The notes beneath the pieces were generated by a model, which was given only the letters and a program-made list of their open reading frames with translations, did no database searches and was not told the origin of the DNA. From Desulfuromonas sp. (GTDB lineage Bacteria; Desulfobacterota; Desulfuromonadia; Desulfuromonadales; Desulfuromonadaceae), in contig JAGGYC010000158.1 of assembly GCA_021162745.1 (NCBI GenBank), positions 1 to 43,477 of the forward strand: a DNA stretch of 43,477 nt, read 5' to 3'. Of the stretch, positions 1 to 43,477 are shown piece after piece. Numbering within the stretch: the stretch's first letter is position 1; each line of letters starts with the position of its first letter. Both the position numbers and the translations under genes were made by a program.

Positions 1-38
1 AAGCCGTCCTTTTTATAACTATTCTGCAGCAAAAAACG

Positions 39-1782
<1,744 letters not shown>

Positions 1783-2943
1783 ATGAAAAAATGGATGCTT
1801 GCCGCAATGCTGCTGTGCATATTACCAACAATACTGATGGCCGCTGAAGCCAACCAGACATCTCAGACCGGTCGCTTTTTTATCAACCCGATGGTCGGTG
1901 GTCTGAACATGGGGAGCAGTTCGTTCGATCCGGAACTCAACTACGCCATCGGTGGCGGCTTCAACCACACTGCCAACCTCAGTAGTGAGTTTCGTGCTGC
2001 TTATGCTCAAGAAAGAAGCGGCACCGACAGCGAAGTCGTGACTGCATTCGCCGGTATCCTTTACCACCTGATGCCTGAACAACGACTGGTACCCTACCTG
2101 GCCGCCGGATTCGGCGCCCTGGCCATCGATGAGGACAACGACCACCATGTACAGTTGAACTACGGTGCCGGTCTCAAATACTTCATCAATGAGGATCTGG
2201 CTCTTAACACCGAGGTCCGCCACATGCTGGCCAACAGCGGTGAGCCCAACAATCTGATGTATGGTGCCGGTCTTGTCTACTACTTTGGTGGTGAAAAACC
2301 AGCTCCTACTCCTGTTCCCGCACCGGTCGACAGCGACGGCGACGGTATCTATGATAATCAGGATCAGTGCCCCGACACCCCCACCGGTGTTGCCGTTGAC
2401 AGCAATGGTTGCCCGCTGGACACAGACGGTGACGGCGTTTATGACTATCTCGACAAGTGCCCCGGTACTCCGGCCGGTGTTGCCGTTGACAGCAAAGGTT
2501 GCGCCCTGCCGGTCGACAGTGATGGTGATGGCGTATTCGACGACGTCGACCGCTGCCCTAACTCAGACCCTGGCGCCCATATTAATGAGTACGGATGCCA
2601 ACTGGTTCTCACGCTGTTGATTCAGTTTGATACCAACAAAGATGTCATCCGTCCGCAACACGTTCAGGATATGACCAATGCCGCAGCCTTTATCAACAAA
2701 TATCCTGGAGAAACAGTTCTGGTTGCCGGTCACACCGATAGCGATGGCAGTGCAGCCTACAACCAACAACTGTCGCAAAAACGTGCCCAATCTGTCAGTG
2801 ATTACCTGATTAAGAACTACGGCATCAATCCAGCGCAACTGACGGTCAAAGGTTTTGGCGAAAGCCAACCGGTTGTTGAAAACACCTCCGCAGCCAACAA
2901 ACAACAGAACCGCCGTGTTGAACTGAGCCTGTTTAACAACTAA
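1783..2943 (+). CDS. OmpA-family outer-membrane protein with TSP3 calcium-type repeats
   Basis: This is a 386-residue outer-membrane protein that probably anchors the outer membrane to peptidoglycan. Residues 1-20 form a signal peptide ending ILMAAEA. Residues about 25-170 look like an OprF/OmpA-type eight-strand barrel. A proline-rich hinge (PAPTPVPAPV) follows, then three thrombospondin type-3-like repeats of the DSDGDGxxD form at about 183-270. The C-terminal OmpA domain (about 275-386) has FDTNKDVIRP, GHTDSDGS and the peptidoglycan-binding NRRVEL motif. AGGAGG precedes the ATG at a suitable distance. The gene stands alone and is followed by a strong hairpin terminator. Family assignment is firm; calcium binding by the repeats is an inference. 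Confidence 0.95.
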   Translation: MKKWMLAAMLLCILPTILMAAEANQTSQTGRFFINPMVGGLNMGSSSFDPELNYAIGGGFNHTANLSSEFRAAYAQERSGTDSEVVTAFAGILYHLMPEQRLVPYLAAGFGALAIDEDNDHHVQLNYGAGLKYFINEDLALNTEVRHMLANSGEPNNLMYGAGLVYYFGGEKPAPTPVPAPVDSDGDGIYDNQDQCPDTPTGVAVDSNGCPLDTDGDGVYDYLDKCPGTPAGVAVDSKGCALPVDSDGDGVFDDVDRCPNSDPGAHINEYGCQLVLTLLIQFDTNKDVIRPQHVQDMTNAAAFINKYPGETVLVAGHTDSDGSAAYNQQLSQKRAQSVSDYLIKNYGINPAQLTVKGFGESQPVVENTSAANKQQNRRVELSLFNN

Positions 2944-2965
2944 CAGCGACACGACCAACCAAAGC

Positions 2966-2994
2966 CGCCCCGAAATAACGGGGCGACTTTATTT
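2966..2994 (+). terminator. Rho-independent terminator after the OmpA-family gene
   Basis: A perfect 7-bp stem, CGCCCCG/CGGGGCG (2966-2972 and 2979-2985), closes a 6-base loop and is followed by a T-rich run. It lies 22 bases after the stop codon. Confidence 0.85.
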
Positions 2995-3143
2995 CATCAT
3001 AAGGCGGGCACCACCACAAACCACCACGCCAGGCTAAATAAATCTGCCCAATAACCTACCGATTATTCCTTATCCCCATCGAATCTTAAATCACCAGCAA
3101 ACCTATGTGTGTAATGTTAATTTTCTGCTACACTCAAACAATC

Positions 3144-3297
3144 TTGATGGTCTCGCGAAAACGAATTAGATGGCTAAACAAAAATTTCGACCTACAAGGC
3201 GTAGTGGTTTTTCAAGGGTGAAGGCATACATGTTGTATGTCGAAGTCTTGAAAAAACGCTGCAACGCAGGAGGGCGGACTTTTTGCGACGCCATCAA
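3144..3297. repeat. 154-bp palindromic (REP/MITE-like) element
   Basis: The region is one long imperfect palindrome. The ends are TTGATGGTCTCGCGAAAA (3144-3161) and TTTTTGCGACGCCATCAA (3280-3297). Nested inside are GTTTTTCAAG (3207-3216) against CTTGAAAAAAC (3247-3257), and CATACA-TGT-TGTATG at the centre (3225-3239). It would fold into a hairpin or cruciform. Related end sequences occur at 18657 and 31383. The small ORF across it (3170-3355) has no recognisable product and is treated as a by-product of the repeat. Confidence 0.75.
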
Positions 3298-3415
3298 TCT
3301 TGGCACTCAACACTTACATACTTATAGCTCTTTTATTGTCATACCGTCGATTTAACTAAAAACTGACCCTCGGATTAACCCTGTTGGTCTACAATCCCAT
3401 TTTCAGGAGGCTGCC

Positions 3416-4285
3416 ATGAAAACCCTCGCTAAATTCGTGATCCTTGTTGTCCTCATTGCGATTACCGCCGTTGCTGGAATAACTTACTATTTGGATTCCA
3501 TTGCCAAAAAAGCGGTGGAGTACGGCGGGTCCAAAGCGTTAGGCGTTCAGACAACCGTCGACAGCCTGCATCTTTCGCTGTTAGATGGCAACAGCAGCCT
3601 CAAAGGTTTCACCATCGCCAACCCTCAAGGATTCAGCCCGCAGGACTTCATGATCATGAAGCAGGCGGACGTTTCCGTCGACATCAATTCGCTGTTGTCC
3701 GACACCATCCGCATCCAAAAAATCATCGTTTCCGGCCTGCAGGTCAGCATTGAACAGAGTGATCAAAATTCCAATGTTAAAGCGTTGCTGAAAAATATTC
3801 CAAAAACGCAAACATCGACAACAAAAACACCGCCGCCAGCCCAAAGCTCTTCGGACAAAGGCAGCGGCAAAAAATTCATTGTCGATCTTATTGTCTTAGA
3901 AGATATCGGCGTATCGGCACAATTAGCGGCCCTCGGCACCAAGCTGAGCAATGTTGATCTCACGGTGCCCCGCATAGAACTGCGCCAAGTGGGCCAGCAG
4001 CAGGGGGGCCTGTCCATGGCAGAATTGATTCAATTTTTAGTTGAGGAAGTGCTTAACGCTACAGCCAACAACTCACGCAGTCTCTCCCCGGCCTTGTCAA
4101 AAATGCTCCAAGGGGATCTGGCCAGCGTCGAAGGCATTAAAGCCGGCGCCATTGAAGCCGCCTCAGGTGAAGTGGAAAAAGCGACTCAGAAATTGATGGA
4201 AGATCTCGATCTCCCCGAAGGGAGCGATACCGAATTACAACAGGCGGCAGACAGTCTGCTCAAAGGATTACTCAACAGCAAGTAA
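3416..4285 (+). CDS. AsmA-like inner-membrane-anchored periplasmic protein
   Basis: The 289-residue product has one N-terminal membrane anchor (about residues 5-25, KFVILVVLIAITAVAGITYY). After it comes a segment resembling the start of AsmA/DUF748-type proteins: a repeated-strand region with DSLHLSLLDGNSSLKGFTI and RIQKIIVSGLQVSIE. A low-complexity linker rich in Thr, Pro and Ser (about 125-145) separates a second half that repeats the pattern (FIVDLIVLEDIGVSAQL). The C-terminus is rich in Ala, Glu and Leu and probably helical. AsmA-like proteins are linked to lipid transport and outer-membrane maintenance; this one is much shorter than AsmA itself, so only the general fold is claimed. AGGAGG lies 7 bases before the ATG. 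Confidence 0.7.
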   Translation: MKTLAKFVILVVLIAITAVAGITYYLDSIAKKAVEYGGSKALGVQTTVDSLHLSLLDGNSSLKGFTIANPQGFSPQDFMIMKQADVSVDINSLLSDTIRIQKIIVSGLQVSIEQSDQNSNVKALLKNIPKTQTSTTKTPPPAQSSSDKGSGKKFIVDLIVLEDIGVSAQLAALGTKLSNVDLTVPRIELRQVGQQQGGLSMAELIQFLVEEVLNATANNSRSLSPALSKMLQGDLASVEGIKAGAIEAASGEVEKATQKLMEDLDLPEGSDTELQQAADSLLKGLLNSK

Positions 4286-4367
4286 TACCCTCCGCCTCCG
4301 AGCGGCCCATGCGGAGATCAATCCGCAGAGGCCGCTCGGAACAGCATCATTCAACAGGACAGCGACA

Positions 4368-4793
4368 ATGACAAACTTCAACCTCAATCAACAACTTGAT
4401 CAGGATTGCATCACCCTTGGCAGACTGGGGTCAACACACCTCCTCTTGCTCAATAACTCACTGGTACCATGGTTTATCCTGGTGCCACAGACCGATCGCT
4501 GCGAAATCCACGACATGCCGCGCAACGAGCAGATTCAACTGCTCGACGACATTAACCTGCTGGCCACGTTTATCGAGCGCGAATTCAACACCGATAAAAT
4601 CAATACTGCAGCCATCGGCAATATTGTCCGCCAGCTGCATATCCATGTCATTGGTCGCTATGAAGATGATTTCTGCTGGCCGCAAGTGGTATGGGGCAGA
4701 CCGGAGGAAAAGAGCTACACCAATAGTGAGGTCGCTGATATCCGCAGCCGCCTGCTCAACGGCCTGGCGGATCACTTTACGGCCATCGTATAA
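4368..4793 (+). CDS. HIT-domain protein (histidine triad hydrolase/transferase)
   Basis: This 141-residue protein belongs to the HIT superfamily of nucleotide hydrolases and transferases. The triad region reads VRQLHIHVIGR, so the first histidine is a glutamine (Q89) while the middle (H91, the usual nucleophile) and last (H93) histidines are kept. This Q-L-H-I-H form occurs in a bacterial subgroup, so activity is plausible. The upstream PWFILVPQ segment matches the nucleotide-binding side of the fold. The substrate cannot be read from the sequence. The gene follows the AsmA-like gene by 82 bases on the same strand and may be cotranscribed. The start has a weak GGACAG-like site. Confidence 0.85.
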   Translation: MTNFNLNQQLDQDCITLGRLGSTHLLLLNNSLVPWFILVPQTDRCEIHDMPRNEQIQLLDDINLLATFIEREFNTDKINTAAIGNIVRQLHIHVIGRYEDDFCWPQVVWGRPEEKSYTNSEVADIRSRLLNGLADHFTAIV

Positions 4794-4803
4794 TCAGATG
4801 GTT

Positions 4804-4829
4804 GTCGGGTTACGCTTCGCTAACCCGAC
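4804..4829. repeat. Intergenic hairpin after the HIT gene
   Basis: GTCGGGTTA (4804-4812) and TAACCCGAC (4821-4829) form a perfect 9-bp stem with an 8-base loop. No T-run follows, so it is not a standard terminator. It could be a small dispersed repeat or a transcript-end stabiliser. Confidence 0.5.
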
Positions 4830-4917
4830 CTGCTGAGCTGAAGGGCGAGTTTCAACCTTAACAACAAACCGCAAGCGATTGAGAATAGTGGATTAATTCC
4901 TGTTCGACGTGCCGAAC

Positions 4918-4956
4918 AAAAAAATAACGGTGCGCCAAAAAAGACAGCACCGTTAT
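4918..4956 (-). terminator. Terminator of the MoaD-like/AOR operon
   Basis: On the minus strand AACGGTGC...GCACCGTT forms an 8-bp stem (4926-4933 and 4947-4954) and is followed by ATTTTTTTG. It lies 40 bases past the AOR stop codon. Confidence 0.85.
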
Positions 4957-4994
4957 TGTCAAACACATAGAAAAACCGTTTAATAAAGACTGGA

Positions 4995-6833
4995 TCAATC
5001 AAGCATTTCAGCCATCTGTTGCTCAAAAATCTGCCATACCTGCTGCTCCAACGAACGGACAAACTCCGATGACGTGATCTTGGGCAGCTGGATGTTATCG
5101 TTGGGCTGCTCAAACACCTCGACAGGCAGGGCAAACTCACTCTTTTCATAGCCCTGACGCAACTCCAACGCCAAACCGCGCAAGAAGGCGCGATGTACTG
5201 CTTTCTTCAAGTCTGCGGCAGACACATCCAGCTCCATTTCGCTCTTCAGACAGTCCACCACCATCTGGGTACCAATACCGTTGTTAATGTCGAAGAACTT
5301 GCATAGCCCGATCATGTCGAAACCGACAATCTGCAACTTATCCTCAGTGATCGCCTTGACCCAGAACTCGACATCGGTTTTACCTTCGCGGGCCAACAGG
5401 CCATAGGTACCCATGGACATGTGACCACCGGCAATGGCCCAGGCATAACCAGGATTGCTCTCCGGCTGATAGGCGGCAATCTCCAGCCCTTTGACATGAT
5501 AAGCATAACCCGGTTCACCAACCTGATGGGACAAACGCATGGAACCGCAGCCGATCTCCGGCAGACGCCCTTCGCCCGCCTCAATCACCAGCTGGCGAAT
5601 TTTAGCGTAATCGCCAAAGGTGGCACCGTTGAGTAATGGTGCCTCAGCGTGGCGCTCATTATAGGATAACAGGTAGGAGATGGTCACGCCGAGGGAGATG
5701 GCATCCATGCCGTAGTTGTCACCCAGCTGGATCAGACGCGCCGCCTGCCCCGCATCGTGAATACCGATATTGGTGCCCAACAGATTGAGCGGTTCGTAAT
5801 CAAACTTGGCTAAAAACTCACCTCGACTGCCGTCGGCGTTCTTTTCTGAGACATTGTTGTGGCAGGTGATACCGCAGCGATAACAGGCTTGGGACTCGAT
5901 GACGTAGTCTTTTTCAACGTTGACGCGAAACAGCTTCTCAGGGAGATCATTCCCCTGCGGGCGAAAATTGTTGACCGGTACGGCATGGAAGGCCTGCAAC
6001 ACATCGTAAGCGGCCCAGGTTCCACCGCCGCCGCCACGGCTAAGCGGTTGTAACCGCGCTGCCCCGCCCCCCTTGATCACGTTCAGGTTGACCTTCTTCA
6101 CCGCGTCGCTCACCGGCTTGATCTTGTCGGGGCTGTCCGCCACCAGCGCCAGCACATTTTTATGGCCCATGATGCTGCCCATACCGCCACGCCCGGCAAA
6201 ACGGCACTTGTCCTCACCCGATTTCAGCTGGTTCTCGGTGCTCAGTGCCACCGCCCCCATGTAATTGTTCTGCCAGTTCTCTCCAGCTTGACCAATGGCG
6301 GCAAAATGGGCCTGCGGATATTCCTTGTACAGCGCCATGATCTTATCGTGGGTCCCTAAGCCGAGCAGGTGCTCGGCGGGTTTGAGGGTCAGTTGTGGGC
6401 CCTGATCCGTTTCGCGAATCAGGATATACACCGGCTGCTCACTGCAATTTTCCAGCACCAGTTCATCCAACCCCGTCCACTTGAGCTTAGCACCAAACTT
6501 GCCACTACCTGCCGACCACATGGCTGCGGGGAGACCTTTTTGCGAGCCTTTAATCGGACTATAGCTGGAAAAATAGGTGCGCATAGCAGTCATCGCCGTG
6601 CTGCCGGTCAACAGTCCGGTATTGATGATCAGCGGATTTTCTGCACAGTAAGCGGTGGCGATCTGCCGCTCAGCCAAATCCTGAAATGAGCGGCCAAAAC
6701 CACCCAGAACATCCTCCAGGTTACGGCAGGGGATCTCTTCAATGGTCTGCCGGCCAGTGTTCAAATCAATGGTACAGCGGGTATACAGTATCTGTTCCGG
6801 CTGTGCCGCTGGATCGCTGGTATTTAATTTCAT
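4995..6833 (-). CDS. aor: Tungsten-type aldehyde:ferredoxin oxidoreductase
   Basis: The enzyme oxidises aldehydes to carboxylic acids, or runs in reverse, with ferredoxin as electron partner. It uses a bis-pyranopterin tungsten cofactor and a [4Fe-4S] cluster. The 612-residue length is normal. The cluster ligands are C317, C320 and C324 (CYRCGITCHN) with C511 (IGLCKFFD). Glycine-rich cofactor-binding stretches are at about 214-221 (GRGGMGS) and 255-272. The start at 6833 is preceded by AGGGGAG; an in-frame extension to 6857 has no such site. A MoaD-like gene lies 92 bases upstream on the same strand, and a terminator follows. Substrate range, and tungsten rather than molybdenum, are inferred from the family and the nearby tungstate transporter. 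Confidence 0.95.
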   Translation of the reverse strand: MKLNTSDPAAQPEQILYTRCTIDLNTGRQTIEEIPCRNLEDVLGGFGRSFQDLAERQIATAYCAENPLIINTGLLTGSTAMTAMRTYFSSYSPIKGSQKGLPAAMWSAGSGKFGAKLKWTGLDELVLENCSEQPVYILIRETDQGPQLTLKPAEHLLGLGTHDKIMALYKEYPQAHFAAIGQAGENWQNNYMGAVALSTENQLKSGEDKCRFAGRGGMGSIMGHKNVLALVADSPDKIKPVSDAVKKVNLNVIKGGGAARLQPLSRGGGGGTWAAYDVLQAFHAVPVNNFRPQGNDLPEKLFRVNVEKDYVIESQACYRCGITCHNNVSEKNADGSRGEFLAKFDYEPLNLLGTNIGIHDAGQAARLIQLGDNYGMDAISLGVTISYLLSYNERHAEAPLLNGATFGDYAKIRQLVIEAGEGRLPEIGCGSMRLSHQVGEPGYAYHVKGLEIAAYQPESNPGYAWAIAGGHMSMGTYGLLAREGKTDVEFWVKAITEDKLQIVGFDMIGLCKFFDINNGIGTQMVVDCLKSEMELDVSAADLKKAVHRAFLRGLALELRQGYEKSEFALPVEVFEQPNDNIQLPKITSSEFVRSLEQQVWQIFEQQMAEMLD

Positions 6834-6925
6834 CTGGATTCTCCCCTTCCATAACACATCATTCAGGACGAATAGGCCGTCGTCCCATCATTGCCATCTT
6901 TTCCTCATCATCGCCACGCTCCGAC

Positions 6926-7150
6926 TTAACCGCCTTCAAGTACCGGCATCAGGGTCAAGCAATCGCCATCGTTGAGCAACTCACTCTCCGTGGCATGGAC
7001 ACCATTGATCAGCATAATGCCCAACAATCGACGCGACAACTCAAGGCTGTCGACAATATCCGCTACGCAGCTCCCCTCAGCCAAGGGCTGACGCTGCTCC
7101 TTAAAACGGTCGATGCGAAACACACCGATCAGTTTAACCGTTATGATCAT
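6926..7150 (-). CDS. MoaD/ThiS-type small sulfur-carrier protein
   Basis: The 74-residue product has the ubiquitin-like fold pattern and ends in the Gly-Gly tail (LMPVLEGG) that is adenylated and thiocarboxylated in MoaD and ThiS. The preferred start is the ATG at 7150, just after GGAGAGGGA; a GTG at 7177 is possible but leaves no ribosome-binding site. It lies immediately upstream of AOR and probably shares its transcript. MoaD-like genes next to AOR occur in other tungsten-using organisms, so a role in delivering sulfur for the pyranopterin of AOR is likely. No MoaE or MoeB partner is visible in the window. Confidence 0.85.
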   Translation of the reverse strand: MIITVKLIGVFRIDRFKEQRQPLAEGSCVADIVDSLELSRRLLGIMLINGVHATESELLNDGDCLTLMPVLEGG

Positions 7151-7182
7151 TTCCCTCTCCAAAGCTGACCAAAGCACAATAT

Positions 7183-7188
7183 ATTATA
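7183..7188 (-). promoter_or_regulatory. Possible -10 box of the MoaD-like/AOR operon
   Basis: A perfect TATAAT on the minus strand lies 33 bases upstream of the MoaD-like start. No good -35 hexamer sits at 16-18 bases, so an activator may be needed, or the match may be chance. Confidence 0.35.
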
Positions 7189-7357
7189 CCCGATGAAGTT
7201 TGCCTAATTGTGTATACAAAAACAAGTAAAGAGTGACCTACCCCACCAAGAAAGGCAATCGTTCTTGCCCATTGCCCAGAATTCTGCAATAGTTCCACAC
7301 TTATTTATAACCTGAATCCGCCAAGTACTCACGGATCCAGGCATCAAGGAGGATAAC

Positions 7358-8158
7358 GTGGATTGGAAACGTTTTTTTGATAGCCTCGGCATGAACGGTA
7401 CCCGCTGGCAATGGCGCATCATGCGCTGGCAGAGACAAATGAAACAGATGGCACGCGGCGAAAGAGTTCCCGGCGCTGAGTTTTCGGTAAGCAAGTTGCT
7501 ACTGATACTCAACCTGATACTGTTTTCGGCGATGGTGCTGCGCGGTGCGAGCGCCGGCTTAGGGATGGCCCCCTTGCTCCACCCAAACAGTGAACTGCTG
7601 GTGGTCTCCGGTGGTCAATGGTGGCCGCTGGTGGTACAACATGGCGAATGGTGGCGCTGTATCAGCTACGCCTTTACCCACGGCGGCCTGATTCACCTCG
7701 GCTTCAACATGATGGTACTGTATCAGGTTGGCCCCCACCTCGAGCAGGAGATCGGCCCCAGCGGCTTTATCTCACTCTATGTGATCACTGCCTTGGCAGC
7801 CACTGGTCTCGGCTATCTATGGCACCCGATGATCATCGTCGTCGGTGCTTCAGGCGCTCTGTTTGGCATGATCGGTTTTTCCATCAGCTACTTCCATCGC
7901 ATCGGCGGTCATCACGGTCATGCCCAACGCGATTTCATGCTGCGCTGGGCACTGTTTGCCTTTATCTTCGGCTTTATGGTCGGTGCCGATAATGCCGCTC
8001 ACCTCGGTGGTGCCGTCAGCGGAGCGCTGTTCGGGCTGGTATATCCCATCTCCATGCGCAGCCGCCGGGCTCTGTCTCCCGTCACCAACGCCCTGGCCGG
8101 GCTGAGTGCGCTGGCCATTATCGTCAGTTTGGCGTTTCTCGTTCTCAGCTGGTTTTAG
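7358..8158 (+). CDS. Rhomboid-family intramembrane serine protease
   Basis: This 266-residue inner-membrane protein cleaves substrates within or near the membrane. The catalytic serine is S165 in GASGALFG and its partner is H215 in DNAAHLGGAVSG. The HLGFN motif (H113-N117) of TM2 is also present. About six membrane segments follow a 45-residue cytoplasmic N-terminus rich in Trp and Arg. The start codon is GTG, supported by AAGGAGG 6 bases upstream. The YbaK-type gene begins 10 bases after the stop, so the two are probably cotranscribed. Substrates are unknown. Confidence 0.93.
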   Translation: MDWKRFFDSLGMNGTRWQWRIMRWQRQMKQMARGERVPGAEFSVSKLLLILNLILFSAMVLRGASAGLGMAPLLHPNSELLVVSGGQWWPLVVQHGEWWRCISYAFTHGGLIHLGFNMMVLYQVGPHLEQEIGPSGFISLYVITALAATGLGYLWHPMIIVVGASGALFGMIGFSISYFHRIGGHHGHAQRDFMLRWALFAFIFGFMVGADNAAHLGGAVSGALFGLVYPISMRSRRALSPVTNALAGLSALAIIVSLAFLVLSWF

Positions 8159-8167
8159 GAAGATACA

Positions 8168-8656
8168 ATGGCTAAACAGAAATTTCCGATGACAGCGGCA
8201 ATCCGCCAGCTTAAACAACACAAAGCTGCTTACACTCCGCACCTCTATCCCTATGAGGAAAAAGGGGGGACCCGAACCTCATCGCAAGAACTCAGGGTCG
8301 ATGAGCATGCAGTGATCAAAACGCTGGTGATGGAGGACGAGAACCATCGACCGTTAATCATCCTCATGCACGGCGACTGTGAGGTCTCCACCAAGGAGCT
8401 GGCCCGGGCACTCAACGTCAAACGGATTGCCCCCTGCACGCCAGAGATAGCGCACAAACACAGTGGCTACCTCGTCGGTGGCACATCACCATTTGGCACC
8501 CTGAAGCCATTGCCCGTCTATGTCGAACAGACCATTCTCGATCTAACCCAGATCTATATCAATGGTGGCAAACGGGGTTTTCTGGTCAGCCTGGAGCCAC
8601 AGGTGCTAAGTCAGGTATTGAAGGCCACTGCCGTCGACGTAGCCATTCGTCATTAA
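8168..8656 (+). CDS. YbaK/EbsC-type aminoacyl-tRNA deacylase
   Basis: This 162-residue protein belongs to the YbaK/ProX editing family, which hydrolyses mischarged tRNAs such as Cys-tRNA(Pro). Typical features are the early TAAIRQLKQHKAAYTPHLY segment, the catalytic-lysine region VIKTLVMED, and the glycine-rich VGGTSPFGTLKPLPVYVE stretch. Length is normal. AGGAAG precedes the ATG. It lies between a rhomboid gene and a YlqF-type GTPase gene, all on the same strand. Tight spacing to the rhomboid gene suggests one transcript; the link to the GTPase is looser (82 bases with a palindrome). The exact tRNA substrate is inferred from the family only. Confidence 0.92.
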   Translation: MAKQKFPMTAAIRQLKQHKAAYTPHLYPYEEKGGTRTSSQELRVDEHAVIKTLVMEDENHRPLIILMHGDCEVSTKELARALNVKRIAPCTPEIAHKHSGYLVGGTSPFGTLKPLPVYVEQTILDLTQIYINGGKRGFLVSLEPQVLSQVLKATAVDVAIRH

Positions 8657-8687
8657 CAACGACAACGGCCAGTAAAAAAGATATGAT

Positions 8688-8710
8688 GAGTTAAACGTAC
8701 CGTTTAACTC
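8688..8710. promoter_or_regulatory. Perfect 10-bp inverted repeat between YbaK-type and YlqF-type genes
   Basis: GAGTTAAACG-TAC-CGTTTAACTC is a perfect palindrome with a 3-base centre, ending 28 bases before the YlqF-type start. There is no T-run. It could be an operator, a transcript hairpin or a processing site. Confidence 0.5.
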
Positions 8711-8738
8711 CAACGCACAACAAGAGATTAAGGACAAA

Positions 8739-9593
8739 ATGAAACTGAACTGGTTCCCCGGACATATGCGCAAAACGCATAAACTCCTGCTCGAAATGAT
8801 GCCAAAGGTCGATATCATCATCGAAATTCTCGATGCTCGCCTGCCGCAATCAAGCGCCAATCCGCTGTTTGCTCAACTGCGCGGCAACAAGCCATGCATC
8901 AAGCTGCTCAATAAGAACGACCTCGCCGATCCGCAAGCGACCAAAGCCTGGGTGACACATTTCCAGCAGCAATCCGGCATCAGCGCCCTGCCCATCGAGG
9001 CAACCAAGAAACGCGACGTCGAACGCATCCTTAAACTGTGCCGGGTTCTGGTCCCCAAGCGTGGTCAGGCTGGTAAAGAGATCCGCGCCCTGGTAGTCGG
9101 CATCCCCAATGTCGGCAAATCGACCCTGATCAACACCATGACCGGCAGAAAGATTGCCAAAACCGGCGATCGCCCGGCGGTCACCACCTGCGCGCAACAG
9201 ATCGAACTGCATAACGGCATCCGGCTGTTTGACACCCCCGGTCTGCTGTGGCCAAAGATTGAAGACCAGCAGAGCGCCTACCGCCTGTCTACCAGCGGCG
9301 CCATCGGCTACAATGCCATCGACCCCGTCGATATTGGCCGCTTTGCAGCCACCTTTATGACCGACTGCTACCAAGAGCGACTGACTGAACGTTACAAGAT
9401 CACCGAGTTTACCGACAACCCCGATCAAGTGATTGAAGAGATGGGCTGGCGGCGCGGTTGCCTGGTCAGCGGCGGCACCGTCGATATGACCCGGGCAGCG
9501 AAGATGTTGTTGCGTGAAATACGCTCCGGCAAGCTGGGGCGGATCAGCTTCGAAACACCGGAAACGTTTCAGCAGCAAAAATCGAAAGACTAA
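8739..9593 (+). CDS. ylqF: YlqF/RbgA-type circularly permuted ribosome-assembly GTPase
   Basis: The 284-residue GTPase has the permuted motif order of the YlqF/YawG group: G4 NKND (58-61) precedes G1 GIPNVGKST (121-129) and G3 DTPG (165-168). The N-terminal WFPGHMRKT motif is characteristic. RbgA acts late in assembly of the large ribosomal subunit, and a similar role is expected here. The C-terminus after about residue 200 is helical. A strong terminator follows 11 bases after the stop, closing the rhomboid/YbaK/YlqF group. Confidence 0.93.
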   Translation: MKLNWFPGHMRKTHKLLLEMMPKVDIIIEILDARLPQSSANPLFAQLRGNKPCIKLLNKNDLADPQATKAWVTHFQQQSGISALPIEATKKRDVERILKLCRVLVPKRGQAGKEIRALVVGIPNVGKSTLINTMTGRKIAKTGDRPAVTTCAQQIELHNGIRLFDTPGLLWPKIEDQQSAYRLSTSGAIGYNAIDPVDIGRFAATFMTDCYQERLTERYKITEFTDNPDQVIEEMGWRRGCLVSGGTVDMTRAAKMLLREIRSGKLGRISFETPETFQQQKSKD

Positions 9594-9604
9594 TTTTGAA
9601 CTTG

Positions 9605-9646
9605 AATCCCCCCTGTGACTATTCACAGGGGGGATTTTTGTTTTTT
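9605..9646 (+). terminator. Strong rho-independent terminator
   Basis: A perfect 14-bp stem (AATCCCCCCTGTGA, 9605-9618, with its complement 9623-9636) has a 4-base loop. It is followed by TTTGTTTTTT. Confidence 0.95.
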
Positions 9647-9700
9647 GAGTATCTTAGAGAGAGATTTTTTGCCTTTTCAACAACGTTATATCTTATATTC

Positions 9701-9824
9701 TAAAAGACGAGGGGTCAGGCTTGACAAATGGACTTACGTTATCATTGCCAACAACCCGCCAATAAAAGACGAGGGGTCAGGCTTGACAAATGGACTTACG
9801 TTATCATTGCCAACAACCCGCCAA
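9701..9824. repeat. Perfect tandem duplication of a 62-bp unit
   Basis: Bases 9701-9762 are repeated exactly at 9763-9824. Each unit contains GACGAGGGGTCAGGCTTGAC. This motif resembles extragenic repeats associated with REP/RAYT elements, but that comparison is from memory. Identity of the copies points to a recent duplication. An ORF across it (9615-9905) has no family resemblance and contains the duplication as repeated residues, so it is not called as a gene. Confidence 0.9.
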
Positions 9825-10052
9825 AAACGGCAACAACTCAAACAAACAACCCCTAAAATACTGGATAACATTCACCATTTCTACAATTTTAATAATTACC
9901 AATAACAACTAACAAAGAAAGACAGCCACGCTGCCACCCCGTTTACACCTTGCACCCCCACCCATTTCCAACTATCCTCAATACCATCAAACACCCAACC
10001 CGCCAATCTTTCGGCCGAATCATCACCCACATCACCCCAAACCAGCGAGGTC
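9825..10052. other. C/A-rich leader before the sirtuin gene
   Basis: With the terminator and tandem repeat, this completes a 459-base gap without a gene. From about 9840 the plus strand is strikingly poor in G and rich in A and C. No clear promoter was found. CGAGG precedes the sirtuin ATG. Confidence 0.4.
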
Positions 10053-10883
10053 ATGATGGAACACAGCGAACTCCACCGCGCCGCCGAGGCGCTGCAATCC
10101 GCCGACGCCCTGGTGATCAGCAGTGGCGCCGGCATGGGCATCGACTCAGGCCTACCCGACTTCCGTGGCGACCAAGGTTTCTGGAACGCCTACCCCATGT
10201 ATCAACAACTGGGGGTCAACTTCTATGACGCCGCCAACCCGGTCCACTTTTCCCGCGATCCCGAATTCGGCTGGGGTTTCTACGGCCACCGCACCAACCT
10301 GTATCGTGACACCGTGCCCCACGACGGCTTCAATTTGCTCCAACAGTGGATGGCCGAACTGGGGCTGGACAGCTTTGTCGTCACCTCCAATGTCGATGGT
10401 CAATTTCAGAAGGCGGGCTTCGATCCACAACAGATCGTGGAGGTGCATGGTTCCATCCACCATTTGCAGTGCCAGAAACCGTGCAGCCGGGCAATCTGGG
10501 CCAATGAGGAGCAGATTCCTGTTGAACTGTCCACCATGCGGGCGCAACATCTGCCCCGGTGTCCGCGCTGCCAAGACATTGCCCGTCCCAATATCCTGAT
10601 GTTTGGCGATTATTCGTGGATTGGTGATCGAACCGAAGCGCAGGAACAGTGCTTCAATGAGTTCCTGATCCGGAACAATGGTAAGAAACTGGTAATTATT
10701 GAACTGGGAGCGGGAACGGCGGTGCCAACCATCCGCCACCTGACCCAGACCCTGGGCCGCAAGAACGGTGCCTGCGCTATCCGCATCAACCCGCGCGAGC
10801 CACAGATTTCAGCGCCGCATATCAGCCTGCCACTGGGCGCGCTGGAGGCGCTGCAGCAGATCGACAACCTGATCGCCCCTTAA
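10053..10883 (+). CDS. Sir2-family NAD-dependent protein deacylase
   Basis: This 276-residue sirtuin-type protein would remove acyl groups from lysines using NAD+. It has the NAD-binding GAGMGIDSGLPDFRG (25-39), TSNVDGQFQKAG (111-122) and the catalytic histidine H132 in VHGS. Four cysteines in the zinc position (C140, C144, C170, C173) are kept. GMGIDSG and the extra loop at about 40-90 set it apart from the CobB-type GAGxSAESG motif, so it belongs to a divergent branch and the acyl specificity is open. Its stop lies 3 bases from the convergent YihY-type gene. Confidence 0.88.
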   Translation: MMEHSELHRAAEALQSADALVISSGAGMGIDSGLPDFRGDQGFWNAYPMYQQLGVNFYDAANPVHFSRDPEFGWGFYGHRTNLYRDTVPHDGFNLLQQWMAELGLDSFVVTSNVDGQFQKAGFDPQQIVEVHGSIHHLQCQKPCSRAIWANEEQIPVELSTMRAQHLPRCPRCQDIARPNILMFGDYSWIGDRTEAQEQCFNEFLIRNNGKKLVIIELGAGTAVPTIRHLTQTLGRKNGACAIRINPREPQISAPHISLPLGALEALQQIDNLIAP

Positions 10884-10886
10884 CGC

Positions 10887-12191
10887 TTAGCGTTGGTCTG
10901 GAGAGCTCTGAGTCTGTTCAAGCAGTTGCGGCAGGCTGAGCTGGGCCAAATAGCTATTTTGTGTTTGTTGCAGGTGAAGAGCCACAGCAGCCACCTCGCT
11001 GTGCACCGCGCCGATATCGCCGCGATCACCCAGCACCGTCAGCAGATCGACGGCCGCCGCCGCCAGTTGCGGCACCACCAGCACGGTTTCGCTGCTGTCA
11101 TCATCGGCCAATAGAACCACCTCACGCCGCTGAAGATGTTCAAGGGACGCCTGGGCGGCACCGGCGGGCATGGCTACCACTTCCAGCAACTCATCCTCCG
11201 ACCAACAGGGATCGCCGCGCTCAAAACGGCCATAGATCAACAGCAGTAACTCCAACACCTGCATCGGTTGCCAGCGCGGCGCCTCGCCGGTTTGCCACAG
11301 CAGCCGCCCAAGACTGCGACGATGTTGATATGCCCAACACAGCTCCACCCCAAGCAGGGCGATCATCCACGACAGGTAGAGCCAGATCATGAAAATCGGC
11401 AACGCCGCCATGGTACCGTAGATGGCATTATACTTGGCTACCCCGAACTGGAAATTAACATAACCCCACTGGGTCATCAGCCACAGGGTACCGGCACAGC
11501 CACCACCCACCAGTGCCGACATCAACCTTACTTTGGTATTGGGGACAAACAGATACAAAAAGACGAAAGCGGCCCAGATGACAACAAACGGCAGCACCTC
11601 AAATAACAGCAACAGGGCATCACCAAATACCGGTTTGTCCAGCAACCACTGCACAACATGCTGATTGCGTAATGAGGTATTTATGGAAATGGCGGCCAGC
11701 AAAAACAGCGGCCCCAAGGTGACAACGGAAAAATAGTCGGCGAAACGGCGGAACCATGAACGGGTTTCCGCCACCTGCCACAGCTGGTTGAACGATTTTT
11801 CGATATTGGACAACAGAGCCAGGACGGTGAACACCAACATCACCAGACCCACGGAACCCAGACGAGCGACATTGGTGTTGTTGATATATTGAATGATCTG
11901 ATTGACCACCTCTTCGGAACCAACGGAAAGCTGTTTGAGCAACAGCGGTTCGATCTTGTTGTGCACCCCCAAGCCCTTGAGCAGGGCAAACATGATCGCC
12001 AACAGCGGAATCAACGCTAGCAGGGAGGTAAAGGTCAACGCTGCGGCCTGCTGGATACAGTGATTACGACGGAAAGAGACCAGAGTAGCCAATACTACCC
12101 GCAATACGTGACGGTAGCCATGACTCAGGCCATCGTTCCACAGTTCAAGGCGCAACCACTGTAGCCCTTTCTGTTTGATCATCGCTATCAT
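10887..12191 (-). CDS. YihY/BrkB-family inner-membrane protein
   Basis: The 434-residue protein has about six membrane segments in the first 290 residues. It carries the family's conserved patches QQAAALTFTSLLALIPLLA, NIEKSFNQLW and MIWLYLSWMIALLGVEL. A soluble C-terminal extension of about 130 residues contains a winged-helix-like section (WSEDELLEVVAMPAGAAQASLEHLQRREVV shortened in places) and a helical tail. The family was once labelled tRNA-processing ribonuclease BN, which is now considered wrong; its function is unknown. The start at 12191 has GAGG 6 bases upstream. It is convergent with the sirtuin gene, with almost no spacer. Confidence 0.9.
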   Translation of the reverse strand: MIAMIKQKGLQWLRLELWNDGLSHGYRHVLRVVLATLVSFRRNHCIQQAAALTFTSLLALIPLLAIMFALLKGLGVHNKIEPLLLKQLSVGSEEVVNQIIQYINNTNVARLGSVGLVMLVFTVLALLSNIEKSFNQLWQVAETRSWFRRFADYFSVVTLGPLFLLAAISINTSLRNQHVVQWLLDKPVFGDALLLLFEVLPFVVIWAAFVFLYLFVPNTKVRLMSALVGGGCAGTLWLMTQWGYVNFQFGVAKYNAIYGTMAALPIFMIWLYLSWMIALLGVELCWAYQHRRSLGRLLWQTGEAPRWQPMQVLELLLLIYGRFERGDPCWSEDELLEVVAMPAGAAQASLEHLQRREVVLLADDDSSETVLVVPQLAAAAVDLLTVLGDRGDIGAVHSEVAAVALHLQQTQNSYLAQLSLPQLLEQTQSSPDQR

Positions 12192-12299
12192 AATTGCCTC
12201 AACTTAAACAAAGAATCTCAATAGCTTAAAGTAAAACATCTGACCAGCAAAAAGCAAATATCCGTTTAAAACAACCCCCAACAAAGCGACTCCACAACG

Positions 12300-12340
12300 A
12301 ACAACGGCCTCACACATAACGTGTCGGGCCGTTGTTTTAT
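12300..12340. terminator. Hairpin terminator near the MCP 3' end
   Basis: AACAACGGCC (12300-12309) pairs perfectly with GGCCGTTGTT (12327-12336). On the plus strand it is followed by TTATT; on the minus strand, the direction needed for the MCP gene, the T-run is weaker. It is probably the MCP terminator. Confidence 0.65.
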
Positions 12341-12361
12341 TCATGATTTTTCAATGCTTTT

Positions 12362-14092
12362 TCAGACTGAACTCCCCCAGCCATCATCAGAAATTTGTGG
12401 CTGTGACATAACCGGTTGCATTCCGCCCTGACCATAATTTATTGGCGGAGCAGAAAAACCGGCCAAAGTAAATCCGGACAGCATATCGCGCATTTCAGCA
12501 GACTGCGCAGCCAGCTCTTCGCCGGTGGCTGCACACTGCACAGCGTTAGAGGTATTCTGTTGCGTGACCTCATCGATCTGACTCAGGCCGATGCTGACCT
12601 GAGAAATCCCCTGCGCCTGCTCATCGGATGAAGCGGCAATCTCACCGACCAGATCGGACACCTTACTGATACTCTGAACAATCTCGTCCAACGCGCCAGC
12701 GGTATTTTCAGCAATCACTGTACCATTGCTCGCCTTGGCCACCGAGCCTTCAATCAATGATGCCGTCTCACTGGCCGCCTTGGCGCTGCGTGCTGCCAGG
12801 TTACGCACCTCTTCAGCAACAACGGCAAAGCCCTTGCCGTGCTGACCGGCCCGCGCCGCTTCGACGGCGGCATTCAGGGCCAACAGATTGGTCTGGAAGG
12901 CAATTTCATCGATCACCTTGATAATACGTGAGATATCCTTGGCGCCCTGATTGATATCACCCATGGCCTGAACCATCTCCTGCATCTGCAGGTTACCCTT
13001 ATCGGCCACATCGCGGGCCTGACCGGCCAACTGATTCACCTGCACAGCATTGTCAGCATTATCCTTGGTACGTGAGCCCATCTCGACCATTGAGCTGGTG
13101 ATCTCTTCAAGGGAGCTGGCCTGCTCGGTCGCCGCCTGAGACATGGTCTGGCTGGCATCAGAGATCTGATCCGCCCCCGAAGCAATTTGCTCCGCAGCCA
13201 GTCGCACCTTCCCCATACTATCATTAAGAGCGGCATTGGCCTCAGACAGCGGCTCACGGATCAAGCCATGAGCCTCAAAGGTAAAATCACCATCAGCCAG
13301 CTTTTTAAATGCCGTAAGAATCTCATGCTGCAGATTATCGGCAAACGCATCCATGGTCGTTGCCATCTGACCAATTTCGTCGCTACGCTGCATATTCAAC
13401 CGCTGATCGAGCTGACCGCTTTCCAATGCTTTAATCATGGTGATCAATTTTTGTACCGGTTTGAGAATCAAGCCGCTGATCGCCAGCCAACAGATAATAA
13501 ATACAACAACCGCACCAGCAGCGCCGGTATAGAGGATCAGTTTAAGCATGCTGACCTTGCTGTGGGCATCCTGCTCGTACATCCCCACCGCCTTATTCAT
13601 CTGTTTGAGCAGGGTGACATTGTTATCGAGGACATGATTTAATGCGGCGGTAAAGGTCGGGCTATCAACAGCGTCACTGGCTATGCGCTGGATATTGGGA
13701 CGAAAGTCCTGCCACAATCCAGAGACCAGTTGTAACTGGGCTAGAATCTCCGTTTGGCTGGTCGCCGGAACACCTGACTGTGTATCACCGGAGAGCAAGG
13801 CACGTAACGACTCATCGAACAGCGCTTCGGTTTCCCGGAGACTCTGCCGATAGGCCGCAGCATTTTGTCCCGCCGCAATAGCCAATGCCTCCTTGCTCAT
13901 CTTCTGGGTGAGCATCCGCTGACGCCCGGCAATATTGATCACCGGAGCATCTTTTTCCTGATTGGCCAGAAAATACAGTGACGTACAACTGATGCCGATT
14001 GCCGTGATAACGGCCAATCCCACCAGCCCCAACAGAGTCGCCTTGATCCCCAATCCACTTACGTGTCGATTTCCAGCTGTAACAGTCGCCAT
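12362..14092 (-). CDS. Methyl-accepting chemotaxis protein with PilJ-type sensor domain
   Basis: This 576-residue membrane receptor signals to CheA/CheW. TM1 (about 17-40) is followed by a periplasmic PilJ/NarX-type four-helix sensor with the signature [20 protein letters not shown]2 (about 185-207), a HAMP domain with [17 protein letters not shown], and a long cytoplasmic signalling coiled coil follow. The hairpin tip [23 protein letters not shown] is intact in shorter pieces. The tail ends GWGSSV; a canonical CheR-docking NWETF is absent. The start is set at ATG 14092 with AAAGGG upstream; an in-frame TTG at 14113 is an alternative. No che genes are in the window, so its pathway is unknown. 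Confidence 0.93.
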
Positions 14093-14253
14093 ACGAACAG
14101 CACCCTTTCTCAACGAGATAATAAAAAACAGAAAACTGCACTACACCAATAATGATATCGCATTTAATGTGCGCTGCCTAAATTTAATATAGGGGAGGAT
14201 GGAGAACACTGCAAATGAAAAACACCGCCGCGTTCGCAGTAAAAAAACATGGG

Positions 14254-15180
14254 CTAACTTAAAACCGCCTGCAACTGTGACTGCATCCGCTGGACACAGG
14301 CACCACCTTCACTGATCGCTTCACCGGCACGGTAAAACTCCAGTAAACCGATATGGGAAAGCTTGGGGGTCAGGATAATGTCGGGCGGATCACCAGCCAT
14401 ACGACTGCGGGTGATCCGATCTTGGGTGATATTGACGGAACTGGCGAGAGCTTCAAAAATTCCCGGAGGTTTACTACCGTTATCCTTGGATGAAAACAGC
14501 GCCGAAGAGTACTCCTTAAAAGTTTTACTCAGATTGGCTGCAAAGCCCTGCTGGCCATTTTCCTCGCTGGATTCAACCGGCGGTGAACGATAAAAGTGCT
14601 TACCGACAATATCGCCGTTGAGATTAACCGCAATCACCACATCAGCCCCCAGCGCCCGGCACACCGACACCGGTACCGGATTAACCAATCCGCCATCGAC
14701 CAGCCAGCGCCCGCGATGGCGCACCGGCGGAAAGATGCCCGGCAAAGAGATCGATGACCACACCGCATCATTCACCAGCCCTTCGGTAAACCAGACCTCC
14801 CGGCCAGTTTCCAGATCGGTGGACACCGTGGCAAAGGTTTTCGCCAGATTATCGATCTGCAACTGCTCTTCGGCCACATAGTCATGCAGAAAAGACCGCA
14901 GCAATTCGGTATCGACAAAACCACTCAACGAAAAATCAAGCTCAAACAGCCGCGCCACATCCAACTTGGTCAGCGAGGCCACCCACTGTTCAAGCTTGGC
15001 CAGATTACCTGCAGCGTATGACGCACCGACGACACTACCGATGGAACAACCACAGATAATATCCGGCTCAATCCCCATCTGTGCCAGGGCGTTGATAACG
15101 CCGATATGACTCCAGCCCCGTGCTGAACCGCTGCCCAAGGCTAAACCTATCTGTGGTGAATACCGTTGCTGACCATCCAT
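14254..15180 (-). CDS. Patatin-like phospholipase (RssA/NTE type)
   Basis: The 308-residue protein has the patatin catalytic dyad: S46 in GCSIG, and D162 in the VDGGLVNPVP block. The oxyanion-hole region LALGSGSARGWSHIGVI lies at 13-29. The group includes E. coli RssA and hydrolyses acyl esters of phospholipids, though substrates of the small bacterial members are poorly known. No signal peptide is visible, so it is probably cytoplasmic. TGAGG precedes the ATG. slyX lies 48 bases upstream on the same strand, suggesting one transcript. Confidence 0.92.
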   Translation of the reverse strand: MDGQQRYSPQIGLALGSGSARGWSHIGVINALAQMGIEPDIICGCSIGSVVGASYAAGNLAKLEQWVASLTKLDVARLFELDFSLSGFVDTELLRSFLHDYVAEEQLQIDNLAKTFATVSTDLETGREVWFTEGLVNDAVWSSISLPGIFPPVRHRGRWLVDGGLVNPVPVSVCRALGADVVIAVNLNGDIVGKHFYRSPPVESSEENGQQGFAANLSKTFKEYSSALFSSKDNGSKPPGIFEALASSVNITQDRITRSRMAGDPPDIILTPKLSHIGLLEFYRAGEAISEGGACVQRMQSQLQAVLS

Positions 15181-15228
15181 GGCAACCTCATAGCTGTGAG
15201 TAAGAAGTCAAAATAATAACGCGGATCA

Positions 15229-15444
15229 TTAATAATGAGGCGGTCGCTCTTGATCAGCATTGCCCATTCCAGACGTTTCATTACCGGTTGCAGCCTGACT
15301 GATCCGCCGAGCCATGGCCTTAATCGCCTCTTCCAAATCATACAACTGCTTCTGCTGGGTTGCCACCAGATCTTGAAGCTGCTGAATACTGTGTTCATGG
15401 AAAGCAATACGGCTTTCCAATTCGATCAAATGTTGCTCACTCAT
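15229..15444 (-). CDS. slyX: SlyX family coiled-coil protein
   Basis: The 71-residue protein begins MSEQHLIELESRIAFHEHSI and is predicted to be almost wholly coiled coil up to about residue 48. It ends in PPHY, the conserved tail of SlyX. AAGGA sits 7 bases before the ATG at 15444; an in-frame extension to 15465 lacks one. The function of SlyX is unknown. Confidence 0.9.
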   Translation of the reverse strand: MSEQHLIELESRIAFHEHSIQQLQDLVATQQKQLYDLEEAIKAMARRISQAATGNETSGMGNADQERPPHY

Positions 15445-15547
15445 AATTCTATCCTTATCACGCAATCAGCGCATCTAGCGACGACTTGGAGCTTATTGAA
15501 ATTACTGATATGATAGCGGAGAAAAATCCACGTTGCATGGTCTATTT

Positions 15548-15577
15548 CTCTAGCATACATCACTCTAGCATACATCA
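15548..15577. repeat. 15-bp perfect tandem repeat in the EVE gene leader
   Basis: CTCTAGCATACATCA occurs twice back to back (15548-15562 and 15563-15577), ending 23 bases before the EVE start codon. It lies in the promoter/leader position. Confidence 0.85.
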
Positions 15578-15600
15578 AAATGATCCTGAGGAGAAAACAG

Positions 15601-16065
15601 ATGAACTACTGGCTGATGAAATCAGAGCCTGAAGCGTTCAGTATTGACGATCTACGACAGATGGCAGACCAGACCGAGCACTGGGACGGGGTGCGCAATT
15701 ATCAGGCCCGCAACATGATGCGCGATGTGATGAAATGCGGTGATCTGGTTTTTTTCTATCACTCCAACTGCGCCGAGCCGGGAATTGTCGGCATCATGGA
15801 GGTGGTACGCGAAAGCTACCCCGACTTTACCGCCTTTGACCCCGACAGTAAGTACTATGATCCAAAGAGTGACGGCAGCAACCCGCGCTGGTTTATGGTC
15901 GATATCCGCTTTATCCGTGAGCTGAAACACACCATCGCCCTGGCCGAACTCAAGAATTACCCGCAACTGGAGGGGATGCAACTGCTACGCAAAGGCAACC
16001 GTCTGTCGATTTTACCGGTCAGTGCTGAACACTGGGCATTCATTCTCGACCAAGAAAGCAGCTGA
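15601..16065 (+). CDS. EVE-domain protein (PUA-like, thymocyte nuclear protein 1 type)
   Basis: The 154-residue protein starts NYWLMKSEPEAFSIDDL, the classic opening of EVE domains, which share the PUA-like fold and bind modified bases in nucleic acid. Further family marks are WDGVRNYQARNMMRDVMKCGD, FFYHSN and GIVGIMEV. The start at 15601 follows AGGAG by 7 bases; a longer ORF from 15580 would place the ribosome-binding site inside the gene. Some EVE proteins are tied to restriction and defence islands, but the neighbours here are housekeeping genes, so this is probably the widespread chromosomal version. The methyltransferase gene follows 40 bases later. Confidence 0.95.
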   Translation: MNYWLMKSEPEAFSIDDLRQMADQTEHWDGVRNYQARNMMRDVMKCGDLVFFYHSNCAEPGIVGIMEVVRESYPDFTAFDPDSKYYDPKSDGSNPRWFMVDIRFIRELKHTIALAELKNYPQLEGMQLLRKGNRLSILPVSAEHWAFILDQESS

Positions 16066-16105
16066 TCGCCGCAGCCACCACTACCAACAGGACTAGGGAA
16101 TTAAC

Positions 16106-16687
16106 ATGACCGAAACATGCGATTGGGATAAACGCTGGCAGGAACGTCGTCAACATCCCCTGGAGCCAGATCCTTGGCTGGTCAAGGTGATGGCGCTGCT
16201 GCCATCATCACCTCTGACGCCTGCCGGCGACAGCGCTCTTGATCTGGCCTGTGGACTCGGCCGCAACGCCCTCTACCTGGCGCTAGAGGGCTGGCAGGTC
16301 ACCGCCGTGGATGGCTCATCCGTCGCTGTTGAACATCTGCGAAACCAATGTTCGGCCATTGACGTTCAACAGCTCGATCTAACCATCAAACCTCAACAGA
16401 TCACCAGCCGCTACGATCTGGTGCTGCAATTTTTTTATTTCAACCGTCAACGACTCCACCACTTCATGCAGTGGGTTCGGCCCGGCGGCATCATGGTGGT
16501 GCGCACCTTCAGCAGTGCTGGCAACTTTCCCGGTCAAGGCCCGCACCCCGACTTCACCCTGCAGCCGGGCGAGCTGCTGGAACATTTTGAGGGCTGGAAC
16601 ATCCTCTGTCACGAAGAGGGGCTGGAACCGTCTAAAAAAGGGGGTAGCCTGGCTGGCATTGTCGCCCAGCGCCCATCTTGCCGTTGA
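16106..16687 (+). CDS. Class I SAM-dependent methyltransferase (TehB-like)
   Basis: This 193-residue cytoplasmic protein has the SAM-binding motif I ALDLACGLGRNALYLA at about 44-59, an acidic residue ending strand 2 (VTAVDGSS), and motif IV-like YDLVLQFFYFNR. The C-terminal region with RPGGIMVVRTFS is typical of the small-molecule methyltransferases annotated TehB or thiopurine-type. The substrate cannot be assigned. It is probably cotranscribed with the EVE gene (40-base gap). Confidence 0.85.
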   Translation: MTETCDWDKRWQERRQHPLEPDPWLVKVMALLPSSPLTPAGDSALDLACGLGRNALYLALEGWQVTAVDGSSVAVEHLRNQCSAIDVQQLDLTIKPQQITSRYDLVLQFFYFNRQRLHHFMQWVRPGGIMVVRTFSSAGNFPGQGPHPDFTLQPGELLEHFEGWNILCHEEGLEPSKKGGSLAGIVAQRPSCR

Positions 16688-16828
16688 AATTCTGAACGCT
16701 TCACACAGCAGAAGCTTACGGCTCAGGTTCTGCCACTGACCGTGCTCGTTACGATCCACACACTACAACTATTAACCTGTTACAAGATAGAACACAGCAA
16801 CCACAAAGCCGGGCGGTTTCCATCGGTA

Positions 16829-17875
16829 CTAAAAGAGATGAATGGCCGTCGATTTAAAAGAAAAGTAGATATCCTTCCCCTCCTGTAGATCCAATTCCAG
16901 CAACGCCCCTTTTGTCGCCAGAGCGCAGAAGCTTGTGCCGCCGGACACAAGATAAATTTCGTAGTAAAACCCCTGTGGCATAATCTGTCGGACCGTCCCC
17001 TGAAAACAGTTGCGCATACTGGAATGTAACGACTCCTTACTGAGGACGATATCTTCGGGTCGAACAGCGATAAACTTTTGCCCCGACCCACCTGGTTCAT
17101 CCGGTCGACCGAGATAAATCTGGAGATCACCCAGTTGCGCACTCTCTGTGTCGACGGTAACGGAAAACAGATTCTTCATGCCGACGAAATCAGCCACCAT
17201 AGTGGACTGGGGCCGCTGGAAGATATCCGTCAGGCTGCCACTCTGTTCAATCCGTCCGTCATGCATTACCGCCGCCCGTTTTCCCAAAGCCAGCGCCTCG
17301 GAAAAATCGTGGGTCACCATCACAACGGTGACATCCGTGTTCTGCTGCAATCGCTTGAGTAAAAAGCGGAACTCCTCGCGCAAGCGCGGGTCAAGGGCCG
17401 AAAGCGGTTCATCAAGCAGCAGTATTTGCGGGTTGACCACCAGAGCACGGGCCATGGCGACACGCTGCTGCTCCCCGCCACTCAAGGTTTCCGGCTGCCG
17501 TTGTTCCAATCCGCCCAGATTGAGCAATTCCACCAACTCCTGCAAACGACCTTCGCCGCCCGCCACCCCATCCTTGTGAAAACGGAGGCCATAACGAATA
17601 TTTTCAACCACGCTCAGGTGAGGAAACAGGGCATAGTCCTGATAAACGATGCTGATACCCCGTTTTTCCGGTGGCCTGCGGGTAATATCCACCCCGGCGA
17701 TGCTGATGCGGCCAGCTGTCGGACGCACCAGCCCGGCAATCGTTTCGAGGAGAATGGTCTTACCGCTGCCGCTCGGGCCCATGACGATAAAAAAATCATT
17801 CTGCTCTATGCTCAGGTCAATTGCCACCAAATGAAAATCACCCAGGTCAACGTGCAGGTTTTCAATGCTAATCAT
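16829..17875 (-). CDS. wtpC: Tungstate/molybdate ABC transporter ATP-binding subunit
   Basis: The 348-residue ATPase powers import. Walker A is GPSGSGKT (33-40), the ABC signature LSGGEQQRVAMARAL starts at 131, and Walker B is ILLLDEP (151-157). A TOBE-like C-terminal domain (about 250-348, with FIAVRPEDIVLSKE) is typical of molybdate/tungstate ATPases. The start ATG overlaps the permease stop codon (TAATG), showing translational coupling and fixing the start; a longer ORF to 17947 lies inside the permease gene. It is the last gene of the porin-wtpA-wtpB-wtpC run. Confidence 0.88.
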   Translation of the reverse strand: MISIENLHVDLGDFHLVAIDLSIEQNDFFIVMGPSGSGKTILLETIAGLVRPTAGRISIAGVDITRRPPEKRGISIVYQDYALFPHLSVVENIRYGLRFHKDGVAGGEGRLQELVELLNLGGLEQRQPETLSGGEQQRVAMARALVVNPQILLLDEPLSALDPRLREEFRFLLKRLQQNTDVTVVMVTHDFSEALALGKRAAVMHDGRIEQSGSLTDIFQRPQSTMVADFVGMKNLFSVTVDTESAQLGDLQIYLGRPDEPGGSGQKFIAVRPEDIVLSKESLHSSMRNCFQGTVRQIMPQGFYYEIYLVSGGTSFCALATKGALLELDLQEGKDIYFSFKSTAIHLF

Positions 17876-18654
17876 TATGGTCTCCGCCTTTTTGTCGTCA
17901 CTACGCGCAAGACGAGAAAGAGGATCAGGCACAGACCGATCAGCCACACGGCAACCGGCTGCGAATATTTGAGTCCGTAAGACTCAAAACGTTCAAAGAT
18001 CATCACCGGGGCAATCATCGGATGATAGGCCACAATCACCACCGCACCGAATTCACTGATCGCTCTAGCACTGGCCATGATGAGTCCGGCCAGGATACTG
18101 CGCCACGCTAAGGGAAAAGTGACCAGAAAAAAGGTGGTGGTCATTGAGGCACCGAGGCTGCGTGAAACATTTTCCAGCCGTGGTGAGATGCTCTCAAAGC
18201 CCTCCTTGGCCGCCTTGATGTAAAAGGGAATGGCGACAAAGGTCATCACGGCGATAATCCCCGTCACGCTGCCCATAATGCGGATGCCAAAGTCCGTCAG
18301 CAGCTGTCCGAACCAGTGGGTGCGTCCCGTGACACTGAGAATCGCAATACCCACCACCGGATGCGGGATGATGATGGGCAGATCAATAATCCCTTCCACC
18401 AGCCGCTTGCCGTAAAACTCATAGCGGGCAAGCAGGTAAGCCAACGGCGTACCAAACACAAAGGAGAGCAGTGCCGCCGCTGCGGCGGTAGTCATACTGA
18501 GGCGGATCGAAGCAATAACCTCCGGCTCATGGATGGTCTGCTGCAGCATCTCCAGGGACGGCGCACACAACAGCTGGATCAGAGGCAGGGCGATGAACGC
18601 CATCACCAAGACCGCACAGCTCAGACTGCCCCAGAAAAAGAGATCTTTACGCAT
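17875..18654 (-). CDS. wtpB: Tungstate/molybdate ABC transporter permease
   Basis: The 259-residue permease has about six membrane helices. The EAA-type cytoplasmic loop, EGFESISPRLENVSRSLGAS, contacts the ATPase. The family motifs DLPIIIPHPVVGIA and SARAISEFGAVVIVAYHP fit WtpB/ModB permeases. The start is uncertain: ATG at 18654 is preferred, while a GTG at 18669 is in frame; neither has a strong ribosome-binding site. The upstream sequence is occupied by a repeat end (18657-18675), which may have altered the leader. Confidence 0.87.
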   Translation of the reverse strand: MRKDLFFWGSLSCAVLVMAFIALPLIQLLCAPSLEMLQQTIHEPEVIASIRLSMTTAAAAALLSFVFGTPLAYLLARYEFYGKRLVEGIIDLPIIIPHPVVGIAILSVTGRTHWFGQLLTDFGIRIMGSVTGIIAVMTFVAIPFYIKAAKEGFESISPRLENVSRSLGASMTTTFFLVTFPLAWRSILAGLIMASARAISEFGAVVIVAYHPMIAPVMIFERFESYGLKYSQPVAVWLIGLCLILFLVLRVVTTKRRRP

Positions 18655-18656
18655 GC

Positions 18657-18675
18657 TTGATGGTCTCACAAAAAA
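18657..18675. repeat. Half-copy of the palindromic element end
   Basis: TTGATGGTCTCACAAAAAA matches the left end of the 3144-3297 element in all but a few positions. It directly abuts the permease start codon. A matching right end is not seen nearby, so this is a solo end. Confidence 0.6.
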
Positions 18676-18763
18676 GGATTAGCCGGATAAGAAAAAAATT
18701 TCGCTTAATCCTGAATAACTTCAAGCTAAGCACCTGAAGTCACATAGTTCTAAAAAAGACCTT

Positions 18764-18811
18764 CCCCCCTCCCAACCTTCCCCGCTTAATGAGGGAAGGT
18801 TGGGAGGGGGG
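18764..18811. repeat. 19-bp perfect hairpin in the wtpA-wtpB gap
   Basis: A C/T-rich left arm (18764-18782) pairs perfectly with a G/A-rich right arm (18793-18811) around a 10-base loop. No T-run follows in the transcribed direction. In the operon transcript this very stable hairpin would sit 27 bases after the wtpA stop. It may attenuate, or it may protect the upstream mRNA so that binding protein exceeds permease. Confidence 0.85.
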
Positions 18812-18838
18812 GTGATCGCAAAGCGATATGTTCTGTGC

Positions 18839-19810
18839 TTAATTCTGCACCGTCACCAGAGCCTGAAGCTCCGTCGGCAACGTTAAACGCATCTCTTCGT
18901 CGGCCACGCGCGGTGGCGTAAAAGGCGGCTGCCCCTGATCGGCGAGGATTTTCAAACCCCCTTGCGGGTCGAGCATAAAGGCGAGAAAAGCGATGGCCGC
19001 CTCCGCATTCGGAGCCTGCTTGAGCAGGGTAACACCGTAGGTGATGGATTTTCCACGCATGGTCATGGTCGTACCGGGGGTTTTGCCGCTCACCTCGACG
19101 CCGACTTCCGCATAGCGCGAATCAAAGCGGTAGTTGCCAAGGTTGATCTCATCCGGCAGCTCAATAAATTTGAGTCCATGCTGAACCGCAACGGAGCGAT
19201 ATTCCCAGGCGTAGTCCATGTTTCCGGTCTGCAGCAGGGACACCAACTCAACCGCTTTGGGGCGGACGTTTTCTAGAGGACGGTTGGCCAGTGCCTGTTG
19301 GTAGTAGCCGGGGTTAGCGTAATAGCTTTCGGCCAGTTGCAGCACCATCAGGGCGCGATAGCCGCAGGGATCAAGATCTGGGGCCGAGTGCCCCCAGATC
19401 ACTGTCGGCTTGAGCAGGAGATCCAACCAGTTATCGGCCGTTATGAGATCGGCATAGCGACTCTGGGGCGTATAGCAGAGTACCATGCAGTTGGCAGCGA
19501 AACGGATATTGTTGTCGCTGAACTCGGGCCGCAGCAGCTTGTCGATCACCTTGTAGTCGGCCGAAGCCATGATGTCGCACGGCTTGCCGAGATCGCTGAT
19601 CTTGCGAGCCGCCTTCTGGCTACCGGACGATTCGCGCTGAACATCAACCCCCGGATAACGTGCTTCGAAGGCTTTCTCGATCTGTGCCATGGGTACGGAA
19701 AGGCTGCCGGCATGAAAAATCGTTACCGTTCCCTCAACCGCTGCCTGAGCCGTTGTCGTGCAAAATAAAATAAAAATCGTGCAAGCAAGTAACAGACTAT
19801 GTCGTTTCAT
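18839..19810 (-). CDS. wtpA: Periplasmic tungstate/molybdate-binding protein
   Basis: The 323-residue protein has a cleaved signal peptide (about 1-23, ending AQAA). The mature start [13 protein letters not shown] and the ASADY segment are typical of oxyanion-binding proteins. The [11 protein letters not shown] and [14 protein letters not shown] stretches match the WtpA group, where an Asp and a Glu help coordinate the metal octahedrally. This favours WtpA over bacterial ModA. AAGGAG lies about 9 bases before the ATG. Whether tungstate is preferred over molybdate cannot be decided from sequence alone; AOR at 5-6.8 kb supports tungstate. Confidence 0.88.
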
Positions 19811-19907
19811 CTTAAATATCTCCTTACAACTTGATACTCAAATCATGTTTTTTGAATTATGTAATTTCTAGTACTTAACTTGAAGTTGCTCAGAAGCACG
19901 AATCAAG

Positions 19908-21287
19908 TTAAAATTTATATCTGATTTTCGAGTTCACAACATACAGATCGCTGTCGGCCTTGCCGTCATTATCTGTCTCATAATAATCCATGGCATCATC
20001 AGCGAAAAGATAGCCCATCTCAACGGTAAGCTCGAGATGATTAAGCAGTTTGTAACGAGCGAACAGATCGAACTCGACTCCGATCTTATCGTCCTTAAAT
20101 TGCCCAAACTCTCCCCCGTACTCCACCTCTTCAGCAGTCATCAGATACAGGGCTGCAGCACCGACGTTGAGTTTGTCAGAAAGACTCTGTTCATAGCCAA
20201 TCCGATTCAAGATCAAACCTTTATCCTGAATGTACGGCACCGCTGAAAAATAGGTATCCTCGACAGCGCCCTCAAACAAGACCACAGAAGAGATACTGGC
20301 CTTGGTATCGCAGTCTACGGCAATAAAGGCATCCATATCCTGATCCGTGCCGTCATCATCGCCGGAAGCATACCAGAAGGTATAGGTCAGCTTGCTATTA
20401 TCAAACCTGGTGCCGACATCGAAGTGCAGAAAATAACCGCCAAAATCCTTCTCTTCCGCCAACTTGCCGGTCTGAAGCATGAGATCCCAATTGATGAACA
20501 GATCGCCGTTTTTCATCCCCCCATCAATACCGAAGGTATAGAGATCAAGATCGTATTGCGTCATTTTTTTCAGATAATTTCCACTGATGGCGGGAGCGTT
20601 CTCCCCTGCGGCATTCAATGCATCAACATCGCTATCGGTCAGGCCGTCGCTTGTCAGCCAGACACCAAACAAACCGATTTTAGTTTCAGGCACAGGCTTG
20701 AAATCATAGCGAAGATAAAAAGCATCCAGATCATGTGAAGCACTGTCGTCAGAGACAACTTCATAGCCTCGATACCACGCGGTTTCCAGGTTGCCGAGTT
20801 TGAAATTTACGCCGGCAGCCGTTTCCTTCCAGAAGAACTTATTGATTTTTACCGGCTGCAGCCCCAGCCGGATTCGGCTGGATGCGAGATTGAGATCGGT
20901 GTAGGCCCAGCGTGTTTCCACATTGATGCCATCACCAGAGAAGTTGCCTCCCTTGTTTGCGTCGCCAAAGTGAATATTCCCCACCTCAAGAGCATACACC
21001 CCCTTAACCGCACCGTTGTCTGAAGAAATTTCCGTCCACAGGCGGTATTTAAACAAACCAAAGAAATCACTGGTCGTGTCATCAGCAATAGCCGCAGTAC
21101 GAGAGGTCTTGTAACCGAAATCACCGGCAAAAAATTTGCTCTGATTGCTATACAAGCGAAAGGAATGGCTAAAATCACCATGGAACGTGAAATCGGCAGC
21201 CTGTGCAGGTTGTGAACACATCAACACCAGGACAAGTAAAATTAAAAAAGTTTGACCTGAAAACAACTTACCAGATAGATCTTTCAT
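19908..21287 (-). CDS. Outer-membrane porin-like beta-barrel
   Basis: The 459-residue protein has a signal peptide (about 1-30, ending QPAQAA). The mature part is made of alternating amphipathic strands rich in aromatic residues and aspartate. It ends SKIRYKF, with the C-terminal phenylalanine expected for outer-membrane barrel insertion. AGGAG precedes the ATG at 21287; an in-frame extension to 21311 is less likely. It is 97 bases upstream of wtpA on the same strand, so it may be the first gene of the transporter operon and could pass tungstate across the outer membrane. That role is inferred from position alone. Confidence 0.8.
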   Translation of the reverse strand: MKDLSGKLFSGQTFLILLVLVLMCSQPAQAADFTFHGDFSHSFRLYSNQSKFFAGDFGYKTSRTAAIADDTTSDFFGLFKYRLWTEISSDNGAVKGVYALEVGNIHFGDANKGGNFSGDGINVETRWAYTDLNLASSRIRLGLQPVKINKFFWKETAAGVNFKLGNLETAWYRGYEVVSDDSASHDLDAFYLRYDFKPVPETKIGLFGVWLTSDGLTDSDVDALNAAGENAPAISGNYLKKMTQYDLDLYTFGIDGGMKNGDLFINWDLMLQTGKLAEEKDFGGYFLHFDVGTRFDNSKLTYTFWYASGDDDGTDQDMDAFIAVDCDTKASISSVVLFEGAVEDTYFSAVPYIQDKGLILNRIGYEQSLSDKLNVGAAALYLMTAEEVEYGGEFGQFKDDKIGVEFDLFARYKLLNHLELTVEMGYLFADDAMDYYETDNDGKADSDLYVVNSKIRYKF

Positions 21288-21578
21288 CGATACTCCTTTA
21301 AACATCAACATGATGGACTCTTGATTCGCGCCATATCACCATTGTGTCCACACACATGATGTCCCCTTTCCATGGCCACGTTAAGTCCACCGCACTATTT
21401 TTCCTGAACCTGATAGTAGCAACATCCATTCCAACAACCAACCTCAAGCAAGCAACCGTTATATAATCAACTAATTGCCCCCTTGTCGAGCCATTTTGAT
21501 CCATGCGGGCTGTTCAATTTTCTCCCAAGCGGTGTACCACCCTGTACCATTATGCCCCACTTCGCATCCACAACAAAC

Positions 21579-21592
21579 TCGACTACAGTCAA
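21579..21592. promoter_or_regulatory. Putative TetR operator O1
   Basis: TCGACTACAGTCAA is a near-palindrome (GACT-AC-AGTC core). It lies 7 bases upstream of the -35 box of the efflux operon promoter. An identical copy is at 21628. Confidence 0.75.
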
Positions 21593-21599
21593 CTTTTCA

Positions 21600-21628
21600 T
21601 TGACAGCCCCCTTTCGCCACCATAAACT
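21600..21628 (+). promoter_or_regulatory. Sigma-70-type promoter of the TetR/efflux operon
   Basis: TTGACA (21600-21605), a 17-base spacer and TAAACT (21623-21628) form a good promoter. The start codon of the TetR gene is 33 bases beyond the -10 box. Confidence 0.75.
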
Positions 21629-21641
21629 CGACTACAGTCAA
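21628..21641. promoter_or_regulatory. Putative TetR operator O2
   Basis: This second exact copy of TCGACTACAGTCAA overlaps the end of the -10 box and the expected transcription start. A repressor bound here would block RNA polymerase. The two copies are 49 bases apart, within a longer repeated AAACTCGACTACAGTCAACT. Confidence 0.75.
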
Positions 21642-21661
21642 CTTTTTATTTTGAGGAATTT

Positions 21662-22333
21662 ATGAGTGGAAAACGGGAACAACACAAGCAACAGACTCGT
21701 CAGGCCATTCTAGATGCAGCACGGCTACTGTTTCCACAGCAGGGATTCGACCAGACGCGCATTGAGGATCTGGCCCGTCAGGCCCGGATCGGCAAGGGAA
21801 CCATCTACAGTTATTTTGACAGCAAAGAACAGATCCTGATTGAACTGCTGGCCGACAATCGGCTCCAGATCATGGATCAATTTCGCCAACAGAATGACCC
21901 ACAATCGACCGTGCCCCAGCAGTTGATGACCTTGTTTCTGTGCCAGTTTGACTTCTGCCGGCAGCATAAGGAACTGGCGCGACTGATGTTTCGCGAATCG
22001 ATGTTCCCAGCCCAGCCCACCATGGATCACCGCCACCAAGTGGATCTGTCCTATCTGCAGGCGGTGATGGAGATCCTGGCTACAGGCCAGAAGCGCGCCG
22101 AGATCGCTGCCGAACTCGACCTGCTCAGCGGTGCCATTGTCTTGCATGCCCACTACTGCATGGCGGTCTCCGGTTGGTACATCGGTTATTACGACAGCGA
22201 TCAGTTTACACACAACCTGCGTCAGCTGATCACCCTCGCCTTGAACGGCTACGCCGGAACGAACAGCCCGGAATCATCGCTTTCCAGCCCGCTCCAGATT
22301 GCTCAAATAAGTCCCACTACGGAGGCCCTATGA
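21662..22333 (+). CDS. TetR-family transcriptional repressor
   Basis: The 223-residue protein has an N-terminal TetR helix-turn-helix (about 12-60) with RIEDLARQARIGKGTIYSYF and DSKEQIL. The remaining helices form the ligand-binding and dimer part. GAGG lies 7 bases before the ATG. The stop overlaps the next start (ATGA), so the repressor is translated as the first gene of the pump operon. Two identical operator-like sites flank its promoter, suggesting autorepression that is relieved by a pump substrate. The inducer is not known. Confidence 0.93.
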   Translation: MSGKREQHKQQTRQAILDAARLLFPQQGFDQTRIEDLARQARIGKGTIYSYFDSKEQILIELLADNRLQIMDQFRQQNDPQSTVPQQLMTLFLCQFDFCRQHKELARLMFRESMFPAQPTMDHRHQVDLSYLQAVMEILATGQKRAEIAAELDLLSGAIVLHAHYCMAVSGWYIGYYDSDQFTHNLRQLITLALNGYAGTNSPESSLSSPLQIAQISPTTEAL

Positions 22334-23352
22334 TCCGCACCCTTTTCACGCTATGCCTATGTTTATCTCTTTGGATAAGCTCTGCTTGCCCGACCATGGC
22401 CACAACCGTTTCACCATTACGCGTGGAAACGGCCTTGCGCTCCGTCACCCTGCGCGGTTACAGTCGGGCACTCGCCTCAGCCAGCATAGCTGCCGAGGTT
22501 TCCGGACGGATCACATCCTTAAACTACGATGTCGGCAACACCATTAGCGTCCAACCGCTGCTACAGATCGACGCCACCTTCATCAATCTCGACCTGCAGA
22601 ATAATCACCTCGCCCTGGCACGTAACAACATCGCCCAACAACAGGCTCAATCCCGTCTGGAGTGGTTGGAAAAAGAATTTAAACGCCGGGCCGCCCTGAT
22701 CGAACAAAAGCGGATATCACAGGTGGTTTTTGAGGAGATCAGCCAACAACACGACCAGGCCGAGTTGGAATTACAACACCAGCAACAGCAGCAACGTCAA
22801 CTTGAAGTGCAGCGTCAGGTTTTGCGCGAACAACAACAGCGCCATGCTCCGCATGCCAGCAGCGGCTGGCAAGTCAGTAAACGCTATGTTGAATGCGGTG
22901 AGTGGGTCAAGGCCGGCAGTCTGTTGATGGATGTCGAAAACTATCAGCGCCTGCTGGTGCCATTGGCCGTGTCGGCAGCGGAACTTACAGCGATCAAGGG
23001 CCAGGACAACGCCACCCTCAATGGTCAACCGATCCACTATCGACTGCACACCGTCAGCCCGGCCTTTGATGAAAAGACCCGTAAGATTCAAATTGAACTG
23101 GAGGTCGTCGATTACCAAGGTGAAAAGCGTGGCGGCTTGTCTTTACAGTTGGCGCTGCTGCTGCCCGATGATGGCTTGATGATACCGGCCTCAGCAGTGA
23201 TAAACCGTTACGAGCGCCCTCAGGTACAGCTTGAGAATGTCGCGACACCAATCACCGTCCATATCCTCGGCACTCAAGGTGAGTGGCTGCGGATCGCTCC
23301 CCATGCTCAATTGCCAATTGGTACCGTTCTGATTCCGGCACGGAAGAATTAG
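22330..23352 (+). CDS. RND efflux membrane fusion protein (periplasmic adaptor)
   Basis: The 340-residue adaptor links the inner-membrane pump to the TolC-type channel. A signal peptide (about 1-25, ending CPTMA) is followed by the barrel-sandwich half SASIAAEVSGRITSLNYDVGN. A long coiled-coil hairpin (about 95-170), very rich in Gln, comes next, and then a beta-barrel domain. The start ATG overlaps the TetR stop and has GGAGG just upstream. An open frame extending to 22174 lies inside the TetR gene and is not used. The RND gene begins 4 bases after the stop. Confidence 0.92.
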   Translation: MIRTLFTLCLCLSLWISSACPTMATTVSPLRVETALRSVTLRGYSRALASASIAAEVSGRITSLNYDVGNTISVQPLLQIDATFINLDLQNNHLALARNNIAQQQAQSRLEWLEKEFKRRAALIEQKRISQVVFEEISQQHDQAELELQHQQQQQRQLEVQRQVLREQQQRHAPHASSGWQVSKRYVECGEWVKAGSLLMDVENYQRLLVPLAVSAAELTAIKGQDNATLNGQPIHYRLHTVSPAFDEKTRKIQIELEVVDYQGEKRGGLSLQLALLLPDDGLMIPASAVINRYERPQVQLENVATPITVHILGTQGEWLRIAPHAQLPIGTVLIPARKN

Positions 23353-23356
23353 TATC

Positions 23357-26300
23357 ATGAAAAACTTCATCAACCTCACCATCAAGCAGACTGTTTTCAT
23401 CAATGTGGTGTTCATCATCCTCATGGTGGGCGGGGTCTACAGTGTCTTTCACACCCCGGTGGAAAACCTGCCGCCGGTGGCCATCGGCAAGGTGTTTATC
23501 ACCACCGTTCACTACGGAGCCTCAGCCGAAGATATTGAACAGCTGGTCACCCGCGAGATTGAAGATGCCATCGACGGCCTGGAGAGCGTTGAATACGTTC
23601 AGTCGACCTCCATGCGCAATGTGTCATCAATTCTGGTCAAGTTTATCGACGACAGTGACTACCGCCACCTCTACGACGAACTGCGACTGCGGGTGCTCAA
23701 TATCCGTAACGAGCTGCCGGAAAATGTCGATGATCCGATTTTCATCTATCTCGACAGTCAGGAGTGGAAACCGGTGATCGTCGCCAACCTGACCGCCACC
23801 ACGGCCTCCGACCTCTCCAACGCCGGTCTAACTCTGCTGGCCGAGGAGTTAAAAAGCGATCTGCGCAAAGTCGACGGCGTGCAGGAGGTGAAACTACAGG
23901 GCGACTATCATCAGGAGTTTCAGGTTCAGCTCAACCCACAGCGGCTACGTGACCTCGGCGTCAGCTTTGCCGAGGTTGGTCAAGCCATCGCCGACGCCAA
24001 TGTTAAAGTCCCCAGTGGTCGCTACCGCCGGGGCGGACAGAACACCCTGCTCGATACCGGTTACACCTTTAATCAACAGCAGCAGGTACTGGATGTCGCC
24101 GTGCGGCGTGACGGCGACGGCAATTACATCCGCGTCCGCGATCTGGCCAACAGCGCCGGTCTCAGTTACCGCGACCCCGATATCATCTCCACCGTTAACG
24201 GCCTGAGTACCGTCAAGCTGAAGGTCAAAAAACAGGACAGCGCCAACGCCATCACCATCGCCGACCAGATCAAACAACAGGTCAGCGAATTTAACCGCCA
24301 TCATCAGCGCGACGGTGTGCGGACAGTATTGACCAACGATTCCACCATCGAAATCGACGACTCGGTACGCACCCTCGGTGGCAATATGGTGCTGGGGATG
24401 ATTTTGGTCACCCTAGTGCTGTGGATGACCCTGGGCTTTCGCAATGCCATGCTCACCGCCATCGGCATCCCGTTTTCGTTTCTGGTCACCATCATCATCG
24501 TCAAGTTCACCGGCCAGTCGATCAACACCATCAGCCTGTTCTCCTTCGTGCTGGTGTCGGGGATCATCGTCGATGATGCCGTCATCATCATCGAAAATAT
24601 CTACCGCCATCTCTATATGGGTAAGACCCGGCGCACAGCGGTGGTGGACGGGGTGAGCGAGGTCTTTCTCCCCGTAGTCAGCTCAGCCATGACCACCATC
24701 TTCGCCTTTATGCCGATGCTGATCATGACCGGCAGCACCGGCGACTTTTTCAGTGTCATCCCCAAAGCGGTCAGCTTTGCACTGTTTGCCTCACTGGTGG
24801 AGTCACTATTTATCCTCCCCGTGCATGTACTCGATTACGGTCCACGCCAGATGACGGCCAACCTGCATCCCGAAGGGGATTACCATCACCTGCAACAGGG
24901 GCCGTTTGCCCCGCTATGGAAGCTGTACCGTCGCCTGCTCAACCTGCTGCTGGATCATAAATTATGGGCCATTTCAGGGGTCACCGTGGTGTTTTTTACT
25001 GCATTAGGGATGATGGCATTGTCAGCCAGCGGCCGTATGCCGCTGATCAAGGTCAAATTTTATCAAGACAGCTACCTGCGCTACCATGTCGCGATGCAGA
25101 TGCCCACCGGCACCTCAGCGGAAGGAACCGATGCCGTGGTTCGCGAACTATCGCAGTACTTGGTCGGCCTTGGTCCGGGTGAGACCCTGTCCACCAGCGG
25201 CACGGCGGGAATGATGGAGGATCGTGACTATCAGGTGCATCGTGCCCAGCACTATGGTCAGGTGGTGGTGGAACTACCGGCCCAGGCCGACATGGCCCTG
25301 CCCACCGGCAACGACCAGATCCCGGCCTATATTGATCAGGTGCGTGAACAACTTGAAGCCTATGTTGCCGAGCACAACCAGAACTGGGCCGGCCGTCCAG
25401 AACTCAACGTATTTGGTGAGAATACCGGGCCACCGGCCGGTAAAGCGGTGAATATCCGCCTCACCGCGCCCAATATCGAAGCAGCCTTGGCGGTCTCTGA
25501 TAAAATGATGAACTACCTGCAAACCAATGAAGAATTTAAGGATCTGGTCAATCTCGAAGATAACCGTGCCGACATGCAATCGGTACTGGCCTTTGAGGTT
25601 CGACGGGAGCAGGCGTTGGAATACGGTCTCGGCAGTGGCGATGCCACCCGTTTGATTGCCGGTGCCCTGAACGGCATGCCCAGTGGCCAGTTCCGTACCA
25701 GCCGCGAAGAGATTGATCTGATGGTGAAACTGGCGCGGCAAGAAGACAGCGAGGGTAATACTGTTGGCAATGGCGGACTACTCAATCCCGAAGCGGTGGC
25801 GCAAATTCCGATCATCGAGCACAGTCGGCAACCGGTGCTGCTCGGCGACATCGCCAGCTTCAGCTATCGTCAGGAACCCGATGCCCGCACCCGCTATAAT
25901 GGTAAGCCGACCATCACCATCACCGCTGATGTCCGCGATGGCTCCACCCTGTCGTCGAGCCGGGTACAGGTATTGACTCAGCAGTTTTTTAACGGCATCA
26001 GTGATCAGCATCCCGGGGTGGGGATCGCCTTTGGCGGTGAGTTCGAAAGTACCTCGCGCGCCTATGCCTCGCTGGCAGCCGCCTTTATGATCGCCGTGCT
26101 GGCCATCTACCTGATCTTGGCATCGCAATTTAACGATTACGTGCAGCCGATCATCATTTTATCGGCCATCCCCTTCGCCTTTATCGGCGTGGTGTTCGGA
26201 CTGTTTTTTACCCGCTCGGTATTTACCATCGGCAGCTTTATGGCCGTGATTGGTCTGGCTGGTGTCGCCGTCAATGACTCGCTGATCCTCATCGACTTTA

Positions 26301-26632
26301 TGAATAAAGAGCGGCGGCGCGGCCTGCCGCTACGTCAGGCGGTGATCAACGGTTGTAGCGCCCGGATGCGACCGGTGTTGATCACCACCGTCACCACCAT
26401 GCTGGGGATGCTACCCATGGCCATCGGCATCCCCCACAAGTCGATCACCTGGGCCCCCATGGCCACGGCCTTTGCCACCGGCCTGGTCAGCGCCACCACC
26501 CTGGCGCTGCTATTGATTCCTGTGGAATACGAGCTGACGGAGATCGTTAAAGATAAACTGTCAAGCCTCGGCCATCGCCGCTTGCGACGCAAGGTTCGGA
26601 GAAATCAGCTCAAGGAGAATGGCAATGATTAA
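23357..26632 (+). CDS. RND-family efflux pump inner-membrane transporter (AcrB-like)
   Basis: This 1091-residue transporter has the RND layout of 12 membrane helices and two large periplasmic loops (about 35-330 and 570-880). The TM4 proton-relay aspartates are present in SGIIVDDAVIIIENI. In TM10 the usual AcrB lysine region reads GVAVNDSLILIDF, so the Lys is replaced; this places the pump in a divergent branch of the hydrophobe/amphiphile group whose substrates are poorly known. It is complete, with AcrB-like length. Its 3' end overlaps the TolC-family gene by 8 bases. Drug range cannot be predicted from sequence. Confidence 0.95.
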   Translation: MKNFINLTIKQTVFINVVFIILMVGGVYSVFHTPVENLPPVAIGKVFITTVHYGASAEDIEQLVTREIEDAIDGLESVEYVQSTSMRNVSSILVKFIDDSDYRHLYDELRLRVLNIRNELPENVDDPIFIYLDSQEWKPVIVANLTATTASDLSNAGLTLLAEELKSDLRKVDGVQEVKLQGDYHQEFQVQLNPQRLRDLGVSFAEVGQAIADANVKVPSGRYRRGGQNTLLDTGYTFNQQQQVLDVAVRRDGDGNYIRVRDLANSAGLSYRDPDIISTVNGLSTVKLKVKKQDSANAITIADQIKQQVSEFNRHHQRDGVRTVLTNDSTIEIDDSVRTLGGNMVLGMILVTLVLWMTLGFRNAMLTAIGIPFSFLVTIIIVKFTGQSINTISLFSFVLVSGIIVDDAVIIIENIYRHLYMGKTRRTAVVDGVSEVFLPVVSSAMTTIFAFMPMLIMTGSTGDFFSVIPKAVSFALFASLVESLFILPVHVLDYGPRQMTANLHPEGDYHHLQQGPFAPLWKLYRRLLNLLLDHKLWAISGVTVVFFTALGMMALSASGRMPLIKVKFYQDSYLRYHVAMQMPTGTSAEGTDAVVRELSQYLVGLGPGETLSTSGTAGMMEDRDYQVHRAQHYGQVVVELPAQADMALPTGNDQIPAYIDQVREQLEAYVAEHNQNWAGRPELNVFGENTGPPAGKAVNIRLTAPNIEAALAVSDKMMNYLQTNEEFKDLVNLEDNRADMQSVLAFEVRREQALEYGLGSGDATRLIAGALNGMPSGQFRTSREEIDLMVKLARQEDSEGNTVGNGGLLNPEAVAQIPIIEHSRQPVLLGDIASFSYRQEPDARTRYNGKPTITITADVRDGSTLSSSRVQVLTQQFFNGISDQHPGVGIAFGGEFESTSRAYASLAAAFMIAVLAIYLILASQFNDYVQPIIILSAIPFAFIGVVFGLFFTRSVFTIGSFMAVIGLAGVAVNDSLILIDFMNKERRRGLPLRQAVINGCSARMRPVLITTVTTMLGMLPMAIGIPHKSITWAPMATAFATGLVSATTLALLLIPVEYELTEIVKDKLSSLGHRRLRRKVRRNQLKENGND

Positions 26633-27902
26633 AATCGTTATCACCATACTGACACTGCTTGTGGTGTTGCACAGCAGCAGCGGGATACTGCATGCCGTCG
26701 AACTCAGTGAGGCGCAGCGGATCGCCTGCCTCTACTCCGATCAGGCACAGATCATTGCCGCCGAGCGCCAGGCCGATGACGCCGGTGCCCGCCGAACCAC
26801 GGCCTTTGCCCGACCACAGCTCAACGGTTATGCCAGCTGGTTCAAGATCGACAGTAACGACGACAATCCGCTGTTTGAGGTGCCAAAGCGTGAGTTAACC
26901 GCCGGCATCAAAGCCAGCCAGCTGCTGTTTGCCGGTGGCCGACTATGGCGCAGCAACCAACTGCGCGACAACCTGCACCAACTGGCCCAGCTGCAACAAC
27001 GCAGCAGCATCCGTGAGCTGGAACAGAGCGTCGCCCTGGCATTTATCGATGTCCAACGCCAACAACAGATTCACGCCATCGCCAGGGATCGTTTACAACA
27101 GCGCCAACAGGAACTGGGCGACGCCAGCGCCCTGTTTGAGGTCGGCAGTGTCCCGCACCTCGACGTTCGCGAGGCCGAACTCGCCGTCAAACAGGCCCAG
27201 AACGATCTGCAAACCGTTGACAGCGAGCTGTTTGTCGCCATCACCACCTTCAACCAACAACTGGGCCGCGCTGCCAACGAAAAACAGCTGACACCATCCG
27301 GCAACCTCGAACCACAGCCGATGATCGACACGCTGCTCATCACCCTGGCACAGCAGATCAACGCCAACAGCCAGCTTGATCTGCTCAGCAGCCGGACCAC
27401 CACCGACATTCGCCATCGTCAGCAGCAGATGGCCGCTGGAGAACACTGGCCCACCCTGGCCGTGGCCGCCAGTGGCGAAACCCAGGGGGAACAGCGCGAC
27501 GAGCTGGACGAAACCTGGACCATCGGCCTGCAACTGGACTGGACCCTGCTCAGCGGTGGTGAAATCCGGGCTAACAATGCCCAGGCCCACGCCGAAACAC
27601 AACGCGCCTACGCCAGTCAACAACAGACCTACAAACAGCTGTTGGCCTCTTTGGCAAACCTTGAGCAACAGCACAACGACCTGATTGAACAGATTAAACG
27701 TCAACAACAGGCGATCCAATTGGCCGACGCCAACTACGCCGATGCCCGTGCCCTGTACACCGAGGGGACCATCACCCTCACCCATCTGGGTCAGTTCAAT
27801 CTGGCCTATGCCGAAAGCCGCTTCAGCTTGACGCAGATGCTCTATGCCCATAATCGGCTGTATCACGAATTACGCGGTCTGGTCGAAGAACGGAACTTGT
27901 AG
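26625..27902 (+). CDS. TolC-family outer-membrane efflux channel
   Basis: The 425-residue protein has a signal peptide (about 1-22, ending LHAVE) and two structural repeats of long helices with short barrel strands, the TolC/OEP pattern. Examples are LSEAQRIACLYS with ARPQLNGYASW, and the second-half counterpart GEHWPTLAVAASGE. Glutamine-rich helices are prominent, as in the partner adaptor. The ATG at 26625 is preferred because AAGGAG lies 8 bases upstream; the ATG at 26619 is too close to it. It is the last gene of the TetR/MFP/RND/TolC operon, so all three pump parts are encoded together. Confidence 0.92.
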   Translation: MIKIVITILTLLVVLHSSSGILHAVELSEAQRIACLYSDQAQIIAAERQADDAGARRTTAFARPQLNGYASWFKIDSNDDNPLFEVPKRELTAGIKASQLLFAGGRLWRSNQLRDNLHQLAQLQQRSSIRELEQSVALAFIDVQRQQQIHAIARDRLQQRQQELGDASALFEVGSVPHLDVREAELAVKQAQNDLQTVDSELFVAITTFNQQLGRAANEKQLTPSGNLEPQPMIDTLLITLAQQINANSQLDLLSSRTTTDIRHRQQQMAAGEHWPTLAVAASGETQGEQRDELDETWTIGLQLDWTLLSGGEIRANNAQAHAETQRAYASQQQTYKQLLASLANLEQQHNDLIEQIKRQQQAIQLADANYADARALYTEGTITLTHLGQFNLAYAESRFSLTQMLYAHNRLYHELRGLVEERNL

Positions 27903-28065
27903 TCATCACCAACAGGGTAAAGACCTTGAAACTTGGCGGCCTTGGCGTCTTGAGAGAACGTAGCGAACGGGCGAGAGAACAGTTTGTGTTTTTAGTCTTG
28001 GGGGTAAATCAGATTTGATCAATGGGTCGTTGGTCGGATATGTATCAAGAGGAAACGCTGAACGT

Positions 28066-28108
28066 AAAAAAGCCGGATCGGCGAGATGTCCGATCCGGCT
28101 TTTTTTTA
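28066..28108. terminator. Bidirectional terminator (TolC gene / bactofilin gene)
   Basis: AAAAAAGCCGGATCGG (28066-28081) pairs perfectly with CCGATCCGGCTTTTTT (28090-28105) around 8 bases, giving T-runs on both strands. It lies between the convergent efflux and bactofilin operons. Confidence 0.95.
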
Positions 28109-28132
28109 TTTGTGCTGATATCAAGGATGAAC

Positions 28133-28537
28133 TTACAGGGTACCGTTTTTCTCCGCCAGATCGTCAGATTCATCCTGTACCAGACGTAATTCCTTTTTTT
28201 TTGGTTTAACCTCACCGTTGAGCAACGAACCCGACTCAACCGCCAGATCATCAGCATTGATGGTACCATCGATCCGCCCACCCTGCTTCACCTGCAGCTG
28301 ATCCACCGACAGATTGCCTCTAACCTGACCATAACAGACACAACTCTGGGCAACCACATCGCCCACCACCTTGCCACTGGCACTGACAATGAGATAATCG
28401 CCACTCAGATTGCCATCGAACTGACCATCGATCCGCATGCTGCCCTGAAAACTCATATCACCGGTGATCACCGTTCCCTCGCCGAGAATCGTGGTAATGG
28501 CTTCAGGATTGTCTTTCTTTGAAGACGACGAAAACAT
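28133..28537 (-). CDS. Bactofilin (polymer-forming cytoskeletal protein)
   Basis: The 134-residue protein has the bactofilin right-handed beta-helix: regularly spaced Gly/Val turns such as GTVITGDMSFQGSMRIDGQF, GNLSGDYLIVSASGKVVGDV and VRGNLSVDQLQVKQGGRIDG. Short flexible, charged ends flank the core. Bactofilins self-assemble into filaments at the membrane and position cell-wall enzymes. GGAGG precedes the ATG. The M23 peptidase gene lies 15 bases upstream on the same strand, a pairing seen in several bacteria where it shapes the cell. Confidence 0.95.
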   Translation of the reverse strand: MFSSSSKKDNPEAITTILGEGTVITGDMSFQGSMRIDGQFDGNLSGDYLIVSASGKVVGDVVAQSCVCYGQVRGNLSVDQLQVKQGGRIDGTINADDLAVESGSLLNGEVKPKKKELRLVQDESDDLAEKNGTL

Positions 28538-28552
28538 AACACCTCCAACAGG

Positions 28553-29410
28553 TTATTTTTTCAGATAGGTAAGGCTGTACGGATTGATCGCGCGCCCCTG
28601 GTCACGGATTTCATAGTGCAGATGCGGGCCCGTTGAACGGCCGGTATTGCCCATGGTGCCGATAACATCACCGCGTGCAACCTGCTCGCCGCGCTTAACC
28701 ATAATTTTATCCAGATGTCCAAACACCGAGGTAAAGCGATCACCGTGGGAGATCTTGATCATTTTGCCATAACCAGACACCGAGCCACAACTGACCACCG
28801 TGCCACTGGCCGTCGCCTTCACTTTGGTACCGACATAATGGGCGATGTCAATACCGCTATGGAAGGCCGTCCGACCATTAAACGGGTCACGGCGGCGACC
28901 AAAACTGGACGACAGGTAGCCTTCGCAGGGCACCCCCAGCGGCACCTGTTCGATAATATCGATCAGTTGGCTGGAAAAGAGCAGCGCATCATCGGGACTA
29001 TCTACAGGAACTTCGATATAGGGGCCACCACTGCTTTCGCCGCTCTCATCTACCGGTAGTTCAATACCGACCTTATGCAGGATATCTTCAATCTGCGAGC
29101 TGCGCTCATTAAGATGGTTGACAGCGTTACTCAGCAACGCCTTCTTTTCCGACTGATAACGGTTGACCTCAGTCAACAATTCGCGGTTCTGGCTCGACAA
29201 CCAGTCCACTCTGCTTTCCAGATCGGCCACCCGCTGCTGACGACTATGCTGTTCCAACAACGAACTCACCGACACATACAGCGATGCCACCAGCACCAAC
29301 GCCAGCACTCCGACAGCGATCGCAGCACTGCGCATACGATTTTTGCGAACCACCAATGAACGAGATTGGCTGTTCTCGCCGGTTATAATAATGTGAATTT
29401 TCTTACCCAT
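28553..29410 (-). CDS. Membrane-anchored M23 (LytM-type) peptidase
   Basis: This 285-residue envelope protein has one N-terminal membrane helix (about 28-50), a coiled coil (about 50-112) and a C-terminal LytM domain (about 165-280). The zinc-site motifs are complete: HxxxD at H184-D188 (HSGID), and HxH at H263/H265 (GPHLHYE). It is therefore probably an active peptidoglycan endopeptidase rather than an inactive EnvC-like regulator. GGAGA lies about 8 bases before the ATG. It precedes the bactofilin gene, which probably localises it. Confidence 0.95.
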   Translation of the reverse strand: MGKKIHIIITGENSQSRSLVVRKNRMRSAAIAVGVLALVLVASLYVSVSSLLEQHSRQQRVADLESRVDWLSSQNRELLTEVNRYQSEKKALLSNAVNHLNERSSQIEDILHKVGIELPVDESGESSGGPYIEVPVDSPDDALLFSSQLIDIIEQVPLGVPCEGYLSSSFGRRRDPFNGRTAFHSGIDIAHYVGTKVKATASGTVVSCGSVSGYGKMIKISHGDRFTSVFGHLDKIMVKRGEQVARGDVIGTMGNTGRSTGPHLHYEIRDQGRAINPYSLTYLKK

Positions 29411-29565
29411 GAATCAATTCTCCAACCACGGATACTAAAGTGGAGGAGATGGCAACACCACTTAAATTTTATTAACATTCCCCGTCATTGATGAATCGAT
29501 GACGGCGGATCGCTGTCTTGCCGCACAAAGTGGCCTGGCGAACGATCAGATCAACCATGGTTCAC

Positions 29566-30452
29566 TTACTTAATAGGATCACTTTTTTTCTCTCGACGAC
29601 TCTTCAACGCCAACTTCAAAGCCATAATACGGCGGTAGGATTGATCGATACGAGCTTCGCTGATCTCTCCCTCTTCCACCAGCCGACGGATCACGGCAAT
29701 GGCACGCGGGACAATTTTTTCATCGTAGTCCAAGTTGTTACAGAACACCAACAAATCCACCCCCGCCTCCAGAGTCTTACGATTGCTGTTTCAAACCCGA
29801 AATGATCGACAATGGCCCCCATCTGCATATCGTCGGAGATCACCACACCGTCAAAACCCAATTCACCGCGCAGCAGACCGGTAATGACATTTTTGGACAG
29901 CGTCGCCGGATAGCAATCATCGAGGCGGGCGTTAAAGACATGGGCGGTCATGATCGCATCGACCCGGCCACCGGCAATGAGGCACCGATAGGGGATCAGT
30001 TCAGTTTCAGACCAGGTGGTGGTGATATCGGTAAATCCCTGATGCGAATCACTGCGCGAACTGCCATGACCGGGGAAATGCTTGAGGGTGGTCAATACGC
30101 CGAGCTGATGATGGGCGTCGATATAAGCCGCGGCCTGTGCCGAAACCTGGTTTGGATCCGCCGAGAAGCAACGTTCATACTTGGCGATCACCGGATTATC
30201 AGGGTTACTGCACAGATCCACCACTGGTGCCATGTTGAGGCCAATGCCGAGGTCCGCCAGTGTTGCCGCCAGACGGCGCTGGCGGATATCTTCAGCAATA
30301 AAGTGACTTTCGCTCACTGTCATGCCCCGAAACCCCACCATCAACATCTGGCCGATCTTCTCGTCCAGGCCAGGTTCCATCGCATGCGGCTTGCCAACGC
30401 AGCCTGAAATCAACAGTGCAGACAGCAGTAGCCACATCACCTCCCTCCGCAT
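29566..30452 (-). pseudogene. Broken glycoside hydrolase family 3 (NagZ-type) lipoprotein gene
   Basis: The reading frame starts with a lipoprotein signal (LLLSALLISGC). It contains GH3 N-acetylglucosaminidase blocks: KHFPGHGSSRSDSH, IMTAHVFNARLD, GFDGVVISDDMQMGA. Two lesions are visible. First, the segment after AEDIRQR jumps directly to LAATLADLGIGLNMAPVVDL, so roughly 70 residues normally present in this family, including the substrate-side IDQEGGRV region, are missing in frame. Second, near 29780 one base appears lost: after FETAIV the frame changes, and the correct continuation (LEAGVDLLVFCNNLDYD) is read in another frame to the stop at 29566. The start is 30452 or 30437. It is adjacent to a decayed transposase. 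Loss of function is very likely. Confidence 0.85.
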
Positions 30453-30507
30453 AGATCTAATCCCTTTTTCACTTATCATCTGCCAACATCTTTCTCTAGG
30501 AGACTGT

Positions 30508-31260
30508 CGGGCGACGCACCAAGGAGCTTTACGCCATGCTCGGCCCGGTACTGTTGCAGCAGATGGAGGGTTTGACTGATGAGGAGGCACTTCAGAAATT
30601 TACTTTCAACATCATGTGACAGTATGCGCTGAACATTACCGATCCTGCCGAGTTCAGTGCTTATGTCGCGCCTCGCACCCTCTGGACCATGCGCGATACG
30701 GTCGCTCGGCTGGGCTTGGATCAGGCGATCTTTGAAAATGTCAGCGATGCGCTGAAAAACCTCTTTGATCTCGACATGTCCAGGCAACGGCTGGACTCGG
30801 TTCATATTTTTCCCAATATGGCTTAGCTGGGGCGAATCCGGTTGTTCGTGAGAACGCTCCGGAAGTTTCTTGTTAATCTGAAACGTCATCATGATGAACT
30901 CCATGCTTCCCTTGAAGAGCTTGCGGCCCGCTACGAAAAAAGAAGGATGGCCAATTCGCGGTCAATCTGATTGCCCGGTGAAGCGAAAGAAAAACAGCGC
31001 CATCCTCGGCTATGAAACCAAGGCGCTCCGCTTGGCTCGGCGCAGAGCTACAGAGCAGACGGCTTCCTTCCGTGAAATTTATCACTATCGAGCCGGAATC
31101 GAAGCCACCAATTCGGATCTGGATCGTCATACCGGTATCAAGTAACTACGGGTCCGGGGAATAACGGCGGTGCGTATGGCGGCAACACTTAAAGCCACCG
31201 GTTTGAACATTCTGCGCGCAACTGCGTTCCAATTCAGAGGAAGAACCGTACGCGTAAGCT
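30508..31260 (+). pseudogene. Decayed DDE transposase (IS1182-like, tentative)
   Basis: Translation in shifting plus-strand frames gives ELYAMLGPVLLQQMEGLTDE, LNITDPAEFSAYV, TLWTMRDTVARLGLDQ, MSRQRLDSVHIFPNMA and FLVNLKRHHDELHASLEEL. After a gap come the C-terminal blocks EIYHYRAGIEATNSDLDRHT and LRVRGITAVRMAATLKATG. Stops interrupt at about 30618 and 30822, and the catalytic middle is largely missing. The order and content match a widespread transposase group whose family name I give tentatively. It is a dead remnant, and it lies at the 5' side of the broken NagZ-type gene. Confidence 0.75.
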
Positions 31261-31411
31261 GAAAAGCGTCATTGCGCTCCGTTTTTTGACGGTCGGAGCT
31301 CCTGAAGAGAGCTTTTAGCGCCCATGAAGACAAGTTTGTAAGACTTTACCGGGAAGACCGCCGATATCAGTTCGCGCCGGGCTTGATGGCCTGTGCACTT
31401 TTTGCGAGGCC
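31261..31411. repeat. Post-transposase region with collapsed palindromic element
   Basis: TTGATGGCCT (31383-31392) and AGGCCATCAA (31407-31416) form a perfect 10-bp inverted repeat around a 14-base loop that contains TTTTTGCG. These are the same end sequences as in the 3144-3297 element, but with the interior almost entirely gone. No gene is seen here. Confidence 0.55.
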
Positions 31412-31565
31412 ATCAAAACTAACCCACTGAGGTGGATCAAAATTGGCCGCCGGTGATAGGTCAATTTTCGATGCCGATTGACATTGCTTTCTACCAGCTT
31501 TTACCGGCGCTTTCAACATGACCCCGAATGTCTTGCCCTGCAGGTTCCCGCTCTTCAATCGCTAC
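31412..31565 (-). mobile_element. Remnant of an IS21-family end with istB tail
   Basis: On the minus strand a short frame (SGNLQGKTFGVM) resembles the C-terminal end of an IstB helper protein. It is followed by AATTTTGACC and AATTTTGATCC motifs, which resemble the repeated terminal motifs outside istB in IS21-family elements. The rest of the element is absent. The assignment is from memory of family patterns. Confidence 0.4.
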
Positions 31566-31697
31566 CGCCGAGAAACCCGAAAAAATCGGTAAAGATCAAC
31601 AGTGCTCTTGTTAGCACGTTACTTTGAGTTTGCTGATTGCCAATACTGGCAAGCATAGAAACAGGAACAATGCAACGTTAAGGAAATATTGCATTTA
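31566..31697. other. Gap between IS remnant and LPS kinase-like gene
   Basis: No gene is visible. A small palindrome, TTGCCA-ATAC-TGGCAA (31637-31652), is the only structure noticed. Together with 31261-31565 this makes a 437-base stretch without an intact gene. Confidence 0.4.
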
Positions 31698-32459
31698 TTA
31701 TGAATCTCGTTCTTTGGCAAAAAAGTTAACAATTTGCCGTATCTGTTTTTTATGCTGAACATCGAGCCGTGTAATGGCACTGTAGCGTTTATAAAAATTA
31801 AGCCGTTGACTACGTGTCAGAATCTTTCTGGCCACTTTATCTAAACACGCCAGATCTTTAATAAAACCGCGTCGTTTTAGCCAGCCGAAACGGCAACGAC
31901 CCAACGGACAGTCAAAGAAATAGACCTGCGGCTGTTCATCGGCACTAACAAGAATGTTGCGCCATTTGAGATCCCAGTGAACGAACCCCTGCTCGTGAAG
32001 CCTGCGGGTGTAGTCTGCACACTGACTCATTACCGCATCAAGCCAATAATGTTTTTGTAATTGTGGTGCGTTGTCGCGGGCCATGGTGCCCAAATCTTGA
32101 GCATTAACCAGCTCTTCAGTGATCAAGGCACCGAGACTAAACTGGCCTAAGCGGCACTTCTGCCCATAACCGACAAGACGAGGTGTTGGAATACCCAGTT
32201 GCGCAAAATAGAGCAAGTTCTCCCACTCGCCCCGAATTCGGCCACGACCGAGGTAACGGCGCACCCCTTTGCCATTGTATTTATAGACTTTGACATAATA
32301 ATTAGTGTCGTGAATACGGATCCGTTTGACATAGCTAATAGGATCACGGGAAATGATTTCACCCGAGTGATGAATCGTGTCATCCAGACTTCCAAAAGCG
32401 GATTGCTCATGGTCGCCACCCTGGAAATTCCAGAAGCTGACCCGTTTTTTTTGATCCAT
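31698..32459 (-). CDS. Lipopolysaccharide kinase-like protein (WaaP/Kdo kinase group)
   Basis: The 253-residue protein has a small-kinase fold: a candidate ATP-contacting lysine in YYVKVYK (about K57), the catalytic loop HWDLKWRNIL (D163, N168) and a metal-binding Asp in FFDCP (D183). This is the pattern of WaaP/InaA/KdkA-type kinases that phosphorylate heptose or Kdo of the LPS core. The protein is cytoplasmic. The ATG at 32459 follows AGGAG by 8 bases; a GTG at 32468 is too close to that site. No other LPS gene is nearby, so the sugar target is unknown. Confidence 0.85.
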   Translation of the reverse strand: MDQKKRVSFWNFQGGDHEQSAFGSLDDTIHHSGEIISRDPISYVKRIRIHDTNYYVKVYKYNGKGVRRYLGRGRIRGEWENLLYFAQLGIPTPRLVGYGQKCRLGQFSLGALITEELVNAQDLGTMARDNAPQLQKHYWLDAVMSQCADYTRRLHEQGFVHWDLKWRNILVSADEQPQVYFFDCPLGRCRFGWLKRRGFIKDLACLDKVARKILTRSQRLNFYKRYSAITRLDVQHKKQIRQIVNFFAKERDS

Positions 32460-32549
32460 TGAAGACACTCCTACAACAAAAAAAGGCAGATAATATCACA
32501 AACCGGCGATAAGGAGTGTGTTTCCTTTTTTCCGCTTATACCATCCGAT

Positions 32550-33065
32550 TTATCGTGACATAAGGCGACGCAGTGCGGCCTCGGCGTTAACCATCCGCGC
32601 CCGACCGACCCCTTCGACCTCTTCATAAGGGCGTTTGAGCCGGATAAGTTCTTCGAGATGATGCTGATAGAGCCGCTGGCGGTCGTATGGATTTTCCCGC
32701 AGCGGATCCGGTTCCCAGGGCAAATCCGGCTTGCAGATCAGATAAACATGGGATGATTCCCGTTCGACTCCCGTGCTGATTTCATCGGGACAAGATCCGA
32801 ACACCTCTTCAGCCCAGATTTTGTAATTGATGAGATCGGTATCAAAAATTCCGCACGGTACAGACAGAGGAACGGTTTCCAGTTGATAGTTCAGGTGCAA
32901 GCGGCTCAATTGTGTCAGCCGTTCAAGATCGTACTCCGGGCCATTCTCTTCCAGGTAATAACGGGCATATTCCAGCGCATAAGGGAGACCAAAAACGTCC
33001 GCCAAGTGTTGGGTAAGGGTACTTTTCCCTGATGATTCTGCACCGGTGATGACAATCCGCATCAT
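32550..33065 (-). CDS. NadR-like P-loop kinase (ribosylnicotinamide kinase type)
   Basis: The 171-residue protein resembles the C-terminal kinase domain of NadR. Walker A is GAESSGKST (8-16), with YALEYARYYLEENG after it and FDTDLINYKIWAEEVFG as the Walker B region. It lacks the adenylyltransferase and HTH domains of full NadR. It would phosphorylate nicotinamide riboside to NMN. The start ATG overlaps the pnuC stop (ATGA), so the two are translationally coupled; a second ATG follows immediately. The coupling to pnuC strongly supports the substrate. Confidence 0.88.
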   Translation of the reverse strand: MMRIVITGAESSGKSTLTQHLADVFGLPYALEYARYYLEENGPEYDLERLTQLSRLHLNYQLETVPLSVPCGIFDTDLINYKIWAEEVFGSCPDEISTGVERESSHVYLICKPDLPWEPDPLRENPYDRQRLYQHHLEELIRLKRPYEEVEGVGRARMVNAEAALRRLMSR

Positions 33066-33706
33066 ATTCCCCTGTCAGCAGCATGGGTGGATTTGTGCCA
33101 CTGGATCCAGCCATAGATACCCAGTACCAGGAACATGGCGTATTGAATGGAGTAGATGGGAGCCTCTTTGACCCAATAGATGTGGATGCCGAGCAGGTTA
33201 ACAATCAGCCAGCCCACCCAGTTTTCCATCCGTTTTTGAGCCTGAAGAAACTGGGCGATAAAATTCAGCACCGTCGTTGTCGAGTCGCGCCACAGCAGAG
33301 CAGGTGCAGGAATCCAGCTGACCTGATCAGCCAAGGCGGAAATGCCGAAGGCCCATCCGGCAATGCAGAATACTGCGGCAACAATAAGGAAGAGCTGCTT
33401 TTTACGCGGCAGCCAGACAGGAACAAAGGAGTCTTCCTGCCGAGCCCCGCCGCTGCGCGCCCAGAGAAGCCAGCAGTAGAGCTGAATCGGAATGTAGGCG
33501 AGGTAGAGAATGCCGTCGGAAACCAGTTGCCACTGGGTAAAGGCCAGCCAGGCCGAGATGACCGCCCAGAGTATCCCCAGCGGCCAGCCCAGAATGTTTT
33601 GCCGGGCGATTAGAAAAACGCCGAGAACAGCGCTCAGGGTGGCAATGATTTCCACCGGCGTTGTTCCCAGCAGTTGGAGCCATGGTATTGTTTCTAAGGA
33701 ATTCAT
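33062..33706 (-). CDS. pnuC: PnuC-family nicotinamide riboside transporter
   Basis: The 214-residue inner-membrane protein has about seven membrane helices and the PnuC features NILGWPLGILWAVISAW, WIQWHKS near the C-terminus and ENWVGWLIVNLLGI. PnuC proteins move nicotinamide riboside down its gradient, and uptake is driven by phosphorylation inside the cell, which the overlapping downstream kinase gene would provide. The ATG at 33706 was chosen over a GTG at 33712; the ribosome-binding site is weak in both cases (GAAG). No NiaR/NadR-type operator was recognised upstream. Confidence 0.92.
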   Translation of the reverse strand: MNSLETIPWLQLLGTTPVEIIATLSAVLGVFLIARQNILGWPLGILWAVISAWLAFTQWQLVSDGILYLAYIPIQLYCWLLWARSGGARQEDSFVPVWLPRKKQLFLIVAAVFCIAGWAFGISALADQVSWIPAPALLWRDSTTTVLNFIAQFLQAQKRMENWVGWLIVNLLGIHIYWVKEAPIYSIQYAMFLVLGIYGWIQWHKSTHAADRGI

Positions 33707-33739
33707 GATCACATCTTCGTTGTTAAGGTTACAGCCTGA

Positions 33740-34446
33740 TTAGAAAAACAAGACGACGAAAACACCCGACAGGGTTTCTGAATCAATGCCGTCACGAGCT
33801 TCATCACTGACCCCTTCGGAAAAGAGGAAAGAGGCGCTAACGCTGACCTGATCCATCACTGCGTAGTTGATCGCGGTACTGAGCTCATTGTAATCGCCGT
33901 ACGAGTAGTCACTGGGCTGATCAGAGCACCAAGGCTCAGGGTCAACGGCTGCGCCAGGGTGATGTTATGACCAATGGCCAAGGTATAAAACAAGCCATCC
34001 TCTTCGGCTTCATCCCAATCGTAATAGGCGATCAAGGTCGGACTGAGCGGGGTGTTCAGCCCCACTTTCAGATACAGTTCGTTGGTATCATCCCATTCAT
34101 CAAGCTGATAGTAGGCATTACCGACATTGAGGGAAACCAACTCACCAAGATCAAAGCCATAATCAATGGTGAAATCGTTCTCGTTCACCTCGCCGGATTG
34201 ATAACCTGCCCCATCATCGCTCTTCAGCTGCATATTGCTCCACCAGCTGAAGGTGAAGGCACCAGCATAGATGTCCACTCCGCCCTGAACTACCGGCTGA
34301 TCACCACTCAAGTCAAAACCATTACACCAGTATTTATCATAAACACCAAGATAGGCATCACCTGTTATCTCAACAGCGGCGCTTGCTGTTGCCCAGACGC
34401 CCACGGAAATCATCAATCCCACCAGAACAACACTAAACTTTTTCAT
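33740..34446 (-). pseudogene. Frameshifted outer-membrane porin-like gene (TorF-type)
   Basis: The gene begins with a signal peptide (MKKFSVVLVGLMISVGVWAT...ASA) and a barrel-like sequence (YLGVYDKYWCNGFDLSGDQPV, shorter blocks thereafter). After LSLGALISP the frame is lost at about 33905-33925, and the original frame runs on to a false stop at 33856. Reading one frame over restores the barrel: SDYSYGDYNELSTAINYAV, then FLFSEGVSDEA, ending VFVVLFF with the expected C-terminal Phe. The span, 707 bases, is not a multiple of three, consistent with one lost base. It may be a recent mutation or a sequencing error, because everything else is intact. Confidence 0.8.
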
Positions 34447-34786
34447 GCAAATTTTTCCTTCTTCCTTAACACGCTGCGAGCCCTATTTCTTACAACGAGC
34501 AACCGTATTGCAGAACAAAGCCAAAAATAAGAGGACCAATATAGCTGAGTGTTGTACCAGAATTGTATACAGGATTGAACGTTGAAATTGACAATGATGG
34601 TAATTGGCTGCGGAAAAGAGTCTCAGGCCGAGAGCCTTTCAATCACAGTTAATCCTTTCTTGCTTAAAAGTACTCAACTCCGAGCAAAGCAGAGCCACCT
34701 TTGACATTCATCTCCCCCCTGCTAAAGTCAAGGTATCATTAAAATTGCATGCGCTATCGTTGCCCCCGGAACTCAAGGGAGAAAAA
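34447..34786. other. Divergent intergenic region
   Basis: This 340-base gap separates the porin-like gene from the methyltransferase-like gene. It should hold both promoters. An open frame runs through part of it in phase with the downstream gene, but has no ribosome-binding site at its own starts. I see no repeat or RNA gene. Confidence 0.5.
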
Positions 34787-35305
34787 ATGACTAAAAATAA
34801 AAAGGGGATATGGAAGTTTTTTTTCTGGCCTGCGGTGTGGATAATGGTTTTTTTTGCCGCATCATTGCTGGACAAACAATACGATCGTTCCCCTTCCATG
34901 GGGCACTGGTCAATTCCAGTCGGCATTGCTGTTCTGCTCTGGGGTTTGACCGTTCACATCGTTGCAGGAAAGACCCTGAAAAAACGTGGTCACACGACAG
35001 GCCACAAGAGTATCTGGCCCGACCAACTGGTGACCAGCGGCATATATTCATGCATGAGACACCCCCAACATCTGGGACTTGCATTAATTCCTCTCGGAAT
35101 CGCATTGCTGCTTGGATCAATAACTGCCATATTTACTTCCGGGTGGGCAATACTGGCGGCTTCCTTGTTTGTAATAATCATTGAAGAGCCCGAATGCCAG
35201 GAAAAATTCAGTGACGAATATTTTCGCTACATGCAAAGGACGCCTCCTCTTTCGCTCAGCGTTAAATGCCTGGCAACAGGTTGGAAAGAACTGAAAAAAT
35301 TCTGA
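34787..35305 (+). CDS. Isoprenylcysteine methyltransferase-like membrane protein (ICMT/PEMT group)
   Basis: This 172-residue protein has about four or five membrane helices and the C-terminal signature of the ICMT/phospholipid-methyltransferase group: VTSGIYSCMRHPQHLGL, then EEPECQEKFSDEYFRYMQRTP. These motifs bind S-adenosylmethionine at the membrane face. Bacterial members methylate unknown small or lipid substrates, since prenylated proteins are generally absent. The ATG at 34787 follows AAGGGAG; the frame is open back to 34604 but without a good start. It stands alone on the plus strand. Confidence 0.85.
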   Translation: MTKNKKGIWKFFFWPAVWIMVFFAASLLDKQYDRSPSMGHWSIPVGIAVLLWGLTVHIVAGKTLKKRGHTTGHKSIWPDQLVTSGIYSCMRHPQHLGLALIPLGIALLLGSITAIFTSGWAILAASLFVIIIEEPECQEKFSDEYFRYMQRTPPLSLSVKCLATGWKELKKF

Positions 35306-35442
35306 GACATCACGGTTACCGTTGACAGATTACGCTACTCACTCCGACAATTCATCATTGCGCCATAAAAACAGCCACCCAAGAGCAGCCTTTTTCAAGT
35401 CAACAGCTGACGCGCCCCCTTCCAGAAACCGCTCGCCACGAT

Positions 35443-37146
35443 CTACACAAACAACGACACAACTTTGAATTTTTCGACATCCACCAAACCGTAGTCGGTG
35501 AGCTTGAGGGCAGGAATAACCGGCAGGGTCTGAAAACTCATGGCCATAAAGGGATCATGCAAACTGGAGCCCAGCGTTTTGGCGGCAACCAACAGTTCTT
35601 CCATCCCATCGCGCACCTGTTCAATAGACTGGTCGCTCATAAGACCGGCAATGGGCAAGGGCAGTTCAGCCAACACCTGTTTACCGTCAACAACGGCCAT
35701 ACCGCCCCCGCTTTCGGCAACGGTTTGAGCGGCAGTCAGCATATTTTCATCATCAACGCCAACCACAACAATATTGTGATGGTCGTGGGCCACAGAAGCG
35801 GCAATGGCTCCCCGTTTGAGACCAAAGCCCCGCACCAGCCCTTTGCCCATTTTGCCGGTCGCCATGTGGCGCTCAATGACAGCTATTTTCAGTAAATCTA
35901 GGTTAGGATCAGCCACGACGTTACCATCGTGGCTGGGGGTATCTTCGATGAGATGTTCGCTGATGAGTTGACCCGGAACGACCCCGATCACCCGGATGCG
36001 CTCGCCATCCGCCGCCATGCTGAAATCAATTTTACTCCAGTTGACGTTCATCGAACTGCGCAGCACTGTTTTTTGCACCGGTCGTTGCCAGGGAAATGCC
36101 TGACCATCCTGCGCCACCAGTTTTCCGCCCCGATAGACCATTTCAGCAACAGGTGCGTGCAGATCGGAAAAAACCATCAAATTGGCCCGGCGTCCGGGAC
36201 TGACAGCTCCCCGGCCATGCAGGTGAAAATATTCCGATGGATTAAGCGTCGCCATTCGGATCGCGGTAACGGGTGGAACCCCTTCGGAAATGGCGGTACG
36301 CACCATAAAATCGATGTGACCCTCTTTCAACAGATCAGACGGATGGCGGTCATCGGTACAAAAACAGATGCGGCGGGAATTTTCGGGCGTCACCAGCGGC
36401 AATAAAGGCTTCAGATTATGGGCGCTGGTCCCTTCGCGAATAAAAATATACATCCCCAGCCGTAGTTTTTCGCGAGCCTCTGCCACTGTGGTGCATTCAT
36501 GATCGCTACCAATACCGGCGTTGATGTAAGCGTTCAGGGCCTTGCCGCTCAAGCCGGGGCAATGTCCGTCTTTAACCCGGTTTTTAAACGAACGGATCTT
36601 GTTCAACATCCCCTCATCACCAGAAACCACGCCGGGGAAATTCATCACTTCGGCCAAGCCAAGGACGTACTTTTCCCGTTTTAACGCCTCCAGATTGTAC
36701 CATTCCAGCGAAGCGCCGGTGGTTTCCATGCGCGTGCTGGGGACACAACTTGGCGCATTAACGTACATACTGAGCGGGTTGTATTTAGCCATATCCAGCA
36801 TATAGTGGATGCCGTCCAGACCCAGCACGTTGGCGATTTCATGAGGATCGGTCACCACGGTGGTGGTGCCGTGCGGCACCACGGCCCGGGCAAATTCCGG
36901 CGGCGTCACCATGGCACTTTCAATGTGAACATGGCTGTCGATAAGGCCGGGAGCGACGTAACGACCTTCCAGATCCACCACCTCTGCCGCATCGTATCGC
37001 CCCATTCCGACAATACGGGAATGAGCAATAGCGATATCGGTTTCAATAATTTCACCGCTGAAAACATTGACCACTTTGCAGTTTTTCAGCAGGGTGTCAG
37101 CGGGTTCATCGCCGCGGGCAATTTTGATAATCCGGGCTAATTCCAT
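35443..37146 (-). CDS. ade: Adenine deaminase
   Basis: The 567-residue amidohydrolase converts adenine to hypoxanthine and ammonia for purine salvage. The metal-binding DSHVHIESAM (H72, H74) and the adjacent GTTTVVTDPHEIANVLG are characteristic, as are CFCTDDRHPSDLL and the C-terminal VAHDHHNIVVVGV. Length is normal for the Ade family. GGGGAG precedes the ATG. The zinc-ribbon protein gene ends 36 bases upstream on the same strand, so cotranscription is possible. No purine riboswitch-like structure was recognised. Confidence 0.97.
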   Translation of the reverse strand: MELARIIKIARGDEPADTLLKNCKVVNVFSGEIIETDIAIAHSRIVGMGRYDAAEVVDLEGRYVAPGLIDSHVHIESAMVTPPEFARAVVPHGTTTVVTDPHEIANVLGLDGIHYMLDMAKYNPLSMYVNAPSCVPSTRMETTGASLEWYNLEALKREKYVLGLAEVMNFPGVVSGDEGMLNKIRSFKNRVKDGHCPGLSGKALNAYINAGIGSDHECTTVAEAREKLRLGMYIFIREGTSAHNLKPLLPLVTPENSRRICFCTDDRHPSDLLKEGHIDFMVRTAISEGVPPVTAIRMATLNPSEYFHLHGRGAVSPGRRANLMVFSDLHAPVAEMVYRGGKLVAQDGQAFPWQRPVQKTVLRSSMNVNWSKIDFSMAADGERIRVIGVVPGQLISEHLIEDTPSHDGNVVADPNLDLLKIAVIERHMATGKMGKGLVRGFGLKRGAIAASVAHDHHNIVVVGVDDENMLTAAQTVAESGGGMAVVDGKQVLAELPLPIAGLMSDQSIEQVRDGMEELLVAAKTLGSSLHDPFMAMSFQTLPVIPALKLTDYGLVDVEKFKVVSLFV

Positions 37147-37182
37147 ACAAGGCTCCCCTGATGATTTAGTAACCCAGAGAAA

Positions 37183-37689
37183 TCAATAGCCCTTAGTGAA
37201 CAAAACGCCATTGCATTTGGGGCATGGCGGAACGTGCCCAGTTGCCTTGAGATGCACTTTCTGGCCACACTTCTGGCAAGTTAACGTGCCGGCGGATGTC
37301 ATCTCACCGGTTTTATAGGTAAGCGTCTCTTTTGTTTTATCACTCAGGGAATGTAGGGCATTGCTGGTCAATTCCAACGCCGCCGCCAGTGAGGAAAGTG
37401 CGCCTGCACCTAATCTGGACGGATTAAATACATCTTTGGCTTCTTCGCCCAGGTGTTGGGCTTCGGATATGGTCTGATCCAGATCGCGGGCAATGTATTG
37501 TTTCAACTCTTCCCCACGTTCCTCGCTGAACTCACCGAGGGCAGTCAATTGCTCGTGTGCTTTATCCAGTGCCTCCGACATGGCTTCACGCCCACGCGTC
37601 TTTCCTGCCAGATAATGTTCATTGAATTTCGCAGCAAACTTATCATACTGCTCTGCCAAGCTGCTCTTGTCATCATCGTTGTTTTTCAT
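37183..37689 (-). CDS. Zinc-ribbon protein with helical N-terminus (DUF1451-like)
   Basis: This 168-residue protein has a long charged helical N-terminal part (about 1-130) and a C-terminal zinc ribbon with two CxxC pairs, CQKCGQKVH and CPKCNGVLF. The layout and the GTLTCQKCGQ start match the DUF1451 group of uncharacterised proteins. No signal or membrane segment is apparent. GAGGAG lies upstream of the ATG. The gene precedes ade by 36 bases, but no functional link is evident. Confidence 0.85.
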   Translation of the reverse strand: MKNNDDDKSSLAEQYDKFAAKFNEHYLAGKTRGREAMSEALDKAHEQLTALGEFSEERGEELKQYIARDLDQTISEAQHLGEEAKDVFNPSRLGAGALSSLAAALELTSNALHSLSDKTKETLTYKTGEMTSAGTLTCQKCGQKVHLKATGHVPPCPKCNGVLFTKGY

Positions 37690-38076
37690 AGTAAATCTCC
37701 TCTAAATACGGCATAGGAAAATCAAAAAGGTCTGCCGTTGACCTTCACGCAATCGACAACCTGATATCATCAGAAAACCGGATATTCCAAGTATCGCGCT
37801 CGCGACATGAAAAAAGCCTACCGTGCAATCAACGTAAGTCAACAGCCGTTGCCAATCACCCAATAATCATATTTAAAAAGGCCGGTGCATCAAATGATGC
37901 AGCGGCCTTTTTGTTTCCAAGCTCTGTATTCAGACATCTACTTCAACGCCACAATCTTCTCCTGCCTGAGTTCAAACATAAGTCATCCGTAGATTTGACC
38001 CTTTTTTTATGGCGTGTGGCGGGCAGGCACCAGCCGCAGCCGGTGCAGCTGTCGCTGTCGATACTTATCTTATCCA
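37690..38076. other. Intergenic region with terminator and repeat-like tail
   Basis: This 387-base gap holds the promoter side of the zinc-ribbon gene and the terminator at 37875-37912. The minus strand at about 37969-38009 reads AGGGTCAAATCTACGGATGA, which resembles a dispersed extragenic repeat, although only from memory. A small minus frame (37943-38173) with CTGCGWC is not convincing. Confidence 0.45.
37875..37912. terminator. Bidirectional terminator
   Basis: AAAAAGGCC (37875-37883) pairs with GGCCTTTTT (37904-37912), and the inner TGCATCA-AA-TGATGCA extends the stem. It would stop the TonB/YfiR/GGDEF-EAL transcript. Confidence 0.85.
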
Positions 38077-40131
38077 TCAGACTGCAGCAGCACCACTGCC
38101 CACGCCGAGCAGGGCGCCAAACTGTTCGGCAGGCAGGGGGCGGGAGACCAGATATCCTTGTCCGTAATGACACTTGAGCTGATGCAGGAAATCAAGCTGT
38201 TCCTGAGTTTCAATCCCCTCGGCCAGCACATCGATCTTAAGGGCCAGAGACATGGAGATCACTGCTTTGGTGATGGCGGCATCGTCAGCATTGTGCAGCA
38301 CGTCGCGCACAAAGGAACGATCTATTTTCAGCTTGCTCAGCGGGAAACGCTTCAGGTAGCTCAGGGATGAGTAGCCGGTACCGAAATCATCCATGGCGAT
38401 CTCTACCCCCATGGCACTTAAGCGGTCCATGATCGAGATAGCCTTTTCAACATCTGCCATCAGCATGCTCTCGGTTATCTCAAGCTCCAGACAACTGGCC
38501 GGCAAACCGGATGTGCGTAATGACTCTTCAACATCCAGCAGCAGGTCAGAGGCGAACAGCTGGCGAGCAGAAACATTGACGGCCACGGTGATTGGCGGCT
38601 GTCCCGGCCGCTGCCAGTGGGTGGCCTGCCGGCAGGCCTGCTGCAGTACCCAGCGCCCGATGGGGACAATCAAACCGTTGTCCTCGGCAATGGGAATAAA
38701 CTCTACCGGAGAAACATAGTGGCCGTCCACCTGCCAGCGTAACAGTGCTTCGCAGCCACAGATGGTACCGGATTGCAGATCGAACTGTGGTTGATAATGG
38801 ATGCTTAATTCGTTGTTGGCCATGGCATTGTAAAGTTTATTTTCCATGTTGAAGCGTGAATGCAGCAGCGATGTCATGGCGGGCAGGTAACGTTGAGAAG
38901 CGTTGCGACCATTGTTTTTGGCGTGATACATGGCAACGTCGGCGTATTTGATCAATTCTACCGGTGTCGAACCATGCTGCGGAAAGCTGGATATCCCAAT
39001 GCTGGGAGTGATGATGACTTGCTTCCCCTGGAGCTCAACGGGCTCCTTTACCGCCTGCGATATTTTAGTAGCTATGTGCTCAATGTCGGACATATTGAGG
39101 CTGTCGAGCATGATCACAAATTCATCACCGCCGAAACGGGCGACGGTATCGTATTCACGTACAGCAGAGCGCAGCCGTGATGCCACGGTCTTCAGCAGTA
39201 TGTCACCGATGTCATGGCCCATGGTGTCGTTGATGTTTTTGAAGCGATCCAAATCCACAAACAGAATTGCTATTTCCAATTTTTCGCGCCGGGCTCGGGC
39301 GATCCCTTTACGCAGGCGATCGTATAGTAATATCCTGTTTGGTAACCCGGTCAGGGCATCGTGGGTGGCAAGAAAACGTAGATTCTCTTTCTGCTCTTCG
39401 AGCAGATTATCCTGCTGCTCAATTTTTTCCAGCATGGTGTTGAAACCGCTGCACAGTTGGCCCAGTTCCTCGTTGGTTTCGCTGTTTACACGCAGGGAGA
39501 GATCGTTGCTCTCCGATACCTTTTTCATGGTGGTAATGAGATTATGGATTGGTGCTGTTATGTGTTTTTGCAGCCGACTGGAAAAAAAGAAGGAAACAAA
39601 CAGGGCAAAACTGAATACTGCGCCCAAAAAGAGGAGAAAACGACTTTGGGCAGCACGGATATCGGAAAAATCGGCAACTATGACGAAATCACCAATGGTC
39701 TCATGATCGAGCACAATAGGTGTCCTGAGGTGGAACAACTCTGGCTTCGCTGTCACTTTATTGTCTGCTCGCGGCTGGTGTGGCAGAAATGCCGACAACA
39801 TGGACTGGGGAACGTCGGGGGCCAAATAGTTGGCAAAGATGTTGCCGTTTTTATCGAGCACCGATGCTGCGCGCACATTAGGTTTGGCGGCCAGAGAGCT
39901 CAGAAGAGTTGTTACCCCGTTTTTGTCGTCAAAGCTGAGTGCAGCTGTACATGAATCGCTGTAGATACGGCTGAGAGTGGCCAACTCTACCGTAGCTTCT
40001 TCTTTAATGACCTGATTCTGATGGATATAGTAGGCGATAGAAACGAGAGAAATTGTTATGGCTGTTACCGCTACAATGATGCTGTTGAGTTTGTAGCGTA
40101 AGGGTAAGTTTTTGATTGTTTTTTTTAACAT
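38077..40131 (-). CDS. Membrane c-di-GMP enzyme: CHASE8-like sensor, HAMP, GGDEF, EAL
   Basis: The 684-residue inner-membrane protein resembles YfiN with an EAL domain added. TM1 (about 17-36) and TM2 (about 165-185) enclose a periplasmic domain of the YfiN/CHASE8 type (EATVELATLSRIYSDSCTAAL). HAMP (about 186-240) leads to a GGDEF domain with an intact active site (GGDEF, 334-338) and inhibitory I-site RxxD (R325-D328). The EAL domain has EALLRW (E461), DDFGTGYSS, KIDRSF and EGIET, so both synthesis and breakdown of c-di-GMP are possible. The start overlaps the end of the YfiR-like gene by 7 bases. YfiR-like repression of the sensor is inferred. Confidence 0.92.
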   Translation of the reverse strand: MLKKTIKNLPLRYKLNSIIVAVTAITISLVSIAYYIHQNQVIKEEATVELATLSRIYSDSCTAALSFDDKNGVTTLLSSLAAKPNVRAASVLDKNGNIFANYLAPDVPQSMLSAFLPHQPRADNKVTAKPELFHLRTPIVLDHETIGDFVIVADFSDIRAAQSRFLLFLGAVFSFALFVSFFFSSRLQKHITAPIHNLITTMKKVSESNDLSLRVNSETNEELGQLCSGFNTMLEKIEQQDNLLEEQKENLRFLATHDALTGLPNRILLYDRLRKGIARARREKLEIAILFVDLDRFKNINDTMGHDIGDILLKTVASRLRSAVREYDTVARFGGDEFVIMLDSLNMSDIEHIATKISQAVKEPVELQGKQVIITPSIGISSFPQHGSTPVELIKYADVAMYHAKNNGRNASQRYLPAMTSLLHSRFNMENKLYNAMANNELSIHYQPQFDLQSGTICGCEALLRWQVDGHYVSPVEFIPIAEDNGLIVPIGRWVLQQACRQATHWQRPGQPPITVAVNVSARQLFASDLLLDVEESLRTSGLPASCLELEITESMLMADVEKAISIMDRLSAMGVEIAMDDFGTGYSSLSYLKRFPLSKLKIDRSFVRDVLHNADDAAITKAVISMSLALKIDVLAEGIETQEQLDFLHQLKCHYGQGYLVSRPLPAEQFGALLGVGSGAAAV

Positions 40132-40718
40132 TTCTCCCCCCCCAATACCTTCAGCGCCAGCATGTATACCTTGTAGCTCAGCTTTAGCCCCTGTCTCTCA
40201 ATGGCGGTGCGGTTGATGATGAAGCGCAGTTTGCCCTCCTTGATAGTCAACTCAATGCAGCCGCCGTGCTCAGCAAAGCCAGCTTTGTCGCTGATGGTCA
40301 GAATCGGCCTGCCCGCTACTTCCCGAAGGGTGGAAAGACACTGGTCACGGTTTTCGAGGGCGAGAAAGAGCATATCATAAGAACTGAGGTTGTCCCTGTC
40401 GGCGTCCGTTCTGTGTCGCGCCAGGACTATATGGCGCCCGTTCGCCAGTTTGTGTTCCAATGCTTCCAGACGGGTACCGAAGTTATCAGCTCCGATTACG
40501 GCTAAAAATAGCGGCTCAGTATTTGCGCTCTTAACTGCAGCCTGTGCAATTTGCTCCGGCCAGCTGGTAAATTTGATAAAATTGTAAATAAAGGCCGCTT
40601 TCAACTGATATTCATCGCTTTGCAGCTGTTCTGCTGCCGAGCTGGCAGATGTAGCACTCACCAGTGCCAGACAAATAAACAGTAGCGCCAGATATTGTTT
40701 TAAGCGTCCTGTATTCAA
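40125..40718 (-). CDS. YfiR-family periplasmic regulator
   Basis: The 197-residue protein has a signal peptide (about 5-30, KQYLALLFICLALVSATSAS) and the YfiR (DUF4154) pattern: YQLKAAFIYNFIKFTSWPEQ near the mature N-terminus, PLFLAVIGADNFG, and GGCIELTIKEGKLRFIINRT towards the end. In Pseudomonas, YfiR binds the periplasmic domain of YfiN and keeps it inactive. The start is probably TTG at 40718, with AGGAGG 5 bases upstream; the ATG at 40745 has no ribosome-binding site. It is followed, with overlap, by the YfiN-like gene and preceded by a TonB receptor. Confidence 0.9.
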   Translation of the reverse strand: MNTGRLKQYLALLFICLALVSATSASSAAEQLQSDEYQLKAAFIYNFIKFTSWPEQIAQAAVKSANTEPLFLAVIGADNFGTRLEALEHKLANGRHIVLARHRTDADRDNLSSYDMLFLALENRDQCLSTLREVAGRPILTISDKAGFAEHGGCIELTIKEGKLRFIINRTAIERQGLKLSYKVYMLALKVLGGEKC

Positions 40719-40785
40719 TACGCCTCCTGAGGTGACGTTATCCATCGGTTAGCAACCTTGTGTTGCTGTGTTTTGAGAACAACTG

Positions 40786-42816
40786 TCAATATTTATAGGT
40801 AAGACGTAACAGTACTCCCCGTTCACTGCGGGAAGATTGCATGCTGGACAATTCGGAATAGATCTCCTTGCTGTCGTCATGTAACAGATTGTGACCAATC
40901 AGCTCCAGTTCCCACTCGGGTTGCGGCTGCCAGCCTATGCGCAGTTGCATCTCCCAGCGCGGAGATATATCTTGAGATTTTATGCCATCATTGTAGGTCA
41001 GCCAGCAATCTGTCTGCCAGTTGCGGTTGATATTCAGCCGTGATTGCAGCGATAGATGATGCTGGGTGTAACGCTCGGGAACGGTGATCTCCTGAGCATT
41101 GCCTTGATCCAGATTCATATCCAGAAAACTGTAGGCCAGCAGCAATGACCACGTGGGGACAACCTGCCAGTTGGCAGCAACTTCCGCCCCGTAACTGTAG
41201 CCGGCAAAATTGTTATCAGCACCGTAATTGACAACATAGACCGGCTGACCGTCGATATTTGTGGCTGACGTGGCCTGTTGATGACCACCCTGTAGATTAT
41301 CGTAGTCATGAATAAACATGGCAATGTCACATGAAGCCGAGTTGTTGATGGCAAACCTGGTGCCGAGTTCCCAAGCTATCAGATCTTCTGAATCTATGTC
41401 ATGGTCACCCTGCAGGGTGACCATGGTTGGCCATGGCATCGGTGTCAGGGCAGAGGGTGGCTCAATGGACAGAATCAAACTGCCATTTTCTTCCACGTGG
41501 GACGGGGTGCGTACCGCACGTGATACAGCTCCCCACAGCGAGAGGCGCGGTGTAGCCTGCCACAACAGGCGCAGGTTTGGTTGCCACTCCCATCCGGTCA
41601 CTTCGTTGTGCTCACACTTGGTGCCCAGCGTCACGGTCAGATTCGACAGGATAGAATAATCGTCTTGAGCGAAAAAACTGAACAGATGGGCGTGGCTGTG
41701 CTCCGGGGTGATGTTGATCTGTCCCCGACGTGAGTGATAATAATCACGACTGATATCAATGCCACCACCCCAGGTAAGACGGTGGGCTGCCAGCGGTTGG
41801 CTGGTGTGCTGAATGTCAAGATCGTACTGTTGCAGACGCTGGTCGTAGAGCCATTCGTGGCGTGAACTGTAATCGTAATAGAGCTGGATATCAAGGGTTG
41901 ATGTGGGTCTGAAATAGTAGCTGTAACGGCTCTGAATGTGGCCTCCGCTGAGGTCAGCGTCATCAATCAACGGGCAGATATAAGGTGCTGTCGGCTCTAT
42001 ACTGTTGTAGGTAGTAGATTCACGCCCCTGATAATAGCTTGCCGTGGTGTGCAGAGCATAATTGCTGCCGTGATTATCCCAGCGTAAGCCGATCCGCCCC
42101 TGAGTGGTGTCATCGCCGTTGCCCTCTCCCTGTAATGACCCCTGGTCCCGCTCCAGTCCCCGCAGGGACAGACGCAGCGCATTAGCCTCGTTTGGCTTGA
42201 TGGTTTTGAGCACACTGATGCCGGAATGCTTTTTTAAGCCTACCCAGCCGGTTATCTGGTCGGTGCTGTTTTCCAGGGTGGTACTGGTGATAATATTTAT
42301 TACCCCGTTGACGGCGTTGGCACCCCATAGCGCTGCCCCCGGTCCGCGTACAACCTCTATCCGTTCAATCTCCTCAAGGGAGACATCCAGCGTGTCCCAG
42401 TAGGTGCCGGAAAAAGTTGGCGTATATATGCTGCGTCCGTCAATCATAACCAACAGCTTGTTGGCTGTCTGGCCATTGAAACCGCGTATGGTTACTGCCC
42501 AGCGATTAGCGTCCAGTTGCGCGACCTGTACTCCCGACACCATGCGTAATACTTCGGGGATGTTGCTGGCTCCACTGCGATGGATATCTTCACGGCTGAT
42601 GACTGCTACTGCCGCTGCGGTTTTCATCAGACTGGTTGGTGTTTTGCTGGCCGAACTTACCTGGATGTTGAGAAGATCCTCAAAGTCCATATCAAGCAGA
42701 TCGTTGGCGAAAACGGGAGAAACAGATAATAAAAACAAGGTGATTACACAGAGAGTGGGCACAGACCGCAATGATCTGCGCCATATCCCGGCAGAGAAGT
42801 GGTTGTGATCAAGCAT
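40786..42816 (-). CDS. TonB-dependent outer-membrane receptor
   Basis: This 676-residue receptor has a signal peptide (about 12-38, ending SPVFA). The N-terminal DLLDMDFEDLLNIQV segment is followed by a plug domain with IPEVLRMVSGVQVAQ, WAVTIRGFNG and IERIEVVRGPGAALWGANAV, and then a 22-strand barrel ending LLRLTYKY. The ATG at 42816 follows GGAAAGG; an in-frame extension to 42888 is less likely. It heads an operon with the YfiR-like and GGDEF/EAL genes, a context that suggests a sensing rather than a purely nutritional role. The ligand is unknown. Confidence 0.92.
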   Translation of the reverse strand: MLDHNHFSAGIWRRSLRSVPTLCVITLFLLSVSPVFANDLLDMDFEDLLNIQVSSASKTPTSLMKTAAAVAVISREDIHRSGASNIPEVLRMVSGVQVAQLDANRWAVTIRGFNGQTANKLLVMIDGRSIYTPTFSGTYWDTLDVSLEEIERIEVVRGPGAALWGANAVNGVINIITSTTLENSTDQITGWVGLKKHSGISVLKTIKPNEANALRLSLRGLERDQGSLQGEGNGDDTTQGRIGLRWDNHGSNYALHTTASYYQGRESTTYNSIEPTAPYICPLIDDADLSGGHIQSRYSYYFRPTSTLDIQLYYDYSSRHEWLYDQRLQQYDLDIQHTSQPLAAHRLTWGGGIDISRDYYHSRRGQINITPEHSHAHLFSFFAQDDYSILSNLTVTLGTKCEHNEVTGWEWQPNLRLLWQATPRLSLWGAVSRAVRTPSHVEENGSLILSIEPPSALTPMPWPTMVTLQGDHDIDSEDLIAWELGTRFAINNSASCDIAMFIHDYDNLQGGHQQATSATNIDGQPVYVVNYGADNNFAGYSYGAEVAANWQVVPTWSLLLAYSFLDMNLDQGNAQEITVPERYTQHHLSLQSRLNINRNWQTDCWLTYNDGIKSQDISPRWEMQLRIGWQPQPEWELELIGHNLLHDDSKEIYSELSSMQSSRSERGVLLRLTYKY

Positions 42817-43477
42817 GAAGGAAACCTTTCCACGAAACGCACTGAGTTGGCATACCGCAGTGATCAGTCTGATTAAATATTTGTACATTTTAAGAAGAGT
42901 AGATCATGGGCGGGTAAAGTCAACATCGAGGTATCAGATGGCAGGTGATTCGCATTAGTTGCGCAGATCTTTTTTTCCGGGAGTGGTAGTTACTGCTTGC
43001 TGTGCTACACATTAAAGCGATCATCGGAGCGTTGTTGGCAAATCTCATCGGCACTGGCTTTGAGCCAAACCTGAAGAACTGCCTTCAACGTGGTCAAACT
43101 TTGCGATATACGGGCAATACTGTGATTCAGGGTCGGACCAAGCTATCTAACTGATTCTCAGTTTCCTTAAAGCAGGCTTTTTAGCCCCCAAAAGGTTCAT
43201 CTAAGGCGAAAAAACATGCTTGCTTTGCTGTTAATCGTTTTATTTCAATCAGTTACCTTGGTCCGATCCCGTTATTTCTCAACAACAGCAGACAACGGTT
43301 CAACCAACTGCAGGGGACTGATAAATCCCCCCTGAAAAGCTTTTCAGCATTGTCGTCATTATTTTCTTCGTGCTAGTGTAGAACACAGTTCTAAACATTG
43401 GAAAGACCCTGAGAGTTGAAGCGTTTACTGCAAGTGGCCCTTTAATTGCCGAATATTTCACACAGGTCTGAAGTATG
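42817..43477. other. Gene-free right end
   Basis: This 661-base stretch includes the leader of the TonB receptor gene and then sequence with no convincing coding frame. On the minus strand a short frame at about 43010-43130 reads SLTTLKAVLQVWLKASADEI, possibly the tail of a mobile-element protein, but I could not place it. The inverted repeat at 43131-43269 is listed separately. Confidence 0.4.
43131..43269. repeat. Inverted-repeat element, about 139 bp
   Basis: TCGGACCAAG (43133-43142) pairs with CTTGGTCCGA (43257-43266), and the inner AACTGATT (43149-43156) pairs with AATCAGTT (43247-43254). The nested arms suggest a MITE-like element or a long hairpin. No coding sequence lies inside. Confidence 0.55.

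Follow-up and report, generated by a model that had tools for sequence, protein, structure and literature searches.

The closest described relatives of the system reported here are YfiBNR (TpbB) of Pseudomonas aeruginosa and HmsCDE of Yersinia, in which YfiR is paired with a CHASE8/PAS-HAMP-GGDEF protein. The YfiR residues that contact YfiN and YfiB were defined in P. aeruginosa (PMC3375315, PMC4887326), and P. aeruginosa YfiR was reported to take vitamin B6 and Trp in its YfiB pocket (PMC4887326). Malone et al. (2012) described YfiNR pairs that lack YfiB and whose output is GGDEF-EAL, HPt or a kinase, among them pairs from Geobacter and Desulfobacterium, and the exchange of GGDEF for GGDEF-EAL in divergent Yfi systems is already published; the main text of that paper makes no mention of TonB receptors, of mutual exclusion with YfiB or of a docking helix (PMC3375315). 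NCBIfam has curated models for a set of three proteins: TonB receptor (NF053590, TOL_0244), YfiR-like protein (NF053591, TOL_0243) and kinase associated with YfiR (NF053592, HK_near_YfiR_like). TOL_0244 of Thalassolituus oleivorans shows 40.3% similarity to OmpS and is up sevenfold on n-C28, and OmpS of Alcanivorax dieselolei is a reported alkane sensor that triggers chemotaxis (PMC6304351). In the TonB-dependent transducers FecA-FecR and PupB-PupR, the receptor N-terminus signals to an inner-membrane protein (PMC7186176). A search of the openly accessible literature for TonB together with YfiR or DUF4154 found no paper on the arrangement described below. PA2072 (CHASE4-GGDEF-EAL) was considered as a precedent and set aside, no YfiR or TonB partner having been described for it.

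The locus lies on the minus strand of a 43,477-nucleotide contig of Desulfuromonas sp. (the window), where a TonB receptor gene, a yfiR-like gene and a GGDEF-EAL gene form one operon. The original prediction of three same-strand genes of these types, the last two overlapping by 7 bases and the enzyme having both active sites intact, was borne out by Pfam and NCBIfam matches, coordinates and motif inspection. The receptor and yfiR genes are separated by 40 bases, and yfiR and the enzyme gene share exactly 7 bases (40125–40131, minus strand), an overlap that probably brings about translational coupling; short gene overlaps were seen again in relatives. A terminator-like bidirectional hairpin, formed by an inverted repeat (37875–37912), follows the operon at a distance of about 165 bases, and the inverted repeat upstream of the operon is not multicopy. 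The arrangement is far above chance, because the 2.9 Mb host genome contains only about 10 TonB plug genes and one YfiR gene.

The enzyme (38077–40131, minus strand; 684 aa) is an inner-membrane YfiN-like CHASE8-HAMP-GGDEF-EAL protein with Pfam matches to CHASE8 (2e-14), HAMP (4e-8), GGDEF (2e-50) and EAL (3e-72), an NCBIfam match to YfiN (PRK09966, 1.7e-85, residues 9–405) and two transmembrane helices by hydropathy, at about 18–36 and 165–183. The RxxD I-site and GGDEF motif are intact (REYDTVARFGGDEF, from residue 325), as are the EAL motifs (EALLR 461, DDFGTGYSSL 581, K602 and E638). An AALSF stretch is the counterpart of the AAVVF motif of YfiN with its Phe kept, and the Phe of AAVVF-type CHASE8 motifs was found in 15/15 and 131/131 sequences.

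The YfiR-like protein (40125–40745, minus strand; 206 aa) is periplasmic, has a signal peptide and matches PF13689 (2.3e-34), the DUF4154 family labelled 'YfiR/HmsC-like' in Pfam. The best fold matches of its AlphaFold model (mean pLDDT 84) were P. aeruginosa YfiR crystal structures, with TMt of 0.75–0.84, and ABC substrate-binding proteins (5z6v, 3lft) ranked behind them. The YfiN-contact residues Phe162 (89%) and Leu183 (73%) are conserved, and the window YfiR keeps residues of the Phe162/Ile169/Leu183 type; the Phe/Leu patch of YfiR and the AAVVF-type motif of its partner are common to YfiBNR and the window. The YfiB side differs: Pro178 and the Cys145-Cys152 pair are present in 15/15 YfiB-type YfiRs and 0/130 TonB-type ones, and the window YfiR, unlike that of YfiBNR, has neither the disulfide nor the proline, carrying A/E at positions 145/152 and Y at 178. 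That TonB-type YfiRs retain the YfiN-binding residues while the YfiB-side proline and disulfide are gone is new here.

The receptor (40786–42888, minus strand; 700 aa) consists of Plug (9e-25) and TonB_dep_Rec barrel (2e-24) domains. Position 42816, where the operon had earlier been taken to end, is an internal ATG of this frame with GGAAAGG just upstream, and is probably the true start codon. Neither an STN signalling domain in the receptor nor FecR-type anti-sigma or ECF sigma genes in the operon were found, the receptor showing only plug and barrel in Pfam and having only YfiR and GGDEF-EAL genes beside it; the window thus differs from the FecA/PupB transducers in having a short helix and YfiR instead of STN. 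It differs from YfiBNR in having a TonB receptor in place of YfiB, an OmpA/Pal-type lipoprotein, no OmpA motif being present at the locus, and in the added EAL domain. With the NCBIfam set it shares gene order and reciprocal linkage, whereas the output is GGDEF-EAL rather than a kinase and all three proteins fall under the cut-offs: the receptor at 503 bits (cut-off 645; next-best receptor of the host genome, 135 bits), the YfiR-like protein at 101 (125) and the enzyme at 149 (194). A close relative (L094) passes both the receptor and YfiR cut-offs. The window receptor and TOL_0244 belong to the same receptor family; the alkane link belongs to TOL_0244/OmpS.

The set of receptor, YfiR and output protein is widespread in Desulfobacterota and Pseudomonadota, and the window operon is a divergent member. 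The predicted co-occurrence of YfiR with TonB receptors proved to be conserved, a same-strand receptor lying within 3 kb of YfiR at 127 of 162 fully flanked loci. YfiB stands beside YfiR at 12 of the 162 and is found together with a TonB receptor at none (Fisher p 2e-9, computed on sequences that are not independent). At the other 23 YfiR loci both partners are missing from the YfiR strand; some of these loci carry a partner on the opposite strand or a PF13557 barrel. Conversely, of the 43 receptors that score above 270 bits against NF053590 in 98 genomes of the order, 39 have a YfiR within 2.4 kb, and the remaining four are partial matches on contigs where no YfiR was found. An apparent TonB-YfiR fusion (L104), with the plug in frame with YfiR and the barrel mostly missing, was attributed to a deletion or an assembly error, and long YfiR frames at three loci (L088, L122 and L127) were set aside as high-GC frame extensions. 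Adjacency is not interaction, and at some YfiR-kinase loci no TonB receptor is close by; the receptor might be a co-regulated target, with the YfiR-enzyme pair responding to redox or envelope stress in the manner of YfiB-less systems. Such an account is improbable given a receptor subfamily that is dedicated to YfiR and exclusive with YfiB, and a redox-linked Cys145-Cys152 pair that is missing in 130/130 TonB-type YfiRs.

A candidate for the contact between receptor and YfiR is an N-terminal helix at receptor residues 62–77 (NDLLDMDFEDLLNIQV; 42658–42705, minus strand), which continues into a TonB-box-like VSSAS and is probably the YfiR docking site. The near-invariant residue of the helix, Leu72 in the window receptor, is Leu in 156/160 aligned YfiR-linked receptors; this count is profile-based, and was used in place of stricter motif patterns that gave 33/159 at first and 109/159 in a second form. 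All linked receptors begin their profile alignment at position 1–5, whereas receptors of five of the same genomes that are not linked to YfiR begin at 7 or later and lack the helix. The AlphaFold model of the receptor places a helix at 69–73 with low confidence. The window and one relative combine a Phe in the helix of the receptor and Tyr at positions 178/181 of YfiR; the broader pattern is restricted to clades and was given no weight as evidence.

Since the helix abuts the TonB box, directly preceding a TonB-box-like VTSAS stretch, TonB binding could account for some of its conservation in receptors, and it might even be a plug element or an extension of the TonB box, with the receptor signalling in another way. 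This is a rather unlikely explanation, because receptors with no YfiR link in the same genomes possess TonB boxes but not the helix, and because the helix recurs where there is no TonB box. At three YfiR loci, a PF13557 barrel, unrelated to TonB receptors and having neither plug nor TonB box, stands in for the receptor just upstream of YfiR, and all three carry the helix (DLTKLTLEELMKIDV, MADLSLQELFAL and MADLSLQDLYAM), whereas it is absent from all 14 PF13557 barrels that are not linked to YfiR; the control comprises these three loci. A helix with a near-invariant Leu that tracks YfiR linkage across two unrelated barrel families is new here.

The original prediction held that the receptor may take the place of YfiB, so that ligand occupancy at the cell surface sets the c-di-GMP level. 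The first part is well supported, indirectly, by the exclusion of YfiB by TonB receptors (127, 12 and 0 loci), by a receptor subfamily that is almost never found without YfiR, by the loss from YfiR of the YfiB-contact signature but not of the YfiN-contact one, and by the linkage of the helix to YfiR. The second part is a candidate reading, and the receptor-YfiR system is not specific to c-di-GMP: most relatives connect the same input layer to a histidine kinase, GGDEF-EAL being the output in a minority.

At a probability of about two-thirds, the operon is a three-layer envelope relay running from TonB receptor to YfiR to GGDEF-EAL enzyme, with the receptor helix docking on YfiR. Periplasmic YfiR would hold the CHASE8 sensor domain of the enzyme in one state, gripping, by analogy with P. 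aeruginosa YfiR-YfiN, the conserved Phe patch of AALSF, and the outer-membrane receptor would give the input that YfiB gives in the classical system. Ligand binding would free the N-terminal segment of the receptor into the periplasm, where the short amphipathic helix with Leu72 would dock on YfiR, altering it or taking it off the enzyme and so shifting the c-di-GMP balance between synthesis and breakdown; that docking occurs, what sets it off and which way the output moves are inferences. In mean-field covariation analyses with a reduced alphabet, the top scores were not above those of permuted pairings, either for YfiR and receptor (171 TonB-YfiR pairs) or for YfiR and CHASE8 (186 pairs).

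An unlikely alternative casts the receptor as a plain importer and YfiR as a substrate-binding protein that acts on the enzyme when liganded, with no direct docking of the receptor. The resemblance of the YfiR fold to ABC substrate-binding proteins, the binding of vitamin B6 and Trp noted above, and the plug, barrel and TonB-box-like segment of the receptor are consistent with this; the YfiR pocket residues, however, are unlike the P. aeruginosa set, and a helix common to two unrelated barrels only when they are linked to YfiR would be left unexplained. The same is true of loci at which YfiR is fused to a kinase on a helix-like periplasmic stalk of 156–183 residues (23–27 nm if a single helix), with a helix-bearing TonB receptor adjoining the fusion in 4/7. 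These single-chain forms, often beside a helix-bearing receptor, are also new here.

The relay may be one case of a broader principle. There is about an even chance that YfiR serves generally as a periplasmic adaptor, recognising a portable docking helix at the N-terminus of outer-membrane barrels, both TonB and PF13557, and signalling the barrel's state onward to c-di-GMP enzymes or histidine kinases. To our knowledge, sigma-factor cell-surface signalling and YfiB are the only cases in which the flow of information from outer-membrane receptors into second-messenger and two-component networks has been worked out in detail. A general adaptor would constitute a widespread route of signalling from the outer to the inner membrane beside the STN/FecR route, and the single-chain forms would hold YfiR near the outer membrane on a stalk spanning the periplasm. 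If the helix is a docking site, about 15 residues of sequence would suffice to assign a sensor role to hundreds of uncharacterised TonB receptors, inputs could be predicted for many orphan kinases and GGDEF-EAL proteins, and a peptide together with a point mutant would allow a direct test of what YfiR responds to outside YfiB systems.

The operon in the window was found to comprise, on the minus strand and as originally predicted, a TonB receptor frame (40786-42888), yfiR (40125-40745) and a GGDEF-EAL enzyme gene (38077-40131), each identified by its Pfam and NCBIfam domains, with a 7-base overlap between the last two. Position 42816, earlier taken as the receptor boundary, is an internal ATG and probably the real start, because GGAAAGG precedes it and the signal peptide is better from there. 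The claim that both enzyme sites are intact was borne out by the GGDEF active site and all EAL motifs sought, and an accompanying RxxD inhibitory site (I-site) suggests that the cyclase is subject to feedback by its product. The predicted structure of YfiR (pLDDT 84) best matches YfiR crystal structures, including YfiB-YfiR complex entries, and that of the receptor shows a barrel and a plug, the latter preceded by a short helix (69-73). One YfiR gene was found in the genome (a fragmented assembly, 2.9 Mb in 163 contigs), and a same-genus locus (L058, genome G004) belongs to Desulfobacteraceae bacterium 4572_35.1 and another close relative (L059) is a Desulfuromonadaceae bacterium, indicating an organism of Desulfuromonadales type. 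Upstream of the operon lies a 25-base imperfect inverted repeat (43130-43154 and 43245-43269, arms 90 bases apart), which is not multicopy in the genome and has one 34-base partial match elsewhere. The window also encodes a chemotaxis transducer whose N-terminal domain is of PilJ type (12362-14113) and an RND efflux cluster of HlyD-type adaptor, AcrB-family pump and outer-membrane efflux protein (22174-27902).

YfiR matches were obtained in 28 of 98 genomes of the order, 68 of 395 of the phylum and 94 of 398 of a second phylum (which includes the proteobacterial locus L068). Further loci were found in Planctomycetota, Oligoflexia, Rokubacteria, Spirochaetia and anammox genomes, and on two Pseudoalteromonas megaplasmids, one publicly annotated as TonB receptor, YfiR and EAL protein. 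Co-occurrence of YfiR with TonB receptors is conserved: among 162 loci with enough flank, many of them related to one another so that p-values overstate the significance, 127 have a same-strand TonB receptor within 3 kb, 12 have an OmpA-type YfiB (OmpA proteins, like the helix, being detected by simple patterns) and none has both. Reciprocally, of 43 receptors scoring above 270 bits in the 98 genomes of the order, 39 have YfiR no more than 2.4 kb away; the four exceptions are partial hits whose contigs yielded no YfiR, and the next tier (160 bits or less) is unlinked except for one receptor. Genome G591 carries seven YfiR genes in varied contexts (L224, L230, L231, L232, L240, L241 and L312), several with a TonB receptor and no adjoining CHASE8 protein. 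At L294, a LuxR-type autoinducer-binding regulator (5603-6352) immediately precedes a YfiR gene lacking CHASE8 and TonB partners. An in-frame plug-YfiR join that lacks the greater part of the barrel (L104:5107-6480) was set aside as a deletion or assembly error.

Contact residues of Pseudomonas aeruginosa YfiR for YfiN and on the YfiB side have been published (PMC3375315, PMC4887326), and its numbering is used here. TonB-type YfiR shares the residues assigned to YfiN binding (Phe162 in 89%, Leu183 in 73%, hydrophobic residues at 151 and 160), and the Phe of the CHASE8 AAVVF motif is invariant (15/15 YfiB-type, 131/131 TonB-type). In contrast, Pro178 and the Cys145-Cys152 disulfide, present in 15/15 YfiB-type proteins, are missing from all 130 TonB-type ones, in which positions 177-178 are mostly Ser-Ser/Ala and position 144 is Phe; the window YfiR is atypical, with Tyr at both 178 and 181. 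A swap of outer-membrane partner would predict such an altered YfiB side and retained YfiN side. The proposal that the receptor takes the place of YfiB thus has good indirect support, from the loss of YfiB-side residues and from the two partners never sharing a locus. Covariation scores for YfiR-receptor and YfiR-CHASE8 pairs were no better than those of permuted pairings.

Between the signal peptide and the plug, YfiR-linked receptors have a short segment in common (consensus DL..LSLEELM.IEVTS), in which a single Leu is conserved in 156 of 160 aligned sequences; in unlinked receptors of the same genomes, the signal peptide is followed directly by a TonB box such as EVIVTAE. At three YfiR loci the TonB receptor is missing and its place, 120-138 bases upstream of YfiR, is taken by a smaller PF13557-related barrel (L069:4694-5959 and L288:5546-6604, assigned by Pfam; L260:3769-4860, assigned by 51% identity to L288). 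These barrels have neither plug nor TonB box, and bear the segment directly after the signal peptide (DLTKLTLEELMKIDV, MADLSLQELFAL and MADLSLQDLYAM); the adjacent YfiR shows the TonB-type signature at least partly. The segment was absent from 14 PF13557 barrels unlinked to YfiR. An all-frame scan of 218 loci, partly dependent since the motif was picked after viewing the receptors and first barrels, located it in TonB receptors and these three barrels, with two chance-like matches in other frames above 150 residues. Because plug-less barrels without a TonB box carry the segment when YfiR-linked, the simplest reading is that it binds YfiR.

In seven genes that lack CHASE8, YfiR is fused to a histidine kinase (L153:5699-8338, L307:3624-5603, L308:4854-6800, L309:3549-5612, L310:3588-5558, L311:4854-6656 and L312:2976-5618), in the order signal peptide, YfiR, linker, one transmembrane helix and kinase. 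The periplasmic linker (156-183 residues) is rich in E/K/Q/R/D/N, almost free of Pro and Gly, and coiled-coil-like; as one continuous helix it would measure 23-27 nm, about the width of the periplasm. A TonB receptor with a recognizable form of the segment adjoins four of the seven. Together, linker length and adjoining receptors suggest that YfiR itself can act as a sensor tip positioned at the outer membrane, which would also mean that binding to YfiR, beyond its mere removal from CHASE8, can signal.

Parts of this arrangement are already known. Malone et al. (2012, PMC3375315) showed YfiR and YfiN to form a modular core, distant members of which lack yfiB and have GGDEF replaced by GGDEF-EAL, HPt or kinase domains. 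Three NCBIfam models jointly cover such a set, with TOL_0244 for the TonB receptor, TOL_0243 for the YfiR-like protein and a third model for a "YfiR-like protein-associated" kinase; proteins of the window match them below the cut-offs, whereas L094, a GGDEF-EAL relative from the same order, passes the first two. Thalassolituus TOL_0244, which shows sevenfold induction on n-C28, is similar to OmpS, the reported alkane detector of Alcanivorax (PMC6304351). A literature search, mostly outside subscription journals, found no paper presenting the TonB-YfiR arrangement as a signaling system.

In this set, GGDEF-only enzymes are confined to 14 loci that lack a TonB receptor, 12 of which have YfiB, and the outputs at TonB loci are kinases (n = 93) or GGDEF-EAL proteins (n = 15). 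The CHASE8 tree separates 15 classical YfiN proteins from 151 others with full support; among the latter, GGDEF-EAL requires about 10 changes on the best tree, only two of which are forced by well-supported branches. The TonB loci and these changes point to a stable input with swapped outputs. In TonB receptors generally, the N-terminus is released on ligand binding. Most likely, the freed receptor helix would then dock onto YfiR, which would be moved on, or off, the CHASE8 Phe patch, altering HAMP-GGDEF-EAL output.
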